Positions 1 to 54,202 of a stretch of 54,202 nt of DNA are shown one piece after another. Below the pieces are notes generated by a model. That model ran no database searches, was not told where the DNA came from, and saw only the letters and a list, made by a program, of their open reading frames with translations. Made by a program: the position numbers and the translations under genes. The first letter of the stretch is position 1. Every line of letters starts with the position of its first letter. The stretch comes from Flavobacteriia bacterium (GTDB lineage: Bacteria; Bacteroidota; Bacteroidia; Flavobacteriales; Schleiferiaceae), in NCBI GenBank assembly GCA_013373425.1, contig JABXHW010000001.1, positions 1 through 54,202 on the forward strand, written 5' to 3'.

Positions 1-55
1 AGCTCACCAGCTCACCAGCTCACCAGCTCACCAGCTCACCAGCTCACCAGCTCAC
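1..55. repeat. octamer tandem repeat (AGCTCACC)n
   Basis: Nearly seven perfect head-to-tail copies of the 8-bp word AGCTCACC run from the window edge, so the array may continue outside. Related words (GCTCACTA, GGTAACCA, GCTCACCA) recur at about 640-688 on the other side of the next gene. No coding potential is visible. Confidence 0.95.
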
Positions 56-129
56 ATTTTTCTCATCTCTCAACTTCCATGTTTCGAAGGAAATACGTAT
101 CTTCTAAGTTCCCTTTAAAACCTAGCAAC

Positions 130-462
130 ATGGATCGAACTACTCGGATATCAAAGAATGTTCTATCACCAGATCAGGTGTACGAGCAAGCTCTTCTCAT
201 CGAGAAAGAAGAGGTGAACGCCCTTAAATTTCCTTCAGAGGAAGTACTGGAAACAGAAGCTGAAATTCGAGCTAGATCTCAAAAGATTCATCGCGCCACT
301 AGCCTTGGAAACCTTGAGAAATACAAGGTGGCTATCGTTTTTGAAGACGACCGAGGCACCAAGAAAATCAGCACGACCATTTGGGCTCAAACTGAGAAGA
401 AAATCCTCCTGAAAGGCGGGATGAGTATACCGGTGCACAGGATTTGGGATGTGGTGATCTGA
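130..462 (+). CDS. small conserved-type hypothetical protein (110 aa)
   Basis: I do not recognise a family. The protein is soluble and charged, with no signal peptide or membrane segment. It has an N-terminal helix rich in Glu/Lys, then a predicted small beta region near the C-terminus (KYKVAIVFEDDRG followed by KKISTTIWAQ and a VHRIWDVVI end) that could be a single small-fold domain. I chose the ATG at 130 because the residues before it (from 79) are low-complexity and basic and merge with the upstream octamer repeat region. It stands alone between two low-complexity blocks and faces the convergent gene ending at 684. Confidence 0.6.
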   Translation: MDRTTRISKNVLSPDQVYEQALLIEKEEVNALKFPSEEVLETEAEIRARSQKIHRATSLGNLEKYKVAIVFEDDRGTKKISTTIWAQTEKKILLKGGMSIPVHRIWDVVI

Positions 463-683
463 GGTGTGGAAGTGGGGACGTAGGAGGTGCCGAGGTGTTG
501 GAGTGTTGAGGAGTTGACGCGTTGGAGTGTTGAAGTGTTGAAGTACGCAGGTGCATTGAATCCGATATCCGCAACCCGTTACCCGTTACCCGTCACTCGC
601 GACTCTAAACTCGTCACTCACTACCAACCACTCCACTAGGTAACCAGCTCACTAGGTAACCAGCTCACTAGCTCACCAGTTCA
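463..683. repeat. degenerate 7-8 bp tandem-repeat spacer
   Basis: This 220-bp spacer holds no gene. It is built of degenerate short words in tandem: GTTGGAGT/GTTGAAGT octamers around 495-545, CCCGTTA heptamers around 575-595, and alternating GCTCACTA / GGTAACCA octamers around 640-688. The period (7-8 bp) is kept while the word changes. Confidence 0.8.
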
Positions 684-1214
684 CTAGAAACTCTCCTCAC
701 TAAAGTCGCCGTCGTAGTCTTCATCTTCCTCCTCGTCATCATCGAAGGCACCACCAAACAGGCCTCCACTTTTGCTAGGAGAATCAGATCCACCAAAGTC
801 TTTGGTAGGTGCTTCTTTTGGTGCATCTCCGAATTCCAGACTCACATTAGGATACTCTACCCCATCTTCAGCTTCGGCATGCTGCACAAACTCTATGAAG
901 AATGTCCACATGTTGAGGTAGTCGTAAACGTAAAGCAAACGATCTCCCGGCTTTGCTAATAAGTCCTCAATGTGGACTTGATTCATAGACGCAGTGTCGG
1001 GATGACCACCCATATCGAGCATAGGAATCTCTTCCCCTTGAGTCCAGTTATCGTCGGTGTGATAGAAGCTTGCCATCTCGCCATCGGCTATTCCAAATGC
1101 CTTGAGAACACTAGCGTGAAGCTCCATGAGTGTATTCTCCGCTTGGATATCAATGTCTCTAAAGATGTCTTCTTCGGTGTCGAGAATTACTCTCAATTTG
1201 TGAATGGCACTCAT
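684..1214 (-). CDS. pRiA4b ORF-3-like protein (176 aa)
   Basis: Similar in pattern to the plasmid pRiA4b ORF-3 / IS1096 TnpR-like passenger family: an N-terminal beta-rich half (HKLRVILDTEEDIFRDIDI), a WTQGEEIPMLDM stretch, and the LAKPGDRLLYVYDYLNMWTF core typical of that family. The C-terminus (about residues 135-176) is a Gly/Ser then Asp/Glu tail, acidic and probably disordered. Cellular function is unknown. Its start codon overlaps the stop of the upstream tRNA nucleotidyltransferase gene by 4 bp (ATGA), so the two are probably translationally coupled. It is the last gene of the 3006-to-684 operon. Confidence 0.8.
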   Translation of the reverse strand: MSAIHKLRVILDTEEDIFRDIDIQAENTLMELHASVLKAFGIADGEMASFYHTDDNWTQGEEIPMLDMGGHPDTASMNQVHIEDLLAKPGDRLLYVYDYLNMWTFFIEFVQHAEAEDGVEYPNVSLEFGDAPKEAPTKDFGGSDSPSKSGGLFGGAFDDDEEEDEDYDGDFSEESF

Positions 1215-2644
1215 TCTTGAATCGCAGGTTTAAGTCCTATTTGTTTTCCTTTCTCTAGCATAAACGCGTGAGCGGAATTAAAATCATTTTCTATTTCGCC
1301 ATCCAGGATGGCTTCGCGAATGGCATCTTTGATGATACCAATCTCTGGCCCAGGAGTAAGGTCAAAAGCCTTCATAATTGTCCCTCCATCAATTGGAGGT
1401 TGCCAATTCCTGAGTCGATCTTTTTCTTCTACTTCAATAAGCTTATCCCGAACCACATCGTAGTTCTTAAGATAGCGTTTCTTTTTGCGTGGATTCTTCG
1501 TGGTAATATCAGCTTCACAAAGCATCATCAACGCTTCAATATCGTCACCTGCGTCGAAAAGCAGTCGACGAACCGCCGAATCCGTAGCCGTTTCCGATAC
1601 AACAGCGATAGGACGTGAACTCATCCGCACGAGTTTCTGCACGAACTTCATCCTATCGTTCATCGGCAGTTTCAATCGCTTGAACAAGCGAGGAATCATC
1701 TTGCTACCCACAAATTCATGACCGTGGAAGGTCCATCCCGCCTTCTGATCGAAGCGTTTGGTGGATGGTTTCCCAATGTCGTGGAGCAACGCAGCCCAAC
1801 GCGCCCATACGTCGTCGGTTTTCATGGCCAAATTATCGACCACCTCCAAAGTGTGCCAAAAATTGTCCTTGTGCGTCTGTCCTTCCACTTCTTCAACACC
1901 CTTCAGCTTCAGGAGTTCTGGAAGAAATTTCTCGAGAAGCCCGGTATTGTGAAGCAAAGTCAAGCCGATGCTTGGCTTGGGAGTCAGCATGATTTTATTG
2001 AACTCATCCATGATGCGTTCTCTGCTGATAATATCCAATCGCTTGGCATTTCTCTCCAGCGCTTCCATGCTCTCTGGCACAATCTTAAACCCGAGTTGTG
2101 CCGCAAAACGCACGGCGCGCATCATTCGAAGCGGGTCGTCAGAATAGGTGATATCTGGGTCGAGCGGAGTACGAATCACGCCTTTTTGCAAATCTTCAAA
2201 CCCGTTGAATGGATCGAGAAGTTCTCCAAATTCATTCTTTGACAATCCAATGGCCAGCGCATTGATGGTGAAATCTCTGCGATTCTGATCGTCGTTCAAC
2301 GTACCATCTTCAACGATGGGTTTACGCGAATCCCGACGATAACTCTCTTTTCTAGCTCCGACGAATTCGATCTCTAGATCACCGTGCTTGACTTGCGCAG
2401 TACCAAAGTTCTTGAATACAGCCAGGCTATTCTTACCTGGGAGTTTTTTGGCGACTGCCTTGGCCACCTCAATTCCAGAACCGATGACTACTACATCTAT
2501 ATCTTTCCCTTTTCCTCTATCGAGAAGTCGGTCGCGAACATACCCACCAATGACATAACACGGAAGCCCGAGGTCATCCGAACACGCACCGATGGTTTTG
2601 AAAATCGGGGTATCTATGAAAGATTGTACTTGATTTTTTCTCAA
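1211..2644 (-). CDS. cca: CCA-adding tRNA nucleotidyltransferase with HD domain
   Basis: Class II polymerase-beta-type tRNA nucleotidyltransferase (477 aa) that builds or repairs the 3'-CCA end of tRNA. Visible are GGYVRD (about residues 33-38), the catalytic DID pair (GKDIDVVVIG, about 48-57), the RRDFTINALA motif (about 123-132), the tRNA-binding domain (DPLRMMRAVRFAAQLGF, about 170-186) and a C-terminal HD phosphohydrolase domain (WARWAALLHDIGKP, about 283-296). The start is TTG: no Met lies before the conserved core, and this TTG overlaps the stop of the upstream membrane-protein gene as TTGA, which suggests coupled translation. Poly(A) polymerase is the only realistic alternative. Second gene of a three-gene minus-strand operon. 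Confidence 0.95.
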   Translation of the reverse strand: MRKNQVQSFIDTPIFKTIGACSDDLGLPCYVIGGYVRDRLLDRGKGKDIDVVVIGSGIEVAKAVAKKLPGKNSLAVFKNFGTAQVKHGDLEIEFVGARKESYRRDSRKPIVEDGTLNDDQNRRDFTINALAIGLSKNEFGELLDPFNGFEDLQKGVIRTPLDPDITYSDDPLRMMRAVRFAAQLGFKIVPESMEALERNAKRLDIISRERIMDEFNKIMLTPKPSIGLTLLHNTGLLEKFLPELLKLKGVEEVEGQTHKDNFWHTLEVVDNLAMKTDDVWARWAALLHDIGKPSTKRFDQKAGWTFHGHEFVGSKMIPRLFKRLKLPMNDRMKFVQKLVRMSSRPIAVVSETATDSAVRRLLFDAGDDIEALMMLCEADITTKNPRKKKRYLKNYDVVRDKLIEVEEKDRLRNWQPPIDGGTIMKAFDLTPGPEIGIIKDAIREAILDGEIENDFNSAHAFMLEKGKQIGLKPAIQE

Positions 2645-3006
2645 AACAGTCCTTCTGGATAAGCTTTACCGGCGTAGACAACGAGCAGAATCATCATCAT
2701 GAGGACGCCATATAAAGCGATGTTTACATTCTTAATCTGACGTTTCAATGTGCGGATCTCATCGGAATCTGACTCATCCATTTCAACAGGGAACATCAGC
2801 GGATATCTCATTAGAGCTTGCCCTCTTAGTGCGCGTTCATCGGCATTTCCGAAATCGAAGGAAATAAGATCAAGTATGCGACCTGGCTTCTTTTTGTTTT
2901 CGGTTCTAATCAACATGAGTTGTAGACCAGCCTTGACAAAGTACAGCGTAATAAGTCCGAGTATTCCAATTAAAAATAGGAATAACACCAAAAACTTGGT
3001 TAGCAT
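2641..3006 (-). CDS. small two-TM membrane protein (121 aa)
   Basis: No family recognised. One N-terminal hydrophobic helix (about residues 4-26), a central polar region rich in charged residues, and a second helix near the C-terminus (about 95-113, NIALYGVLMMMILLVVYAG). Probably an inner-membrane protein with its middle part on one side. It opens the operon with cca and the pRiA4b ORF-3-like gene; its stop overlaps the TTG start of cca by 4 bp. A Bacteroidota promoter lies 35-68 bp upstream. Confidence 0.75.
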   Translation of the reverse strand: MLTKFLVLFLFLIGILGLITLYFVKAGLQLMLIRTENKKKPGRILDLISFDFGNADERALRGQALMRYPLMFPVEMDESDSDEIRTLKRQIKNVNIALYGVLMMMILLVVYAGKAYPEGLF

Positions 3007-3040
3007 AAGCTGAGAATGAAATAATCGTATTGCGGAGGTG

Positions 3041-3074
3041 CAAAGGTACGAATTTGGACGACCTTATTCACCAA
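3041..3074 (-). promoter_or_regulatory. Bacteroidota-type promoter for membrane protein-cca operon
   Basis: On the minus strand, TACCTTTG (3048-3041) is a perfect TAnnTTTG -7 element, with TTG (3074-3072) 23 nt upstream as the -33 element. The predicted transcript starts near 3035, giving a leader of about 29 nt. Confidence 0.5.
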
Positions 3075-3098
3075 CAGGAGCCTGCGGAATTACAGGGA

Positions 3099-3893
3099 TT
3101 AATCTCTGCGAATTTTGAATATTTTATCCACCTTCTTAGTTGCACCTTTTTCTTCCTGACGCATCAACCAGATCTTATAGTATCGGGCTTTGACACCGTA
3201 GGCTTGAAGGCTTGCAATGATAAAGCCTGGAAGGCCGTCTCTAAATCCGCCTTTGGCAACGTAATGCTTCCAAAATCGGAATGCTGGCTTTACCCACAGG
3301 TGCCAGAAGGTAATGCGTCCCGTTTTTGGGGCATAATCCAACGCCTGCCATTGTGCATAGCGATTGAGTTTTCTTACGAAGGCATCGTAGGAAACATAGG
3401 TGTTGTGTATAATCTTGTGCTTGCACCAGCCCACTGTTCCTTCGGCAATCACTTCAGCATGCACGTGCTTTTCTTCATACCGACATCTGTCGCGATGGAA
3501 GAGACGGATTACTTTATCGCCTTTCCAGCTGTGCTTGATATGGTGACCGAGAAAATAATTATCACGGTACATCCAATAGCCATCGTGCTTCGGACCTTCT
3601 TTCAAGATTTGTTGAACCTCTTCTGCGAGTTCCGGGGTGATACGTTCGTCAGCATCAAGTAAGAGGATCCACTCGTGTGTAGCTTGTGGAATCGCCCAGT
3701 TCTTCTGATTGGCAGAATTGCCATACTCACGCTGAATAATGCGCACATCGTGTTGCTTGGCGCGCTCCATGGTTCGGTCGGTTGAGAAGCTATCGACAAT
3801 CAGGACCTCATCGGCAAAACTGACCGAATCTATCGCAGCGTCAATATTCTGTTCTTCATTCCCCGTTGGAATAATGGCAGTCAGCTTGAGCAT
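3099..3893 (-). CDS. family 2 glycosyltransferase (WaaE/KdtX-like)
   Basis: GT-A glycosyltransferase of about 264 aa, probably acting on the lipopolysaccharide core or another envelope glycan from the cytoplasmic face. It begins LKLTAIIPTGNEEQNIDAAI, has VDSFSTDRT, and LLLDADERI, which supplies the DXD-like metal site (about residue 90). The C-terminal half has WKGDKVIRLFHR and HVHAEV, as in the WaaE group. The ATG at 3893 is preferred: the longer ORF (to 3998) adds 35 basic residues and runs into dapD, while this start leaves a 14-bp gap after the dapD stop. Acceptor sugar cannot be told from sequence. Confidence 0.85.
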   Translation of the reverse strand: MLKLTAIIPTGNEEQNIDAAIDSVSFADEVLIVDSFSTDRTMERAKQHDVRIIQREYGNSANQKNWAIPQATHEWILLLDADERITPELAEEVQQILKEGPKHDGYWMYRDNYFLGHHIKHSWKGDKVIRLFHRDRCRYEEKHVHAEVIAEGTVGWCKHKIIHNTYVSYDAFVRKLNRYAQWQALDYAPKTGRITFWHLWVKPAFRFWKHYVAKGGFRDGLPGFIIASLQAYGVKARYYKIWLMRQEEKGATKKVDKIFKIRRD

Positions 3894-3907
3894 GGCAATT
3901 GTTCTTT

Positions 3908-4735
3908 TTATACGGCTACGTTGTACTCGCGAAGCGCGTCGTTCAACGAAGTTTTCAAGTTGGTGCTCGGTTTTCTCTTTCCGATAATCAGTGCGCAAGG
4001 TACTTGATATTCACCAGCAGGGAATTTCTTAGTAGTGGTACCCGGGATCACTACAGAGCGAGCGGGAACTCGACCACGAATTTCAACCGGTTCATCGCCA
4101 GTAACATCAATGATGCGTGTTGAAGCAGTAAGCACTACGTTGGCGCCTAGTACAGCCTCTTTCTCAACGTGAACACCTTCTACAACGATACATCTAGACC
4201 CGATAAAGCAATCGTCTTCAATAATGACAGGAGACGCCTGAACAGGCTCGAGAACTCCACCGATACCTACGCCACCGCTGAGGTGAACGTTCTTGCCGAT
4301 TTGCGCACACGATCCAACCGTTGCCCACGTATCGACCATCGTGCCTGCATCTACATAGGCTCCGATGTTCACGTAAGAAGGCATCATGATAACCCCTTTG
4401 GAAACATATGAACCGTAGCGAGCAATAGCATGTGGAACCACACGTACCCCTTTCTCAGCGTAATCTGATTTTAAGGCAATCTTGTCGTGAAATTCAAACG
4501 GACCCACCTCAATGGTTTCCATTTTCTGAATAGGGAAGTAGAGGATAACCGCTTTTTTCACCCATTCATTGACTACCCATCCATCTCCAGATGGCGCAGC
4601 ACAGCGCAATTCGCCACCGTCGAGCTTTGCCACCACTTCGCGAATGGCGTTTTGGGTTTCTGTATTTTCTAGGAGGGAACGATCGTCCCACGCCTTTTCT
4701 ATGATCGGTTGGAGTGATTCACTCATCAGACTCAA
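3908..4735 (-). CDS. dapD: 2,3,4,5-tetrahydropyridine-2,6-dicarboxylate N-succinyltransferase
   Basis: Catalyses the succinyl-CoA-dependent acylation of tetrahydrodipicolinate in the lysine/meso-diaminopimelate pathway, in the cytoplasm as a trimer. Length (275 aa) matches the family. Left-handed beta-helix hexapeptide repeats cover about residues 100-240 (for example VNIGAYVDAGTMVDTWATVG, then GVGIGGVLEP), preceded by an alpha-helical N-terminal domain and followed by the VVIPGTT and PCALIIGKR C-terminal region. A second ATG at 4726 (SESLQPII) is an equally good start. A TATCTTTG -7 element lies at 4760-4753 on the minus strand. Probably co-transcribed with the glycosyltransferase 14 bp downstream. 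Confidence 0.97.
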   Translation of the reverse strand: MSLMSESLQPIIEKAWDDRSLLENTETQNAIREVVAKLDGGELRCAAPSGDGWVVNEWVKKAVILYFPIQKMETIEVGPFEFHDKIALKSDYAEKGVRVVPHAIARYGSYVSKGVIMMPSYVNIGAYVDAGTMVDTWATVGSCAQIGKNVHLSGGVGIGGVLEPVQASPVIIEDDCFIGSRCIVVEGVHVEKEAVLGANVVLTASTRIIDVTGDEPVEIRGRVPARSVVIPGTTTKKFPAGEYQVPCALIIGKRKPSTNLKTSLNDALREYNVAV

Positions 4736-4752
4736 AATTCAGAATTGAAGGG

Positions 4753-4760
4753 CAAAGATA
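4753..4760 (-). promoter_or_regulatory. -7 promoter element for dapD
   Basis: TATCTTTG on the minus strand fits TAnnTTTG and lies 17 nt before the dapD start at 4735. I see no good TTG at the expected -33 distance. Confidence 0.4.
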
Positions 4761-4767
4761 GTTAGCT

Positions 4768-5196
4768 TCAGAGGAAAGACGGTCCTGAATTCCTATCCAT
4801 ATATGCTTGGAGGATTAGAACGGCGGATATTTGATCGACCATTCCCTTTTCGCGGCGCTTCATCTTCTTCATCCCTCCAGCAATCATCGCCTTTTGGGCC
4901 ATAGAACTTGTGAAGCGCTCATCTTGCCTTTCCATCTTCAACTCCGGCAGTGCCTTTTGCGTCTTCTTCATCCACGATTGAATGAAGCCTTCCACATCGG
5001 ATGGGACTCCGTGCATTCGCTTTGGCTCACCGATAACTAAGCACTCCGGATTTTCCCTTTGAACGTAGTCTTTCAGCCAGTTCAACAAATCTTTCGTCTC
5101 CACATATCCCACTGCTTCAGCAATGATTTGCATGGGGTCGGTTTCAGCAATTCCGGTACGTTTAGTGCCGATGTCGAATGCGAGAATTTTAGGCAT
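4768..5196 (-). CDS. ruvX: RuvX/YqgF Holliday-junction resolvase-like nuclease
   Basis: RNase H-fold protein (142 aa, family-typical length) linked to 16S rRNA 5'-end maturation and described as a putative Holliday junction resolvase. Seen: ILAFDIGTKRTGIA at the N-terminus (first catalytic Asp), LVIGEPKRMHG (about 53-63), ERFTSS (about 94-99), and the C-terminal VDQISAVLILQAYMD with its conserved Asp. The -7 element TACCTTTG sits only 4 nt before the ATG, so the transcript is probably leaderless. Transcribed away from the secreted-protein gene at 5456. Confidence 0.93.
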   Translation of the reverse strand: MPKILAFDIGTKRTGIAETDPMQIIAEAVGYVETKDLLNWLKDYVQRENPECLVIGEPKRMHGVPSDVEGFIQSWMKKTQKALPELKMERQDERFTSSMAQKAMIAGGMKKMKRREKGMVDQISAVLILQAYMDRNSGPSFL

Positions 5197-5200
5197 AGAG

Positions 5201-5208
5201 CAAAGGTA
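5201..5208 (-). promoter_or_regulatory. -7 element giving a leaderless ruvX transcript
   Basis: Minus-strand TACCTTTG (perfect TAnnTTTG) ends 4 nt upstream of the ruvX ATG. With a start site 5-7 nt downstream of the element, transcription would begin at or beside the A of the start codon. Confidence 0.45.
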
Positions 5209-5215
5209 GGGAGAG

Positions 5216-5330
5216 TTAGGTTAATAGACAGATAGACTGTTAGACTGATGGACTGTTAGATTTTTAGAGGATTGGACTTGGGAGGATTGGAGAACTGGAG
5301 AACTGGAGGGCTGGAATGACCCGTTGGTCC
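5216..5330. repeat. degenerate octamer block (inverted partner of 7040-7105)
   Basis: Octamers TAGACTGT, TAGACTGA, TGGACTGT, TAGATTTT run in register from 5233 to 5264, followed by GGAGAACT repeats near 5288-5310. The 28-nt segment 5233-5260 is the reverse complement, at about 24 of 28 positions, of 7052-7079 beyond the next gene. Confidence 0.75.
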
Positions 5331-5455
5331 ATCCTGATTTTGGTTGAAAGGTATATGAAGCGGGATAAGTATCTAGGGGTGTGGAATAATCACCCTTGGA
5401 AGCAGGGCGAACACATAGTAAATTTGGAGTTTCCTATCATATCTCTGAAGCTCTT

Positions 5456-6988
5456 ATGCGCAATTCATCTCTTTCCATTCTTCTAGTCTTTTTTTGCCTG
5501 CCAATCAGTTTGTTTGCTCAATCTGATGTTTGGCTTTCAGTTGAGTCGCAAAATGGCCCCGAACTAGAAATGGGGAATCGGCCTTTTGGATCTTGGCCAG
5601 AGATTATAGGGAGTGTGGACAATCATTTATTAATCATGATAGTCGAAGCAACTCACTTTTTTGAACCTAAACGTAAGATTATCAAGCGAAGCTTGTCAAC
5701 AGGCGAAGAGCTTTTTCGGGCAGAAATAGAGACTGAATGGTTCAGGGGAAGAAAGATTATTTACGAAGATTTCCTGGTAAGTGAGGGTGATGTGCATCTC
5801 ATTTATAGAACTGAAAGAGTTAGAAATGATTCCCTTTACCTAATTAGTGTTAGAGTAGATAGCTCGGGAACCATTCATCCTCCCAGAGTGTTATTAGCTT
5901 CATATCTTGAATCAAAGTGGGGTAACGACAATATAGAACTTGCTTGGACTGATGACAAAAGCTCACTTTCAATTCTTGCTGTTACCAAAGACTGGGAATT
6001 TGGAAAGACAATTTTTACAAGAAGAGTATTTAACTCAAGACTCGAGCCGGTTGAAACAGTTGCTTACTTGATTAATTTCGAGTTTAATAAGATATCGACT
6101 TCCAGTTCTCTGTTCACGTTCAATAATCATTATGTTCTGGTAAATTCTTATGGAGAGGACACTGCTTCATATATTGTTGAAGTGGGCTCTAATCGAGCGA
6201 GATTGAGAGAGGTAAGAGCGAAATACGATAATTCTTTTAATGCTAATCTGTTTGAATCAGATGGACAGATTTATCTCTGTCATTTGGTCTTTGAAGATAA
6301 TCGGAGCAATAGTGTCACGAGATATTGTGCGTCCACTGTAGATATGGATTTTGGACAAACATGGGTGACGGATTTCAACATTGAAGATTCAAGTGTTGGC
6401 GAATATTTGCCCTATAAATATGGATATTGTTCTATCAAGAGTATTCTTGATCACCCAGATGGAGGTTATATTGTCACGTTACATCATAACAAGAAAGCAG
6501 AGTATTATACTTACGACCGCGACTATCTCGTGATGAGTATCGGGCCAACTGGTAGTATTCATTGGGTAAATTATATCCCTGCTAACTTGAGATATGCTAA
6601 CCATGACGGGGGACAAAACTTTTCCAGTTTCTCTTCCTCGGGTGATTATATAACTTTTACGTCTACGGAACCAGGACAAGCATCTATGTGGAGTCAGGGT
6701 GATTTAGATAGTAGAGCCTATGGCAATGAAGTCATTGTGGCTACTAATATTAGCGATGATGGAGAGATTGAGTTTAGGGATGCATATGTTACTGAAGAAG
6801 CCCCTATAGAACCCTTTTTAAAGAATCTTTGGCCAATTGTCTCAGATGGTGAACGCCATGAATTCTATAGTTTTCAGGAAACATCAAGACGTGGTTTTTC
6901 ACTTGTAAAATTGACAATCTATGGACTTCCTTCTGATTATCAGGTTCCAAGGTTTATCAGACACAGATATGGGTTTCAGTATAGGTAG
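5456..6988 (+). CDS. secreted hypothetical protein (510 aa)
   Basis: Start at ATG 5456 gives a clear signal peptide (RNSSLSILLVFFCLPISLFAQ, cleavage after FAQ at about residue 22). The mature part is about 490 residues of beta-rich sequence with many Asp/Asn/Ser and recurring D(D/G)(K/G)-type turns, suggesting a beta-propeller-like or repeat surface protein, but I recognise no named domain and no type IX sorting domain at the C-terminus. The reading frame is visibly richer in A+T than its neighbours, and the gene lies between two inverted octamer blocks, so recent acquisition is possible. No partner gene is adjacent on the same strand. Confidence 0.7.
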   Translation: MRNSSLSILLVFFCLPISLFAQSDVWLSVESQNGPELEMGNRPFGSWPEIIGSVDNHLLIMIVEATHFFEPKRKIIKRSLSTGEELFRAEIETEWFRGRKIIYEDFLVSEGDVHLIYRTERVRNDSLYLISVRVDSSGTIHPPRVLLASYLESKWGNDNIELAWTDDKSSLSILAVTKDWEFGKTIFTRRVFNSRLEPVETVAYLINFEFNKISTSSSLFTFNNHYVLVNSYGEDTASYIVEVGSNRARLREVRAKYDNSFNANLFESDGQIYLCHLVFEDNRSNSVTRYCASTVDMDFGQTWVTDFNIEDSSVGEYLPYKYGYCSIKSILDHPDGGYIVTLHHNKKAEYYTYDRDYLVMSIGPTGSIHWVNYIPANLRYANHDGGQNFSSFSSSGDYITFTSTEPGQASMWSQGDLDSRAYGNEVIVATNISDDGEIEFRDAYVTEEAPIEPFLKNLWPIVSDGERHEFYSFQETSRRGFSLVKLTIYGLPSDYQVPRFIRHRYGFQYR

Positions 6989-7039
6989 TAATGAACCGTG
7001 AACGCTATATTTCCAGTTGTCCATCAGTCCAGTATTCCA

Positions 7040-7105
7040 TGACTCTATTAGTCTAACATTCCATTAGTCTGATAGTCTATCAATCTAATAGTCTATTAAT
7101 CTTTT
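7040..7105. repeat. degenerate octamer block (inverted partner of 5216-5330)
   Basis: Words CTATTAGT, CTAACATT, CCATTAGT, CTGATAGT, CTATCAAT, CTAATAGT, CTATTAAT follow one another with an 8-bp period, ending just before the def promoter. 7052-7079 is nearly the reverse complement of 5233-5260. Confidence 0.75.
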
Positions 7106-7120
7106 ACTCTCCCAGTTTCA

Positions 7121-7128
7121 TACCTTTG
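7121..7128 (+). promoter_or_regulatory. -7 promoter element for def
   Basis: TACCTTTG is a perfect TAnnTTTG -7 element 21 nt before the def ATG; the -33 position lies in the octamer block and has no clear TTG. The in-frame ATG at 7126 falls inside this element, supporting the ATG at 7150 as the true start. Confidence 0.45.
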
Positions 7129-7149
7129 CCGTCTAATTCGAAAAAAGAT

Positions 7150-7722
7150 ATGATTCTACCCATCGTTGCATACGGAGATCCCGTCTTAAAGAAGAGAGGA
7201 AAGGACATCGAAAAGGGTGATGCCGATCTTCCGAAGTTGATTGAAGACATGTGGGAGACCATGTACAATGCGCATGGAGTGGGCCTTGCAGCTCCTCAGG
7301 TGGGTAAGTCGCTTCGCCTCTTTGTAGTAGACGCTAGTCCGTTTGCAGAGGAGCAAGATCCGGATTATGAGATGCTCAAAGACTTCAAGAAGGTCTTTGT
7401 AAATCCTCAGATTCTCGATGAAAGTGGTGATGAATGGGCATTTTCGGAGGGGTGTTTATCCATCCCAGATATTCATGAAGATGTTTTCAGAAATGAAACG
7501 CTTCGCATTCGCTACTTCGATGAGAATTGGGAGGAGCATGAAGAGGAGCTGACAGGTTTGGCAGCACGAGTGGTACAACACGAGTACGATCACATCGAAG
7601 GAATCCTATTCGTTGAGCATTTATCACCGTTGAGACGACGATTCCTCAAGGGTAAATTGATGAATATCACAAAGGGTAAGGTGAATACGAGCTATCGTAT
7701 GCGCTTCCCAAAGAAGAAGTAA
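7150..7722 (+). CDS. def: peptide deformylase
   Basis: Metalloprotease (190 aa) that removes the formyl group from the N-terminal Met of new proteins. All three family motifs are present: GVGLAAPQVG (motif I, about residues 45-54), EGCLSIP (motif II with the metal-binding Cys, about 105-111) and QHEYDHIEG (motif III with the two metal His, about 146-154). Start at 7150 places MILPIVAYGDPVL at the N-terminus, as usual in the family. Followed after 2 bp by a TPR lipoprotein and then DUF5606, ending at a strong terminator, so it heads a three-gene operon. Confidence 0.97.
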   Translation: MILPIVAYGDPVLKKRGKDIEKGDADLPKLIEDMWETMYNAHGVGLAAPQVGKSLRLFVVDASPFAEEQDPDYEMLKDFKKVFVNPQILDESGDEWAFSEGCLSIPDIHEDVFRNETLRIRYFDENWEEHEEELTGLAARVVQHEYDHIEGILFVEHLSPLRRRFLKGKLMNITKGKVNTSYRMRFPKKK

Positions 7723-7724
7723 AA

Positions 7725-8258
7725 ATGAAAAAGTTCGCACTGTTGATTTTGTCGGGATTAGTGCTCGCATCTTGCGATTACACTGACCCTAAACCGGTTG
7801 ACCATCACGCGGAAATGGGCGCTAGAGTGGATTCTCTTGCCGCTATTGTAATGTCGAACGATTCTGTAATCGACGTTCAATTAGCCGAGAACCTCGAGCA
7901 TGCCTACAAAGACTTCAACAAGGCCTTTCCAGAAGATTCACTCGTCGTATGGAATACCTTCAATCTAGGAGTTCTTTATTCTGGACTACCTGGAAAGGAG
8001 TACTTCGCCATTGAGCAGTTTGCCATTGTCTACGATGATTATCGCGACCATCCATTGGCGCCTCAGGCTTTGTACAACATGGGAATCATGTTCGACACCC
8101 GCAACGATAAGGAGAAAGCGGCAATGACTTTTCAAGAGTTTGTAAATCAATATCCTGAGCATGACTGGGCAGAAGCTGCTCGTGCAATGGTGGAATTGAA
8201 TGCGGATAGCGTAGATTTGGAGGCGCAAGTTGACCAATGGTTACAACAAGCTCAATAA
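7725..8258 (+). CDS. TPR-containing lipoprotein (177 aa)
   Basis: A lipoprotein signal peptide ends in the lipobox LASC (Cys about residue 17). The mature protein contains TPR-like helices (WNTFNLGVLYSGL, then APQALYNMGIMFDTRNDKEKAAMTFQEFVNQYPEHDWAEAARAM) of the YbgF/BamD style, so it is likely an envelope scaffold on the inner leaflet of the outer membrane. It begins 2 bp after def and overlaps the ORF extension of the DUF5606 gene, whose preferred start lies 20 bp downstream. Specific partner unknown. Confidence 0.8.
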   Translation: MKKFALLILSGLVLASCDYTDPKPVDHHAEMGARVDSLAAIVMSNDSVIDVQLAENLEHAYKDFNKAFPEDSLVVWNTFNLGVLYSGLPGKEYFAIEQFAIVYDDYRDHPLAPQALYNMGIMFDTRNDKEKAAMTFQEFVNQYPEHDWAEAARAMVELNADSVDLEAQVDQWLQQAQ

Positions 8259-8278
8259 CAGAAACACTTATACATCGA

Positions 8279-8707
8279 ATGAATCTAGAAGGAATTTTAG
8301 CGATTGGAGGAAAGCCTGGTCTATACTCTTTGGTAGCCCAAAGTAGAGGCGGGGTGATTGTAGAGCATCTCACAGAGAAGAAAAGATTGAGCATTGGTGC
8401 ACAAGCTCAGGTAAGTGCACTTCAAGACATTGCCATCTTTACTTGGGATGATGAAATCCCTTTGAAAGAAGTATTCGAGTCGATGATGAAGAAGCACGGC
8501 AATGACGCAGCGATTTCACCGAAGTCGTCGGCTAAAGAACTCGAATCATATTTCGCAGAAGTACTGCCAGAATATGACACCGAGCGTGTTTACCCAAGCG
8601 ATATTAAGAAAGTCATCTCTTGGTTCAATACTCTTCACGGCACAGGACATCTAACCATGCCTGAGCCTGAAACTGAGGAGGAAAAGAAGGAAGAGAAAGA
8701 ATCATAA
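8279..8707 (+). CDS. DUF5606 protein
   Basis: A 142-aa cytoplasmic protein matching the Bacteroidota DUF5606 pattern: NLEGILAIGGKPGLYSLVAQSRGG at the N-terminus, the DEIPLKEVFESM segment, and LPEYDTERVYPSDIKKVISWFNTL before an acidic Glu/Lys tail. The function of the family is not known to me. The ATG at 8279 is used because family members begin with MNLxGIL; the upstream ATG at 8237 would overlap the TPR lipoprotein. Last gene before the terminator at 8714. Confidence 0.88.
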   Translation: MNLEGILAIGGKPGLYSLVAQSRGGVIVEHLTEKKRLSIGAQAQVSALQDIAIFTWDDEIPLKEVFESMMKKHGNDAAISPKSSAKELESYFAEVLPEYDTERVYPSDIKKVISWFNTLHGTGHLTMPEPETEEEKKEEKES

Positions 8708-8713
8708 ATTGAA

Positions 8714-8737
8714 GGCGAGTTTTTACTCGCCTTTTTT
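8714..8737 (+). terminator. rho-independent terminator after def-TPR-DUF5606
   Basis: Perfect 7-bp stem GGCGAGT / ACTCGCC with a TTTT loop, followed by six T. It sits 6 bp after the DUF5606 stop. Confidence 0.92.
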
Positions 8738-8746
8738 ATTACACCT

Positions 8747-9529
8747 ATGCATACAAGAGAAGAGAAATTAGAAGCTTTCGGTCGATTACTTACCATTATG
8801 GACGAGCTCCGTGAGCAGTGTCCGTGGGATCGAAAGCAAACAATGGAAAGTCTTCGTCACCTTACCATTGAAGAGACCTACGAACTCGGTGATGCCATTC
8901 TCGACAATGACCTGGAAGAAGTCAAGAAAGAAATTGGCGACTTGATGCTACACATGGTGTTCTATTCTAAGATTGGCTCCGAAAAGGGTGCTTTTGACGT
9001 TGGAGATGTTCTCCATTCAATCTGTGACAAGCTTGTTCATCGTCACCCTCATATTTACGGCGACGTTGAGGTGCAAGATGAAGAAGAAGTGAAAGCAAAC
9101 TGGGAGAAAATCAAGCTAAAAGAGGGAGGAGGCAAGAAAAGTGTCCTTGAAGGCGTTCCGCGTTCTCTTCCAGCCTTGGTTAAGGCTACCCGCATCCAAG
9201 ACAAAGCTAGAGGTGTAGGCTTCGATTGGGACAATCGCGAGCAAGTATGGGAGAAAGTCCATGAAGAGCTCGGCGAGTTCAAAGAAGCCGTTGATAATGA
9301 TGATAGAGAAGAGATGGAAGCTGAATTCGGCGATGTACTCTTCTCAATGATTAATTACTCACGTTTTGTAGATCTCGATCCTGAGATGGCCCTCGAGCGT
9401 ACTAACAAGAAGTTCATTTCCCGCTTCAAACACATGGAAGCTGCTATCCGCGAAGACGGCAAGTCGATGTCGGATATGAATTTGGAAGAGCTGGATGTGT
9501 ATTGGGAGAGGGCGAAGAGGAGCGTTTAG
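8747..9529 (+). CDS. mazG: nucleoside triphosphate pyrophosphohydrolase MazG
   Basis: All-alpha NTP pyrophosphatase (260 aa, normal length) that hydrolyses (d)NTPs to monophosphates and pyrophosphate. Two MazG domains: the N-terminal has CPWDRKQTMESLRHLTIEETYELGDAI (about 25-51) with the EExxE/D metal motif and EIGDLMLHMVFYS; the C-terminal has VWEKVHEELGEFKEAV (about 168-183) and EFGDVLFSMINYSRF. The linker carries KANWEKIKLKE. It starts 10 bp after a terminator, so it needs its own promoter; none is obvious in that gap. Confidence 0.95.
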   Translation: MHTREEKLEAFGRLLTIMDELREQCPWDRKQTMESLRHLTIEETYELGDAILDNDLEEVKKEIGDLMLHMVFYSKIGSEKGAFDVGDVLHSICDKLVHRHPHIYGDVEVQDEEEVKANWEKIKLKEGGGKKSVLEGVPRSLPALVKATRIQDKARGVGFDWDNREQVWEKVHEELGEFKEAVDNDDREEMEAEFGDVLFSMINYSRFVDLDPEMALERTNKKFISRFKHMEAAIREDGKSMSDMNLEELDVYWERAKRSV

Positions 9530-9581
9530 CAACTAGTCTCTGGTCTCTGGGCCAACGACCCTCAGCCTCTATTCAAATAAA

Positions 9582-9611
9582 AAGCCCGCCCACCTTTCGG
9601 TGAACGGGCTT
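9582..9611 (-). terminator. rho-independent terminator for the adhesin gene
   Basis: Stem AAGCCCG / CGGGCTT with an upper CACC / GGTG stem and a TTTC loop. Read on the minus strand it is followed by TTTTTATTT, so it serves the 8-kb adhesin gene that ends at 9636. The plus-strand T-run is poor. Confidence 0.85.
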
Positions 9612-9635
9612 CAAGAGAACAGATGAACCTTGAAT

Positions 9636-12600
9636 CTATCGAGCGATAACCCAACGCAATGATTGCGTTCCGTCTGCTGTGTAGATTACTACGGTGTACA
9701 TTCCGACAGGGAGTTCTGAAGCATTTACATCAAAGTGATGTGCGTACTCCGGAGTTAGTGTCCCCTCGTGAATGATATCGATCAATGCTCCGCTGTAATC
9801 GAAGAGCGCAATGCGTACATCTTCTTCATGGTGAACTTCTACTTCAAGAGTTGAAACTCCTGCAGATGGGTTCGGGTAGAGAAGTGCGTGTACATCGTCT
9901 GCTGTCAATGAAACAGCCTGATCCACTTTCGCATCATCGGTACAAGCTCCTAGGTAATCACCGTGAGCCAAGTGAGCTGGAACGGCATTACAGCTTACGC
10001 TGATGGTGTGCCATCTCTGCTGACCTTTCTTCTTGCTCAAGTGACAGATAAGAACTTTGTGACCGTGATTTGGATCACGGATATCCTGAACATAAACAGT
10101 GATGCTCTTAGTAGTCACACAACCATTCGCGTCAGTGATAGTCGCTGTATACGTAGTGGTTGTTTGTGGAGAAGCAGTTACGCTAGCTGTTGTAGTTCCG
10201 CTCAAGCCAGTAGCAGGTGCCCAGCTGTATGTGTAGCCTGGTACACCACCAGAAGCGCTTACAGATAGAGTAGTAGACTGTGGACCACATCCTAGGAAGA
10301 TGGTGCTGTCTGTCTGACCACTAAACATGGTGTAAGGCATCATCGAGCTTCCAGCAATAAGCGCAGTAGGCTCAGTCAATGTGTAGCTGTAGTTGTAAGT
10401 GTCGCCACCACCGTCGGTGATAGTTACGCTGTACGTTCCAGCAGAAAGACCGCTTACATCTTCAGTGGTAGCACCGTTGCTCCAGCTGTAAGAGTAAGGC
10501 TGACAAGCACCTGATACAGTCAAGTCGATTGACCCGTTCGTACCACCGTTACAGCTAATGTTATATCCGTTGAAGTTGCTGATCACATCAGCTACTACGA
10601 TTGGAGCCTTATTCACTGTTACGATTGCTGTACAAGTACTCACGTTTCCGTTCACATCAGTAACTGTTAAAGTAACCACGTTGTTACCTACGTTCGAACA
10701 ATCGAAGCTAGAAGGAGAAACGGTTACTGAAGCGATTCCACACGCATCATTACTTCCGTTGTCGATGTCAGCAGCCGTGATGTATGCGTTAGCATTTTCA
10801 GGAAGATCTACCGAGAAGTTCTGACAAATTGCAGTTGGAGCTACATTGTCTTCAACAGTTACGTTAACGACAGTAGAGTTTACGTTTCCATTCACATCTG
10901 TAACAGTAAGTGTCAAAGGAACAGAACCAACATTAGAACAGTTGAATGAAGTAACGTCGATGCTTACAGAAGCAACCCCACAGTTGTCAGTTGAACCACC
11001 GTCAACGTCTGCTGCGGTCAATGAACCTGCACCGTTTGCGTCAAGTTGTACAACCACGTTGCTGTTCGCAACTACAGTTGGAGCAACGTTGTCTACTACT
11101 TGTACAGAAGTGTTAGCAGAAGAAGAGTTTCCAGCAGCATCCACTACAGTAAGAACTACAGTGTTTGCACCGACATTCGAACAATCGAATGAAGTAACAT
11201 CGATGGTAGTTGAAACGATACCACAGTTGTCAGATGAACCACCGTCTACATCAGCTGCAGTCAATGTTCCATTTCCATTTGCATCAAGCTGAACAACAAG
11301 TCCGCTGTTTGCTACCGCAGTAGGAGCAGAGTTGTCAATCACGCTAACTGATGCTACCGCTGAGCTACTGTTTCCAGAAGCGTCAGTAACAGTCATAGTT
11401 ACAGGAACAGCAGTACCCGCTTGAGAACAGTCGAATGAATTCACATCCAAGCTATAAGAAGCGATTCCACAGTTATCTGAGCTACCATTGTCGATGTCTG
11501 ATGCAGTGATAGTCGCTTGACCGTTTGCATCGAGGTTTACAGTGATACCTTGAACTGAAACTACTGGAGGCAAGTTGTCGATTACATCAACAGTTGCTGT
11601 AGCAGTAGTAGTATTACCAGCAGCGTCAGTAGCTGTAACCGTTACGTTAGAGCCTGTGCTAGTTGGGTAGATAGGAGCAGAGAAGTACTTGGTCTCTCCA
11701 CCATAAGTTCCGTATGAACCGTGCCAGATGAACTGTGCAGGAGTCATAGAGTACAATCCGTAACCCCATGGGCCGAAGCCGATGTTACCGAGGTAAAGTG
11801 GAGCAGTGTAGTTGTTCCAACCCGTAGCACTCACTTTCCAATCTGCACCGTTAGTCACCAATGTCTGAGTTCCATTAGCAAACTGGAATCCACCAGAAAG
11901 CTGGAACTTACCTAGGAACATTTCTGGTCCACCTACGTCAGTTGCTTCTACGTGGATGTAGTAAGTCTGACCTGCAGGTAGGTTAGAAGTGAAGCTGTAA
12001 GGAATTGCCCAGTTAGAACCTGAACCTACATACGTACCTTGAACGTTGTCGTCGGTAGAGATGTAGAAGTTGAATAGGTTATCAACTGTCAAAGTAGAAG
12101 ACAATACACCAGGACCACCAGTGCCATTCACAGCAGGAACTGAGTTACAGTCGAACTGGTTCTGGTCGATGCTCAAGGTAACTGCGCTACAGTTATCTGT
12201 CGCAGATGAAACCACATCGTTAGGAGTGATTGTAGCCTGACCGTTAGCATCCAAAGCAACAGTGATGTTCTGTGTATTCACAACAGGACCTGTTTGATCA
12301 GATACAGTCAAGGTAGTTGTACAAGAGCTGCTCGCTCCTTCGTCATCTGTTACAGTAAGAACGATAGTGTGAGTTCCCAAGCCGAATGGACCAGCAGGAG
12401 AAATGCTCAAAGTGATTGGGTCGCCATCTGGGTCGTAAGAACCACCGTTGAAAGCTTGAGCCAATACAAGAGCTTCACAGTTGTTGTTTGCTGGTACAGA
12501 ACCAGGAGTACAAACTGCTACTGGAGGAGTGTTACATACGTAGTTCGCGTCTGTAACTGTGAACTGAGTAGGGATTACTATAGTGTTACCTGACTGATCA

Positions 12601-15600
12601 GGAATCTCAACGTTTACATTGATAACCGTTCCTACATCGCTACATCCGTAAGTTCTACCTGCCATTAGGCCGCCATCCTGAGCGTTGCGGAAGTAAATAG
12701 TTCCGATGTTACAGTTGTCCGTAGCGTTCACCAAGCTCAACAAGTACGGACGCATTACAGTAACGCTACGGTTAGCGTCAAGATTGAATGTTCCGTTAGC
12801 TACAGTGGCTACTGGATCCATGTTGTCTTGAACCGTTACAGTAGCATTGGCAGTACCGCTATTACCATATGTGTCCGTTACAACAAGTGTAACCGTGTTT
12901 TGACCAAGGTTGCTACAATCGAATGAAGTCTGACTCAACGACATGCTAGCGATTCCGCTTGGGTCTGTAGATCCGTTGTCAACTTGAGAAGCTGAAACAG
13001 AAGCCTGACCATTCGCATCAAGACTAACAATTACATTCTGAGTCAAGACAGAAGGAGGAGTAGCATCTTGAACGTTGAAAGTAATGGTACCTGTAGAGGT
13101 AGATGAAGTATTACAATCACCTGGCATACCACCGTACTCTACGATGTAACCAGAAATGTTGTTGGTCTGATGAGGGTAGTCATTCCATAGACCGTTTGTC
13201 CAGTAATGTGCCCAATCTTCCGCACCACCTGCATCATTTGGCTCACCACCTGCCCAGTTGGTATACTCACCGTTAACGGCATAGCCTCCGGAAATGTACC
13301 ATCCGTACCAGAAGGAGTAGTTATAAGTGCTTGACCAGAAGTGCGTACCTGCTTCAGGACCAGTAACCCATTTCCAGATACCCTCGCTTTCAGCATCGCT
13401 TGCACCAATCCAACCTTCGCCTTGTAGCTTTTGAGCCACAAAGCTGTTTTCTTGAGCTGAAGTCACTGTAGCCAGGTAACCTTGCATACCGTTGTAAGTC
13501 ATGTTCTCCGCAGCCACCTTCGCAGCAGACCAAGAAATCCCAGGAGAAGTGACAAACTCGTAGAAGTGGCCGTTAGCAGAGTTTGCTGTCGTACCATCAT
13601 TTCTCTTTACTACGTATGTTGCACTTACCGTTTGATTGGCAGAACCTGCTGGCGTGTAAGTGAATGTACCGTTATTGTTGTCAACGAGTGTACCTGCACT
13701 AGCCGAGCCAACTGCATCCACTTGTAGAGGCTGACCCATAGGGTCTACATCATTTGCAGTCAATTGTGCTGCTGTGAAAGTGAAAGATTGACCTGTGTAG
13801 GCAGTGAACTGATCATTATTTGCAGTGATAGCAGGGATGTCGTTCACCGTAACCATAGTAGTAGCGGTAGAACCATTTCCTGAAGCATCCACAACAGTGA
13901 GTGTAACAGCAACTGGAGAACCAACGTCGTTACAATCAAATGAAGTTCTGCTAAGTGAAGAACTTACGATACCACAGTTATCCGTAGATCCTGCTTCAAT
14001 ATCAGAAAGGCTGATGGTAGCAGTTGCTGTAAGGTCTAGGGTTACAGTAAATGTAGGAACCGCAACCGCAGTTGGGTTGGTATTGTCCTCAACAGTTACA
14101 GTAGCTGTACCTGTAGCGTCGTTACCATTATTATCAGTAACTGTAAGTGTCACTGTGTTTGCACCCAAGTTGTTGCAATCAAATGAAGTCACGTCCAATG
14201 AAAGACTAGCGATTCCACTAGCATCATTCGAACCATTGTCAACTTGGCTTGGTACAATTGATACTTGACCGTTTGCGTCCAAGCTCACCACAATGTTCTG
14301 AGTTAGAACAGTAGGAGGAGTAACATCACTTACGTTAAAAGTGATTTGTCCATTGGCAGGGGGGGTGTTGCAGTCATTTGGCATGCCACCGTACTCAACG
14401 ATGTAGCCAGAAATTCCACTTGCAGTAAGTGGGTAATCATTCCATAGACCATTATTCCAGTAGTGTGCCCAGTCTTCAACTCCGCCAGCGTTGTTTGGCT
14501 CACCGCCTGCCCAGTTGTTGTACTGATTGTTAACTGCGTAACCGCCTCTAACTGAGTTCGTAGGTATGCCCAAGAACGTGTAGTAAGTCGATTGCCAGAA
14601 CTGAGTACCAGCCTCTGGACCAGTCACCCATTTCCAAACACCTTCAACAGCTGCGTCAGATGCACCAATCCAACCTTCACCTTGAAGCTTCTGCGCTACG
14701 AAAGCATCTTCACTTGCTGAAGTTACGGTAGCAAGGTAGCCTTGCATGCCGTTATATGATCTGTTTTCAGCCGCAATCTTCGCGTTTGTCCAAGAGATAC
14801 CTGGAGCTGAAACAAACTCGTAAACGTGGTCGTTGCCACCAAATACGATAGTCCCATCGGCTCTTCTCACAATGTAAGAAGCAGTTACCGCCTGGCCTGA
14901 AGCAGGACCTGGGTTGTAAGTGAACGTTCCGTTGTAGTTGTCAACAATAGTTCCGACGCTTGGGTTAACAACCGCATCAACCTGTAGGTTTTGTCCTAAT
15001 GGGTCGCTGTCGTTAGCAATAAGGTCGTTTATAGAGAATGTGAATGGCTGACCACCGTTTACGTTGAATGCATCGGCATTAGCAACGATAGAAGGAGTAG
15101 GGTTAACTGTTACTTGTGTAGTAGCCGAAGAGGTGTTACCACTAGCGTCAGCAACAGTAAGAGTAATAGTAACTGGAGAACCAACGTCGTTACAATCGAA
15201 TGAAGTTTTACTCAATGATGAGTTAGCAATACCACAGTTATCAGTCGATCCTGCCTCAATATCAGAAACGCTGATGCTAGCGGTTGATGTAACATCTAGG
15301 GTTACCGTGAACGTTGGAACAGCAACAGCTGTTGGATTTGTATTGTCTTCAACAGTCACGACAGCTGAGCCAGAAGCTTGGTTACCGTTGTTGTCGAATA
15401 CTGTTAGGTTGACAGTGTTGTTTCCAAGGTTGCTGCAGTCGAATGATGTCACATCAAGAGACATGCTTGCGATTCCGCTAGCATCATTCGAACCGTTGTC
15501 AACTTGGCTTGGTACAATAGATACTTGACCGTTTGCGTCCAAGCTCACCACGATGTTCTGAGTTAGAACTGTAGGAGGAGTAGCGTCAGATACATTGAAA

Positions 15601-17723
15601 GTGATAGTACCTGTAGCGCTCGATGGAACGTTGCAATCGTTTGGCATACCGCCGTACTCAACGATGTAACCAGCAATTGAACCTGCAGAGTTAGGGAAGT
15701 CATTCCATACTCCATTAGAGTAGTAATGCGCCCAGTCTTCTCCAGGGTGACCAGGAATACCGTACTTAAAGTCGTTTGGCTCGCCAGTCGACCAGTTAGC
15801 ATATTGTCCGTTAACGGCAGTTTGTGTGTTTTGATCCCAGAAAACAGTTCCGTTCTCAGGACCGGTTACCCATTTCCAAGTTCTTTCCACTTCTGCATCA
15901 GAAGCTCCTAACCAACCTTCTCCTTGAAGCTTCAAGGCTACAAAGGCGTCTTCTGAAGCGGATGTAATCGTTGCAAGGTAACCCTGCATGCCGTTGTACG
16001 TTCTTCCTTCTGCAGCAGCTTTCGCATCAGACCAAGTGATGGCTGATGCAGATACGAATTCATAAACGTGACCATTGCCCGTAAATACAATCGTTCCATC
16101 ATCTCTCTTTACGATGTAAGAGGCAGTAACCGCTTGGTTAGAAGCAGCACCAGGATTGAATGTGAAAGTACCGTCGTAGTTGTCAACGATGGTTCCAATG
16201 CTAGGGTTGAGAACCGCGTCTACTTGTAGGTTCTGACCAAATGGATCAGTATCGTTAGCCGTCAAGTCGCTTGCATTGAATGTAAACGGTTGACCAGCTT
16301 GAACGCTGAATGAATCGCTGTTAGCCACTACAGATGGTGTAGGGTTAACAGTAACTTGCGAAGTAGCAGTGGTAACGTTACCAGCAGCGTCAGTCAAAGT
16401 AAGTGTTACAGGAACTGTAGTACCACCGTCGTTACAGTCGAATGAATTTCTGCTCAATGTTGCGCTTACGATACCACAGTTGTCATATGAACCAGCATCG
16501 ATATCAGACATAGAAAGGGTAGCAGAGCCATTGATGTCCAAAGTCACAGTAACATTATTATTAATCACTGCAACTGGGTACATGTTATCTACAAGGCTCA
16601 CGGAAGCCGTAGCGTTCGTTACGTTTCCTGCGGCATCTGTGCCAGTAACAGTAACGTTTGTACCAGGGATAATTGGACGAATCTCAGCTGTGAAATAGCG
16701 AGTCTCGCCACCTACAGTATTCCAGTCGCCACTCCAAATAAGATAAGCTGGAGAAAGTGTGTTTACACCTGTTCCCCAGATTTGAAGTTGCTGTCCAGCT
16801 TGACCTACAACGAATGGTGTACCGTAGTTACCCCATCCTGTTGAGCTCACTTTCCAGTCAGCATTGTTTGTATTCAAAGATTGTGTTCCATTTGCGAACT
16901 CGAAACCGCCTGTAAGCTGGAACTTTCCTGCAAAGAATTCGGGACCACCAACATCCGTTGCTTTCACGTGGATGTAGTACTTCTGAGCAGGGTTTAGCTG
17001 AGCAGTAGCCATATTGTATGTCTGCGCCCAGTTGGAACCGCTTCCGTACAATGTTCCTTGAACGTTGTCGTCTGTTGAAACGTAAATTTCAAACAGGTTG
17101 TCAGCAGTCAAAGTACCACTCAATGTTCCGGCTGTTGCATTTCCAATGTTGTTCACCAAGTCAGAACAATCAAATGTGCTCTGAGAAAGTGTCAAATTAG
17201 AAATGGCTCCGTCACAATTGTCAATCGCAGAAGAAACCACATCTGAAGCGGTGATGGTCGCTTGACCGTTCGCGTCCAATGCAATCGTTGGGTTCGCAGT
17301 GACAATAGATGGTCCGTTCACATCGGCTACAATAAGAGTGGCTTGACAAGAACTCGAAAGCCCGCTGTTGTCAACCACCGTATAAGTAACGGTGTGTGTG
17401 CCTACAGCGAATGGCCCTGCTGGGCTGATCGACTGAGACACAATTGAACCATCTGGATCGTAAGAGCCACCATTAAATGCCTGAGCAAATACTTGCGCTT
17501 GACAATTAACGTCTGCCGGAGCAGTAAAGCTGTTACAGATCGCTACCGGAGGAACCAAGTCTTCCGACGCGAGTGTGCTAGCGTCTAACACCATTGGCAC
17601 TAATGGATGCTCAGCATCGTCCGCGGGTGTTAGAAGATTTGGAGACGCCGTTATCAGCGACCCTGAGAATACCATAGCTATAAGCAACAGCCAGGCTCTC
17701 GATAATCGAGTAAAATGAAGCAT
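9636..17723 (-). CDS. giant type IX-secreted adhesin with HYR-like modules and three C-type lectin domains (2695 aa)
   Basis: Surface protein: signal peptide (about residues 1-27), roughly a dozen HYR/PKD-like modules of about 80 aa, each with a (S/T)xFDCxxxG core and a VTLTVxDxxGN strand; three C-type lectin-like domains (about 549-697, 963-1118, 1384-1535), each opening YEFVxxxxIxWxxAK and keeping GEPN and WND Ca/sugar-site motifs; two copies of a YYIHVxATDVGGPE module (about 215-350 and 1890-2020); a SprB repeat (about 2379-2450); and a C-terminal type IX sorting domain (LLYPNPSAG onward, about 2609-2695). Expected to be exported by the T9SS and surface-anchored, acting in glycan binding, attachment or gliding. 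It lies just downstream of a LytTR two-component system, with a paired direct repeat and -10-like TATAAT upstream. EPN suggests mannose-type ligands by analogy with animal lectins; this is inference. Confidence 0.93.
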   Translation of the reverse strand: MLHFTRLSRAWLLLIAMVFSGSLITASPNLLTPADDAEHPLVPMVLDASTLASEDLVPPVAICNSFTAPADVNCQAQVFAQAFNGGSYDPDGSIVSQSISPAGPFAVGTHTVTYTVVDNSGLSSSCQATLIVADVNGPSIVTANPTIALDANGQATITASDVVSSAIDNCDGAISNLTLSQSTFDCSDLVNNIGNATAGTLSGTLTADNLFEIYVSTDDNVQGTLYGSGSNWAQTYNMATAQLNPAQKYYIHVKATDVGGPEFFAGKFQLTGGFEFANGTQSLNTNNADWKVSSTGWGNYGTPFVVGQAGQQLQIWGTGVNTLSPAYLIWSGDWNTVGGETRYFTAEIRPIIPGTNVTVTGTDAAGNVTNATASVSLVDNMYPVAVINNNVTVTLDINGSATLSMSDIDAGSYDNCGIVSATLSRNSFDCNDGGTTVPVTLTLTDAAGNVTTATSQVTVNPTPSVVANSDSFSVQAGQPFTFNASDLTANDTDPFGQNLQVDAVLNPSIGTIVDNYDGTFTFNPGAASNQAVTASYIVKRDDGTIVFTGNGHVYEFVSASAITWSDAKAAAEGRTYNGMQGYLATITSASEDAFVALKLQGEGWLGASDAEVERTWKWVTGPENGTVFWDQNTQTAVNGQYANWSTGEPNDFKYGIPGHPGEDWAHYYSNGVWNDFPNSAGSIAGYIVEYGGMPNDCNVPSSATGTITFNVSDATPPTVLTQNIVVSLDANGQVSIVPSQVDNGSNDASGIASMSLDVTSFDCSNLGNNTVNLTVFDNNGNQASGSAVVTVEDNTNPTAVAVPTFTVTLDVTSTASISVSDIEAGSTDNCGIANSSLSKTSFDCNDVGSPVTITLTVADASGNTSSATTQVTVNPTPSIVANADAFNVNGGQPFTFSINDLIANDSDPLGQNLQVDAVVNPSVGTIVDNYNGTFTYNPGPASGQAVTASYIVRRADGTIVFGGNDHVYEFVSAPGISWTNAKIAAENRSYNGMQGYLATVTSASEDAFVAQKLQGEGWIGASDAAVEGVWKWVTGPEAGTQFWQSTYYTFLGIPTNSVRGGYAVNNQYNNWAGGEPNNAGGVEDWAHYWNNGLWNDYPLTASGISGYIVEYGGMPNDCNTPPANGQITFNVSDVTPPTVLTQNIVVSLDANGQVSIVPSQVDNGSNDASGIASLSLDVTSFDCNNLGANTVTLTVTDNNGNDATGTATVTVEDNTNPTAVAVPTFTVTLDLTATATISLSDIEAGSTDNCGIVSSSLSRTSFDCNDVGSPVAVTLTVVDASGNGSTATTMVTVNDIPAITANNDQFTAYTGQSFTFTAAQLTANDVDPMGQPLQVDAVGSASAGTLVDNNNGTFTYTPAGSANQTVSATYVVKRNDGTTANSANGHFYEFVTSPGISWSAAKVAAENMTYNGMQGYLATVTSAQENSFVAQKLQGEGWIGASDAESEGIWKWVTGPEAGTHFWSSTYNYSFWYGWYISGGYAVNGEYTNWAGGEPNDAGGAEDWAHYWTNGLWNDYPHQTNNISGYIVEYGGMPGDCNTSSTSTGTITFNVQDATPPSVLTQNVIVSLDANGQASVSASQVDNGSTDPSGIASMSLSQTSFDCSNLGQNTVTLVVTDTYGNSGTANATVTVQDNMDPVATVANGTFNLDANRSVTVMRPYLLSLVNATDNCNIGTIYFRNAQDGGLMAGRTYGCSDVGTVINVNVEIPDQSGNTIVIPTQFTVTDANYVCNTPPVAVCTPGSVPANNNCEALVLAQAFNGGSYDPDGDPITLSISPAGPFGLGTHTIVLTVTDDEGASSSCTTTLTVSDQTGPVVNTQNITVALDANGQATITPNDVVSSATDNCSAVTLSIDQNQFDCNSVPAVNGTGGPGVLSSTLTVDNLFNFYISTDDNVQGTYVGSGSNWAIPYSFTSNLPAGQTYYIHVEATDVGGPEMFLGKFQLSGGFQFANGTQTLVTNGADWKVSATGWNNYTAPLYLGNIGFGPWGYGLYSMTPAQFIWHGSYGTYGGETKYFSAPIYPTSTGSNVTVTATDAAGNTTTATATVDVIDNLPPVVSVQGITVNLDANGQATITASDIDNGSSDNCGIASYSLDVNSFDCSQAGTAVPVTMTVTDASGNSSSAVASVSVIDNSAPTAVANSGLVVQLDANGNGTLTAADVDGGSSDNCGIVSTTIDVTSFDCSNVGANTVVLTVVDAAGNSSSANTSVQVVDNVAPTVVANSNVVVQLDANGAGSLTAADVDGGSTDNCGVASVSIDVTSFNCSNVGSVPLTLTVTDVNGNVNSTVVNVTVEDNVAPTAICQNFSVDLPENANAYITAADIDNGSNDACGIASVTVSPSSFDCSNVGNNVVTLTVTDVNGNVSTCTAIVTVNKAPIVVADVISNFNGYNISCNGGTNGSIDLTVSGACQPYSYSWSNGATTEDVSGLSAGTYSVTITDGGGDTYNYSYTLTEPTALIAGSSMMPYTMFSGQTDSTIFLGCGPQSTTLSVSASGGVPGYTYSWAPATGLSGTTTASVTASPQTTTTYTATITDANGCVTTKSITVYVQDIRDPNHGHKVLICHLSKKKGQQRWHTISVSCNAVPAHLAHGDYLGACTDDAKVDQAVSLTADDVHALLYPNPSAGVSTLEVEVHHEEDVRIALFDYSGALIDIIHEGTLTPEYAHHFDVNASELPVGMYTVVIYTADGTQSLRWVIAR

Positions 17724-17872
17724 AGTAATTGAGGTTAGGATTTCTATTCTCTTCTTTGTCAGCGGACGCTCACCCTGAGAGTTAAAATCCTCGGATGCCG
17801 AAGCACCCGAAGATTTAAAGGGTAGGTTAGTTTGAAAGGGTCTCTACTCTCTCTCTGTAAGAGTCCTCTGAC

Positions 17873-17878
17873 ATTATA
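17873..17878 (-). promoter_or_regulatory. -10-like TATAAT upstream of adhesin
   Basis: Minus-strand TATAAT, about 150 nt before the adhesin ATG, has no recognisable -35 (GGTGGA at the expected place), as expected for an activator-dependent promoter. The adjacent direct repeats would lie at about -47 to -79. Confidence 0.3.
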
Positions 17879-17912
17879 AAAGTAGTTTGAAGAAATCCAC
17901 CCCAACTAAAAG

Positions 17913-17945
17913 TGTTGTGAATGGTTTCGAAAATGTTGTGAACGG
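17913..17945. promoter_or_regulatory. putative LytTR operator (paired direct repeats)
   Basis: TGTTGTGAATGG (17913-17924) and TGTTGTGAACGG (17934-17945) are direct repeats differing at one base, 21 bp start to start (two helical turns). LytTR regulators bind pairs of short direct repeats spaced like this. The site lies between the stop of a LytTR response regulator (17984) and the adhesin start (17723). Confidence 0.5.
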
Positions 17946-17983
17946 CAAACGAGTGCGGAAACTACGTATGCAAAGTGCGGAGC

Positions 17984-18685
17984 TTACGACCCGAAACGGT
18001 CTTCTAACTCGTGCTTGATCTCGTCCCAATGGCGACGAGAGACGGGAATCTCCATGCCATTAACGTGGATTACTTTATTGGACCAACCAGTGATGTTCTT
18101 CAAGTTCACGGCATAGCTTCTATGCGTTTGAACGAAATCGGTATCTCCCAATTCATCCAATAAGTCTCTCAATGAGCTTCTCTTGAGCCATTTCTTCTCC
18201 CGCGTGTATAGCTCGGTGTAAATGTTTTCAGCTTTGAGATATTGGATGTCGTCTGTGTTGATGCGCGCATAGGCGTTGCCTTTGCGAACAACTACACTAG
18301 GCACTTCATCCTCTTCGATTTTCACTGCCGTCATCTCGATGGCGACAAAAAGGTCCTGTTCCGTAAACGGCTTCACCACATAAGCACCTGGACGAACAGC
18401 CTTCGCCTGTTGAAGTGTTCGGCTATCCGTGTATGAGGTGAGGAAAAAGAAAGGCTTCGCTTTTTCGAAGAGCAACTTTCCCAACTCAATGCCCTCATTC
18501 CCCATTTTCAAATTAATGTCGAGAATGGCTAAGTCGAAGCTTTTGTGTTCGATGCACTCCAGCGCCTTGACCATATTGTTCGCTTTGGCAACCACAGTAT
18601 GACCCAGTTCTTCGACCATGCCTGCGATGGTCTCTGCCAGTATACGTTCGTCCTCAATAATTAAAATTTGCAGCGATTTAGCCAT
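17984..18685 (-). CDS. LytTR-family response regulator
   Basis: Two-domain transcriptional regulator (233 aa). The receiver domain spans about 1-120, with acidic pocket ED (11-12), phospho-acceptor Asp56 (LAILDINLK), T84-like switch (FFLTSYTD) and Lys in VVKPF. The LytTR DNA-binding domain spans about 130-230 (YLKAENIYTELYT, then FVQTHRSYAVNLKNI and IPVSRRHWDEI). Its start overlaps the histidine kinase gene by 8 bp, so kinase and regulator are coupled. The next gene downstream is the giant adhesin, with a candidate LytTR site between them, so regulation of that adhesin is the likely output. Target choice is inference. Confidence 0.95.
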   Translation of the reverse strand: MAKSLQILIIEDERILAETIAGMVEELGHTVVAKANNMVKALECIEHKSFDLAILDINLKMGNEGIELGKLLFEKAKPFFFLTSYTDSRTLQQAKAVRPGAYVVKPFTEQDLFVAIEMTAVKIEEDEVPSVVVRKGNAYARINTDDIQYLKAENIYTELYTREKKWLKRSSLRDLLDELGDTDFVQTHRSYAVNLKNITGWSNKVIHVNGMEIPVSRRHWDEIKHELEDRFGS

Positions 18686-20546
18686 GTGTGGTCTCAGAGT
18701 GCGTTAGGGTGAAAATCGATTTATTCTGCTCGTATCTATAGGTTACTGTGGTGTCAATTTCTTCACTCAATACTTTAATGAGCGACATGCCAAGAGTCTT
18801 GGAGGAGTCCCAATTCAATTCGGAAGGCAATCCCGGACCATCATCTATAACTTGGATAATCCATCCCTCATGAGAAGTACTTTTTCCGGTGATTTCCAAG
18901 AATCCGTTCTTTCTGCCTTTGAAAGCGTATTTGAGAGAGTTTGTGAGAATTTCATTAACGACCATGGCCAACGGAATAGCCAAGTCGATTTTTAAGGAAA
19001 CCCCTTCGCACTTGATTTGCCAATGAACTTCCATGCCTTCATCTTCATAAACAGAGAGTAGGCTCAAAGTGAGTTCTTCAAGAAAGGACTGAAGCTCAAT
19101 TTCAATGATATCTTCTGTTTGGTATAAACCTTTGTGAATGGAAGACATCGCTTGAATTCTATTCCGAGTTTCGCGAAGTGCAGATTTAGCTTCGCCAGAT
19201 GTAAGAGACTTTTCTTGAAGGTAGATCAATCCGCTCAGGTTGGCCAGATTGTTTTTCACCCTGTGATGGAGTTCACGATAGAGGAAGTTCTTTTGGTCGA
19301 GAGCGGTTTCTAACTTGGAGTTCGCATCGGCGGTGAGTTCCTTTTGCGCTGATATTTTCTTGTTCAGATTCCGCGTTCTCATGTAGAACCAAATCATTAG
19401 AATCAGTAACAATAGGAAGGAGGAGGCCAAAGCGATGAAAATTTTACTCCGAGATTTTTCGGATTGAAGGAGTTCATCAGTCTCATCCTTTTCTGCTGAA
19501 GTTTTCAAGAGTTGATTTCGCGCAATTTCAACCCCAAGTTTAGCCATTACCTCCGCATTGACATAGTCGAGCTGTTCACGCAATAACCTTGTTCGGTATT
19601 CGTGGTACTCCCTGTAAGCGTACAAGGCGGAGTCGAGTTGACCAAGGTTTTCATAGAGCGCTTTTCGCTCTAGCCATACATATGAATTGAGCAAGGTCCA
19701 GTCTTTCTGAAGAGCCTCACGTTGAAGTTCATTTAAAATTTGTCGGGCTTCTTCGTATCGCCCCAAGATTTTAATGTAAACACGAACTTTGTTCATTCGT
19801 GCAATGGCATAATCTTGTTGATAGCCAAGCTCATTCCATATCTCTGCAGCGCGATTCATCATACCGAGATAATCCTCATCACTTTCTTTTAAAAAGTGAT
19901 AATATCCTAAGTCTAGAAGAGCTGTTGCCTCTTGCCATGGAGCATTGGCTTCAATGGCAAGTTGAATACTCCTAGTGAGAAGTGGGTCAGCCAACTCAAT
20001 TTGATTATCAATTTCCAAGCGCATCGCTGCTTCCCTGTGGAATAGTCTGGATTTATATTCTGCAGGGATGGACGTATCGTTGTCCATGAGATGGAGCTGG
20101 TCGACGAGAGCTTGGGCTTCGATGAAGGATTCTGTAGCTCGATAATGTTCAATTAGATCAACTGTGGCCATGAAGAGACCGGCATCATCCTGCGTTCTTA
20201 CGAATAGTGTGCTGGCCGAGTCGATAGAGCCTAATGCCCTCTGGTTCTCGCTGTAATAGCGGTAGATCCTGCCGGCAACGAGTAGAGAGTACCCTCGCTC
20301 GCGTTCGGGCATGTCACTCATATTCATCAATACCAATTGATATCGAGCACTATCGTATTTCCCTTGTAGGTAGTAGCCAAGCATACTCCCGTACTGGTTG
20401 AGCCAGTTAGAGGAAGAGTCCAAACGAGCAAACTCCTGCGGGTTTCTATGAACCGCTAAGCGCTTCTCATCTAGTTCTTCTTGGGCAAGTGAAGAGTAGC
20501 CAAGGCAGAGGAGTAGTGAAAGTGTTAGTAGGTAGGATAATTTCAC
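18678..20546 (-). CDS. membrane sensor histidine kinase (HisKA_2 type) with periplasmic TPR domain
   Basis: 622 aa: signal peptide (about 1-22, ending SLAQ), a helical TPR-like periplasmic region (about 25-340), one TM helix (about 363-385, IFIALASSFLLLLILMIWFY), a short coiled coil, then a HisKA_2 phospho-acceptor helix ELHHRVKNNLANLSGL (His about 425) and a HATPase domain with NEILTNSLKYAF (N box), DDGPGLP (G1) and TLGMSLIKVL. This build is common in Bacteroidota kinases paired with LytTR regulators. Overlap of 8 bp with the regulator gene marks them as partners. The signal is unknown. Confidence 0.93.
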   Translation of the reverse strand: MKLSYLLTLSLLLCLGYSSLAQEELDEKRLAVHRNPQEFARLDSSSNWLNQYGSMLGYYLQGKYDSARYQLVLMNMSDMPERERGYSLLVAGRIYRYYSENQRALGSIDSASTLFVRTQDDAGLFMATVDLIEHYRATESFIEAQALVDQLHLMDNDTSIPAEYKSRLFHREAAMRLEIDNQIELADPLLTRSIQLAIEANAPWQEATALLDLGYYHFLKESDEDYLGMMNRAAEIWNELGYQQDYAIARMNKVRVYIKILGRYEEARQILNELQREALQKDWTLLNSYVWLERKALYENLGQLDSALYAYREYHEYRTRLLREQLDYVNAEVMAKLGVEIARNQLLKTSAEKDETDELLQSEKSRSKIFIALASSFLLLLILMIWFYMRTRNLNKKISAQKELTADANSKLETALDQKNFLYRELHHRVKNNLANLSGLIYLQEKSLTSGEAKSALRETRNRIQAMSSIHKGLYQTEDIIEIELQSFLEELTLSLLSVYEDEGMEVHWQIKCEGVSLKIDLAIPLAMVVNEILTNSLKYAFKGRKNGFLEITGKSTSHEGWIIQVIDDGPGLPSELNWDSSKTLGMSLIKVLSEEIDTTVTYRYEQNKSIFTLTHSETTHG

Positions 20547-20580
20547 GAACGGAATATAACAAACCGTTGAGAATGAAACA

Positions 20581-21858
20581 TCATTTTTTAATGAAGGAGC
20601 CTGATAATAATTCTTTATCCGCTGTATGGAATTGCACGAAATATCGACCAGGAGAAAGCTGACTTACTGGTATTGAGCTATTTGTAAATTCATTTGAACT
20701 GAAGCTCTCAATTACTCGCCCATCGATGTCGATAATGGAAATTTGTGTAATGGTCATCGATTCGAGATTGTCGAAGTGGACATAGTCTTCTGCAGGATTG
20801 GGATAAAGGTCAATTGAATAAGTGCTCTGTTCGAAAATGGATCCGACATGGGGTTGAGCACCAAGTCTAATGTGGAATGAGTTCGTCGTGTTCAATGCAA
20901 TGTTTCCCAAACGTATTCCAGTGAACCATCGTTGTGAGAAATGGAAAACCGATGACCAACTTGGTTGTATAATCGTAGTGTCATTGCGAACGGTTATAGG
21001 GCGCAACCCGTTGTAATCATAGGCGGTCACAACGACATAAAATCCGTCACTCACCTGTGGGTCGATGTACGAATAAGACGTCCCTGAAGAAGAATTTGGT
21101 GTTGGTATTGTTACATATCCTCGAGCAACATCTGCAGCTGTAATTTGCTTTTGAGCATATGCAACAGCCTGACTTGGAAATCCGGAGAAAATATCGAAAC
21201 CTGTAGAATCGATGATGTAGGCATCTAAATATCCTCCGGTATCTGTTGATTCGCCTAAATAGACTCTAATCCAATGTAAATCGAAATCTGTTCCGGCCGA
21301 CATCAAATTAGCAACAGAGAAAGGGGCTGTGTCAGATTGTAAATCAAAGGTTCCAAACTCGCCAGAATAGGTGTTAAAATCATTCGCAAAAACGGAGTCT
21401 GTAATTTGAATAGAAATAGAGTCTTTTTTTGATGCAATAGATCCAATGCTAATATCGTCTGAGAAAGCAGCAAATTCAACGTTGTAATCCATCGGAGTTC
21501 CACTGAACGTATACGAAGTAGTTACCCCTAAGTAGCCTCTTTCTCCTTTTAGAAGTGTGTCGATGCTATTATTCGTGTTTAACGTGTAGACTAATGTTCC
21601 TTGATCATCAAAAATCCTAGCGACTCCTTGCACATTCGTCTCGTACGTAGAGCCCGTATTCACAACTTCAAGTTCGAATGTGTAGGAGGGAAAGAGCCAA
21701 TACGGAATTTGTCCATGAGCCGACATATCTTTATTCGAGTTTGGTTCAAATAGATAACTGCCTATTCCATTGGGTTGTAATGGAGTCAATTCACGTTGTG
21801 CAAATGTGTAGGTAGAAAATGTAATTAACAGAAATAGGAATGAGTAGTATTTTTTCAT
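20581..21858 (-). CDS. type IX-secreted protein with C-terminal sorting domain (425 aa)
   Basis: Signal peptide (about 1-20, ending TFAQ), a beta-rich middle with no named domain that I can assign (an FELEVVNTGSTYETNVQGVARI stretch resembles CARDB-like folds), and a type A T9SS sorting domain (about 345-425: IDLYPNPAEDYVHFDNL, then GRVIESF and LSPGRYFVQF). Predicted to be exported to the cell surface or medium. It lies 35 bp before the kinase start on the same strand and could be transcribed with it. A perfect 18-bp palindrome lies 48 bp upstream of its start. Confidence 0.85.
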   Translation of the reverse strand: MKKYYSFLFLLITFSTYTFAQRELTPLQPNGIGSYLFEPNSNKDMSAHGQIPYWLFPSYTFELEVVNTGSTYETNVQGVARIFDDQGTLVYTLNTNNSIDTLLKGERGYLGVTTSYTFSGTPMDYNVEFAAFSDDISIGSIASKKDSISIQITDSVFANDFNTYSGEFGTFDLQSDTAPFSVANLMSAGTDFDLHWIRVYLGESTDTGGYLDAYIIDSTGFDIFSGFPSQAVAYAQKQITAADVARGYVTIPTPNSSSGTSYSYIDPQVSDGFYVVVTAYDYNGLRPITVRNDTTIIQPSWSSVFHFSQRWFTGIRLGNIALNTTNSFHIRLGAQPHVGSIFEQSTYSIDLYPNPAEDYVHFDNLESMTITQISIIDIDGRVIESFSSNEFTNSSIPVSQLSPGRYFVQFHTADKELLSGSFIKK

Positions 21859-21905
21859 CCTTGAGAGTTTAGAGCAGGGTGATGCTGATGAGTATTAACA
21901 GCATG

Positions 21906-21923
21906 TCGTTACAGATGTAACGA
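21906..21923. promoter_or_regulatory. perfect 18-bp palindrome, possible operator
   Basis: TCGTTACAGATGTAACGA has 8-bp perfect arms and a GA centre. It lies 48-65 bp before the start of the 425-aa secreted-protein gene (minus strand) and 34 bp after the PBP stop. No T-run follows, so it is more like a dimer-binding site than a terminator. Confidence 0.35.
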
Positions 21924-21956
21924 TATAGCTCCATGAAAGGTTGGGGGCTTTACTGA

Positions 21957-24224
21957 CTACCACATTCGGTCCCACCAACTTTCCTGCTCGCCGGTTGAGT
22001 CGGCTGGAGTCCCTTCAATCCAATTATTGAATCGCTCTAAAAGGTTGGCTTCACGTGAATTGGGACAATCGAAAGTTTCGGCAACCGTACTATCTAGCTC
22101 AAAGCTTCCTGTGTACGTATTTCTAAACCCACTTCGCTCAATAGATCGGAAGAATCGACTCCATATTGGAAGGGCCATGTGCGCGCCAGAACCAAAAGCT
22201 CCAGAACGAAAATGGACAGACGGGTTACTCGCTCCAACCCATGCTCCTGCAACGAGTTTTGGCGAATATCCAATGAACCATCCATCAGCATAATTCTGTG
22301 CTGTACCGGTTTTACCTGCATAACTTCGCTGAAGTCCATATACCGATTTAGCCGACGCGCCAGTCCCTTCATTCACCACCGATTGCAGCATATAGGTGAG
22401 CTGGTCGGCTTTGAATCGCTTCATGGCTGGTTTCTTCTGTACAGCAGGTGCAGTGTACAACACATTGCCTTGAGCATCGGTGATTTTTTCGATGTAACGC
22501 GGTGTTACTCTTGATCCGTGATTGGCAAAAGTGCTATATGCGGTAACCATCTCTAGAAGTGTAGCTTCGTTGGTTCCTAATGCCATGGATGGAACTTGTC
22601 GAATTGGACTCGTAACTCCCGCACGACGAGCCAAGTCGTACACATTCTCCATGCCTACTTCAAATAGTATCTGAACAGTAACCACATTTAGCGACTTTGT
22701 GAGTGCTCCTTTCAAGCTGTAGTAAAGTGAGTCGTCTCCACCGGCGTTAGTCGGATTGTAGTTGTCGTGTTCAGTATAAACCTGCGATTCATTCTTGAAG
22801 TATTCACAAGGGTCTATTCCTTGCTCCAACGCGGCTCCGTAGACGAAAGGCTTGAACGTAGACGCAGTTTGTCGGCGAGTTGTGACATGGTCGTATGGTA
22901 GATATTGATAGTCCAATCCACCTACCCAGGCCTTAACATTACCTGTGGCTGGATCCATAGCCATAAAGCCAGTATGTAGCAATGCTTGATAATACTTAAC
23001 ACTGTCAAGTGTGCTCATTTCTACCGACTTTCGCTGGCCTTCTTCACTTAGGTCGATAACCGTCATTGGATGAGGAACAGAAAGTCTAGCCAGAATGGTG
23101 TCGTATGGAACACCAGCTTTATCCATTCGCTGAAAAGGCCTCGTTTTTCTCAGCTCAGAATCGATAACGTTCCAATTATTACCCCACGGTTCGCGTGAGC
23201 CCCAATGCGAAGTGAACTCCTTCTGTAAATCGTTCATATGACGCGCAACGGCAGCCTGAGCATACTCTTGAAGTCTGCTGTCGAGCGTGGTTTCGATAAT
23301 AAGCCCATCTGTTCTCAAGTCGTATTCCGAACCATCTGGTTTTTGAACCCCTTGAAGAATGAGCTCTAGCTCAGGCTGAATATGTGCGAGATAGTAAGAC
23401 GCGGAGTTTTGATACTCCAAGTTGTAATAGTTCAGAACCAATGGGATGGCCTGCAAAGAGTCTTTTTCTTTATCGCTGATATACTCGTACTTCGCCATTT
23501 GGTTTAGCACAGTGTTTCTGCGGGATTCGGCGAGTTCTGGATTCCTACGGGGATTGTAAAGCGTGTTGCCCTTCAATAAACCCACGAGCACGGCACTTTC
23601 CTCTAAGCTGAGGTCAACCGGTTTTTTATTGAAAAAGCGCTGTGAGGCCGTTTCAATGCCGTAGACATTTTCACCGAAGCTAACCGTGTTGAGGTATAGT
23701 TCAAGAATTTGATCCTTCGTGTAAACGTCTTCAAATCGACCAGCAAGAATGATCTCTTTAATCTTTGCTACCGGCAGGCTGAGTGGACCAAAATCATCTC
23801 TTCCGTACGTGTTCTTTACGAGCTGTTGGGTAAGGGTAGAGCCACCACCTGATGACGAGCTCTGCAGCAGTATAGATTTCACGACGACTCTTCCTAAACT
23901 CCTGTAGTCCACGCCTGTGTGTTCTCGGAAACGTACATCTTCAGTGGCGATAAGAGCATTGAGCAGATAAGGTGGAAGCTCTTCTAAATTCGCACCTGTT
24001 CTGTTCTGAACAAAGTATTTCCCAATGAGTGCATCATCTTCACTATACACTTCTGAAGCGAGATAATTTCTGACCGATCGAATTTCATCGTCATTCGGTA
24101 ATTTTCCAAAAGCGCCCCAGTATACGAGCAGTACAAAGAGAAGTACAGAACCTGTAAAAATACCGGTTCCTCGAACCGCCCAGCGCAACCATTTGCGCCA
24201 ATCTATTTTAGTCTTGTTTGTCAT
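21957..24224 (-). CDS. bifunctional penicillin-binding protein 1A-type
   Basis: Class A PBP (755 aa) that polymerises and cross-links peptidoglycan in the periplasm. One N-terminal TM helix (about 18-38). The GT51 glycosyltransferase domain has ATEDVRFREHTGVD (catalytic Glu about 95) and GGGSTLTQQLVKN. The transpeptidase domain has STFK (active Ser about 455), KSLN as the SxN motif, and AGKTGTAQ as the KTG motif (about 637). All catalytic motifs are intact. Expressed as a single gene; downstream on the same strand is the 425-aa secreted protein after a 98-bp gap. Confidence 0.95.
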   Translation of the reverse strand: MTNKTKIDWRKWLRWAVRGTGIFTGSVLLFVLLVYWGAFGKLPNDDEIRSVRNYLASEVYSEDDALIGKYFVQNRTGANLEELPPYLLNALIATEDVRFREHTGVDYRSLGRVVVKSILLQSSSSGGGSTLTQQLVKNTYGRDDFGPLSLPVAKIKEIILAGRFEDVYTKDQILELYLNTVSFGENVYGIETASQRFFNKKPVDLSLEESAVLVGLLKGNTLYNPRRNPELAESRRNTVLNQMAKYEYISDKEKDSLQAIPLVLNYYNLEYQNSASYYLAHIQPELELILQGVQKPDGSEYDLRTDGLIIETTLDSRLQEYAQAAVARHMNDLQKEFTSHWGSREPWGNNWNVIDSELRKTRPFQRMDKAGVPYDTILARLSVPHPMTVIDLSEEGQRKSVEMSTLDSVKYYQALLHTGFMAMDPATGNVKAWVGGLDYQYLPYDHVTTRRQTASTFKPFVYGAALEQGIDPCEYFKNESQVYTEHDNYNPTNAGGDDSLYYSLKGALTKSLNVVTVQILFEVGMENVYDLARRAGVTSPIRQVPSMALGTNEATLLEMVTAYSTFANHGSRVTPRYIEKITDAQGNVLYTAPAVQKKPAMKRFKADQLTYMLQSVVNEGTGASAKSVYGLQRSYAGKTGTAQNYADGWFIGYSPKLVAGAWVGASNPSVHFRSGAFGSGAHMALPIWSRFFRSIERSGFRNTYTGSFELDSTVAETFDCPNSREANLLERFNNWIEGTPADSTGEQESWWDRMW

Positions 24225-24272
24225 TTATCTGATGGTGTGTCTACCAACGCGACAGCAATTTGTGCAATCCGC

Positions 24273-25532
24273 TTATTCGTGTCTCAAAGCTTCAATCGGG
24301 TCGAGTTTCGAAGCCTTCATTGCCGGATATAAGCCCGATATCACGCCTGTCACAAACGTTAGGAGCAGGGCAAATAATATCCAACCCCAAGGAATGGTGA
24401 ATGGACTGTCTAGGACAGAACCAATCGCATTGCCCATTAATATCCCCAAGACTACGCCGAGCAAACCGCCTAGCTGACTCACTACCACTGCTTCCATTAG
24501 GAATTGCAAGATGATGTTTCTGCGGTTGGCGCCCATAGCTCGACGCGTGCCAATTTCTCGTTTGCGTTGGGTTACTGAAACCAACATGATATTCATGAGG
24601 TTGATAGCCGCAACTGCCAGTGTAATCATACTGATCAGGATGGCTGCAATGTAAATCACGGCTTTGTTCTGCAAGAGCATTGTGCTAATTGCATCGCTTC
24701 GAGTAATGGAGAAATTGTCTTCTTCTACAGGCTTTAACTTTCGAATGCCGCGCATGGTAGCCGTAGCTTCGCCGATGGTTGCATCAAGGAGCTCTGCGGA
24801 ACTCGCCATGACCGATATTGAATACCCGTTTGAAGGTGAACCAATACTTGCTCTAGCTTTGGTGATGGGGATGAAGACCGTTCTGTCGCCTGCAAAAATG
24901 GAGCTCGAACCTTTCTCTTCGAGTACACCGATGACCTTGTATCGCTCTCCTGAAATGGTAATGATGGTATCCAAAGGGTCTTCAAGATTACCGCGTTCAT
25001 CCTTGAATAGAGTGGTGTAGACCTCTTGGCCGAGAATGACCACAGGCCGTGTGTTTAGTATATCTTCCTCTGTAAACCCTCGACCTTGATCGATGATATA
25101 GCCACTGGTGGTGAGGTAATTATCATCTCCAGCCCAAACCTGAATATTTGGATCGGTCTTGTTGCTGCCAAATCGAATTTCCGCTGTGCCTGATGCTACG
25201 TAGGAAAGAGACGAAAGTGCATTTTCATATTGGAAAGCAGACTTGAAATCATTGGCTTGATCCCATGAGATAGCAGCGTGCCTCTTGGGTTGTGTTCCTG
25301 ATCGACCGATCTGAATTCGAAGTCCTCTGTTCTGAATAGTAAAAGTATTGGCTCCTAATCGACTGAAGTCACTGGTGAGCATGTTTTCAATCGCAGCTGT
25401 AGTAGTAAGGAGGCCGACCATGGCCATGATGCCAATGCCGATGATCAATGCAGTGAGAATAGCTCTCAATTTCTGCGTTTTGATTGCATCGACCGCAATA
25501 CGGATATTATCGATTAAAGGTAGTCGGGCCAT
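24273..25532 (-). CDS. MacB-like ABC transporter permease
   Basis: Type VII ABC transporter permease (419 aa): TM1 about 20-42, a large periplasmic MacB_PCD domain (about 45-265), then three C-terminal TM helices of the FtsX domain (about 290-315, 340-370, 385-405) with the [19 protein letters not shown] coupling-helix region. No ATPase gene is adjacent, so its nucleotide-binding partner must be encoded elsewhere. The substrate cannot be inferred. It ends [10 protein letters not shown], the usual C-terminus of this group. Confidence 0.92.
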
Positions 25533-25586
25533 AATGAAATGTGCTAATCAAAACTACGATTTATCAGCATTCAAATGGAAGAGCAC

Positions 25587-26108
25587 TCAAATGTGTTCAA
25601 TCGGATTCAAAAAGAACATTTTCTTCCAGCCTTGAGGCTCGTCGTCAGCTTTCCAGAAATACGGAATAGCTGTGATAATGGAGTAGTGGAGGTGGGGCGG
25701 TTTTCCGGCGGCATTGCCAGTATTCCCAACAGTGCCAATGACCGTTGATTTCGTCACATAGCTCATACCTGAAGTTTTAATCTCATCGAGGTGTGCATAG
25801 TAATGAATGCGCCACTTCGGTCCCAAAACCAAAACATACTTACCACCCATGCCTATTTCGCCTGTGGCGATTACGATGCCTCCAACCGTTGGGTGAATGG
25901 GCGTGCCTTTCTCTGCGAATATATCCATACCCTTATGGGTACCAGACTTGCCCCATGGATAATACCAAAAGGTCTCGGGATGGTAATCTGCGGTCGTGGC
26001 CCCTTTAACTGGCATCTGACCGTTTTCCGGCAATAATAGACCGATCACTAGGATGAGGAGCGAGATGAAGAAAGAGTACTTGAGAAAGCGACGAATGCGT
26101 GTCTTCAT
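25587..26108 (-). CDS. M23 family metallopeptidase (LytM-like)
   Basis: A 173-aa envelope protein with an N-terminal TM anchor (about 8-26), then a peptidase M23 domain with zinc-site motifs GTHKGMDIF (HxxxD, about 57-65) and HLHYS (HxH, about 139-143). Probably cleaves peptidoglycan cross-bridges in the periplasm. Its start overlaps the stop of the upstream SRPBCC gene by 4 bp (ATGA), so the two form a coupled pair. The domain is near-minimal in length. Confidence 0.9.
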   Translation of the reverse strand: MKTRIRRFLKYSFFISLLILVIGLLLPENGQMPVKGATTADYHPETFWYYPWGKSGTHKGMDIFAEKGTPIHPTVGGIVIATGEIGMGGKYVLVLGPKWRIHYYAHLDEIKTSGMSYVTKSTVIGTVGNTGNAAGKPPHLHYSIITAIPYFWKADDEPQGWKKMFFLNPIEHI

Positions 26109-26500
26109 GAAGAAGTCTTACCTTGAAAATAAGCTTTCATGGGAGTGAAATAATGGTCTAGCCAGCCTTGCTTATACTGAAGGTCATCCTTTCCCAAACT
26201 AGAGTGGTGGAGAGTGAGTTCGGTGTTTTTTCCCACTTCACTAAATGTGAGCTCAATTACGGAGTCGCTCTGATTTGTTGGGAATTCAGTGGTTCTCCAA
26301 GATTGAACAATCTTGAATGGAGGTTTCAGTTCGAGGTTGGTTCCTGAAATATATCCATCCCAAGCTGTGAATCTATCGCCGATTTGTTGGCCAATCTTGG
26401 CGATTGCGCCGGTCATTTTACTGTGTTCTTCGCTTGAAAGCCATGCGTTGTAGAGAGCCTGTGCTGCAACTGGGAAATTTGCTTTGAGAGTAAATTGCAT
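26105..26500 (-). CDS. SRPBCC/AHSA1-like domain protein (131 aa)
   Basis: START/Bet v 1-like fold of the activator-of-Hsp90 C-terminal group: KANFPVAAQALYNAWLSSEEHSKMTG at the N-terminus, FTAWDGYISGTNLELKPPFKIVQSWRTTEFP in the middle, and GWLDHYFTPMKAYF at the C-terminus. Such proteins bind hydrophobic ligands, but the ligand is unknown. Coupled by a 4-bp overlap to the M23 peptidase gene. Two other SRPBCC genes lie at 41425 and 42472. Confidence 0.88.
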   Translation of the reverse strand: MQFTLKANFPVAAQALYNAWLSSEEHSKMTGAIAKIGQQIGDRFTAWDGYISGTNLELKPPFKIVQSWRTTEFPTNQSDSVIELTFSEVGKNTELTLHHSSLGKDDLQYKQGWLDHYFTPMKAYFQGKTSS

Positions 26501-26638
26501 AGGGGAGTAGGTAAAAGTTGGTCTAACGAATATACTAAGTTCTCAGTCAATAGACCGATGCTAAATACCTCAATTAGCACACACTTAATATGAAATGAAC
26601 AAGAGGTGATTTGAACGCTTAAAAGCGAAAATGACCTC

Positions 26639-26646
26639 TATCTTTG
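26639..26646 (+). promoter_or_regulatory. -7 element before the 41-aa ORF and phosphodiesterase gene
   Basis: TATCTTTG is a perfect TAnnTTTG. It ends 4 nt before the ATG at 26651, the same spacing as at ruvX, implying a leaderless 41-aa ORF. The nearest upstream TTG (26611) is 25 nt away, a little too far for a good -33. Confidence 0.45.
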
Positions 26647-26650
26647 TGGA

Positions 26651-26776
26651 ATGGTTGAGAATGAAATGGAATATGAAGTACCTGCCGAAGGGTCTCTTTC
26701 TCTACTCGCTTTAGGTGCCGTTGGCATTCGAGCGTGGAGAGAGAAACGAGATAAAATGGAAGGGAATGAAGAATAA
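26651..26776 (+). CDS. 41-aa ORF with exosortase-tail-like sequence, coupled to phosphodiesterase
   Basis: The ORF runs from ATG 26651 to TAA 26774-26776 and overlaps the start of the phosphodiesterase gene (26766) by 11 nt in another frame. The product is short and acidic at both ends around a hydrophobic core, VPAEGSLSLLALGAVG followed by IRAWREKR. This VPxEGS + hydrophobic helix + basic cluster pattern resembles PEP-CTERM/exosortase sorting tails, although here almost nothing precedes it. The -7 element 4 nt upstream and the overlap with the next gene argue that it is translated. An alternative is that it acts only as a leader for coupled translation. No exosortase gene is in the window. 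Confidence 0.5.
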   Translation: MVENEMEYEVPAEGSLSLLALGAVGIRAWREKRDKMEGNEE

Positions 26777-29279
26777 ACCCAAGCTTCTATTGGTTGGGTG
26801 GGACGCCGCCGATTGGTCCATTATTCAACCCCTGCTCTCCCAAGGAAAACTCCCTGCATTGGCCGAGGTTATCGATAATGGCTTCCATGGAAAATTGGCA
26901 AGCTTACAGCCGATGCTCTCCCCTTTGCTGTGGACAAGCATTGCTACGGGAGTCAGACCACACGAGCACGGCGTCCTCAACTTTGTGGAGGTAGATGAAA
27001 GCAATGAAATCCGCGCGGTTCGAGGTTCGAGCAGAAGGTATCCAGCCTTTTGGGAGATTCTCAAAGAGTCAGGCGTCAACTCCAACATTATTGGTTGGTG
27101 GCCATCGCACCCCGCTGAAGATGCAGGTGGAATTTCAGTGTCGAACTTCTTTACTCGATCTTCTGACGAGCAGTTGGATCCGCTGCCAATTGGCTCGGTA
27201 TATCCGGCATCGGAGGAAGCTACGATGGATGAGCTCCGCGTGCATGTTTCGGAAATCACTGCGCGCATTTTAGCCCCTTTCTTTTCAGACGTCGAAGAGA
27301 TTTCAGGTTCTGATTCTGTAGTTAGTGGGGTGGCTCGTATCATTGCTCAAACTTCATCTATTCACGCGGCGGCAACGGAAGCCATGGCCCGAGAAGACTG
27401 GGATATTACAGCCGTTTATTATGATGCAATAGATCATTTTAAACATCTCGCCATGGCCTATCATCCTCCGCAGAATGATTCTGTGAGTGATGACGACTTT
27501 GAGAAATACAACAAGGTGGTAGTGGCGGGGTATCGTTTCCACGATATGATGCTGGATCGATTGCTCGACTTGGCCGGTGAAGATTGCCATATTCTACTGG
27601 TTTCAGATCACGGCTTTGCGACGGGCAAGGAGCGGATGAATTCCATTCCAGAGATACCGGGAGGCCCAGCGTTAGAACACCACCCGTATGGAGTCATTGT
27701 TGGTGCCGGTCCGCAATGGAAGTCGCAACAAATATTTGGACACTCCCTCCTTGATATTTGCCCAGCGATTCTCCATCTGTTCGAACAACCCATTTCAAAG
27801 AAAATGACAGGCCGAGTTCCTCAGGAATGGTGGAATGATAGTCGATCTTTTAATACTATAGACAGGTCCGATTGGCAGCCTAGAACATCTGTCTCTTCGG
27901 AGTCAGGTTCTAAGGAGATGTTAGCAGATCTAGAGCGAATTGGCTACATCGATCTTCCCAAAAATCATGGAGAGGCTGTCCTGCAAGTCTTAGGTGATAC
28001 CCGATTCAATAGTATAGTAAGTATGCTCGATGGAGGTTTGTGGCAATCGGCTTGGACCGAATCGAAAAGATTGGTTCACGATTACCCAAACAGTCCGCGT
28101 TACGCATACCAGCATTTAGGTATTGCTTTGGTGGTAAGCCCTGGAGAGTACGAAGATTTATTGCGAAATACGATTGATCGTTTTCCCTCGGCGACGGGAG
28201 AGTACTATCTCGGTCTACATGCTCTAAAGCATGGTTTCCATGAAAAAGCCTTGGAACATTTCCAGGCCATCCTAAAGTCGATCAGTTTAAGTCCGGCCCT
28301 TGCTATAGCGGTGGGTAGAACTTGGATTCAAGCAGGCAGATTTGAAGATGCGTTGAATTGGCTGCTGCCGATTCATGATCAGTACGAAAGATGGCCTGAA
28401 ACTTCATACCTGCTCTCCTCGGTCTATGGAGACGAAAAGTATGAAGGTTTCATGGTAGAAAGAGCGCTAGACTACGCATTGGAAGCGGTGAGGAGAAGGT
28501 ATTTTTATCCAGAGGCGCATTTGCAAATCGCTCGGTTGGCCTATCGAATGGAAGAGTGGAACGCGGCTTCGACGGCCTATCAAGTCTATCTTCAAATGGC
28601 TCCCGACCACAAGCAGGTGCTCTCTGAGTTGGCCGATTCATTAGAGAAGATGGGTAAATGGAAGGAGGCTATCGCTTGGCGACATCATCAGGAGAATGAA
28701 ACACCTACTTTGATCGTTACCGGTTGGCCACGCTCTGGTACTTCCATGATGATGCAAGTATTGAATGCACTCGGAATAGAAGTGTACACGGATGATGAAC
28801 GAAGTTCTGATGAGTCCAACCCAAAGGGCTACTTTGAAACGGAGGAAGTGAAGAAACTCTCATACGATTCATCTTGGATGGATAAGGCTACAGGAAAGGC
28901 CCTGAAGATTGTGGTTCCACATCTGCAATTCCTGCCTGGTGATAGAAACTACGTAGTGATTTGGATGTCGAGACCTACCACAGAAATCATTCTATCTCAA
29001 GAGAAAATGTTGGGCAAGGAGGAGTCTGAAATCAAAAAGTACTTCCCGTTTGCCAAGGCCATGCAGATCGAGCGAGATGGTGCCGAAGCCAAGCGCAGGC
29101 TGGAGGAGATGGGAAATGTGAAATTGATGGAAGTGGAGTTCGAAGACTGTATCCTTCAATCTAAATCCGTTGTAGAGATGCTTTGTAATCAGCTCAGAAA
29201 CTTCCCGGGGATGCAATCTTCCAAGATTGAGTCTGCCTTAAATCAAATTGATGCGGGGCTGTATCGTTCTCGATTGTAA
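26766..29279 (+). CDS. type I phosphodiesterase / TPR / sulfotransferase fusion (837 aa)
   Basis: Three parts. An alkaline-phosphatase-superfamily phosphodiesterase (about 1-370) has LLVGWDAADW (metal Asp), LLWTSIATG (nucleophile Thr), YYDAIDHFKH and LLVSDHGFATG (metal Asp/His). A TPR region (about 430-640) contains helical pairs such as ATGEYYLGLHALKHGFHEKA. A C-terminal sulfotransferase (about 650-835) has TGWPRSGTSMMMQVL as the 5'-phosphosulfate-binding loop. The ATG at 26766 puts MKNKPKLLLVGWD at the start, whereas the longer ORF adds residues overlapping the coupled 41-aa ORF. No signal peptide, so probably cytoplasmic. The joint roles suggest handling of a sulfated or phosphorylated small molecule or glycan; substrate unknown. 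Confidence 0.85.
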   Translation: MKNKPKLLLVGWDAADWSIIQPLLSQGKLPALAEVIDNGFHGKLASLQPMLSPLLWTSIATGVRPHEHGVLNFVEVDESNEIRAVRGSSRRYPAFWEILKESGVNSNIIGWWPSHPAEDAGGISVSNFFTRSSDEQLDPLPIGSVYPASEEATMDELRVHVSEITARILAPFFSDVEEISGSDSVVSGVARIIAQTSSIHAAATEAMAREDWDITAVYYDAIDHFKHLAMAYHPPQNDSVSDDDFEKYNKVVVAGYRFHDMMLDRLLDLAGEDCHILLVSDHGFATGKERMNSIPEIPGGPALEHHPYGVIVGAGPQWKSQQIFGHSLLDICPAILHLFEQPISKKMTGRVPQEWWNDSRSFNTIDRSDWQPRTSVSSESGSKEMLADLERIGYIDLPKNHGEAVLQVLGDTRFNSIVSMLDGGLWQSAWTESKRLVHDYPNSPRYAYQHLGIALVVSPGEYEDLLRNTIDRFPSATGEYYLGLHALKHGFHEKALEHFQAILKSISLSPALAIAVGRTWIQAGRFEDALNWLLPIHDQYERWPETSYLLSSVYGDEKYEGFMVERALDYALEAVRRRYFYPEAHLQIARLAYRMEEWNAASTAYQVYLQMAPDHKQVLSELADSLEKMGKWKEAIAWRHHQENETPTLIVTGWPRSGTSMMMQVLNALGIEVYTDDERSSDESNPKGYFETEEVKKLSYDSSWMDKATGKALKIVVPHLQFLPGDRNYVVIWMSRPTTEIILSQEKMLGKEESEIKKYFPFAKAMQIERDGAEAKRRLEEMGNVKLMEVEFEDCILQSKSVVEMLCNQLRNFPGMQSSKIESALNQIDAGLYRSRL

Positions 29280-29284
29280 TAGCG

Positions 29285-29315
29285 TTGGACATACGAGCAA
29301 ATTGACGCATATTTG
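29285..29315 (+). promoter_or_regulatory. Bacteroidota-type promoter, leaderless gene
   Basis: TTG (29285-29287), a 20-nt spacer and CATATTTG (29308-29315, one mismatch to TAnnTTTG). It ends 6 nt before the ATG at 29322 and rules out the ATG at 29313, which lies inside the element. Confidence 0.4.
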
Positions 29316-29321
29316 TGCACC

Positions 29322-30158
29322 ATGAAAGATCAGCAGAAGAAACTATTTCAATATACCTCAATGGCCGGAGCCGTGCTTGGATCCGCAGCAGCAGAGGGAC
29401 AAATTAGCTATACCGACATTCCAGATACGACGGTTGATACGCACAAAGGAGTGTACAATCTCGATTTGGATCAAGACGGAAACATGGATTTCCGCATCAC
29501 GCAGTACCTCGATACAGGTACTACGGGATTGGTAGATGCAATTTTCATCGCACCGTACGATAGCATCAACGGTCGCGCGATGGGTGAGCTTCAAAATGGT
29601 TTCTCCTATCCATTCAACTTGATTCCTGGCGATAGCATTGGGATTGATGAATTGTGGAATGGCAATACCGACGTCAAGGTGGGCTACCTCGTTTATCAAT
29701 ACGATGGGACACCTTATCCTAACTCGAATTGGAAAGGCCCGGTTACAGACGGTTTCATGGGACTTCAGATTCGAAAGAGCGACGGCTTCCACTTTGGATG
29801 GGTTCGATTGAATATTGCCGCTGATAACCGAAGCTTCACCGTAAAAGACTTCGCGTACAATTCTTCTGCAAATGAAGGAATGCTCGCGGCTGAACCGACT
29901 CTTTCTGCAGCTGAGTTTATGCTTGAAAACTTTGTAATTGGTCAGGAGGGAATGTCTCTTTTTCTAGAGAAGCCGGCCACCACAGAAGAAGTGAACGTCC
30001 GCGTGATGAATCTCGAAGGAAAGGTTCTCGTTGAATCACCTTGGTCCGACGTTAGAATGCAGTTAGATGTGCCGATAGAGCAGACCGGGGTAATTCTGGT
30101 AGAATTTGAATACCGTGGATTGCGCCTGACCAAAAAGGTTTTGCTCATCGAGTCGTAA
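29322..30158 (+). CDS. surface protein with degenerate type IX sorting domain (278 aa)
   Basis: No family name recognised. The N-terminus (KDQQKKLFQYTSMAGAVLGSAAAEGQ) is an atypical export signal like that of some Bacteroidota surface proteins. Then comes YNLDLDQDGNMDFRI, an EF-hand-like DxDxDG calcium loop, a WxGPVTDGFMGLQIR...FHFGWVRLNI segment, and a C-terminal beta domain (about 195-278) ending KKVLLIES that resembles a T9SS type A domain without the usual YPNP. Probably a calcium-binding surface protein. Stands alone, with promoter elements just upstream. Confidence 0.65.
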   Translation: MKDQQKKLFQYTSMAGAVLGSAAAEGQISYTDIPDTTVDTHKGVYNLDLDQDGNMDFRITQYLDTGTTGLVDAIFIAPYDSINGRAMGELQNGFSYPFNLIPGDSIGIDELWNGNTDVKVGYLVYQYDGTPYPNSNWKGPVTDGFMGLQIRKSDGFHFGWVRLNIAADNRSFTVKDFAYNSSANEGMLAAEPTLSAAEFMLENFVIGQEGMSLFLEKPATTEEVNVRVMNLEGKVLVESPWSDVRMQLDVPIEQTGVILVEFEYRGLRLTKKVLLIES

Positions 30159-30222
30159 AACTTCGATTCCAGACATTCTTTCCATTAGTCGCCTGAAATT
30201 CAATCAGAGCAGCCCTTGAGGC

Positions 30223-30253
30223 TTGCTTAAGCGCTTCATTTTAGCTATCTTCG
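30223..30253 (+). promoter_or_regulatory. promoter for aconitase
   Basis: TTG (30223-30225), a 20-nt spacer, and TATCTTCG (30246-30253, one mismatch to TAnnTTTG). It leaves a leader of about 30 nt before the ATG at 30291. Confidence 0.5.
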
Positions 30254-30290
30254 CGACCCTTAGAATTACGACTAACGTAAAGAATTCCTT

Positions 30291-32555
30291 ATGGTTTTTG
30301 ATCTTGATATGATTCGCGGCTACTACGCTGACCTACCAGCTAGAGTTGAAGCTGCGCGCAATGTGCTAGGTCGCCCAATGACCTTGGCAGAGAAGATTTT
30401 GTATTCTCACTTGTGGGATGGCAAAGCAACTCAAACTTTCCAACGTGGAAAGGACTATGTTGAGTTTGCTCCAGACCGTGTGGCAATGCAAGATGCAACT
30501 GCTCAGATGGCATTGTTGCAATTCATGCAAGCCGGCCGCGACAAGGCTGCTGTTCCTTCAACTGTACACTGTGATCACTTGATTCAGGCACGTGTTGGGG
30601 CAGATAAGGACCTGCAGGAGTCAATGAACAAGAACAACGAAGTATTCAACTTCTTGAGTTCTGTTTCTAATAAATACGGCATTGGCTTCTGGAAGCCAGG
30701 TGCAGGTATTATCCACCAAGTAGTTCTCGAGAACTATGCATTCCCAGGCGGAATGATGATTGGTACTGACTCACACACTGTAAATGCAGGTGGTTTGGGT
30801 ATGGTGGCCATCGGTGTAGGTGGTGCCGACGCTGTAGACGTTATGGCGGGTATGGCATGGGAGCTTCGTCAGCCTAAATTGATTGGTGTTAAACTCACTG
30901 GTCAGTTGAGTGGATGGACTTCTGCTAAAGATGTGATTTTGAAAGTGGCTGGTATTCTAACTGTGAAAGGTGGTACTGGCGCAATCATCGAATATTTTGG
31001 CGAAGGTGCGAAGGCATTGAGCTGTACAGGTAAAGGAACCATCTGTAACATGGGTGCTGAGGTAGGTGCTACTACTTCTACATTCGGTTACGACGAGAGT
31101 ATGGAGCGCTACTTGCGTTCTACTGGTCGCGATGACGTTGCAGATTTGGCTAACAGTGTTCGTGAGCATCTTACCGGTGATGATGAAGTGTACGCCAACC
31201 CAGGTGAGTACTTCGATCAAGTGATTGAAATCAACTTGTCTGAGTTGGAGCCGCACTTGAACGGACCTTTCTCTCCAGATATCGCTACACCTATTTCTAA
31301 GTTGGGCGAAGTTGCGCGTGAGAACGGATGGCCAACCAACATCGAGGTAGGTTTGATCGGTTCTTGTACCAACTCTTCTTACGAGGATTTGACGCGTGCC
31401 GCTTCTGTTGCGAAACAAGCAAAAGACAAGGGCATTAAAGTGAAGAGCGAGTTCACTGTGACTCCGGGTTCTGAGCAAGTACGCTACACAGCAGAACGCG
31501 ATGGCATCTTGGATGACTTCGAGCAAATCGGAGGAAAAGTATTCGCCAATGCTTGTGGTCCTTGTATCGGACAGTGGGCACGTGCGGGTGCAGACAAGCA
31601 GGAGAAAAATACCATCGTACACAGCTTCAACCGCAACTTCGCGAAGCGTGCTGACGGTAACCCAAATACACACGCCTTTGTAGGTTCACCAGAATTGGTA
31701 ACTGCTTTGGCTATCGCGGGTACATTGGACTTCAACCCAATGACCGATACCCTCACTAACGAGAATGGCGAGCAAGTGAAGATGGACGAGCCTACTGGCT
31801 TCGAGAACCCATCAAAAGGCTACGCCGTGGAAGACAACGGTTACCAAGCTCCAGCAAAAGATGGCAGCGACGTAGACGTTATCGTTAAGGAAGGTTCTGA
31901 GCGTCTTCAATTGCTCGATCCATTCCAGCCTTGGAACGGTGAGAATATCACAGGAGCCAAGTTGCTTATCAAAGCAGAAGGCAAGTGTACTACCGACCAC
32001 ATCTCTATGGCAGGTCCTTGGTTGCGTTACCGCGGTCACTTGGACAACATTGCCAACAACACATTGACTGGCGCTGTTAACGCCTACAATGGAGAGACCA
32101 ACAAGGTGAAGAACCAATTGAACGGCACGTACGGTGAAGTTCCTGCGGTTCAGCGCGAATACAAAGCAGCGGGTATTCCTACTATCGTGGTAGGTGATCA
32201 CAACTACGGTGAAGGTTCTTCACGTGAGCACGCAGCTATGCAGCCACGTCACCTAGGTGTAAGAGCTATTTTGGTGAAGAGCTTTGCTCGTATTCACGAA
32301 ACCAACTTGAAGAAGCAAGGCATGTTAGCCTTGACCTTCGATAACGAGGCGGATTATGACAAGATCAAGGAAGACGATACAATTAACTTCCTCGACTTGA
32401 ATGCGTTTGCTCCTGATACCCAATTGACTTTGGAAATCGTTCACGCTGATGGTTCTAAAGATGAAATCAAGGTGAACCACACGTACAACGAACAGCAGAT
32501 TGGCTGGTTCAAGGCAGGTTCTGCACTGAACTTAATCAAGCTACAGAACGGTTAA
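30291..32555 (+). CDS. acn: aconitate hydratase, mitochondrial type
   Basis: TCA-cycle enzyme (754 aa) that isomerises citrate to isocitrate with a [4Fe-4S] cluster. Cluster cysteines are visible in [12 protein letters not shown] (about 358-369) and in ACGPCIGQW (about 421-429). Other landmarks: [14 protein letters not shown] (about 161-174), the swivel-domain [15 protein letters not shown] (about 633-647) and the C-terminal [12 protein letters not shown]. The length and layout match the eukaryotic mitochondrial-type aconitase common in Bacteroidota rather than AcnB. Monocistronic, ended by a strong terminator. Confidence 0.97.
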
Positions 32556-32573
32556 TTACGTTGATCTTAGATA

Positions 32574-32614
32574 CAAAAAAGCCCTCCTGACGATTTTGTC
32601 GGGAGGGCTTTTTC
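32574..32614. terminator. bidirectional rho-independent terminator
   Basis: Stem 32581-32592 / 32599-32610 (AGCCCTCC / GGAGGGCT plus GAC/GTC above a T-G pair), loop GATTTT, with A-run before and TTTTT after. It ends aconitase and can also end the minus-strand gene stopping at 32692. Confidence 0.92.
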
Positions 32615-32691
32615 ATTTCAAGTCTTTTCCTTTCTAAGGACATCAAGCTGTTGATTCCATCAGTCTACATCCAGCCGTCCGGTTCTGTCTC

Positions 32692-32913
32692 TCACTCGTC
32701 GAAGAAAGCATCGAGGACAATTGCCAATGCACGAATCGTCAATCCAACAGCCGTAAACATCAAGATGATGGCTATTGCAGCCCACCACCAGTGACCTTCT
32801 TTCATTTCAGGGGCTCCTTTCCAATAGTAGAAAGCGGGGCCAAAAAAGTAGAAGGGAAAAGAAAGGGCCAGAATATTCAGGCCCTTCATGAGTTTTTCTT
32901 TGTCTGTTGCCAT
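32692..32913 (-). CDS. small two-TM membrane protein (DUF6095-like)
   Basis: A 73-aa protein with a short cytoplasmic start (ATDKEKLMKGLNI), TM1 about 11-30 (ILALSFPFYFFGPAFYYW), and TM2 about 43-66 (WWWAAIAIILMFTAVGLTIRAL). The pattern resembles the Bacteroidota DUF6095 group; function unknown. It stands alone, 59 bp after the triple-repeat protein gene on the same strand. Confidence 0.7.
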   Translation of the reverse strand: MATDKEKLMKGLNILALSFPFYFFGPAFYYWKGAPEMKEGHWWWAAIAIILMFTAVGLTIRALAIVLDAFFDE

Positions 32914-32972
32914 GATGCGAAGTTCAGCAAAATAGCGTCATCAACAAAGCATATGTGGTATTCGAAATCGAA

Positions 32973-33917
32973 TCAGTCAATGCACTCGAGCCATCCATCT
33001 GTGCTGATTTCGATGGTGCGGTTCTCATACAGTTGAGCTTCGAAGCGCTTACACTCATCGCCGTCTTCATCGATGAATTTGAAATCATATTCACCGGCTG
33101 GCAATGTGAGTGAGAACTCTTCACCAGAATTGAGGATGGTACTTCCCAAACGGTCAGATCCCCAATCGGTATCTGAGCTCAATGAAGCATAAAGATTATA
33201 GATATCCCACAAGCTGTTGTTCACAAATGTGATGGTGTAGTAACCACTGCTGTTGCTAGTTGAGCTTGAAGATTCGTCAGAGCCGATGCAATCCAACCAC
33301 TCACTTGTATCAAATGATATAGTGCGGCTTGAAGAGATTGTTACTCCCATCATCGTACATATGTCATCGTCTTCATCCACGAATTTGAAGTCGTATGTAC
33401 CAGGAGAGAGTGTGAAAGAATAGCTACTTTCTGAGTAGAGGATTTCAGATCCGAGTCGGTCAGATCCCCAGTCGGTATCTGAGCTCAATGATGCGTAAAT
33501 GTTGTAGATGTCCCACAACGAAGTGTTGTTAATCGTAACTGTTGCTTCGCTTGAAGATGAGGTGGTTTCATCTGGGAAGACACAATCGAGCCATTCATCA
33601 TTGGTGTAGTTCAAGCGGGTATTCCCAGAAAGCCTGATTCCCATTTGTCTACATTCATCGCCATCTTCGTCAACGATTTTCAGGTCGTAAGTTCCTTCAG
33701 ATAGAAGAAAACTTTGCTCTCCTCCTGAATAGAGGATGTCACTTCCGAGTCGGTCGTCTCCCCATGAGTCCGACGAACTCGAACTGATATACACTTCATA
33801 AAAATCCCAATCGGAATTATTGGCGATGGTGAAATTTGCCATGGGCGTTTCGGCCACAGCGAACAGAGGGAGGATGAGTGCACCCAGGGTGAACTTGATC
33901 CAGTTGCTAGTTCTCAT
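32973..33917 (-). CDS. secreted protein with three tandem ~90-aa repeats
   Basis: 314 aa with a signal peptide (about 1-23, ending AVAETP). Three repeats follow (about 27-112, 125-210, 227-314), each built as N(N/T)SxWDIYxxYxSxSSxxxWGxDRLGSxIL, then a G(T/E)YD(F/L)KxVDED(G/D)D segment and a WLxC(I/V) end. Cysteines recur once in the CxxMG/CKRF position and once at the end, suggesting one disulfide per repeat, and VDEDGDE could bind calcium. I do not recognise the domain. Ser-rich linkers separate the repeats. No sorting domain is seen. Confidence 0.75.
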   Translation of the reverse strand: MRTSNWIKFTLGALILPLFAVAETPMANFTIANNSDWDFYEVYISSSSSDSWGDDRLGSDILYSGGEQSFLLSEGTYDLKIVDEDGDECRQMGIRLSGNTRLNYTNDEWLDCVFPDETTSSSSEATVTINNTSLWDIYNIYASLSSDTDWGSDRLGSEILYSESSYSFTLSPGTYDFKFVDEDDDICTMMGVTISSSRTISFDTSEWLDCIGSDESSSSTSNSSGYYTITFVNNSLWDIYNLYASLSSDTDWGSDRLGSTILNSGEEFSLTLPAGEYDFKFIDEDGDECKRFEAQLYENRTIEISTDGWLECID

Positions 33918-34044
33918 GCTAAAATAGATTAGTTAGTCTGATTGAATTGCGTAACTAAAAATAGCAAATACAAAGTTCTTTGTGCCTAACTTTTTGATAT
34001 TCTCAGTTGCCTCTAGCTTTCCAAGAATGGGGCCAAACGATTTT

Positions 34045-34953
34045 TCAGCCGCTTTTCCCACGCCAAATCTTAGGTAGGAGCATTCCTACATTTGATTGAT
34101 ATTTTTCCCATCCGTCCTTTTTAGACTGACGTTTTTCCATCATTGGTATGCTGATGAAGACGAAAAGGGCAATCATTCCCAAAGGACAAATGACAGTTGG
34201 CCAAAGTGGAGCACCGGCACTGATACCGAATAGAAAGACAGAAACCCAAATCGAAATCTCACCTAGATAGTTAGGGTGTCTCGACCAACCCCACAAACCC
34301 TTTTGGTTGATTTGTCCTCTGAATCTCTTTCTGAAGCGGTGCATCTGAATATCGGCAGTGGTTTGTATCGCAATTCCAAAGAAGCCAATGGCTACGGCAA
34401 TGAAATCTAGAAATTGAAGAGGTGGTCGATCACCGCCGAAGACCTCCACTGCTGGAAGGTAGGCCACAAATACGATCAATGTAGGGAAGAGATGTATGCC
34501 GAGAAAATTCACAGCTGGGTACCATAGTCCAGTCTTTTTCTTCAATTCTGTGTATCGCCAATCTTGATGATGAAGACCTTTCCAAGTGTAAATCCAGTTG
34601 CCAGTAAGTCGAACACCCCAAGTGAATATTACTGCCATTAGGAAGTACTCTCTCATCCCAATTTCCGAGAACAAGTGCATCACTGGTCCGAGAAGCGTAA
34701 ATAATATGGGAAGGACACTCCAATAGGGGTCATACAAACTGGCATTTCGATGAATGCTCGATCCAATGAATACTACAATGGTCATCCATATGGTGAGCCA
34801 GAATAGTTCGTTTGCATCTCCTCCGGGGAACTGCAGTATCTCCTGAATAAACGGTGATGAATTCGCAATGGGCATGGCAACCCACTCTATGGAGAAAAGT
34901 GCCACGGCATACCAAAGCGTGACCACGATCAGTCCAATTAACTTCTTGAGCAT
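34045..34953 (-). CDS. DUF1295 / steroid 5-alpha-reductase-like membrane protein
   Basis: 302 aa with about seven TM helices. Family signatures are the NASLYDPYWSVLPI stretch (about 70-83), the RLTGNWIYTWKG segment (about 112-123) and the C-terminal LWGWSRHPNYLGEISIW (about 219-235), the NAD(P)H-binding part of isoprenylcysteine methyltransferase / 5-alpha-reductase proteins. Likely an inner-membrane oxidoreductase acting on a lipid, substrate unknown. Stands alone between the repeat protein and the aminotransferase. Confidence 0.88.
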   Translation of the reverse strand: MLKKLIGLIVVTLWYAVALFSIEWVAMPIANSSPFIQEILQFPGGDANELFWLTIWMTIVVFIGSSIHRNASLYDPYWSVLPILFTLLGPVMHLFSEIGMREYFLMAVIFTWGVRLTGNWIYTWKGLHHQDWRYTELKKKTGLWYPAVNFLGIHLFPTLIVFVAYLPAVEVFGGDRPPLQFLDFIAVAIGFFGIAIQTTADIQMHRFRKRFRGQINQKGLWGWSRHPNYLGEISIWVSVFLFGISAGAPLWPTVICPLGMIALFVFISIPMMEKRQSKKDGWEKYQSNVGMLLPKIWRGKSG

Positions 34954-35010
34954 AAATATCTTCCTTTGGAGTAGGAAGATAGTAAATGGGACATGAGCTC
35001 TATGTCGACA

Positions 35011-36198
35011 CTACTTGGAATGCTCAATTCCTTCCAGGATCACTTTGCACGACATTTCGATTTCTTCATCTGAAATAATCAATGGCGGAGAAAGTCGTAA
35101 TGCCGTATCGTTGAACAAGAACCAGTCGGTGATGACACCATGCTTCAAACAATACTCAATTACTTTTTGAACACGTTCGAAGGTGTCGAGTTGAACGGCT
35201 AGCATGTAGCCTCGACCCCTAACTTCCTTGATCAATGGGTGAACCAATAGCTTTCTGAACAGCTTCTCTCCATTGATCGCATTCTTCCAGAGCTCGCCTT
35301 CTTGAATGGCTTGAAGCGAAGCGAGGGATGCTGCACAGGACACAGGATGACCACCAAATGTGGTGATGTGACCAAGTATTGGATTTTCTTTCAAGCTATC
35401 CATGATATGCTTTTTACTCACAAAAGCACCGATCGGCATTCCACCGCCCATGCCCTTTGCTAGCGTGACGATGTCTGGATAAACCTCCTCCTGCTCGAAG
35501 GCGAAAAGTGAACCTGTTCGTCCGAACCCTGCTTGAATCTCGTCGAATACCAACAAGGCGCCTACCTCGTCGCATCTATCGCGCAAAGCTTGCAGAAAGC
35601 CTTGATGGGGAGGATGATAGCCAGCCTCTCCTTGAACGGTTTCTACAAAAACTGCTGCAGTGTGCTCATTGATGTGATGAAAGCCTTCTTCCGAGTTGAA
35701 AGGAATGTGGGTGATTCCTGGAAGCAGAGGACGGTAACCCCTTCTGAATTCTTCTTCTCCAATGATGCTTAGCGCACCTTGGGTACTTCCATGATAGGCT
35801 TTATCGAAGGCTACGATATTCCTGCGCCCAGTGAAACGCTTGGCCAACTTCATGGCTCCCTCTATGGCTTCAGAGCCGCTGTTCACTAGATAAACACTCG
35901 ATAAGTCGTGGCCTAATGCGTCGGTGATAGCTTTGGCAAGCTGAACTTGCGGACCTTGAATATACTCTCCATAAACGAGCAAGTGCATGTGTTTGTCCAC
36001 CTGCTCTTTGATGGCTTCAACCACTTTCGGATGACGATGACCAATGTTACTCACTGAGATACCACTTATGAGGTCGATATAGGGCTTCCCTTCAGTGTCC
36101 CAGATGGTTACGCCTTCTGCACGATCCATTTCCAAGGCCAATGGAAAGTCGGTCGTCTGCGCGAGATTTGCAAAGAATAGTTGCTTTGTACTTGCCAT
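35011..36198 (-). CDS. class III aminotransferase (ornithine/acetylornithine aminotransferase-like)
   Basis: PLP enzyme of fold type I (395 aa). Visible: NSGSEAIEGAMKLAKRFTGR (about 104-123), KAYHGSTQGALS, VFDEIQAGFGRTG (about 215-227, Asp contacting the PLP pyridine), and TLAKGMGGGMPIGAF, whose Lys (about 250) forms the aldimine. Closest in pattern to the acetylornithine/aspartate aminotransferase group, but the substrate cannot be fixed by eye and no arginine or proline genes are adjacent. The -7 element TACCTTCG lies 5 nt before the ATG, suggesting a leaderless mRNA. Confidence 0.92.
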   Translation of the reverse strand: MASTKQLFFANLAQTTDFPLALEMDRAEGVTIWDTEGKPYIDLISGISVSNIGHRHPKVVEAIKEQVDKHMHLLVYGEYIQGPQVQLAKAITDALGHDLSSVYLVNSGSEAIEGAMKLAKRFTGRRNIVAFDKAYHGSTQGALSIIGEEEFRRGYRPLLPGITHIPFNSEEGFHHINEHTAAVFVETVQGEAGYHPPHQGFLQALRDRCDEVGALLVFDEIQAGFGRTGSLFAFEQEEVYPDIVTLAKGMGGGMPIGAFVSKKHIMDSLKENPILGHITTFGGHPVSCAASLASLQAIQEGELWKNAINGEKLFRKLLVHPLIKEVRGRGYMLAVQLDTFERVQKVIEYCLKHGVITDWFLFNDTALRLSPPLIISDEEIEMSCKVILEGIEHSK

Positions 36199-36203
36199 AC
36201 GGG

Positions 36204-36211
36204 CGAAGGTA
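36204..36211 (-). promoter_or_regulatory. -7 element for aminotransferase (leaderless)
   Basis: Minus-strand TACCTTCG, one mismatch to TAnnTTTG, ends 5 nt upstream of the aminotransferase ATG. Confidence 0.4.
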
Positions 36212-36220
36212 CAAAAGGAC

Positions 36221-36673
36221 TTACCTTCTGCCTCTAGGTGGGCGCTCTTCTCTGCGCATTCTGTCCAAAAGTTGACGTTTGAACTCTTCTTCTGTTCGAT
36301 AGAGTAGGGCCACTTTGTGAACGTCGAGTACCTCCAGAAACTTCTGATGATACTCCTGACGAATAGCGAGCTCTTGACGTTCGAGTTCGAGCATTTGATT
36401 CATCTTTCTGAGTAATACTGACTCTTCCAGCTCCATCATTTCATCTTCATCTCGAAATGCTTCAACAAGTGATCTACGCTGCTCTCGAATTTCAGAAAGC
36501 GCTTCGGTCATTTCGTTGTGTACCGGCCAAAAGCGTTCTGCTTCCGTAGGGTTGAGCTCAAGCGCATTTGTAATGTATGCTACGCGGATGGCCTGCATTC
36601 GCTCCATATTGGGCTGTGCAATGGCAAGAGTGGATAGGGTAGCCAGTAGGAGGGTTGCGACTAATTGCTTCAT
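36221..36673 (-). CDS. periplasmic Spy/CpxP-like helical protein, possible ECF signal sensor
   Basis: 150 aa with a signal peptide (about 1-19, ending AIAQ) followed by long amphipathic helices (RVAYITNALELNPTEAERFWPVHNEM, then a Glu/Arg-rich stretch to about 140) and a basic tail RPPRGRR. The helical hairpin and LNPTEAERFWP segment are typical of CpxP/Spy-like or CnrX-like periplasmic sensors found beside ECF sigma genes. The start overlaps the upstream anti-sigma-like gene by 4 bp. Probably senses envelope stress and sets sigma activity through the membrane partner; this is inference. Confidence 0.75.
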   Translation of the reverse strand: MKQLVATLLLATLSTLAIAQPNMERMQAIRVAYITNALELNPTEAERFWPVHNEMTEALSEIREQRRSLVEAFRDEDEMMELEESVLLRKMNQMLELERQELAIRQEYHQKFLEVLDVHKVALLYRTEEEFKRQLLDRMRREERPPRGRR

Positions 36674-37071
36674 GAGTTCAAGTAATTATAAATTTCATCA
36701 TCGCTCAATTCATCGAGAAGTTGGTTGAGCTCTTCATCTGTGACGTCTATTTCTTCTTCCAAATTATCCACTTCAAAATCGTCTGGGGAGGAGTACTCCA
36801 AAACCATGTCCAATTCGAAGTCAACCAATCCAGCATCGTATGCATCTACTGGGTCTACTGAACTCAGCTGTTCGATTATCGGATCGGGAGTGATTTCTGA
36901 AGGGAAGATGTAAACGAGGGCTACGGCGATGACAGCGGCTACTGCCGCAGCCGTACTAATCCACTTTTGAAGGGATATCACACGAGGCTCCGACTGAGTA
37001 ATCTTCTTCAGTTCCAAGGCATTCTTAGCGAGAATGTCAGAAGGGATTTTTATTCCGTCTTTTTGACTCAT
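36670..37071 (-). CDS. single-TM putative anti-sigma factor
   Basis: 133 aa: a cytoplasmic N-terminal part (about 1-35), one TM helix (about 37-58, ISTAAAVAAVIAVALVYIFPS) and a strongly acidic periplasmic part with many Asp/Glu, ending DELSDDEIYNYLNS. I see no ZAS zinc motif. The position between an ECF sigma gene and a CnrX-like gene, with 4-bp ATGA overlaps on both sides, makes it the likely anti-sigma factor. The acidic outer face could contact the basic tail of the next protein. Confidence 0.7.
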   Translation of the reverse strand: MSQKDGIKIPSDILAKNALELKKITQSEPRVISLQKWISTAAAVAAVIAVALVYIFPSEITPDPIIEQLSSVDPVDAYDAGLVDFELDMVLEYSSPDDFEVDNLEEEIDVTDEELNQLLDELSDDEIYNYLNS

Positions 37072-37634
37072 AGCTCTCCTTTGATGTTTGAATCTTCCAA
37101 TAGTTTAAACTGAACCACTTCCTTTTCAATCTTTTTGACTGCGTGGTGGTAGCTAGCTTTCAATGCACCTTCGCTCGTTCCCGTGATCTGCGAAATCTCC
37201 GTATAGGGCAATTCATCGAAGTATTTCATCTGAAAGACAAGTCGCTGTTTGGCGGGTAAAGTGTCCAGCGCTCGATACAATGCTACCAAGGCCTCATCTC
37301 CGTCAAAGTACGATGATGCCTCAAGTTGATCTGTAACGATAGGGTCGGACGTGGTGTTCATTCTCTTCACTTTTCTCAAGTGCATGAGCGCTTCGTTACT
37401 GGCAATTCTGTACGTCCATGTGCTCCATTTACTATCGCCTTTGAACTTCTTGATATTCTTCCAAATCTTGATAAAGGTCTCCTGTAGAACATCCATCGCC
37501 TCATCTTGATCGCCGACCATTCTCAGAATCAATCGAAGCAACTGCTCTTGTTGTGAATCAACAATCGCTTCGAAAGCCTTTTCGAAGTTACCGTCATTAT
37601 AAGCCGACCAGATGAGTTGTTCGTTAGCGTGCAC
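37068..37634 (-). CDS. ECF-family RNA polymerase sigma factor
   Basis: 188 aa. The region 2 core DEAMDVLQETFIKIWKNIKKFKGDSKWSTWTYRIASNEAL (about 43-82) includes the -10 recognition helices. Region 4 is ALDTLPAKQRLVFQMKYFDELPYTEISQITGTSEGALKASYHHAVKKIEK (about 122-171) with the -35-binding helix-turn-helix. The start codon is GTG, with TACCTTTA as a -7 element about 32 nt upstream. First of three genes joined by ATGA overlaps, so the sigma, its presumed anti-sigma and a periplasmic protein are made together. Confidence 0.93.
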   Translation of the reverse strand: MHANEQLIWSAYNDGNFEKAFEAIVDSQQEQLLRLILRMVGDQDEAMDVLQETFIKIWKNIKKFKGDSKWSTWTYRIASNEALMHLRKVKRMNTTSDPIVTDQLEASSYFDGDEALVALYRALDTLPAKQRLVFQMKYFDELPYTEISQITGTSEGALKASYHHAVKKIEKEVVQFKLLEDSNIKGEL

Positions 37635-37665
37635 GGAAGTTGGATGCGCAAAGAGCGTTTCCGTT

Positions 37666-37673
37666 TAAAGGTA
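37666..37673 (-). promoter_or_regulatory. -7-like element for ECF sigma operon
   Basis: Minus-strand TACCTTTA matches TAnnTTTG except for the last base, about 32 nt before the GTG start; just upstream is the bidirectional terminator at 37680. Confidence 0.3.
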
Positions 37674-37679
37674 GACACA

Positions 37680-37715
37680 AAAAAACCTCCTCCGATGTTG
37701 TCGGGGAGGTTTTTT
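37680..37715. terminator. bidirectional rho-independent terminator
   Basis: AAAAACCTCC / GGAGGTTTTTT stem with an inner CCGA / TCGG stem and TGTTG loop, and T-runs on both strands. It ends the transketolase operon, although 275 bp after its last stop codon, and insulates the sigma operon. Confidence 0.9.
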
Positions 37716-37989
37716 GGTGTTGGTCTCTGGTTGTTGGTCTCTGGTTGTTGAAGTTGTGCACGCAGGCACGATTGTATATGAGCGCAGGAACGCAGGAGCG
37801 CAGGAGCGCAGGAGCGCAGGAGCGCTGGAGCGCAGGAACGCATGACTTCAAGTGGGCACAGATGTACGCCAGCACGCTCCAACCAGTATTGAGTATCCAG
37901 TATCCAGCATCACTGCAGAACTACCCCGCCTCTAAACAAGAGCACTCCCCAACTTATGCTAGTTTGTACCCAGTACCCAGTACCCAGTA
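37716..37989. repeat. low-complexity tandem-repeat spacer between tkt operon and its terminator
   Basis: There is no gene in this 274-bp stretch. It contains two copies of a 14-bp GGTCTCTGGTTGTT unit (about 37719-37748), seven octamers of the GCAGGAGC type (37784-37839), AGTATCC heptamers around 37890-37905, and CCCAGTA heptamers around 37968-37990. A Bacteroidota promoter is not evident. Apparent ORFs across it are by-products of the repeat. Confidence 0.85.
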
Positions 37990-38940
37990 CTATTTCCTAA
38001 CCATCACTTTCTCCGCAGCAGCAACAATATTCTCCTTGCTCAAACCGTATTTCACGAGAAGGTCAGCTGGCTTTCCAGATTCACCGAAGCTATCGTTTAC
38101 GGCAACGAATTCTTGTGGAGTTGGAGTTGAAGATGCTAGAAGTTGAGCTACTGAATCTCCCAAACCACCATTGCGCTGGTGCTCTTCAGCAGTCACTACA
38201 CATCCAGTTTTACGAATAGATGCGAGAATTGCGGCATCGTCCAATGGTTTGATGGTGTGAATGTTAATCACCTCAGCGTTCACTCCCTTAGCTTCAAGAG
38301 CGTCTGCAGCTTGAAGAGCTTCCCATACAAGGTGACCGTTTGCAATGATGGTGACGTCTTTACCTTCCTTCAACATTTGTGCTTTACCGATCTCAAATTT
38401 TTCATCTGGATTGGTAAAGTTGGCCACTTTCGGGCGACCGAAGCGGAGGTAAACCGGACCGTCATAATCGGCAATTGCGATAGTGGCAGCTTTGGTTTGA
38501 TTGTAATCACATGGGGAGATTACGGTCATTCCTGGAAGCATCTTCATCAAACCGATGTCTTCCAAAATCTGGTGTGTAGCTCCGTCTTCACCCAAAGTCA
38601 ATCCAGCGTGTGAAGCACAGATCTTTACGTTCTTTCCACTGTAGGCGATACTCTGGCGAATCTGGTCGTAAACACGTCCAGTAGAGAAGTTCGCAAAGGT
38701 TCCAGTGAAAGGAATCTTACCACCAATGGTCATACCTGCGGCGATGCCCATCATGTTTGCTTCTGCAATTCCTGTTTGGAAGAATCGATCTGGGAAATCA
38801 TTTTTGAAAGCGTCCATTTTGAGCGACCCAGTAAGGTCGGCACAAAGGGCTACTACATTTTCATTTGACTTTCCAAGTTCGTGAAGTCCCGCTCCGAATC
38901 CTGAGCGAGTGTCTTTGCTGCCGCTGTCTGTGTATTTCAT
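37990..38940 (-). CDS. transketolase, C-terminal subunit
   Basis: 316 aa, corresponding to the Pyr and C-terminal domains of transketolase. SRSGFGAGLHELGKSNENVVALCADLT at the start, FFQTGIAEANMMGIAAGMTIGGKIPFTGTFANFSTGRVYDQIRQ (about 52-95) and the C-terminal VTAEEHQRNGGLGDSVAQLL (about 251-270) are typical. It pairs with the N-terminal subunit (40329-41168) to make active enzyme for the pentose phosphate pathway; the halves are separated here by a VWA gene. It starts 1 bp after the VWA stop, so all three share an mRNA. Confidence 0.93.
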   Translation of the reverse strand: MKYTDSGSKDTRSGFGAGLHELGKSNENVVALCADLTGSLKMDAFKNDFPDRFFQTGIAEANMMGIAAGMTIGGKIPFTGTFANFSTGRVYDQIRQSIAYSGKNVKICASHAGLTLGEDGATHQILEDIGLMKMLPGMTVISPCDYNQTKAATIAIADYDGPVYLRFGRPKVANFTNPDEKFEIGKAQMLKEGKDVTIIANGHLVWEALQAADALEAKGVNAEVINIHTIKPLDDAAILASIRKTGCVVTAEEHQRNGGLGDSVAQLLASSTPTPQEFVAVNDSFGESGKPADLLVKYGLSKENIVAAAEKVMVRK

Positions 38941-38941
38941 T

Positions 38942-40321
38942 TTACCGCATGTTGACCTCCGTAGTATTTCCAGAGGTGATTCTAAAGTTTTGACTTTTGG
39001 TGTAGTATACTGATCTAGCCGGGCTAGGTCTGAACATGATTACATACTGCCCCGGTTGAAGAGTGTAGGTTTGTCGACTCATCGTTGGGTCGATATTGAG
39101 CACCCATTCCAGCTCGTCCCCATTGCGAACAAAGATGGCGCCTGGGCCTTCCACATTCGTTCTGAAATTAGCGAATCCCGGGGCTGGAATCGCCAAAGTG
39201 GTTGTTGTACTCTGCTCAATTTCAATTCCATACTGATAGATTCTCGGATAGCTGAGAATTTCAATGTCATACAGTCCGGTGAGGTACTGTTCTGAAGAAT
39301 TGAACTGCTGGACATTCAAGGTTTGCATCTGACCGCTTTGACGGATAATCGCTTGAGGTGCATTGATGTTTCGTCCGCCACCCACGCGCAATTGAAGCTC
39401 ACCTTGCCCCGCATCTACACCGACGTGGTTGTGTGTGCCGGTAATGATGTCGATACTGTCCAATCCAACAGGTGGAATCGTGAAAACATTCAATCGATAC
39501 TGCACCAGTGGGTCGAGGACTAGCGTGTCTGGATTTCCTCTAACATTCATGGTGTGAACTAATGGGTCAACCAAACGTCCAGTGATGTTGTCATACAATG
39601 CCATCGGAACATCTGTCTCGGAAGCCACACCATTGTCATCAATCAAGTTGATTTGAGCCGTGGTGTTGTGAAGGGCCTGATCGATAACCACTCCAAGAAC
39701 TCTCCCGAAGGATTCTTCTTCAGCGGCATCGAAATACTGACCTACACATTCGAAGGTGGCTCTGAAATCCTCGTCCAATCCAACGCCAATTACGAAGGGG
39801 CGTAGAACAACTCCATTTTCTTGAAGGTGTCGTGATATTGCACAGGGATCGCCATCGCACTCTTCAATGCCATCAGTAATGAGGATGATTACGTTCCGGC
39901 AATTGTCGCATGGGGGAAAATCCCCCTCTGAATATTGAAGGGAGCGCGCGATAGGAGTGGTTCCTTTTGGACGAACCACTCGCATTGTTTGAATAATCTG
40001 GTTGTAGTTATTGCGAGAGAAGGGAACTTCCAATCGCGTATCGTCGCAATCCTGAGGAGGCGAAGGCGAATTGTGTCCGTAGACTCTCAATGCCAACTCC
40101 AGGTTGTCGAGTCGCATTCTGCGAAGACTGTCCACCATACCGATGAGCATTCTTCGCGCTACAACCATTTTGGTATTCGATTCCCAGTTCCCCAACATCG
40201 ATCCTGAAGCATCATAGATGAACAGAATTCGAGTCGTAGGTGCATCTTCTTCAGCCTGAGCCGACGATAGGATCGGAGCTGAAAAGAAGAGTGCAATAAG
40301 TAGGTACTTGAGGAATCGCAT
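38942..40321 (-). CDS. secreted von Willebrand factor A domain protein (459 aa)
   Basis: Start at ATG 40321 gives a signal peptide (RFLKYLLIALFFSAPILSSAQA, about 1-23). The VWA domain (about 31-215) has an intact MIDAS: DASGSM (DxSxS), TTPIARSL (Thr) and LITDGIEECDG (Asp). The second half (about 215-459) is beta-rich with no domain that I can name, including an NVRGNPDTLVLDPLVQYRLNV segment. Periplasmic or surface location is expected. It sits between the two transketolase subunit genes with gaps of 7 and 1 bp. No functional tie to transketolase is known to me. Confidence 0.88.
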   Translation of the reverse strand: MRFLKYLLIALFFSAPILSSAQAEEDAPTTRILFIYDASGSMLGNWESNTKMVVARRMLIGMVDSLRRMRLDNLELALRVYGHNSPSPPQDCDDTRLEVPFSRNNYNQIIQTMRVVRPKGTTPIARSLQYSEGDFPPCDNCRNVIILITDGIEECDGDPCAISRHLQENGVVLRPFVIGVGLDEDFRATFECVGQYFDAAEEESFGRVLGVVIDQALHNTTAQINLIDDNGVASETDVPMALYDNITGRLVDPLVHTMNVRGNPDTLVLDPLVQYRLNVFTIPPVGLDSIDIITGTHNHVGVDAGQGELQLRVGGGRNINAPQAIIRQSGQMQTLNVQQFNSSEQYLTGLYDIEILSYPRIYQYGIEIEQSTTTTLAIPAPGFANFRTNVEGPGAIFVRNGDELEWVLNIDPTMSRQTYTLQPGQYVIMFRPSPARSVYYTKSQNFRITSGNTTEVNMR

Positions 40322-40328
40322 AGAGTGT

Positions 40329-41168
40329 TTAGTAATCTGAAAGCGTCTCTGGGTTCTGTGCAAGCGCTTCAGCGAGTTGCTCATCATTTGGAGCTACCCC
40401 GTGCCACTTGTGAGTTCCCATCATAAAGTCGACACCCGCTCCCATTTCTGTCTTCATAACGACACAAACGGGTTTTCCTTTTCCGGTTCTCGACTTTGCT
40501 TCGTTGAGACCTGCAATAACGCTGTCGAGGTCGTTCCCCTTTTCAATCGTCATTACATCCCAACCGAATGCTTCAAATTTCGCGCCGATGCTTCCCATTG
40601 GTAGAACATCATCCGTAGATCCATCGATTTGCTGACCGTTCGCATCGATCGTACAAATCAAGTTGTCCACTTTATTTCCTGCAGCATACATCGCTGCTTC
40701 CCAAATCTGACCTTCTTGAAGTTCTCCATCACCGTGAAGTGAGAAAACCGTACGGTCGTCATTGTTCAATTTCTTTGCTTCCGCCGCACCGATGGCAACG
40801 GACATACCCTGACCCAAAGAACCGCTGGCGATTCGAATTCCTGGAAGGCCTTCGTGGGTTGTAGGGTGACCTTGAAGGCGAGAATCAATCTTTCTAAAAG
40901 TGTTGAGTTCTTCAACAGGGAAGAAGTCCATTCTTGCCAAAGTGCTGTAATACACTGGGGAGATGTGGCCATTTGAAAGGAAGAACAAATCCTCTCCGAC
41001 TCCGTCCATGGTGAAGTTCTTTGCATCGTACTTCATGATGTCGCCATAAAGCGCAACAAAGTATTCCGTACAACCGAGTGAACCTCCTGGGTGACCGCTA
41101 TTCACAGCGTGTACCATGCGAACAATATCTCTGCGTACTTGGGAGCAGAGTCCTTTCAAATCATTCAT
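40329..41168 (-). CDS. transketolase, N-terminal subunit
   Basis: 279 aa, the thiamine-diphosphate-binding PP domain. Seen: VRMVHAVNSGHPGGSLGCTEYFVALYG (about 16-42), GHPTTHEGLPGIRIASGSLGQGMSVAIGAA (about 100-129), the TPP motif GDGELQEGQIWEAA (about 145-158) and TEMGAGVDFMMGTHKWHG. First gene of the tkt-VWA-tkt operon, with a TAACTTTG -7 element about 34 nt upstream. Confidence 0.94.
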   Translation of the reverse strand: MNDLKGLCSQVRRDIVRMVHAVNSGHPGGSLGCTEYFVALYGDIMKYDAKNFTMDGVGEDLFFLSNGHISPVYYSTLARMDFFPVEELNTFRKIDSRLQGHPTTHEGLPGIRIASGSLGQGMSVAIGAAEAKKLNNDDRTVFSLHGDGELQEGQIWEAAMYAAGNKVDNLICTIDANGQQIDGSTDDVLPMGSIGAKFEAFGWDVMTIEKGNDLDSVIAGLNEAKSRTGKGKPVCVVMKTEMGAGVDFMMGTHKWHGVAPNDEQLAEALAQNPETLSDY

Positions 41169-41201
41169 ATTCTAAGTGGATAGTTGAATTCAAAATCGGG
41201 A

Positions 41202-41209
41202 CAAAGTTA
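41202..41209 (-). promoter_or_regulatory. -7 element for the transketolase operon
   Basis: Minus-strand TAACTTTG, a perfect TAnnTTTG, 33 nt before the start at 41168. A -33 TTG at correct distance is not clear. Confidence 0.4.
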
Positions 41210-41305
41210 AGCAATGGTAATGTTGTAAAGGGAACACGTTCACCAATTTATAAAGGGGTTATTAAAGATGGAGGGATCAAGGTGATTGCTTACCTTCAAG
41301 TTTAA

Positions 41306-41428
41306 ATGAAAGCCTCCTCAGTGATAACCAGATTGCTCTTTTTTCTCACATTCGCTCTTGTTGCATCTTGTTCGTCAGATTACACTGGCAGAATTCAATC
41401 CGTGGAGGAGTGGAGAATTTCGACTTAG
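41306..41428 (+). CDS. 40-aa putative lipoprotein (possibly a remnant)
   Basis: ATG AAA GCC at 41306 opens a 40-codon ORF ending in TAG at 41426-41428. The product has a basic start, a hydrophobic core (LLFFLTFALV) and the lipobox VASC, with only 18 residues after the Cys (SSDYTGRIQSVEEWRIST). Its last 4 bp overlap the end of the convergent SRPBCC gene. It may be a genuine tiny lipoprotein or the 5' remnant of a longer gene. No clear promoter was found. Confidence 0.4.
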   Translation: MKASSVITRLLFFLTFALVASCSSDYTGRIQSVEEWRIST

Positions 41429-41835
41429 ATGGATTCAACATACTTTTTGAAATTCACTAGAATAGCTTGCCAGCCTGAACGTTGCAGTTCGTCTGAGTTC
41501 GTGCCCTCAGCGTCGAAGGTTTCCGAGACTTCAACTTCATTTCCACTTTGATTGAACTCAATATCAACCTTCCGACCATCTAGCATTTGATAGGCTATCC
41601 TTTTATGGGTGATAATCTCTACATATGTTCCCTCGAAGTCAAACCCCATACTTCCATCTTTGGCCTCCATTCTCCAGGAGAACTTTCCTTTGGGAAGGAG
41701 CGTGTTTTTAGCGCTCGGACAGCACCAGTCGTCGGACGCAAAGTTCCAGTTCGTGATGTGCTCTGGCTTTGTCCAGCAATTCCACACCTTGTCTATATCG
41801 GCATTTACAGAGATGCTTACTGTTATTCGTCCCAT
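41425..41835 (-). CDS. SRPBCC/AHSA1-like domain protein (136 aa)
   Basis: Fits the AHSA1/START-like group: ITVSISVNADIDKVWNCWTKPEHITNWNFASDDWCCPSAKN at the N-terminus, the FSWRMEAKDGSMGFDFEGTYVEI middle, and GTNSDELQRSGWQAILVNFKKYVES at the C-terminus, the full length of the domain. This YciC/DUF-type subgroup often sits among accessory genes. The ligand is unknown. One of three SRPBCC genes in the window; the paralogue at 42472 is only distantly similar by eye. Confidence 0.88.
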   Translation of the reverse strand: MGRITVSISVNADIDKVWNCWTKPEHITNWNFASDDWCCPSAKNTLLPKGKFSWRMEAKDGSMGFDFEGTYVEIITHKRIAYQMLDGRKVDIEFNQSGNEVEVSETFDAEGTNSDELQRSGWQAILVNFKKYVESI

Positions 41836-41891
41836 TTCTCTATATAACTTCTACTTGATTTCTGGTTTAGGCTTAGCAGGTGATGATCCCT

Positions 41892-42419
41892 CTACATCCG
41901 CTTGAGTTCCCACTTCCAAATGAGTCCCTCATCTGGATCATTCAGTTCTTTGACTTTAGCAAAGCCACATTTCTGGAGAACATGCGTTGAAGCATTCTCA
42001 TGGCCCAATGTGTGGGCAATCACTGACTTCACCTTTGGATTGCTAAAGGCATTCTCAATCAATCCTTTCGTCATTTCAGTGGCGAGGCCACGATTTCGAT
42101 AACTGGGTGTGATCTCGTATCCGATTTCAACTTCGCCTTCTTTTGAAGGCTTACCTTTATATCCGCCGCTTCCTATAAGCGTATTGTCTTCTTTATGAAT
42201 AGGCAAGTATGTCCACCAATTTTCCTCCGACTGACCTTCATCGAGTCTACCAAGTGAGTACTTCAATGCTTCAACACCGAATTCAGACCAGTTCGAAGGT
42301 ACATTGATGTTCAATTTTCTTGAAAGAATCTCATCTCCTTCAATCGCTGCTTTCAGTGTTTCTCTGTCGCAGGATTGGATTTTCAGATGCTGAGTGTTGA
42401 TTACAGTTGGGCCAATCAT
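41892..42419 (-). CDS. GNAT-family N-acetyltransferase (RimJ/RimL-like)
   Basis: 175 aa. The GNAT core shows LIGSGGYKGKPSKEGEVEIGYEITPSYRNRGLATEMTKGLIENAF (about 93-137), with the acetyl-CoA-binding RNRGLA loop, then VIAHTLGHENASTHVLQKCGFAKVKEL. The start at 42419 (IGPTVINTQHLKI) is preferred because the longer ORF would overlap the upstream SRPBCC gene. Substrate (protein N-terminus, amine or antibiotic) is unknown. Confidence 0.88.
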   Translation of the reverse strand: MIGPTVINTQHLKIQSCDRETLKAAIEGDEILSRKLNINVPSNWSEFGVEALKYSLGRLDEGQSEENWWTYLPIHKEDNTLIGSGGYKGKPSKEGEVEIGYEITPSYRNRGLATEMTKGLIENAFSNPKVKSVIAHTLGHENASTHVLQKCGFAKVKELNDPDEGLIWKWELKRM

Positions 42420-42471
42420 AGTAACGATATCCAAGTGTTTTGTCGAGCGCGATAAAGGTGAAGGTCTCCTT

Positions 42472-42909
42472 CTACTTTTCACACTTTGCCTTCAGCTGCG
42501 CCAACCAGGTGGTCATATCTTCAACTAACACGTCGTTCATTTTCTTCTTCATCAAGTTCATGAGGAAGCCTTCCATGCTTTCTTCCGTTCTCACTTTTGT
42601 TCCATTCTCTGTTGGAGTTAAATACCAATTGTGAATGGCCTTCGCAGCAAAGTTCTTCCCGGTCCACCCCATTTCTTGATTTGGTTCAAATGTGTGAAGG
42701 GTAGAGGTGATGTTACTCCCATTGTTCTTCCATTTAAATTGACTTCCTACAGCTGGTTCGGAAAGCGTTTTCGGGTTCTTGATGTTCACATTCCATTCGG
42801 CCCAACGGTCGATATCTGCCATAATGGACCAGACTTTTTCAGGAGAGGCTTTAATCTCAATTTCCTTGGATTCAACGACAGGCGCGGTTTTGTTTATGGG
42901 AGTATTCAT
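42472..42909 (-). CDS. SRPBCC polyketide-cyclase-like protein (145 aa)
   Basis: Polyketide cyclase/dehydrase-type START domain: EIEIKASPEKVWSIMADIDRWAEWNVNIK (about 16-44), GSQFKWKNNGSNITSTLHTFEPNQEMGWTGKNFAAKAIHNWYLTPTENGTKV (about 56-107), and a C-terminal helix. The ATG at 42909 is used: the 37 residues of the longer ORF do not fit the fold. Together with the GNAT gene 52 bp downstream and the other SRPBCC gene it forms a run of small accessory genes on the minus strand. Confidence 0.85.
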   Translation of the reverse strand: MNTPINKTAPVVESKEIEIKASPEKVWSIMADIDRWAEWNVNIKNPKTLSEPAVGSQFKWKNNGSNITSTLHTFEPNQEMGWTGKNFAAKAIHNWYLTPTENGTKVRTEESMEGFLMNLMKKKMNDVLVEDMTTWLAQLKAKCEK

Positions 42910-43071
42910 GGTAGTCAGGATAAGAGATGCAGGGCCTATCTCTTCTTCAGTGAAAAGTCTACTTAAGAAGGAGGGGAAGCTGCGATCAGGTGTAGCTTGA
43001 TTTACTGCGAGAAGATACAAAAGCCAGCGAGATTGAAGTCATTCGAATCGATGACGTTTATTCGGATTTTA

Positions 43072-44163
43072 TTAATGCTTTCTGTCGAAGGAGTTCCCAT
43101 TGAAGGTATAGACTTCACCATTTGCCATTCCAAACCACAAGTTACCACTGCGGTCTTCGTAGATCGATAGCGCAAAATCTTCAGCAAGTCCGTCACTTTC
43201 TGTGTAATTATACATGGTTTGCCCATCGTATTTCCAGATGCCCCCATCGCGATCTCCAAACCAAATATTTCCACTTCCATCCTCAGTTAGAGTGAAAACG
43301 TGTTCGAGGGTGCCAGGAGGTGAGAGATCTCCTCTTTCCGAAGTTGATCTAAAGGAAGCAGCAGGATGCATCAATCCTTGACTTTTGGAGAAATTGTAGA
43401 TGCTGTCATTCTCCTTAAGAAAAACGCCAATGCCGTTGTTTCCAATCCATAGCCGGCCTTCAGAATCTTCGAGAATACTTCGGATATGAAGTTCTCCCGT
43501 TTCAGGGGAAAGATTCAAGGTTTGATCATTGATGATAGTGAATTCACTTCCGTTATATCCGAATAGGCCAGCATAAGTGGCAATCCATACCATCTCACTA
43601 CTCCCTTGAGAAATGCCTGTCACGAAGTATACGTTGTACGGGTTGTGAACAACGGGTTCAGGAAAGGCCAGAAACTTCACCGAAGTTCCGTCATATTGAA
43701 AGACACCTCGCTGATTTCCTCCATTAAACCAAAGGTCATGTTCGGATTTCGACCAATCGCCTTGTGAAATGGCCGACATTGATGGAGTATGATTGGTTAT
43801 ACTATCCCCATCATACGAGCATATTCCATGCGCTGTACTAATCCATACACGTCCGGTTTCATCTCCATCAATGTCCCGAATTTGATTGTCGTGTAAGCCT
43901 TCATTTGCAGTGAAATAAGTGAATTCGCTACCATCGTACATGGCTATTCCTTCTTGCAGACTACCGAACCAATAGTTTCCATACTTATCCTGAAAAATAG
44001 ATCGTATTCCGGAGGTGAATTTTAAAGTATCGATAGAAGTTGAGTTGTCCCGGGAGGACGTTGCAATTTCATGGTCTGTCGGGCCCTTATTGGCGCAAGA
44101 GATGGTCAATGTTACCATGAGCACCATGAAACCATATAATTCGATAGGTCTGGTTATAGTCAT
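43072..44163 (-). CDS. two-component-regulator-propeller-type lipoprotein (363 aa)
   Basis: A lipoprotein signal (hydrophobic FMVLMVTLTISC, lipobox TISC, Cys about 24) is followed by about seven propeller repeats of 40-50 residues, each with a DxxGxxWxG/S or DxxGxLWIG core (NYWFGS, RVWIST, RLWIGN, NIWFGD, NLWFGM). This is the Reg_prop beta-propeller seen at the sensory end of hybrid two-component systems, but here it is free-standing with no kinase or DNA-binding part. It may be a ligand-binding surface lipoprotein or a detached sensor. A second Met at residue 13 is a possible start. Confidence 0.85.
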   Translation of the reverse strand: MTITRPIELYGFMVLMVTLTISCANKGPTDHEIATSSRDNSTSIDTLKFTSGIRSIFQDKYGNYWFGSLQEGIAMYDGSEFTYFTANEGLHDNQIRDIDGDETGRVWISTAHGICSYDGDSITNHTPSMSAISQGDWSKSEHDLWFNGGNQRGVFQYDGTSVKFLAFPEPVVHNPYNVYFVTGISQGSSEMVWIATYAGLFGYNGSEFTIINDQTLNLSPETGELHIRSILEDSEGRLWIGNNGIGVFLKENDSIYNFSKSQGLMHPAASFRSTSERGDLSPPGTLEHVFTLTEDGSGNIWFGDRDGGIWKYDGQTMYNYTESDGLAEDFALSIYEDRSGNLWFGMANGEVYTFNGNSFDRKH

Positions 44164-44192
44164 TCGATGTGTACTATCTACAGGGTGTGTGG

Positions 44193-44738
44193 TTATCTGT
44201 TGGTGCGTGGTGACAAGATAACTTTCTGCAGTTGTTTTGTTTCAATATTGAACTTGAATATTCGAGGGACGCCCTCCTCATTGACTACAATTCTGAACTC
44301 GTGGTTCCAATCATCATTCAGTTCTTCCTGATACACGGCCTCAATCCATAAGAGATTGTCAGGTTGGTTATAAAACTCTTCCAACTGACCCGTAAGCATG
44401 TCGTAGAGGTAGATTCCACTGCCAACCACAACTGCATACCTGTTGTTATTTAGAATGATCGCACCTGTCGGGTTACCATAGATCCATCCGAACAATTGGT
44501 CATCCCCTTTTTCCCAATCATCTTGATGCGTGCAAGTCTCTTTGTTCTTCAAGTAGGTGTACTCGTAATGTGAGTAGATTTTGTACTTGTCGTTTTCGTA
44601 CAACCAAACCAGAGCTTTCTTCATGTTAGTCATCTGTTTCTGAACTATTTCATCCTCCTTAGTGATACTTTGCTTCATATCCTCAGGATGTGATTTCCAC
44701 AGCTTGACCAGTGCTTTCGTGATGTTGAGTTGCCACAT
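44193..44738 (-). CDS. hypothetical protein (181 aa)
   Basis: No family recognised. Soluble, with an N-terminal helical region rich in Lys/Glu (about 1-45), then alternating beta-like segments with many aromatic residues (YKIYSHYEYTYL, LFGWIYGNPTGAIILNNNRYAVVVGSGIYLYDMLTG) that suggest an immunity-protein-like or propeller-blade fold. It follows the membrane protein gene after 23 bp and precedes the propeller lipoprotein by 29 bp; the three may be co-transcribed. Confidence 0.6.
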   Translation of the reverse strand: MWQLNITKALVKLWKSHPEDMKQSITKEDEIVQKQMTNMKKALVWLYENDKYKIYSHYEYTYLKNKETCTHQDDWEKGDDQLFGWIYGNPTGAIILNNNRYAVVVGSGIYLYDMLTGQLEEFYNQPDNLLWIEAVYQEELNDDWNHEFRIVVNEEGVPRIFKFNIETKQLQKVILSPRTNR

Positions 44739-44761
44739 ATTCTAGTTTCTACTTTACCCTC

Positions 44762-45202
44762 TTATCTGTTCTGAAACCAGATTATTTCTCGATGGTAGTC
44801 CAATTCTTCGTTGTAGTAGTCCATTTTCATATTGTCGTGATCATACTGAATACTCCAGTCGTTGATTGAGACTTTTAAAAATGCTACCAAGACTAAGTAG
44901 ATACCAAAGACGATGGCGACAATTTGGGATGCTATTTTCGGTTTGCCTCGGAGTTTATCGATGCCGCGAGAAGCTAAGAAGCTGATGATTGCCCAAAACA
45001 AAAGGTTGGCTATCAGCCCTTTTAAGTAGAGAATTCCAGACAGTGAAGAGACCCATGTAGTGTCGGTTCTATAAATAAAGGGAAACCCGTAATACTCCGG
45101 ACCTGGATCTCCTGTGGGATAAACGGGGAGGTATTCAAAAGCAATAGGTTCTCCGAATACGAACCCAAAGGCGAAAAGAAGTAGGATGATTGCTTTTTTC
45201 AT
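44762..45202 (-). CDS. small membrane protein (146 aa)
   Basis: No family recognised. It has a signal-like first helix (about 3-17, IILLLFAFGFVFG), an exposed Pro/Tyr-rich segment (about 20-50), two TM helices (about 55-80 and 90-110, SQIVAIVFGIYLVLVAFL) and a charged C-terminal tail. It starts the small minus-strand group of 45202-44193 and lies after the degenerate palindrome at 45405-45520. Confidence 0.6.
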   Translation of the reverse strand: MKKAIILLLFAFGFVFGEPIAFEYLPVYPTGDPGPEYYGFPFIYRTDTTWVSSLSGILYLKGLIANLLFWAIISFLASRGIDKLRGKPKIASQIVAIVFGIYLVLVAFLKVSINDWSIQYDHDNMKMDYYNEELDYHREIIWFQNR

Positions 45203-45363
45203 GTTTTGAAGTGACTCTGTGTACTATCCAATCTTGAAAACCAGCCTGCAACATAAAGGGTCAAGAGAGTGGGCGAGTAGCACGAAATGGTAGAGAAAGA
45301 TACTAAAGTAAATGTTCTAAGTGGCTCCATGATTGAGCGGCGCTCTACAGTCTACATAACACA

Positions 45364-45389
45364 AAAGCCCGACGAAATGCCTGGGCTTT
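45364..45389. terminator. weak hairpin, possible terminator
   Basis: AAAGCCC / GGGCTTT, 7-bp stem with a 12-nt loop. On the minus strand it is followed by TTTTGTG, a short T-run. It would end transcripts that read through the gene ending at 45527. Confidence 0.35.
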
Positions 45390-45404
45390 GAGAATGAGCT
45401 GCCG

Positions 45405-45520
45405 TATATTGGTTTGGGTAAGGCTTGTGGCGGTTTCGAAGTCCTGTAGGTGCGGGATCCACTGAAATCAAAGCTGGCAGCCGTTCACTCGCCATAAGCT
45501 ATATGCGCTCTTACCTGCTG
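45405..45520 (-). repeat. degenerate attC-like palindrome (copy A)
   Basis: GGCTTGTGGCGGTTTCGAAG (45422-45441) differs at one base from 54092-54111, and 45474-45506 matches 54160-54193 almost entirely, so this is a sister of the window-end palindrome. The stem GGCTTGTGGCG / CGCCATAAGC is kept, but the end boxes (ACAAC / GTTGT) are lost. It abuts the stop of the gene ending at 45527. Confidence 0.65.
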
Positions 45521-45526
45521 GCTTTT

Positions 45527-46111
45527 TTATTTCTTTTCAATTCGTCCATTATCTAAAATACGATACTCGACTTTCCCTGTTGTCATTTTCATGCTTCCTT
45601 CAATAATGTCCGTTTCGTCTTCATTAAAGTCCCATCGTTTTACGGTGTCAAGGACAGTAATCGTTCGGTCAGCATTAAAAGTCAGATGTTCTATAGCTGA
45701 ATATCCCATGTCTTGACCGCTCTTATAGTAAAAACCTGTCGAGTCAATTTTATTTCCTTCTAAATCATAGGTAGTCAAAAAGGGTACAATTCCCCAATCA
45801 CCAATTGAGCAGTCAATAATTCCAATTGTCTTGTCGTCCTGATAGTAGATATCCAAGGGGTGGCTCGTCCAAGTATGTTTATATTTTTCGAAAGCGCTTT
45901 TGTCAAAGTTCTTTGAGGTCTCTGGAAGTTGTCCAAGTGGATTAGCTTCTAAGGGAAGAGGAATTTGGTCGAGTGTGGAAATGTAATTTTCAAAGTCCGA
46001 GCTTGTCTGTTCAGTTGTTTTACTTGATCTGGTTGACTTCTCCTTTTTCGTCGAGCTGTCACAACTCCACAAAACGGAAAGTAAAATTGATAATACGATT
46101 AGTTGTTTCAT
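45527..46111 (-). CDS. hypothetical lipoprotein in cassette 4 (194 aa)
   Basis: Lipoprotein signal with lipobox LWSC (Cys about 17), a Ser/Thr/Lys-rich spacer (about 18-40) and a beta-rich body (DIYYQDDKTIGIIDCSIGDWGIVPFLTTYD, then TVLDTVKRWDFNED) with no named domain. Its start is 24 bp from the core of one palindrome (B) and its stop is next to a degenerate one (A), the arrangement of a single-gene cassette. Low G+C by eye. Two further Cys-containing segments are not obviously functional. Confidence 0.65.
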   Translation of the reverse strand: MKQLIVLSILLSVLWSCDSSTKKEKSTRSSKTTEQTSSDFENYISTLDQIPLPLEANPLGQLPETSKNFDKSAFEKYKHTWTSHPLDIYYQDDKTIGIIDCSIGDWGIVPFLTTYDLEGNKIDSTGFYYKSGQDMGYSAIEHLTFNADRTITVLDTVKRWDFNEDETDIIEGSMKMTTGKVEYRILDNGRIEKK

Positions 46112-46132
46112 TGTCGTTTTTGCGGCTTGCAG

Positions 46133-46190
46133 GTAACGTTTTGGCTATGCGCAGTGTCCTGATGGGCATTGCGTATTGCCATTGTTGTGG
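46133..46190 (-). repeat. attC-like palindrome B
   Basis: End boxes AAC (46135-46137) and GTT (46184-46186), spacer GTTTT opposite ATT, then a 17-bp imperfect stem GGCTATGCGCAGTGTCC / GGGCATTGCGTATTGCC with wobble-type differences. It follows the stop codon of the 46198-46605 gene by 8 bp and precedes the start of the next ORF by 21 bp. Confidence 0.7.
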
Positions 46191-46197
46191 TATCGTT

Positions 46198-46605
46198 TTA
46201 TTTTTCTTTTACATGTTTCATCCAAACCCATAATTCTTGATATCTCGGATCAGCCATGGTTGGATGATCATTTTCTCTTGCAATTAGACCTAGAACACTG
46301 TCCTGTGTAACATCCAATAAATACAGACGACCTGAAGTAGGAATACCTCTGCTTGGATAACTCACAATAGTTGAAAGTGAAGTGTCCAGCGTAAATTTCA
46401 TGTATTCGTCTTGATAGATCGTATCCGTAATTCCATGAATGTGCGTCCACTCGGGATGGAAATAATGTACAAGTTCTACTGCTTTTTCATTATCTCTTTT
46501 TCTTTCATGCAATTCGCTACCTAAAAATCCGATGATACCACCGAGAATAGACCCAATAATGATAACTCCGATAAACCAATTATTCTTAAAAGCCTTTACT
46601 ATCAT
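46198..46605 (-). CDS. hypothetical membrane-anchored protein in cassette 3 (135 aa)
   Basis: No family recognised. An N-terminal TM helix (about 10-29, WFIGVIIIGSILGGIIGFLG) is followed by a polar domain: ERKRDNEKAVELVHYFHPEWTHIHGITDTIYQDEYMKFTL, then LYLLDVTQDSVLGLIARENDHP. It is a single small ORF between palindromes C (18 bp upstream of its start) and B (8 bp after its stop), as in an integron gene cassette. Confidence 0.6.
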   Translation of the reverse strand: MIVKAFKNNWFIGVIIIGSILGGIIGFLGSELHERKRDNEKAVELVHYFHPEWTHIHGITDTIYQDEYMKFTLDTSLSTIVSYPSRGIPTSGRLYLLDVTQDSVLGLIARENDHPTMADPRYQELWVWMKHVKEK

Positions 46606-46622
46606 TTAGTAGTTCTTTAAAT

Positions 46623-46750
46623 GCACAACGGTTTGTGCATGAGCAGTAGCTGTTTTTATAACATTTACTATTCAGATAGCAAGATACTTACTCAAATGCA
46701 AAAGCGATTCAAGAATAACTCAAACCGCTATTGCTTATACACTTTGCTGT
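46623..46750 (-). repeat. attC-like palindrome C
   Basis: GCACAAC (46623-46629), spacer GGTTT, arm GTGCATGAGCAGTAGC (46635-46650) pairing with GCTATTGCTTATACAC (46727-46742), spacer TTT, then GCTGT (46746-46750), a one-base-decayed end box. All three arm differences are transitions and keep G-U pairing in a folded strand. The last codons and stop of the hydrolase gene lie inside the element. Confidence 0.6.
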
Positions 46751-47531
46751 ATATCGTATATTTCAACCAGTCATAAACGTAATTAGCAACTTCTTCCCAT
46801 CCATCTTCTCCTGCAATGAAATGATCACGGCCTTCAAAGATTTTGTGTTCTCTTACACTGTCTTCATCTTTGTATCGCTTGAAGTTGGTCTTGTTCAAAG
46901 AAGCTGGAGTGATGTGGTCCTCTTTTCCAGAGACAAAGAGCATCGGTGCATGCGGCTTTTTGAAGTCAATCTTACCTGCTTTCTTCAGTGTCTCTCTTGG
47001 GATATTTCTACTCTCCGGCACCACCAATTCATCAAAGATCTTATCGGATGCTTCTCTCGACAAGGTGTTCGTAAATGCATAGTGGAACCACTTTTTAGTT
47101 GGATAAAACACCGAGTTGCCTTTGAAAGGATTCAGTACACCCAGGTTGGATTTGGCAAAGCTTGGCTTTAAGGTAATGACGCCTTTTGGTGGCGCACTGC
47201 TAATGACTACCGCAGCTTCGGCCAATTCCTTCTCAACTAACTTCTGCGCGACCAATGCTCCCATAGAGTGCCCGATAAGGATAGGCTTTTCGGGTAAGGT
47301 GGCGATAAAGGCTTCCATTTTGTTCAACACATCCGTAAGGTTGACATGTCCTAAACGATTTGGTGTATTGTTTCTTAGCTCTGAAGGAGTTCCTTCATGT
47401 CCAGGATTTGCCGGTGCATAGGTGGTGTACCCTTTTTCCTGAAAGAATGCTTCCCACTCCTTCCAACTTTCATTGGTCATAAAAAGTCCGTGGATAAATA
47501 GAATAGTTTTGGATTCGATTGAGTTTTTCAT
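46728..47531 (-). CDS. alpha/beta hydrolase in cassette 2
   Basis: 267 aa. Fold markers: FIHGLFMTNESWKEW (oxyanion loop, about 13-27), IGHSMGALVAQ (nucleophile elbow, Ser about 88), MLFVSGKEDHITP (acid Asp about 211) and EGRDHFIAGE (catalytic His about 239). Related to the alpha/beta hydrolases of the lysophospholipase/esterase type; substrate unknown. It is preceded by a Crp/Fnr-type gene on the same strand (72-bp gap) with which it shares the cassette. Its stop codon falls inside palindrome C. Confidence 0.88.
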   Translation of the reverse strand: MKNSIESKTILFIHGLFMTNESWKEWEAFFQEKGYTTYAPANPGHEGTPSELRNNTPNRLGHVNLTDVLNKMEAFIATLPEKPILIGHSMGALVAQKLVEKELAEAAVVISSAPPKGVITLKPSFAKSNLGVLNPFKGNSVFYPTKKWFHYAFTNTLSREASDKIFDELVVPESRNIPRETLKKAGKIDFKKPHAPMLFVSGKEDHITPASLNKTNFKRYKDEDSVREHKIFEGRDHFIAGEDGWEEVANYVYDWLKYTIYSKVYKQ

Positions 47532-47603
47532 TTGCTTGTTTTTGAATTACAAGACAAAACTCAGCAGCATGATAGAGGATTTCCTTAACCCAGGTTAAAA
47601 TCG

Positions 47604-48194
47604 CTATCTCCTTGCGATTCTTTTTCTTATTCTACTTAAGGATGGGCCTTGAATGCCCAGATAAGAGGAGATGTGATACAAAGGAACATTATCATTGAGT
47701 TCAGGATGTGTTTCTATAAGTTCCAAGTAACGCTCTTCGGGAGATTTCAATAAGAAGCTTTCCGTTCTCTCAATTACAATGTTTGCTGCCATCTCTGCAG
47801 TTAATCGTCCAAAGCGTTCCCATTCGTGTGATTGTTTATAAAGCTTTTGGAGGTCGAAAATGTTAATACAAACAATGTGGGCGTCAGTTAATGCTTCAGT
47901 ATAATATTCGCAAGGAATCTGTCTTACTAAGCTTTTATAGGCTGTTACTAATCCATTTTGAGAAAAGAAGAATATATTTCTTTCTTCCCCAGATTTATAA
48001 TCAATGATGTAAGATCGAAAAATACCGCCAATGATGAATCCAAGCTCTTTGCACACATTCCTATAATCATTGAATAATTCTCCCTTCTTGAAGGACTTTT
48101 CGTGCCAGAAGTTTGAAGATAAATCAAATGCTTCTTCTGACATACCAGCGAAATCTTTAAAGGCGACTTTTAGTTTTTCAGTATTCGTCGTCAT
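47604..48194 (-). CDS. Crp/Fnr-family transcriptional regulator in cassette 2
   Basis: 196 aa with an N-terminal cyclic-nucleotide-binding-like domain (about 20-120; ELGFIIGGIFRSYIIDYKSGEERNIFFFSQNGLVTAYKSL) and a short C-terminal helix-turn-helix (about 150-196; YLELIETHPELNDNVPLYHISSYLGIQGPSLSRIRKRIA). There is no sign of FNR-type Cys. Start at 48194, 12 bp after palindrome D. Likely controls itself or the hydrolase downstream. Confidence 0.88.
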   Translation of the reverse strand: MTTNTEKLKVAFKDFAGMSEEAFDLSSNFWHEKSFKKGELFNDYRNVCKELGFIIGGIFRSYIIDYKSGEERNIFFFSQNGLVTAYKSLVRQIPCEYYTEALTDAHIVCINIFDLQKLYKQSHEWERFGRLTAEMAANIVIERTESFLLKSPEERYLELIETHPELNDNVPLYHISSYLGIQGPSLSRIRKRIARR

Positions 48195-48206
48195 TGGTAA
48201 TGATAT

Positions 48207-48270
48207 ACAACGTTCCGTGTATGGTGCCGTAGCATCCCGCAGGGTGCTATGCACTATACACATTGTTGTG
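48207..48270 (-). repeat. attC-like palindrome D
   Basis: End boxes ACAAC (48207-48211) and GTTGTG (48265-48270), asymmetric spacers GTTCC / ATT, then GTGTATGGTGC / GCACTATACAC with a bulge, and AGCATCC / GGGTGCT around a CGCA loop. This is the most complete copy. It ends the defence cassette and stands 12 bp before the Crp-type gene. Confidence 0.75.
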
Positions 48271-48300
48271 TTTTCGTACTTTATTTTTCTTCTGTCTGTT

Positions 48301-48388
48301 AGCGTTGGCAAAGACATACTCTTTTGCAATTTTTGGTTGCAGCGTTGGCTGGTGTGAATTGCAAATGTGTATGGCTTTAAGCGTTGGC
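48301..48388. repeat. structured CGTTGGC element, copy E
   Basis: Three AGCGTTGGC words (48301, 48341, 48380) in one hairpin: AAAG-a-CATAC-TCTT-TTGCAATT pairs with AATTGCAA-ATGT-GTATG-g-CTTT, with the middle AGCGTTGGC in the loop. Related to copy F1 at 53972-54058 with compensatory changes in the stem. It lies between the OLD-like gene stop and palindrome D. Confidence 0.75.
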
Positions 48389-48389
48389 A

Positions 48390-50069
48390 TTATTTCGTTT
48401 TAATCTCTAATATCAAATCAAATACATTTTTGAAGTGTTTGAATTCATGGTCTGGAAATCCATTACAGTCTTGTTCCAAAAGTCTTTTTACTTGATTTTT
48501 CGTAACGATTGAATCCAATCCCTTGAATGAACTTAAAACGTATTGATTCAATAAGTTTTTACTAAAGTAATCCTCAACATTAAAATTCAGTCCGCCTCTA
48601 TACCATTGGCGAGTTGGATAAATTGAAATCCATATTTCACCTTTTTTACGGTATTTATTGAAATTACCATTGTTATAAGCATTGGCATTTGTGCGATTGA
48701 ATATTTTATTAACAGCACCCCAACCTGATCGGTCGCTATCGAAAAATGCAATTATATGTTGACCTACCTTTGGTGTAAACTTTTCAGTTAACAATTTAAC
48801 TCCTTCAGCTCCACCACAAGGCAAATATTCAAACTCAAGGTTGGCGTACCTTGGTTCAGAAAGTTTCAATACTTCCAAAGCTTTTTTTAGGAAAACTTCA
48901 TCTGTCTTTCCTTCTACTAGTAGAATATCATTTTGAGAATTCAGAAAAATATTTTGCTCTTGATAACTCCAAATACCTTTGGTCAACTCATAAACAATTT
49001 TCTGCTTTTCCATTGCTTCTACTTGGGCATCATTATTTGCCTTTTTTGAAAGCATTGTAATGTGTTTCAAATCGAAATTATGGGTAAGAGTAGGCGAGTG
49101 AGTTGTAATTACATTCTCTCTGTTTGAATAAGCTTTTAGTAGTTTTTCAATCTGTCCTTTGTTGGAAAGATGAATATGACTGTCTGGTTCGTCAAGAAGT
49201 ATCAAAGAATTTTCGTCTCCAATTACTTCCAAAATCAACATAATGAGCAGAAGCTTCTTTTCGCCTTCGCTAAGACTTTCAGCTTTTAATCCTGTATTGT
49301 AGTCGATTTCAATTTTGGTGATTACTTTATCTTCTTTTGGCATAAATGCCGCAGCAAGATATTTGAACAAGTCTATTTCATTAATAAAATTGAGTTTTTG
49401 CTTAAACTCCTCTAAAGTCATTTGAACCGAAGCATCCTTGTTCGGATTCAAAGTATTCACCATATTGGTTACAGGGTTATTTGACCAAGTTGCTAAAGTT
49501 GGAATACTAAAATCAAATTTGATGTAATTTATCGTCTGAATGCCTAAAGTGTCTTGGCAAAACTTTCTTATGTCTTCAAATGCCTCAAAATCATAGAAAT
49601 GAAGTGTTACGAGAGCAATGTTCCAATAATACTTATTGATATAAATTAGCTCTGAATCAGGAATTGATGCACCCTTTAATGCTTTTGTATACTCATCATA
49701 AAACGGTTTATAATAAGTTTCCCATAATCTGCTTTCTTCACCGCTGTATGAGCTTATCAGCTGGTTTGGTAAATGTTCAGGTCTTAAACCTGCAATTGCA
49801 CCATTGACTTTTGTTTCATAACTACCATTCTCAAATTTTACTTCAATCTTGTAAGTGTCTTTGGTGTATGAAAACTCATAGTTGAAACTTGGATTGTATT
49901 TAGTATCAAACAAGCCTGCAAAAACACTACTTATGGCTTCTAAAATATTACTCTTCCCACTTCCATTGTTGCCAATCAAAACCGTAATACCTTCTTTATT
50001 TGAAAAATCTATTTCAAAATCTTCCAAATTCTTAAAACGTGTATTGATTTTTAGCTTTTCGAGTCTCAT
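48390..50069 (-). CDS. OLD-like ABC ATPase with C-terminal TOPRIM nuclease
   Basis: 559 aa. The ATPase part has Walker A GNNGSGKS (33-40), the ABC signature LSEGEKK (about 264-270), Walker B LILLDEPDSH (about 283-292) and the His switch TTHSP (about 320). The TOPRIM part has LLVEGKTDE (catalytic Glu about 384) and FFDSDRSG (DxD, about 440-447). All motifs look intact. The layout matches OLD-family nucleases (as in Gabija GajA) and AAA-15 proteins. Its ATG overlaps the specificity-gene stop by 4 bp, so it belongs to the RM operon. Likely role: DNA-end or nick processing nuclease in phage defence. No UvrD-like partner is present. Confidence 0.88.
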   Translation of the reverse strand: MRLEKLKINTRFKNLEDFEIDFSNKEGITVLIGNNGSGKSNILEAISSVFAGLFDTKYNPSFNYEFSYTKDTYKIEVKFENGSYETKVNGAIAGLRPEHLPNQLISSYSGEESRLWETYYKPFYDEYTKALKGASIPDSELIYINKYYWNIALVTLHFYDFEAFEDIRKFCQDTLGIQTINYIKFDFSIPTLATWSNNPVTNMVNTLNPNKDASVQMTLEEFKQKLNFINEIDLFKYLAAAFMPKEDKVITKIEIDYNTGLKAESLSEGEKKLLLIMLILEVIGDENSLILLDEPDSHIHLSNKGQIEKLLKAYSNRENVITTHSPTLTHNFDLKHITMLSKKANNDAQVEAMEKQKIVYELTKGIWSYQEQNIFLNSQNDILLVEGKTDEVFLKKALEVLKLSEPRYANLEFEYLPCGGAEGVKLLTEKFTPKVGQHIIAFFDSDRSGWGAVNKIFNRTNANAYNNGNFNKYRKKGEIWISIYPTRQWYRGGLNFNVEDYFSKNLLNQYVLSSFKGLDSIVTKNQVKRLLEQDCNGFPDHEFKHFKNVFDLILEIKTK

Positions 50070-51403
50070 ATTGAAAGAACCGCATTTTGAACATTAGTAA
50101 TGGCATTGATTTTCTGTTCTTCAGATTGGGCAAGTAATGAATTTTGTTTTTCCTTCATCAATAATGCCTCGTTCGCTATCTTTTTTTGTGTTTCAATATC
50201 TGGAATAGGGAAAACAAACTCTTTTAATTCTTGGGCATTGACATTTGCTTGTCCCAATACTTGCCTACTAATAAGGTCAATCTGCACACGTCCTATTGGT
50301 GAATTAAAAAGGAAGTTTATGTAATCGACATCTAATTTCAGATTATTTAATTTCAATCTTATTAGATAAGATGCAAATGTGTATTCTTCATCTTCTTTGA
50401 ATACTGCTGTTTTACCCACAAGTTCTTTACTATTTGTTCTATTAAAAAGAAGATCTCCCTTTTCTAATAGATATTTCTTCTTTTCATTCTTTGAAAGTGT
50501 AATATATTTTAAGTCACTAATGTCTAATTCAGAATTATTGATATTATTCATTCTTAACATTGGTGTTCCAACAGGTTCTGGTGATGCTTTTGACGATAAA
50601 CCATACTGGGATTCGATAATGTATCGACTAATCGGGTGTAGAGGGTATTTAGCATTCTGTAAACCATCAATTGATGAAAGATTAAATAAGTAATCTACTG
50701 ACCATCTATCAATTGTTGAAAACTGAGTAAATGACAAACCTGATTTTCGTTCTTTTATGGTTAGGTTAATTCCCAACTCTTTTAAAAGAAATGCATCTAT
50801 TTCAAAACCAATCTGATTTGATTCTTTGGCAAATTCTTTTGATTTTCTGCTTTCAGAATAATATTTGTCTAGTATTTTTTGTTGAACATCAATTGGTGGC
50901 AAAGGAATATCCAATGACTTTAAGATATCAATAGTCAAATTTTGCCTTACTGAACCTGTGGTGCTTGCATTAATTACTTTGTTAAAACGCTCCGTTTTAA
51001 AAAGCTTAAAAAGGAAATCGGGTATTAAGGTTTCTTTGCAACTAAACACTACATAGGCAGGACTTATGTATTCATTTGCGTGTTCTTCAGTTCGTAAACC
51101 AATACTTCCTACGTTTACACGGTATGGATTGTAAGCCAACCAACCTTGTTCCATCGTTTTGTAGGATTGGTTGATGTTTGCTCCCTTTTCTTTGTAGGCA
51201 TCAAAAATTCCTATTTTGTTGCTTACACCCAAAATGCCGAATTCTTCATCAGGATAGTCAGCCAATTTTACTTTGTGGCTTTCTTCTTGAATGTGCATTC
51301 CCAATTTTACAATGGGATATTTTGATTGAATTTTCTCAAACGAATAGCGTTTTACATCCCATAACACAACATCACTGAAAGGGATTGTTTTAAACCATTT
51401 CAT
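50066..51403 (-). CDS. type I-like restriction specificity subunit HsdS
   Basis: 445 aa with two target-recognition domains. TRD1 (about 1-190) ends in GSVRQNLTIDILKSLDIPLPPIDVQQKILDKYY. Then comes a helical linker (about 190-225). TRD2 (about 230-400) ends RQVLGQANVNAQELKEFVFPIPDIETQKKI. A distal helix follows. Each half recognises part of a bipartite DNA target. The start at 51403 (KWFKTIPFSD) sits 4 bp after the methylase stop; the longer ORF would overlap it by 56 bp. It overlaps the next gene by ATGA. Confidence 0.92.
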   Translation of the reverse strand: MKWFKTIPFSDVVLWDVKRYSFEKIQSKYPIVKLGMHIQEESHKVKLADYPDEEFGILGVSNKIGIFDAYKEKGANINQSYKTMEQGWLAYNPYRVNVGSIGLRTEEHANEYISPAYVVFSCKETLIPDFLFKLFKTERFNKVINASTTGSVRQNLTIDILKSLDIPLPPIDVQQKILDKYYSESRKSKEFAKESNQIGFEIDAFLLKELGINLTIKERKSGLSFTQFSTIDRWSVDYLFNLSSIDGLQNAKYPLHPISRYIIESQYGLSSKASPEPVGTPMLRMNNINNSELDISDLKYITLSKNEKKKYLLEKGDLLFNRTNSKELVGKTAVFKEDEEYTFASYLIRLKLNNLKLDVDYINFLFNSPIGRVQIDLISRQVLGQANVNAQELKEFVFPIPDIETQKKIANEALLMKEKQNSLLAQSEEQKINAITNVQNAVLSI

Positions 51404-51407
51404 TGAG

Positions 51408-53699
51408 TTATTGATTGATTTTTGCATACTGCGTATAAAATGTTTCAGGTTCTCCAAATGCAACTACTCGTTGAAATTTCTCATCATACTCATCATATTG
51501 AACGCTCGTATAACGTTCATTCCAAAGTTGTTTTTCAATTCGGTATTTGGTGAATTCTTGAGCTACTGGTTCTAATTCGTTTTCAATTTTTGCACCTGTA
51601 GTGCTAATTCCTGCTTTCTCAACTTCTACAATTGGAATTTCATAGTCGAAATTGGTTTTAACTTCCAATTTGATTTCATCTTCCATTTGCTGTTGGGTTT
51701 GCTTTAATTTATCTCTAAGTTCTTTTTTCTCGTCCTTGTCAAGTCCTCTAGTTTTAATCTGATCTTGCAGTTCTGCAATTTCTTTGCTGTATTTGATTTT
51801 GGCGTTAGTTTTGGCTGTTTTAAGAATGGAAGCATATTGTTTTGTTTCTTCTTCTGTAAACTTCTTGAAGAATAGCAAACTTGGTTTTACTGTCGCGCCC
51901 GAAGCAATGAAAACGTCTTGCGGAATAGAAGTAATGTTGATGATTTTTGCCTTTCCTTCTACATAATCTCGTACTTTTTGAAGTTTAGTGTTGTTTAAAA
52001 CTCCTTCGGGTAAAACAATACCCATTCTCCCGCCTGGTTTAAGCAAGCCAAGACAACGCTCAATAAAAAGCACTTCTGTTAAACTACTCATTTTGCCTGT
52101 GTCGAATAAACCTAAAACAGGCTTTCCAATGTTGTCATTGATTTGTTTTAGAGCTTTTACATAATCCTCTTTGTATCGTTCCGTATATTTTGCAATTCGC
52201 TCAACATCTGTGTATTTGTCTTGCTCGGTGATTTTTAAAGATTTTTCAACTCTTGCTCCAAAAGGCGGATTGGTTAAAATAATATCGAAACGACCGTCAA
52301 AAATTCCATTTACATTTAATAGTCCATCGTGATGATGAACACCACCGTGTCCGTCACCGTGCATAATCATATTCATTTTTGCGGTTCGTGCCATTCTTGG
52401 ATTGGCATCTGTCCCAAAAATGCAATCATAGGAAAGTCGTCTTAAACGGCTTTCAGGATTTAAAATGTCAAGTTCAGAATTGAGTAGTGTAAATTGGTCG
52501 TTTACTTTTTGGTCAATTTTCTCTTGCTCTTTTTTTGAAGCATGGTAATACTCGTCTGTGTAGTATTTTAGTTTTACTTGTTCTTTGGCTTCTTTGATTT
52601 CATTTTCAATTTTGCTTCTTACATACTCAAAAGCTTTAATCAAAAACCCACCACTACCACAACAGGGATCGCAAACAGTTTCTCCTTCTTGTGGATCTAG
52701 AATTTCAACGATATAATCAACTACAGTACGAGGTGTAAAAAATTGGCCTAACTCGCCTCTGAAAGTTTTACCAAGGAATTTTTCAAAGGCAATTCCTTTT
52801 ACGTCATCAGAAGTTGTTGAAAGGTTATATATCTCTAACGCTTTTACGATTGCCTCAAAACTTCCTTGTTTGATTTTTATCTTTTCGTTTGAGTCGAAAA
52901 GGTCATCATCCTTAAATTCATCTTTAGTTAGTTCAAACCAATAATCCATATACGGAATGTCGTCTTTTGGTCCATTTCGTTTAACGTTGATTGGTCGTAT
53001 GTTTTTCTCGTATTGCGATTCTTGTTTTTTGAATTGTTTAAGTGAAAATATATTGTCTTCATCTGGATTCCGCTCGTAGCGGATTTTCATAAAAAGAATT
53101 TTACTTGTTTCGTCAAATGCAGCTTCCGGTGAAAGTTTATCGTTGTTTCTGATTATGTTGTGGCATCTAAAAAGTAGGTTACTGAACTCGTCTCTGGTAA
53201 ATGCTTTGGTTTGAGTTAATAAGTCTTTTACTTTTTTCTCACTCTGCAGATCTTGATTGGTAGGAATATCAAGAATTTCATCTTCCAAATCTTTTGGATA
53301 GCCGTCAAGGTTTACTTTAAAAACTTTGGTGTGCTTTAAATTGGTTGTTACAAAAAATGGTGACTTTACGTAACGAGCATAATGCGAACCTTGAAAGTAA
53401 TCGCCTTCAACTATATCAATATTATCAGCTTTACACTCGACTACAATTGAAGGTGCTTTTTTCTCAACTTCTTCTTTGCTTTTCCAAACAACAATATCGG
53501 CACTGGCTCTGCCTGTGCCTCTTTTGTTGCCTTCGGCAACAGTAACCTCTTGTTGCATTTGGTCAAGTGAGTATCCGTAATGATTTACAAGTCGGCAGAT
53601 GTACGTCTGCCTAACTTTTTCTTCTGGTGCAAGCACTAACCATTTGTCCTTTAATGGTGCAAATATTTTATTGTCTTCTATTTTTAGTTCTAATTTCAT
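51408..53699 (-). CDS. fused PD-(D/E)XK nuclease / N6-adenine DNA methylase (HsdM-type)
   Basis: 763 aa. The N-terminal part (about 1-150) looks like the HsdR_N nuclease fold: GRASADIVVW supplies the Asp and IVVECKAD the ExK. A helical HsdM_N-like region follows (about 175-300). The methylase core has FFTPRTVVDYIVEILDP, motif I DPCCGSGGFL (about 343-352), and motif IV ILTNPPFG (about 475-482). This is the BcgI / type IIG-like arrangement (R and M in one chain, S separate), longer than a plain HsdM. No DEAD-box translocase domain is seen. It follows the XRE gene after 4 bp. Confidence 0.9.
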   Translation of the reverse strand: MKLELKIEDNKIFAPLKDKWLVLAPEEKVRQTYICRLVNHYGYSLDQMQQEVTVAEGNKRGTGRASADIVVWKSKEEVEKKAPSIVVECKADNIDIVEGDYFQGSHYARYVKSPFFVTTNLKHTKVFKVNLDGYPKDLEDEILDIPTNQDLQSEKKVKDLLTQTKAFTRDEFSNLLFRCHNIIRNNDKLSPEAAFDETSKILFMKIRYERNPDEDNIFSLKQFKKQESQYEKNIRPINVKRNGPKDDIPYMDYWFELTKDEFKDDDLFDSNEKIKIKQGSFEAIVKALEIYNLSTTSDDVKGIAFEKFLGKTFRGELGQFFTPRTVVDYIVEILDPQEGETVCDPCCGSGGFLIKAFEYVRSKIENEIKEAKEQVKLKYYTDEYYHASKKEQEKIDQKVNDQFTLLNSELDILNPESRLRRLSYDCIFGTDANPRMARTAKMNMIMHGDGHGGVHHHDGLLNVNGIFDGRFDIILTNPPFGARVEKSLKITEQDKYTDVERIAKYTERYKEDYVKALKQINDNIGKPVLGLFDTGKMSSLTEVLFIERCLGLLKPGGRMGIVLPEGVLNNTKLQKVRDYVEGKAKIINITSIPQDVFIASGATVKPSLLFFKKFTEEETKQYASILKTAKTNAKIKYSKEIAELQDQIKTRGLDKDEKKELRDKLKQTQQQMEDEIKLEVKTNFDYEIPIVEVEKAGISTTGAKIENELEPVAQEFTKYRIEKQLWNERYTSVQYDEYDEKFQRVVAFGEPETFYTQYAKINQ

Positions 53700-53703
53700 C
53701 CGT

Positions 53704-53916
53704 TTAATCTTTTTGAGTTGAGTAAATCAGTTCTTTTACATCAATGTTCAGCAATTCACTTATTTGTATCAATGTTTCCAAAGAAGGCTGAACCTCATTT
53801 GTGCACCATCTTGAAACAGTCGTTTCGTTTTTATCGAGTTTCTCGGCAAGCCATTTATTAGTCTTTCCGTGTTCTACTAAAACTACTTTCAGCCTGTTAA
53901 TTGCTTTTTTATTCAT
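53704..53916 (-). CDS. XRE-family helix-turn-helix regulator of the RM operon
   Basis: 70 aa, essentially one Cro/C1-type HTH: INRLKVVLVEHGKTNKWLAEKLDKNETTVSRWCTNEVQPSLETLIQISELLNIDVKELI. This size is typical of RM controller (C) proteins. The start at 53916 is chosen because the earlier ATG (53937) lies inside a palindrome that fits an operator. It starts the four-gene operon with gaps of 4 bp, 4 bp and a 4-bp overlap. Confidence 0.88.
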   Translation of the reverse strand: MNKKAINRLKVVLVEHGKTNKWLAEKLDKNETTVSRWCTNEVQPSLETLIQISELLNIDVKELIYSTQKD

Positions 53917-53921
53917 ATTAA

Positions 53922-53942
53922 TTAGCATCAGATGCAAATGTA
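53922..53942 (-). promoter_or_regulatory. operator and -7 element of the XRE-RM operon
   Basis: GCATC-A-GATGC (53925-53935) is a perfect 11-bp palindrome flanked by TT / AA matches. It abuts and slightly overlaps a minus-strand TACATTTG (TAnnTTTG, 53942-53935). A controller bound here would block its own promoter. Confidence 0.5.
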
Positions 53943-53971
53943 TAAACTTTTAATGAAATTTCGTCTTATTC

Positions 53972-54058
53972 AGCGTTAGGAAAAGGCAAGCTCTTTTGGT
54001 TTTTCAGTTTTGGATTTTAGCGTTGGCAAAAACCAAATGTGCTTGACCGAGCGTTGGC
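53972..54058. repeat. structured CGTTGGC element, copy F1
   Basis: AGCGTTAGG (53972), AGCGTTGGC (54019) and AGCGTTGGC (54050), with the outer words 78 nt apart as in copy E (79). The stem CAAGC-TCTT-TTGGTTTTT pairs with AAAAACCAA-ATGT-GCTTG, with the third word at the loop end. Five stem pairs differ from copy E but stay complementary, while TCTT / ATGT is conserved. Confidence 0.75.
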
Positions 54059-54073
54059 TTTTTTCGGTATGAA

Positions 54074-54202
54074 ACACAACGGTTTGCATATGGCTTGTGG
54101 CGGTTTTGAAGCACTTTCCTGTCCACCGAAACCAAAACTAACTACGGAGCGAAAGCCTTGCTGGCAGCTGTTCACCCGCCATAAGCTATATGCTTTGTTG
54201 TG
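54074..54202 (-). repeat. attC-like palindrome F2 (at window end)
   Basis: CACAAC (54075-54080), spacer GGTTT, arm GCATATGGCTTGTGGCGG, then a long internal part of about 70 nt, arm CCGCCATAAGCTATATGC (54176-54193), spacer TTT and GTTGTG (54197-54202). The copy reaches the window edge, and its sister is copy A. It is followed, on the minus strand, by the XRE-RM cassette. Confidence 0.75.

What the first reader, a model, noticed from the sequence alone, without database searches (positions are those of the whole stretch)
48390..53916. Helicase-less RM operon with a coupled OLD-like ATPase/TOPRIM nuclease
Four minus-strand genes are packed with gaps of 4 bp, 4 bp and a 4-bp ATGA overlap: a C-protein-like XRE regulator, a fused PD-(D/E)XK nuclease / N6-adenine methylase, a two-TRD HsdS, and an OLD-like ABC ATPase with intact TOPRIM motifs. 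Known OLD defence contexts that I can name are stand-alone OLD, Gabija (with UvrD-like helicase), retron-linked, and PARIS-type split systems. An OLD nuclease co-translated with the S subunit of a BcgI-like RM enzyme is not one I recognise. The OLD protein might replace the missing HsdR motor, or act as a back-up nuclease released when methylation fails.
Basis: partly seen in the sequence, partly recalled or inferred. Interest (0 to 1): 0.82.

Follow-up and report, generated by a model that had tools for sequence, protein, structure and literature searches.

The report
Integron cassette carrying restriction-plus-nuclease defence operon
This looks like a four-gene bacterial immune operon, a DNA-marking-and-cutting enzyme tied to a swappable second nuclease, packed whole into one unusually large integron cassette so that it can move between bacteria as a unit.

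Summary
The link is real: 9 of 9 ATPase-TOPRIM loci found in 84,980 species genomes have M and S just upstream. (1) The slot after hsdS is modular: in 23 distinct loci it holds ATPase-TOPRIM (16), Septu PtuA+PtuB (4), Fic (1) or nothing recognised (2); the TOPRIM half itself has been exchanged (L006/L009: ATPase 97%, TOPRIM 41% identical). (2) The operon is one 5,869-bp integron cassette: attC hairpins flank it and the R'/R'' cores match exactly; Septu and Fic versions are cassettes too. A review says larger systems of more than two genes are absent from integrons (PMC12409362). Most likely mechanism (inferred): restriction plus a held-back ATPase-TOPRIM released when the enzyme is blocked or engaged, as for PrrC and PARIS. 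New variant of known kinds; no function tested.

The parts
48211..54079 (-). integron gene cassette, 5,869 bp, from the base after G of the upstream R' (G at 54080) to the G of its own R' (48211)
   Evidence: hairpins at both ends; upstream R' GTTGTGT and own R'' ACACAAC are exact reverse complements
54074..54202 (-). attC of the preceding cassette, its outer R'' cut by the contig end; R' GTTGTGT at 54080-54074
48205..48271 (-). the cassette's own attC; R'' ACACAAC ... R' GTTGTAT
53935..53942 (-). promoter-like box TACATTTG (TAnnTTTG, Bacteroidota -7 consensus as recalled)
   Evidence: such a box close before X in 9 of 12 loci looked at
53925..53935 (-). inverted repeat GCATCTGATGC, candidate operator of the XRE protein
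   Evidence: GCATnnnA(C/T)GC next to the box in 8 of 12 loci
53704..53916 (-). XRE/Cro-type regulator (X)
51408..53699 (-). M: PD-(D/E)XK (HSDR_N) + N6-adenine methylase fusion, 763 aa
53307..53627 (-). HSDR_N nuclease domain of M (residues 25-131)
   Evidence: D68, E88, K90 kept
50066..51403 (-). S: HsdS with two TRDs
50066..50863 (-). second half of S, different in each of the four closest relatives
48390..50069 (-). OLD-family ABC ATPase with C-terminal TOPRIM, 559 aa
48390..48944 (-). TOPRIM half (residues 376-559), exchanged as a unit; E386, D444, D446

Best explanation
A portable two-layer anti-phage system carried as one integron cassette. Layer 1: two M and one S form a type IIB-like enzyme that methylates its site on host DNA and cuts unmethylated DNA with M's PD-(D/E)XK domain, without a motor. 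Layer 2: the co-translated ABC ATPase-TOPRIM is kept inactive in or near that enzyme; when a phage blocks the enzyme (DNA mimic, peptide) or the enzyme engages foreign DNA, the ATPase changes state and frees the TOPRIM nuclease, which damages nucleic acid, most likely tRNA, and stops the infected cell. The XRE protein keeps the dose in check from a promoter inside the cassette. Shown: gene content, overlap of reading frames, kept catalytic residues, conservation, effector exchange, cassette borders. Inferred: complex formation, activity, trigger, target, arrest of the cell.
For: M profile: BsaXI first (115 bits); M model: BsaXI first (Foldseek E 2.6e-19, 880 columns). ATPase-TOPRIM model: Thermus OLD first (E 4.6e-12). 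S and effector genes overlap in 17 of 21 loci, are 2-3 bp apart in 3 and 26 bp apart in 1. M-S occurs without a recognised ATPase (L030, L031), and the slot is refilled by PtuA+PtuB or Fic; at least 5 changes of effector state on the M tree: more like an add-on than a motor. TOPRIM halves move independently of the ATPase. Known proteins of the kinds that fill the slot, or that sit in RM operons, act on tRNA: AriB (PMC12409363, abstract), retron PtuAB (PMC11555353, passages), Septu (PMC13096335, start of abstract in listings), and PrrC, held in a type I enzyme and released on T4 infection (PMC3874165, passage). Cassette.
Against: No experiment and no model of a complex. L010 (Hymenobacter) has lost M's nuclease domain yet keeps ATPase-TOPRIM, which fits a TOPRIM that is the main restriction effector. 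PADLOC files M and S as type I. The sequence match of M to BsaXI covers residues 167-676, not the nuclease domain, and TM-scores are low (0.45 for M, 0.35 for the ATPase model). Rad50 and SMC heads match the ATPase nearly as well as PtuA and AriA (Z 14-15.6 against 16-17). OLD and Gabija proteins cut DNA (PMC10568477, passages), so tRNA as target is an extrapolation. L030 and L031 carry unknown 322- and 379-aa genes before M that could be another partner. No trigger is known.
Confidence: 0.5

Rival explanations
1. BREX-like division of labour: M-S only marks self and flags unmethylated DNA; ATPase-TOPRIM is recruited there and is the main DNA-destroying effector, M's nuclease domain being auxiliary.
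For: L010 lacks the M nuclease domain but keeps ATPase-TOPRIM; M is related to MAD2 of the methylation-associated defence system (287.6 bits); the nearest full-length fold is Thermus OLD, a nuclease.
Against: D68, E88 and K90 are kept in every row of both M alignments (L010 is in neither); M-S occurs with no recognised ATPase or with Fic, which is not a DNA nuclease (recalled).
Confidence: 0.27
2. Two independent defence modules that share an operon and a cassette but do not touch each other.
For: P2 Old acts alone against lambda (PMC10568477, passage); effectors change often.
Against: Reading frames overlap in 17 of 21 loci; fixed order; 9 of 9 loci behind M-S; no stand-alone close homologue turned up, the weak partial hits apart.
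Confidence: 0.15
3. Addiction: ATPase-TOPRIM (or PtuAB, Fic) is a toxin kept in check by M-S and mainly stabilises the cassette in the array.
For: Integron cassettes often hold toxin-antitoxin pairs (PMC8618304, passage); the operon has its own promoter-like box.
Against: Effector variety and TOPRIM exchange look more like an arms race with phage (inference).
Confidence: 0.08

Closest known systems
Type IIB restriction-modification (BcgI, BsaXI)
   Same: nuclease and methylase in one chain, separate two-TRD S, no motor; BsaXI is the best profile and fold match of M
   Different: effector gene coupled to S; M is 763 aa against 916 in BsaXI; cleavage not tested
EcoprrI/PrrC and other RM-linked effectors
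   Same: ATPase-nuclease encoded inside an RM operon (PMC3874165 and PMC11555353, passages)
   Different: type I host with HsdR; here a type IIB-like core and a fused TOPRIM
PARIS (AriA-AriB)
   Same: OLD-family ATPase plus TOPRIM; described as a second line after restriction (PMC9122126, passages)
   Different: ariAB is not part of an RM operon; here fused and overlapping hsdS; AriAB model 57 bits, AriA 73, PtuA1 142
Septu (PtuA-PtuB)
   Same: best PADLOC model of the ATPase is PtuA1 (142 bits); PtuA+PtuB fill the same slot in L023, L025, L028/L064 and L032
   Different: no HNH partner in the window; TOPRIM instead
OLD classes 1-3, Gabija, retron Eco8
   Same: N-terminal ABC ATPase, C-terminal TOPRIM
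   Different: classes go by context: alone, with a helicase, with a retron (PMC10568477, passages); an RM context is none of these
MADS (methylation-associated defence system)
   Same: related methylase (MAD2), AAA ATPase (MAD3) and S (MAD5)
   Different: 287.6 of 720, 38.4 of 420 and 45.6 of 400 bits; eight genes (recalled) against four
Integron antiphage cassettes (Darracq 2025, Kieffer 2025; known here only through PMC12409362, section 16)
   Same: defence genes as integron cassettes
   Different: four genes and 5.9 kb; the review says larger systems of more than two genes are absent from integrons

Membership tests
Type IIB RM | PD-(D/E)XK and N6-adenine methylase in one polypeptide | tested here: met
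   D68, E88, K90 kept
Type IIB RM | separate S subunit with two TRDs, no translocase gene | tested here: met
   the cassette holds these four genes and no helicase. PADLOC nevertheless labels M and S type I
Type IIB RM | cleavage on both sides of the site by (RM)2S | not testable with these tools
   needs protein
OLD family | ABC ATPase followed by TOPRIM with E and DxD residues | tested here: met
   E386, D444, D446 in 13 of 13 rows; top fold match Thermus OLD. Pfam OLD-like_TOPRIM is just below its cut-off
Gabija | GajB UvrD-like helicase next to GajA | tested here: not met
   none among the cassette genes or the two genes downstream; the contig ends upstream
Septu | PtuB HNH partner | tested here: not met
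   no such gene in the cassette; present in L023, L025, L007
PARIS | AriA plus DUF4435 AriB | tested here: inconclusive
   DUF4435 20.9 of 27 bits; AriAB model 57 bits
MADS | MAD2, MAD3 and MAD5 over NCBIfam cut-offs | tested here: not met
restrict_AAA_1 (TIGR04435) | score over 300 bits | tested here: not met
   67.3 bits
Integron gene cassette | attC at both borders, own R'' complementary to the upstream R' | tested here: met
   exact 7-mer in the window; over 11 stretches 33 of 37 adjacent pairs exact, random pairing mean 2.1, largest 7 in 2000
Integron gene cassette | integron integrase in the same genome | tested here: inconclusive
   own genome (96% complete, 76 contigs): only weak hits, best 74.5 bits, and 13 of 14 controls ring too
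C-protein regulators of RM | autoregulation through an operator at its own promoter | tested here: inconclusive
   inverted repeat at the promoter-like box in 8 of 12 loci; no C-protein model among the NCBIfam hits

The most novel reading that the evidence does not exclude
A new integron-borne class of defence: a constant type IIB-like enzyme serves as sensor platform for interchangeable suicide effectors (TOPRIM, Septu PtuAB, Fic), and TOPRIM domains are swapped, like TRDs, to change the tRNA or other nucleic acid that is attacked and so outrun phage escape. Bacteroidota integrons would then spread multi-gene immune systems that the integrons studied so far do not carry.
Probability: 0.3. Interest if true: 0.88.

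Novelty: new variant of a known kind. Interest (0 to 1): 0.7.

Why it matters
It joins three themes usually kept apart: restriction enzymes, OLD/Septu/Fic effectors and integrons. It offers a natural experiment (one M-S core, different effectors, exchanged TOPRIM halves) on how an RM enzyme might control a second, possibly suicidal, effector. It is also a counter-example to the statement that larger, more-than-two-gene defence systems are absent from integrons, and it points to integrons of Bacteroidota as carriers of large cassettes (five of 31 measured are 4.3 to 6.7 kb).

Tried and rejected
HsdR replacement: rejected as the leading idea, because M is type IIB-like and M-S occurs without a recognised ATPase. 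Relaxed drift as the cause of TOPRIM divergence: rejected, because two alleles are shared across different ATPase backgrounds (A: window, L005, L006, L007, L010, L029; B: L008, L009). Phage home: no match for M in 50,697 phage records at E 1e-40. TIGR02249 as proof of an integrase: weak, since 13 of 14 and 14 of 14 control genomes ring. VIA-align's rows span residues 1-373 only and say nothing on the TOPRIM part. The ATPase-led viral search gave 9 loci, 7 of them weak partial matches with no M or S found beside them. No integrase-plus-array was seen in the stretches of G842, G1205 and own contig 62. Krishnan 2020 on ABC ATPases could not be read; its content is taken from PMC12839542. Darracq 2025 and Kieffer 2025 were not read. 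No paper naming this operon turned up in ten paper searches, but most subscription papers are not in that library. My attC scan is crude: it needs AAC...CGTT, missed a short hairpin (L005 5') and one reading CAGTT (G226 3', read from the print), and at low scores hits inside genes (L006, L009); the core-match test carries the weight.
Full report
Check of the observation. The four minus-strand genes exist at the stated places with the stated spacing. M joins HSDR_N_2 and N6_Mtase, S has two Methylase_S stretches, X is an HTH_3 protein, and the last gene is an ABC ATPase with TOPRIM-type hits below cut-off. Catalytic residues of the M nuclease are kept in 15 of 15 and 17 of 17 rows of two overlapping alignments, those of ATPase and TOPRIM in 13 of 13 and in L029, L060 and L061. 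The AlphaFold model of the ATPase-TOPRIM (mean pLDDT 83, pTM 0.66) matches Thermus OLD first (E 4.6e-12, TM 0.35). Its ATPase part matches retron and Septu PtuA and PARIS AriA at Z 16 to 17, with Rad50 and SMC heads close behind at 14 to 15.6. The M model (pLDDT 77, pTM 0.58) matches BsaXI first (E 2.6e-19, 880 columns, TM 0.45), as does the M profile (115 bits). Against this, the single M sequence scores higher with type I M proteins (90.6 bits, BsaXI 72.4), and PADLOC's best models are 'Type I methyltransferase' (1205.6 bits) and 'Type I specificity subunit' (493 bits). The cassette has no HsdR.

Is the link real? The ATPase-led search of 84,980 species genomes, which finds close relatives only, gave 9 loci, 35 to 99% identical: Cyclobacterium, Chitinophaga, Hymenobacter, Marixanthotalea, two Bacteroidetes/Bacteroidia MAGs, a Gastranaerophilales MAG and two unclassified bacteria. 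All 9 have M upstream; the window's S finds S in 8, Pfam in the ninth, L007. In 296 genomes of the phylum 2 have the ATPase at E 1e-20 (own and G187), both behind M-S. In plasmids 2 of 72,556 records match: Flammeovirga with X-M-S-ATPase, and Pantoea with S-PtuA-PtuB-M, whose M is only 24% alike.

M-led searches avoid that bias. They covered 395 phylum genomes (6 hits), 198 relatives (own only), 345 of the class (5 hits), 244 and 294 of two other classes (2 and 2), IMG/VR (15 loci) and plasmids (3); cut-offs differ and the samples overlap in part. Together 29 loci: 15 close (53 to 100% identical; 14 distinct, since L028 and L064 have identical M) and 14 distant (31 to 48%). Of the 14 close ones 7 have ATPase-TOPRIM after S, 4 PtuA+PtuB, 1 Fic, 2 nothing recognised (L030, L031). 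Of the 14 distant ones L026 and L033 end at the contig edge and one plasmid was not fetched; in the other 11 BLAST found no such ATPase. So the ATPase belongs to one clade of M. The system is patchy: among 198 relatives only the own genome has it, while a Cyclobacterium carries X, M and ATPase 97 to 99% identical. This suggests horizontal transfer.

Modular effector. Pooling all searches there are 23 distinct close loci: 16 ATPase-TOPRIM (9 from the ATPase-led search), 4 PtuA+PtuB, 1 Fic, 2 none. L007 has ATPase-TOPRIM and PtuA+PtuB in a row. L024 has an 871-aa PDC-S06 ATPase after the ATPase-TOPRIM, L061 a GIY-YIG/DUF4357 gene and a Piwi gene. PtuB rests on PADLOC models at 178 to 293 bits for L023, L025, L007 and L021; for L028, L064 (28%) and L032 (50%) on similarity to these. 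Fic in L059 rests on Pfam Fic and PADLOC PDC-S72 (488 bits). S and effector overlap in 17 of the 21 loci that have one, with gaps of 2, 2, 3 and 26 bp in the rest, starts being called mechanically. On a 28-row M tree the effector state changes at least 5 times (quick method, long branches, 3 open forks, L007 scored as TOPRIM).

Exchange inside the operon. Between the window and L005, L006, L008, L009, M is 94 to 98% identical, the first 200 residues of S 75 to 100% by 40-residue block, the rest of S 8 to 35%. Within the ATPase protein the halves disagree: L006/L009 97% (ATPase) and 41% (TOPRIM), window/L006 84 and 97%, window/L008 86 and 40%, L008/L009 81 and 84%. DNA identity shows the same jumps. 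The TOPRIM half is thus moved as a unit. L010 keeps ATPase-TOPRIM although its M lacks the nuclease domain and is fused to one Methylase_S stretch; this is the main fact against a purely accessory TOPRIM.

Integron cassette. Beyond both ends of the shared operon the sequence differs between the five closest loci and, as far as the contigs reach, forms hairpins. Of ten stretches cut by eye some fold into clear attC-like stems with unpaired spacers and bulges (window 5' and 3', L005 5', L009 5'), others less clearly. A scan of the whole window, both strands, found two hairpins, 48209-48267 and 54078-54199, and none in six Markov randomisations of one strand; allowing shorter ones adds a third at about 46135-46186, which fails the core test. 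In integrons the R'' of a cassette should be complementary to the R' before it. This holds exactly in the window (GTTGTGT/ACACAAC) and in 33 of 37 adjacent pairs over 11 stretches; random pairing gives 2.1 on average and at most 7 in 2000 trials. The 4 failures are the third window hit, one G226 pair and two Flammeovirga pairs. The cassette runs from 54079 to 48211, 5,869 bp. Both borders with exact cores are seen for the window, L005, L006, L009, L059 (Fic version, 5,403 bp) and L023 (Septu version, its two cores read by eye). L008 and the Flammeovirga plasmid have matching cores but one hairpin is cut off or absent. That is 8 of 23; in the other 15 the scan found no such pair, though some of these contigs end close to the operon (L029, L060). 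In Marixanthotalea the cassette sits in an array of 14 attC sites between 151,195 and 175,049 of one contig.

Integrase. Recombinases of 378-379 aa stand 0.8 to 1.4 kb before attC arrays in G226 and G1203, and 2 kb before a single attC in G1206, whose main array starts 17 kb further on; all are on the strand of the cassettes. They score 188 to 199 bits with TIGR02249 (cut-off 265), but also 167 to 180 with XerD, so their role is inferred. In G226 the RM cassette lies about 290 kb from that integrase. G842 and G1205 have similar genes with no attC in the stretches read. None stood out in the own genome. Among 31 cassettes with exact cores (window and L005 not counted) the median is 918 bp and five exceed 4 kb. 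A TAnnTTTG box lies close before X in 9 of 12 loci and an inverted repeat beside it in 8 of 12, so expression need not depend on array position.

Mechanism. The enzyme core looks complete without a motor, the effector slot is refilled by unrelated proteins, and the TOPRIM half is exchanged. This fits a guard or second-line role better than a motor. Precedents: PrrC is sequestered in a type I enzyme and released on T4 infection (PMC3874165, passage); PARIS responds to Ocr (PMC9122126, passages) and AriB cuts tRNA (PMC12409363, abstract); retron PtuAB depletes tRNA-Tyr (PMC11555353, passages). None of this was shown for the present operon.

Novelty. That OLD-type ATPases accompany BREX and RM-like systems is in print (PMC12839542, passages). 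What ten searches did not show me is this operon with exchangeable effectors, the TOPRIM exchange, or its life as an integron cassette. PMC12409362 (section 16 read) reports from Darracq 2025 that larger systems of more than two genes are absent from integrons; a four-gene 5.9-kb cassette is an exception to that.

Noticed in passing
L009 220-4775 (G1206 contig 33): A 6,660-bp integron cassette next to the RM cassette encodes a 1,232-aa DUF3584 protein with a P-loop and a 285-aa DUF7281 protein; no PADLOC hit.
   Followed up: partly
L091 11323-15085 (G226): A 4,295-bp integron cassette holds a KAP NTPase and a GmrSD-type restriction protein.
   Followed up: partly
L061 2650-7358 (G653): ATPase-TOPRIM followed by a GIY-YIG/DUF4357 gene and a Piwi-domain gene.
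   Followed up: no
L010 5369-8974 (Hymenobacter): M without nuclease domain fused to a single Methylase_S stretch, preceded by a tyrosine recombinase gene.
   Followed up: partly
window 45381-45560: A likely decayed copy of the upstream attC hairpin (3 mismatches in a 21-base arm) without the final GTT (read by eye); older array remnants may lie upstream.
   Followed up: no
L020 around 7868 (Flammeovirga plasmid): The cassette starts at a matching GTTGTAT core with no hairpin found before it, and no TIGR02249 hit lies on the plasmid: perhaps an attI or a secondary site.
   Followed up: no
L030 6040-7008 and L031 5656-6795: Genes of 322 and 379 aa without Pfam hit just before M in the two loci that lack an effector.
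   Followed up: no
window 48280-48390 and 53960-54070: Stretches rich in GCCAACGC and AGCACATTTGGTTTTTGCC at the ends of several cassettes; function unknown.
   Followed up: no
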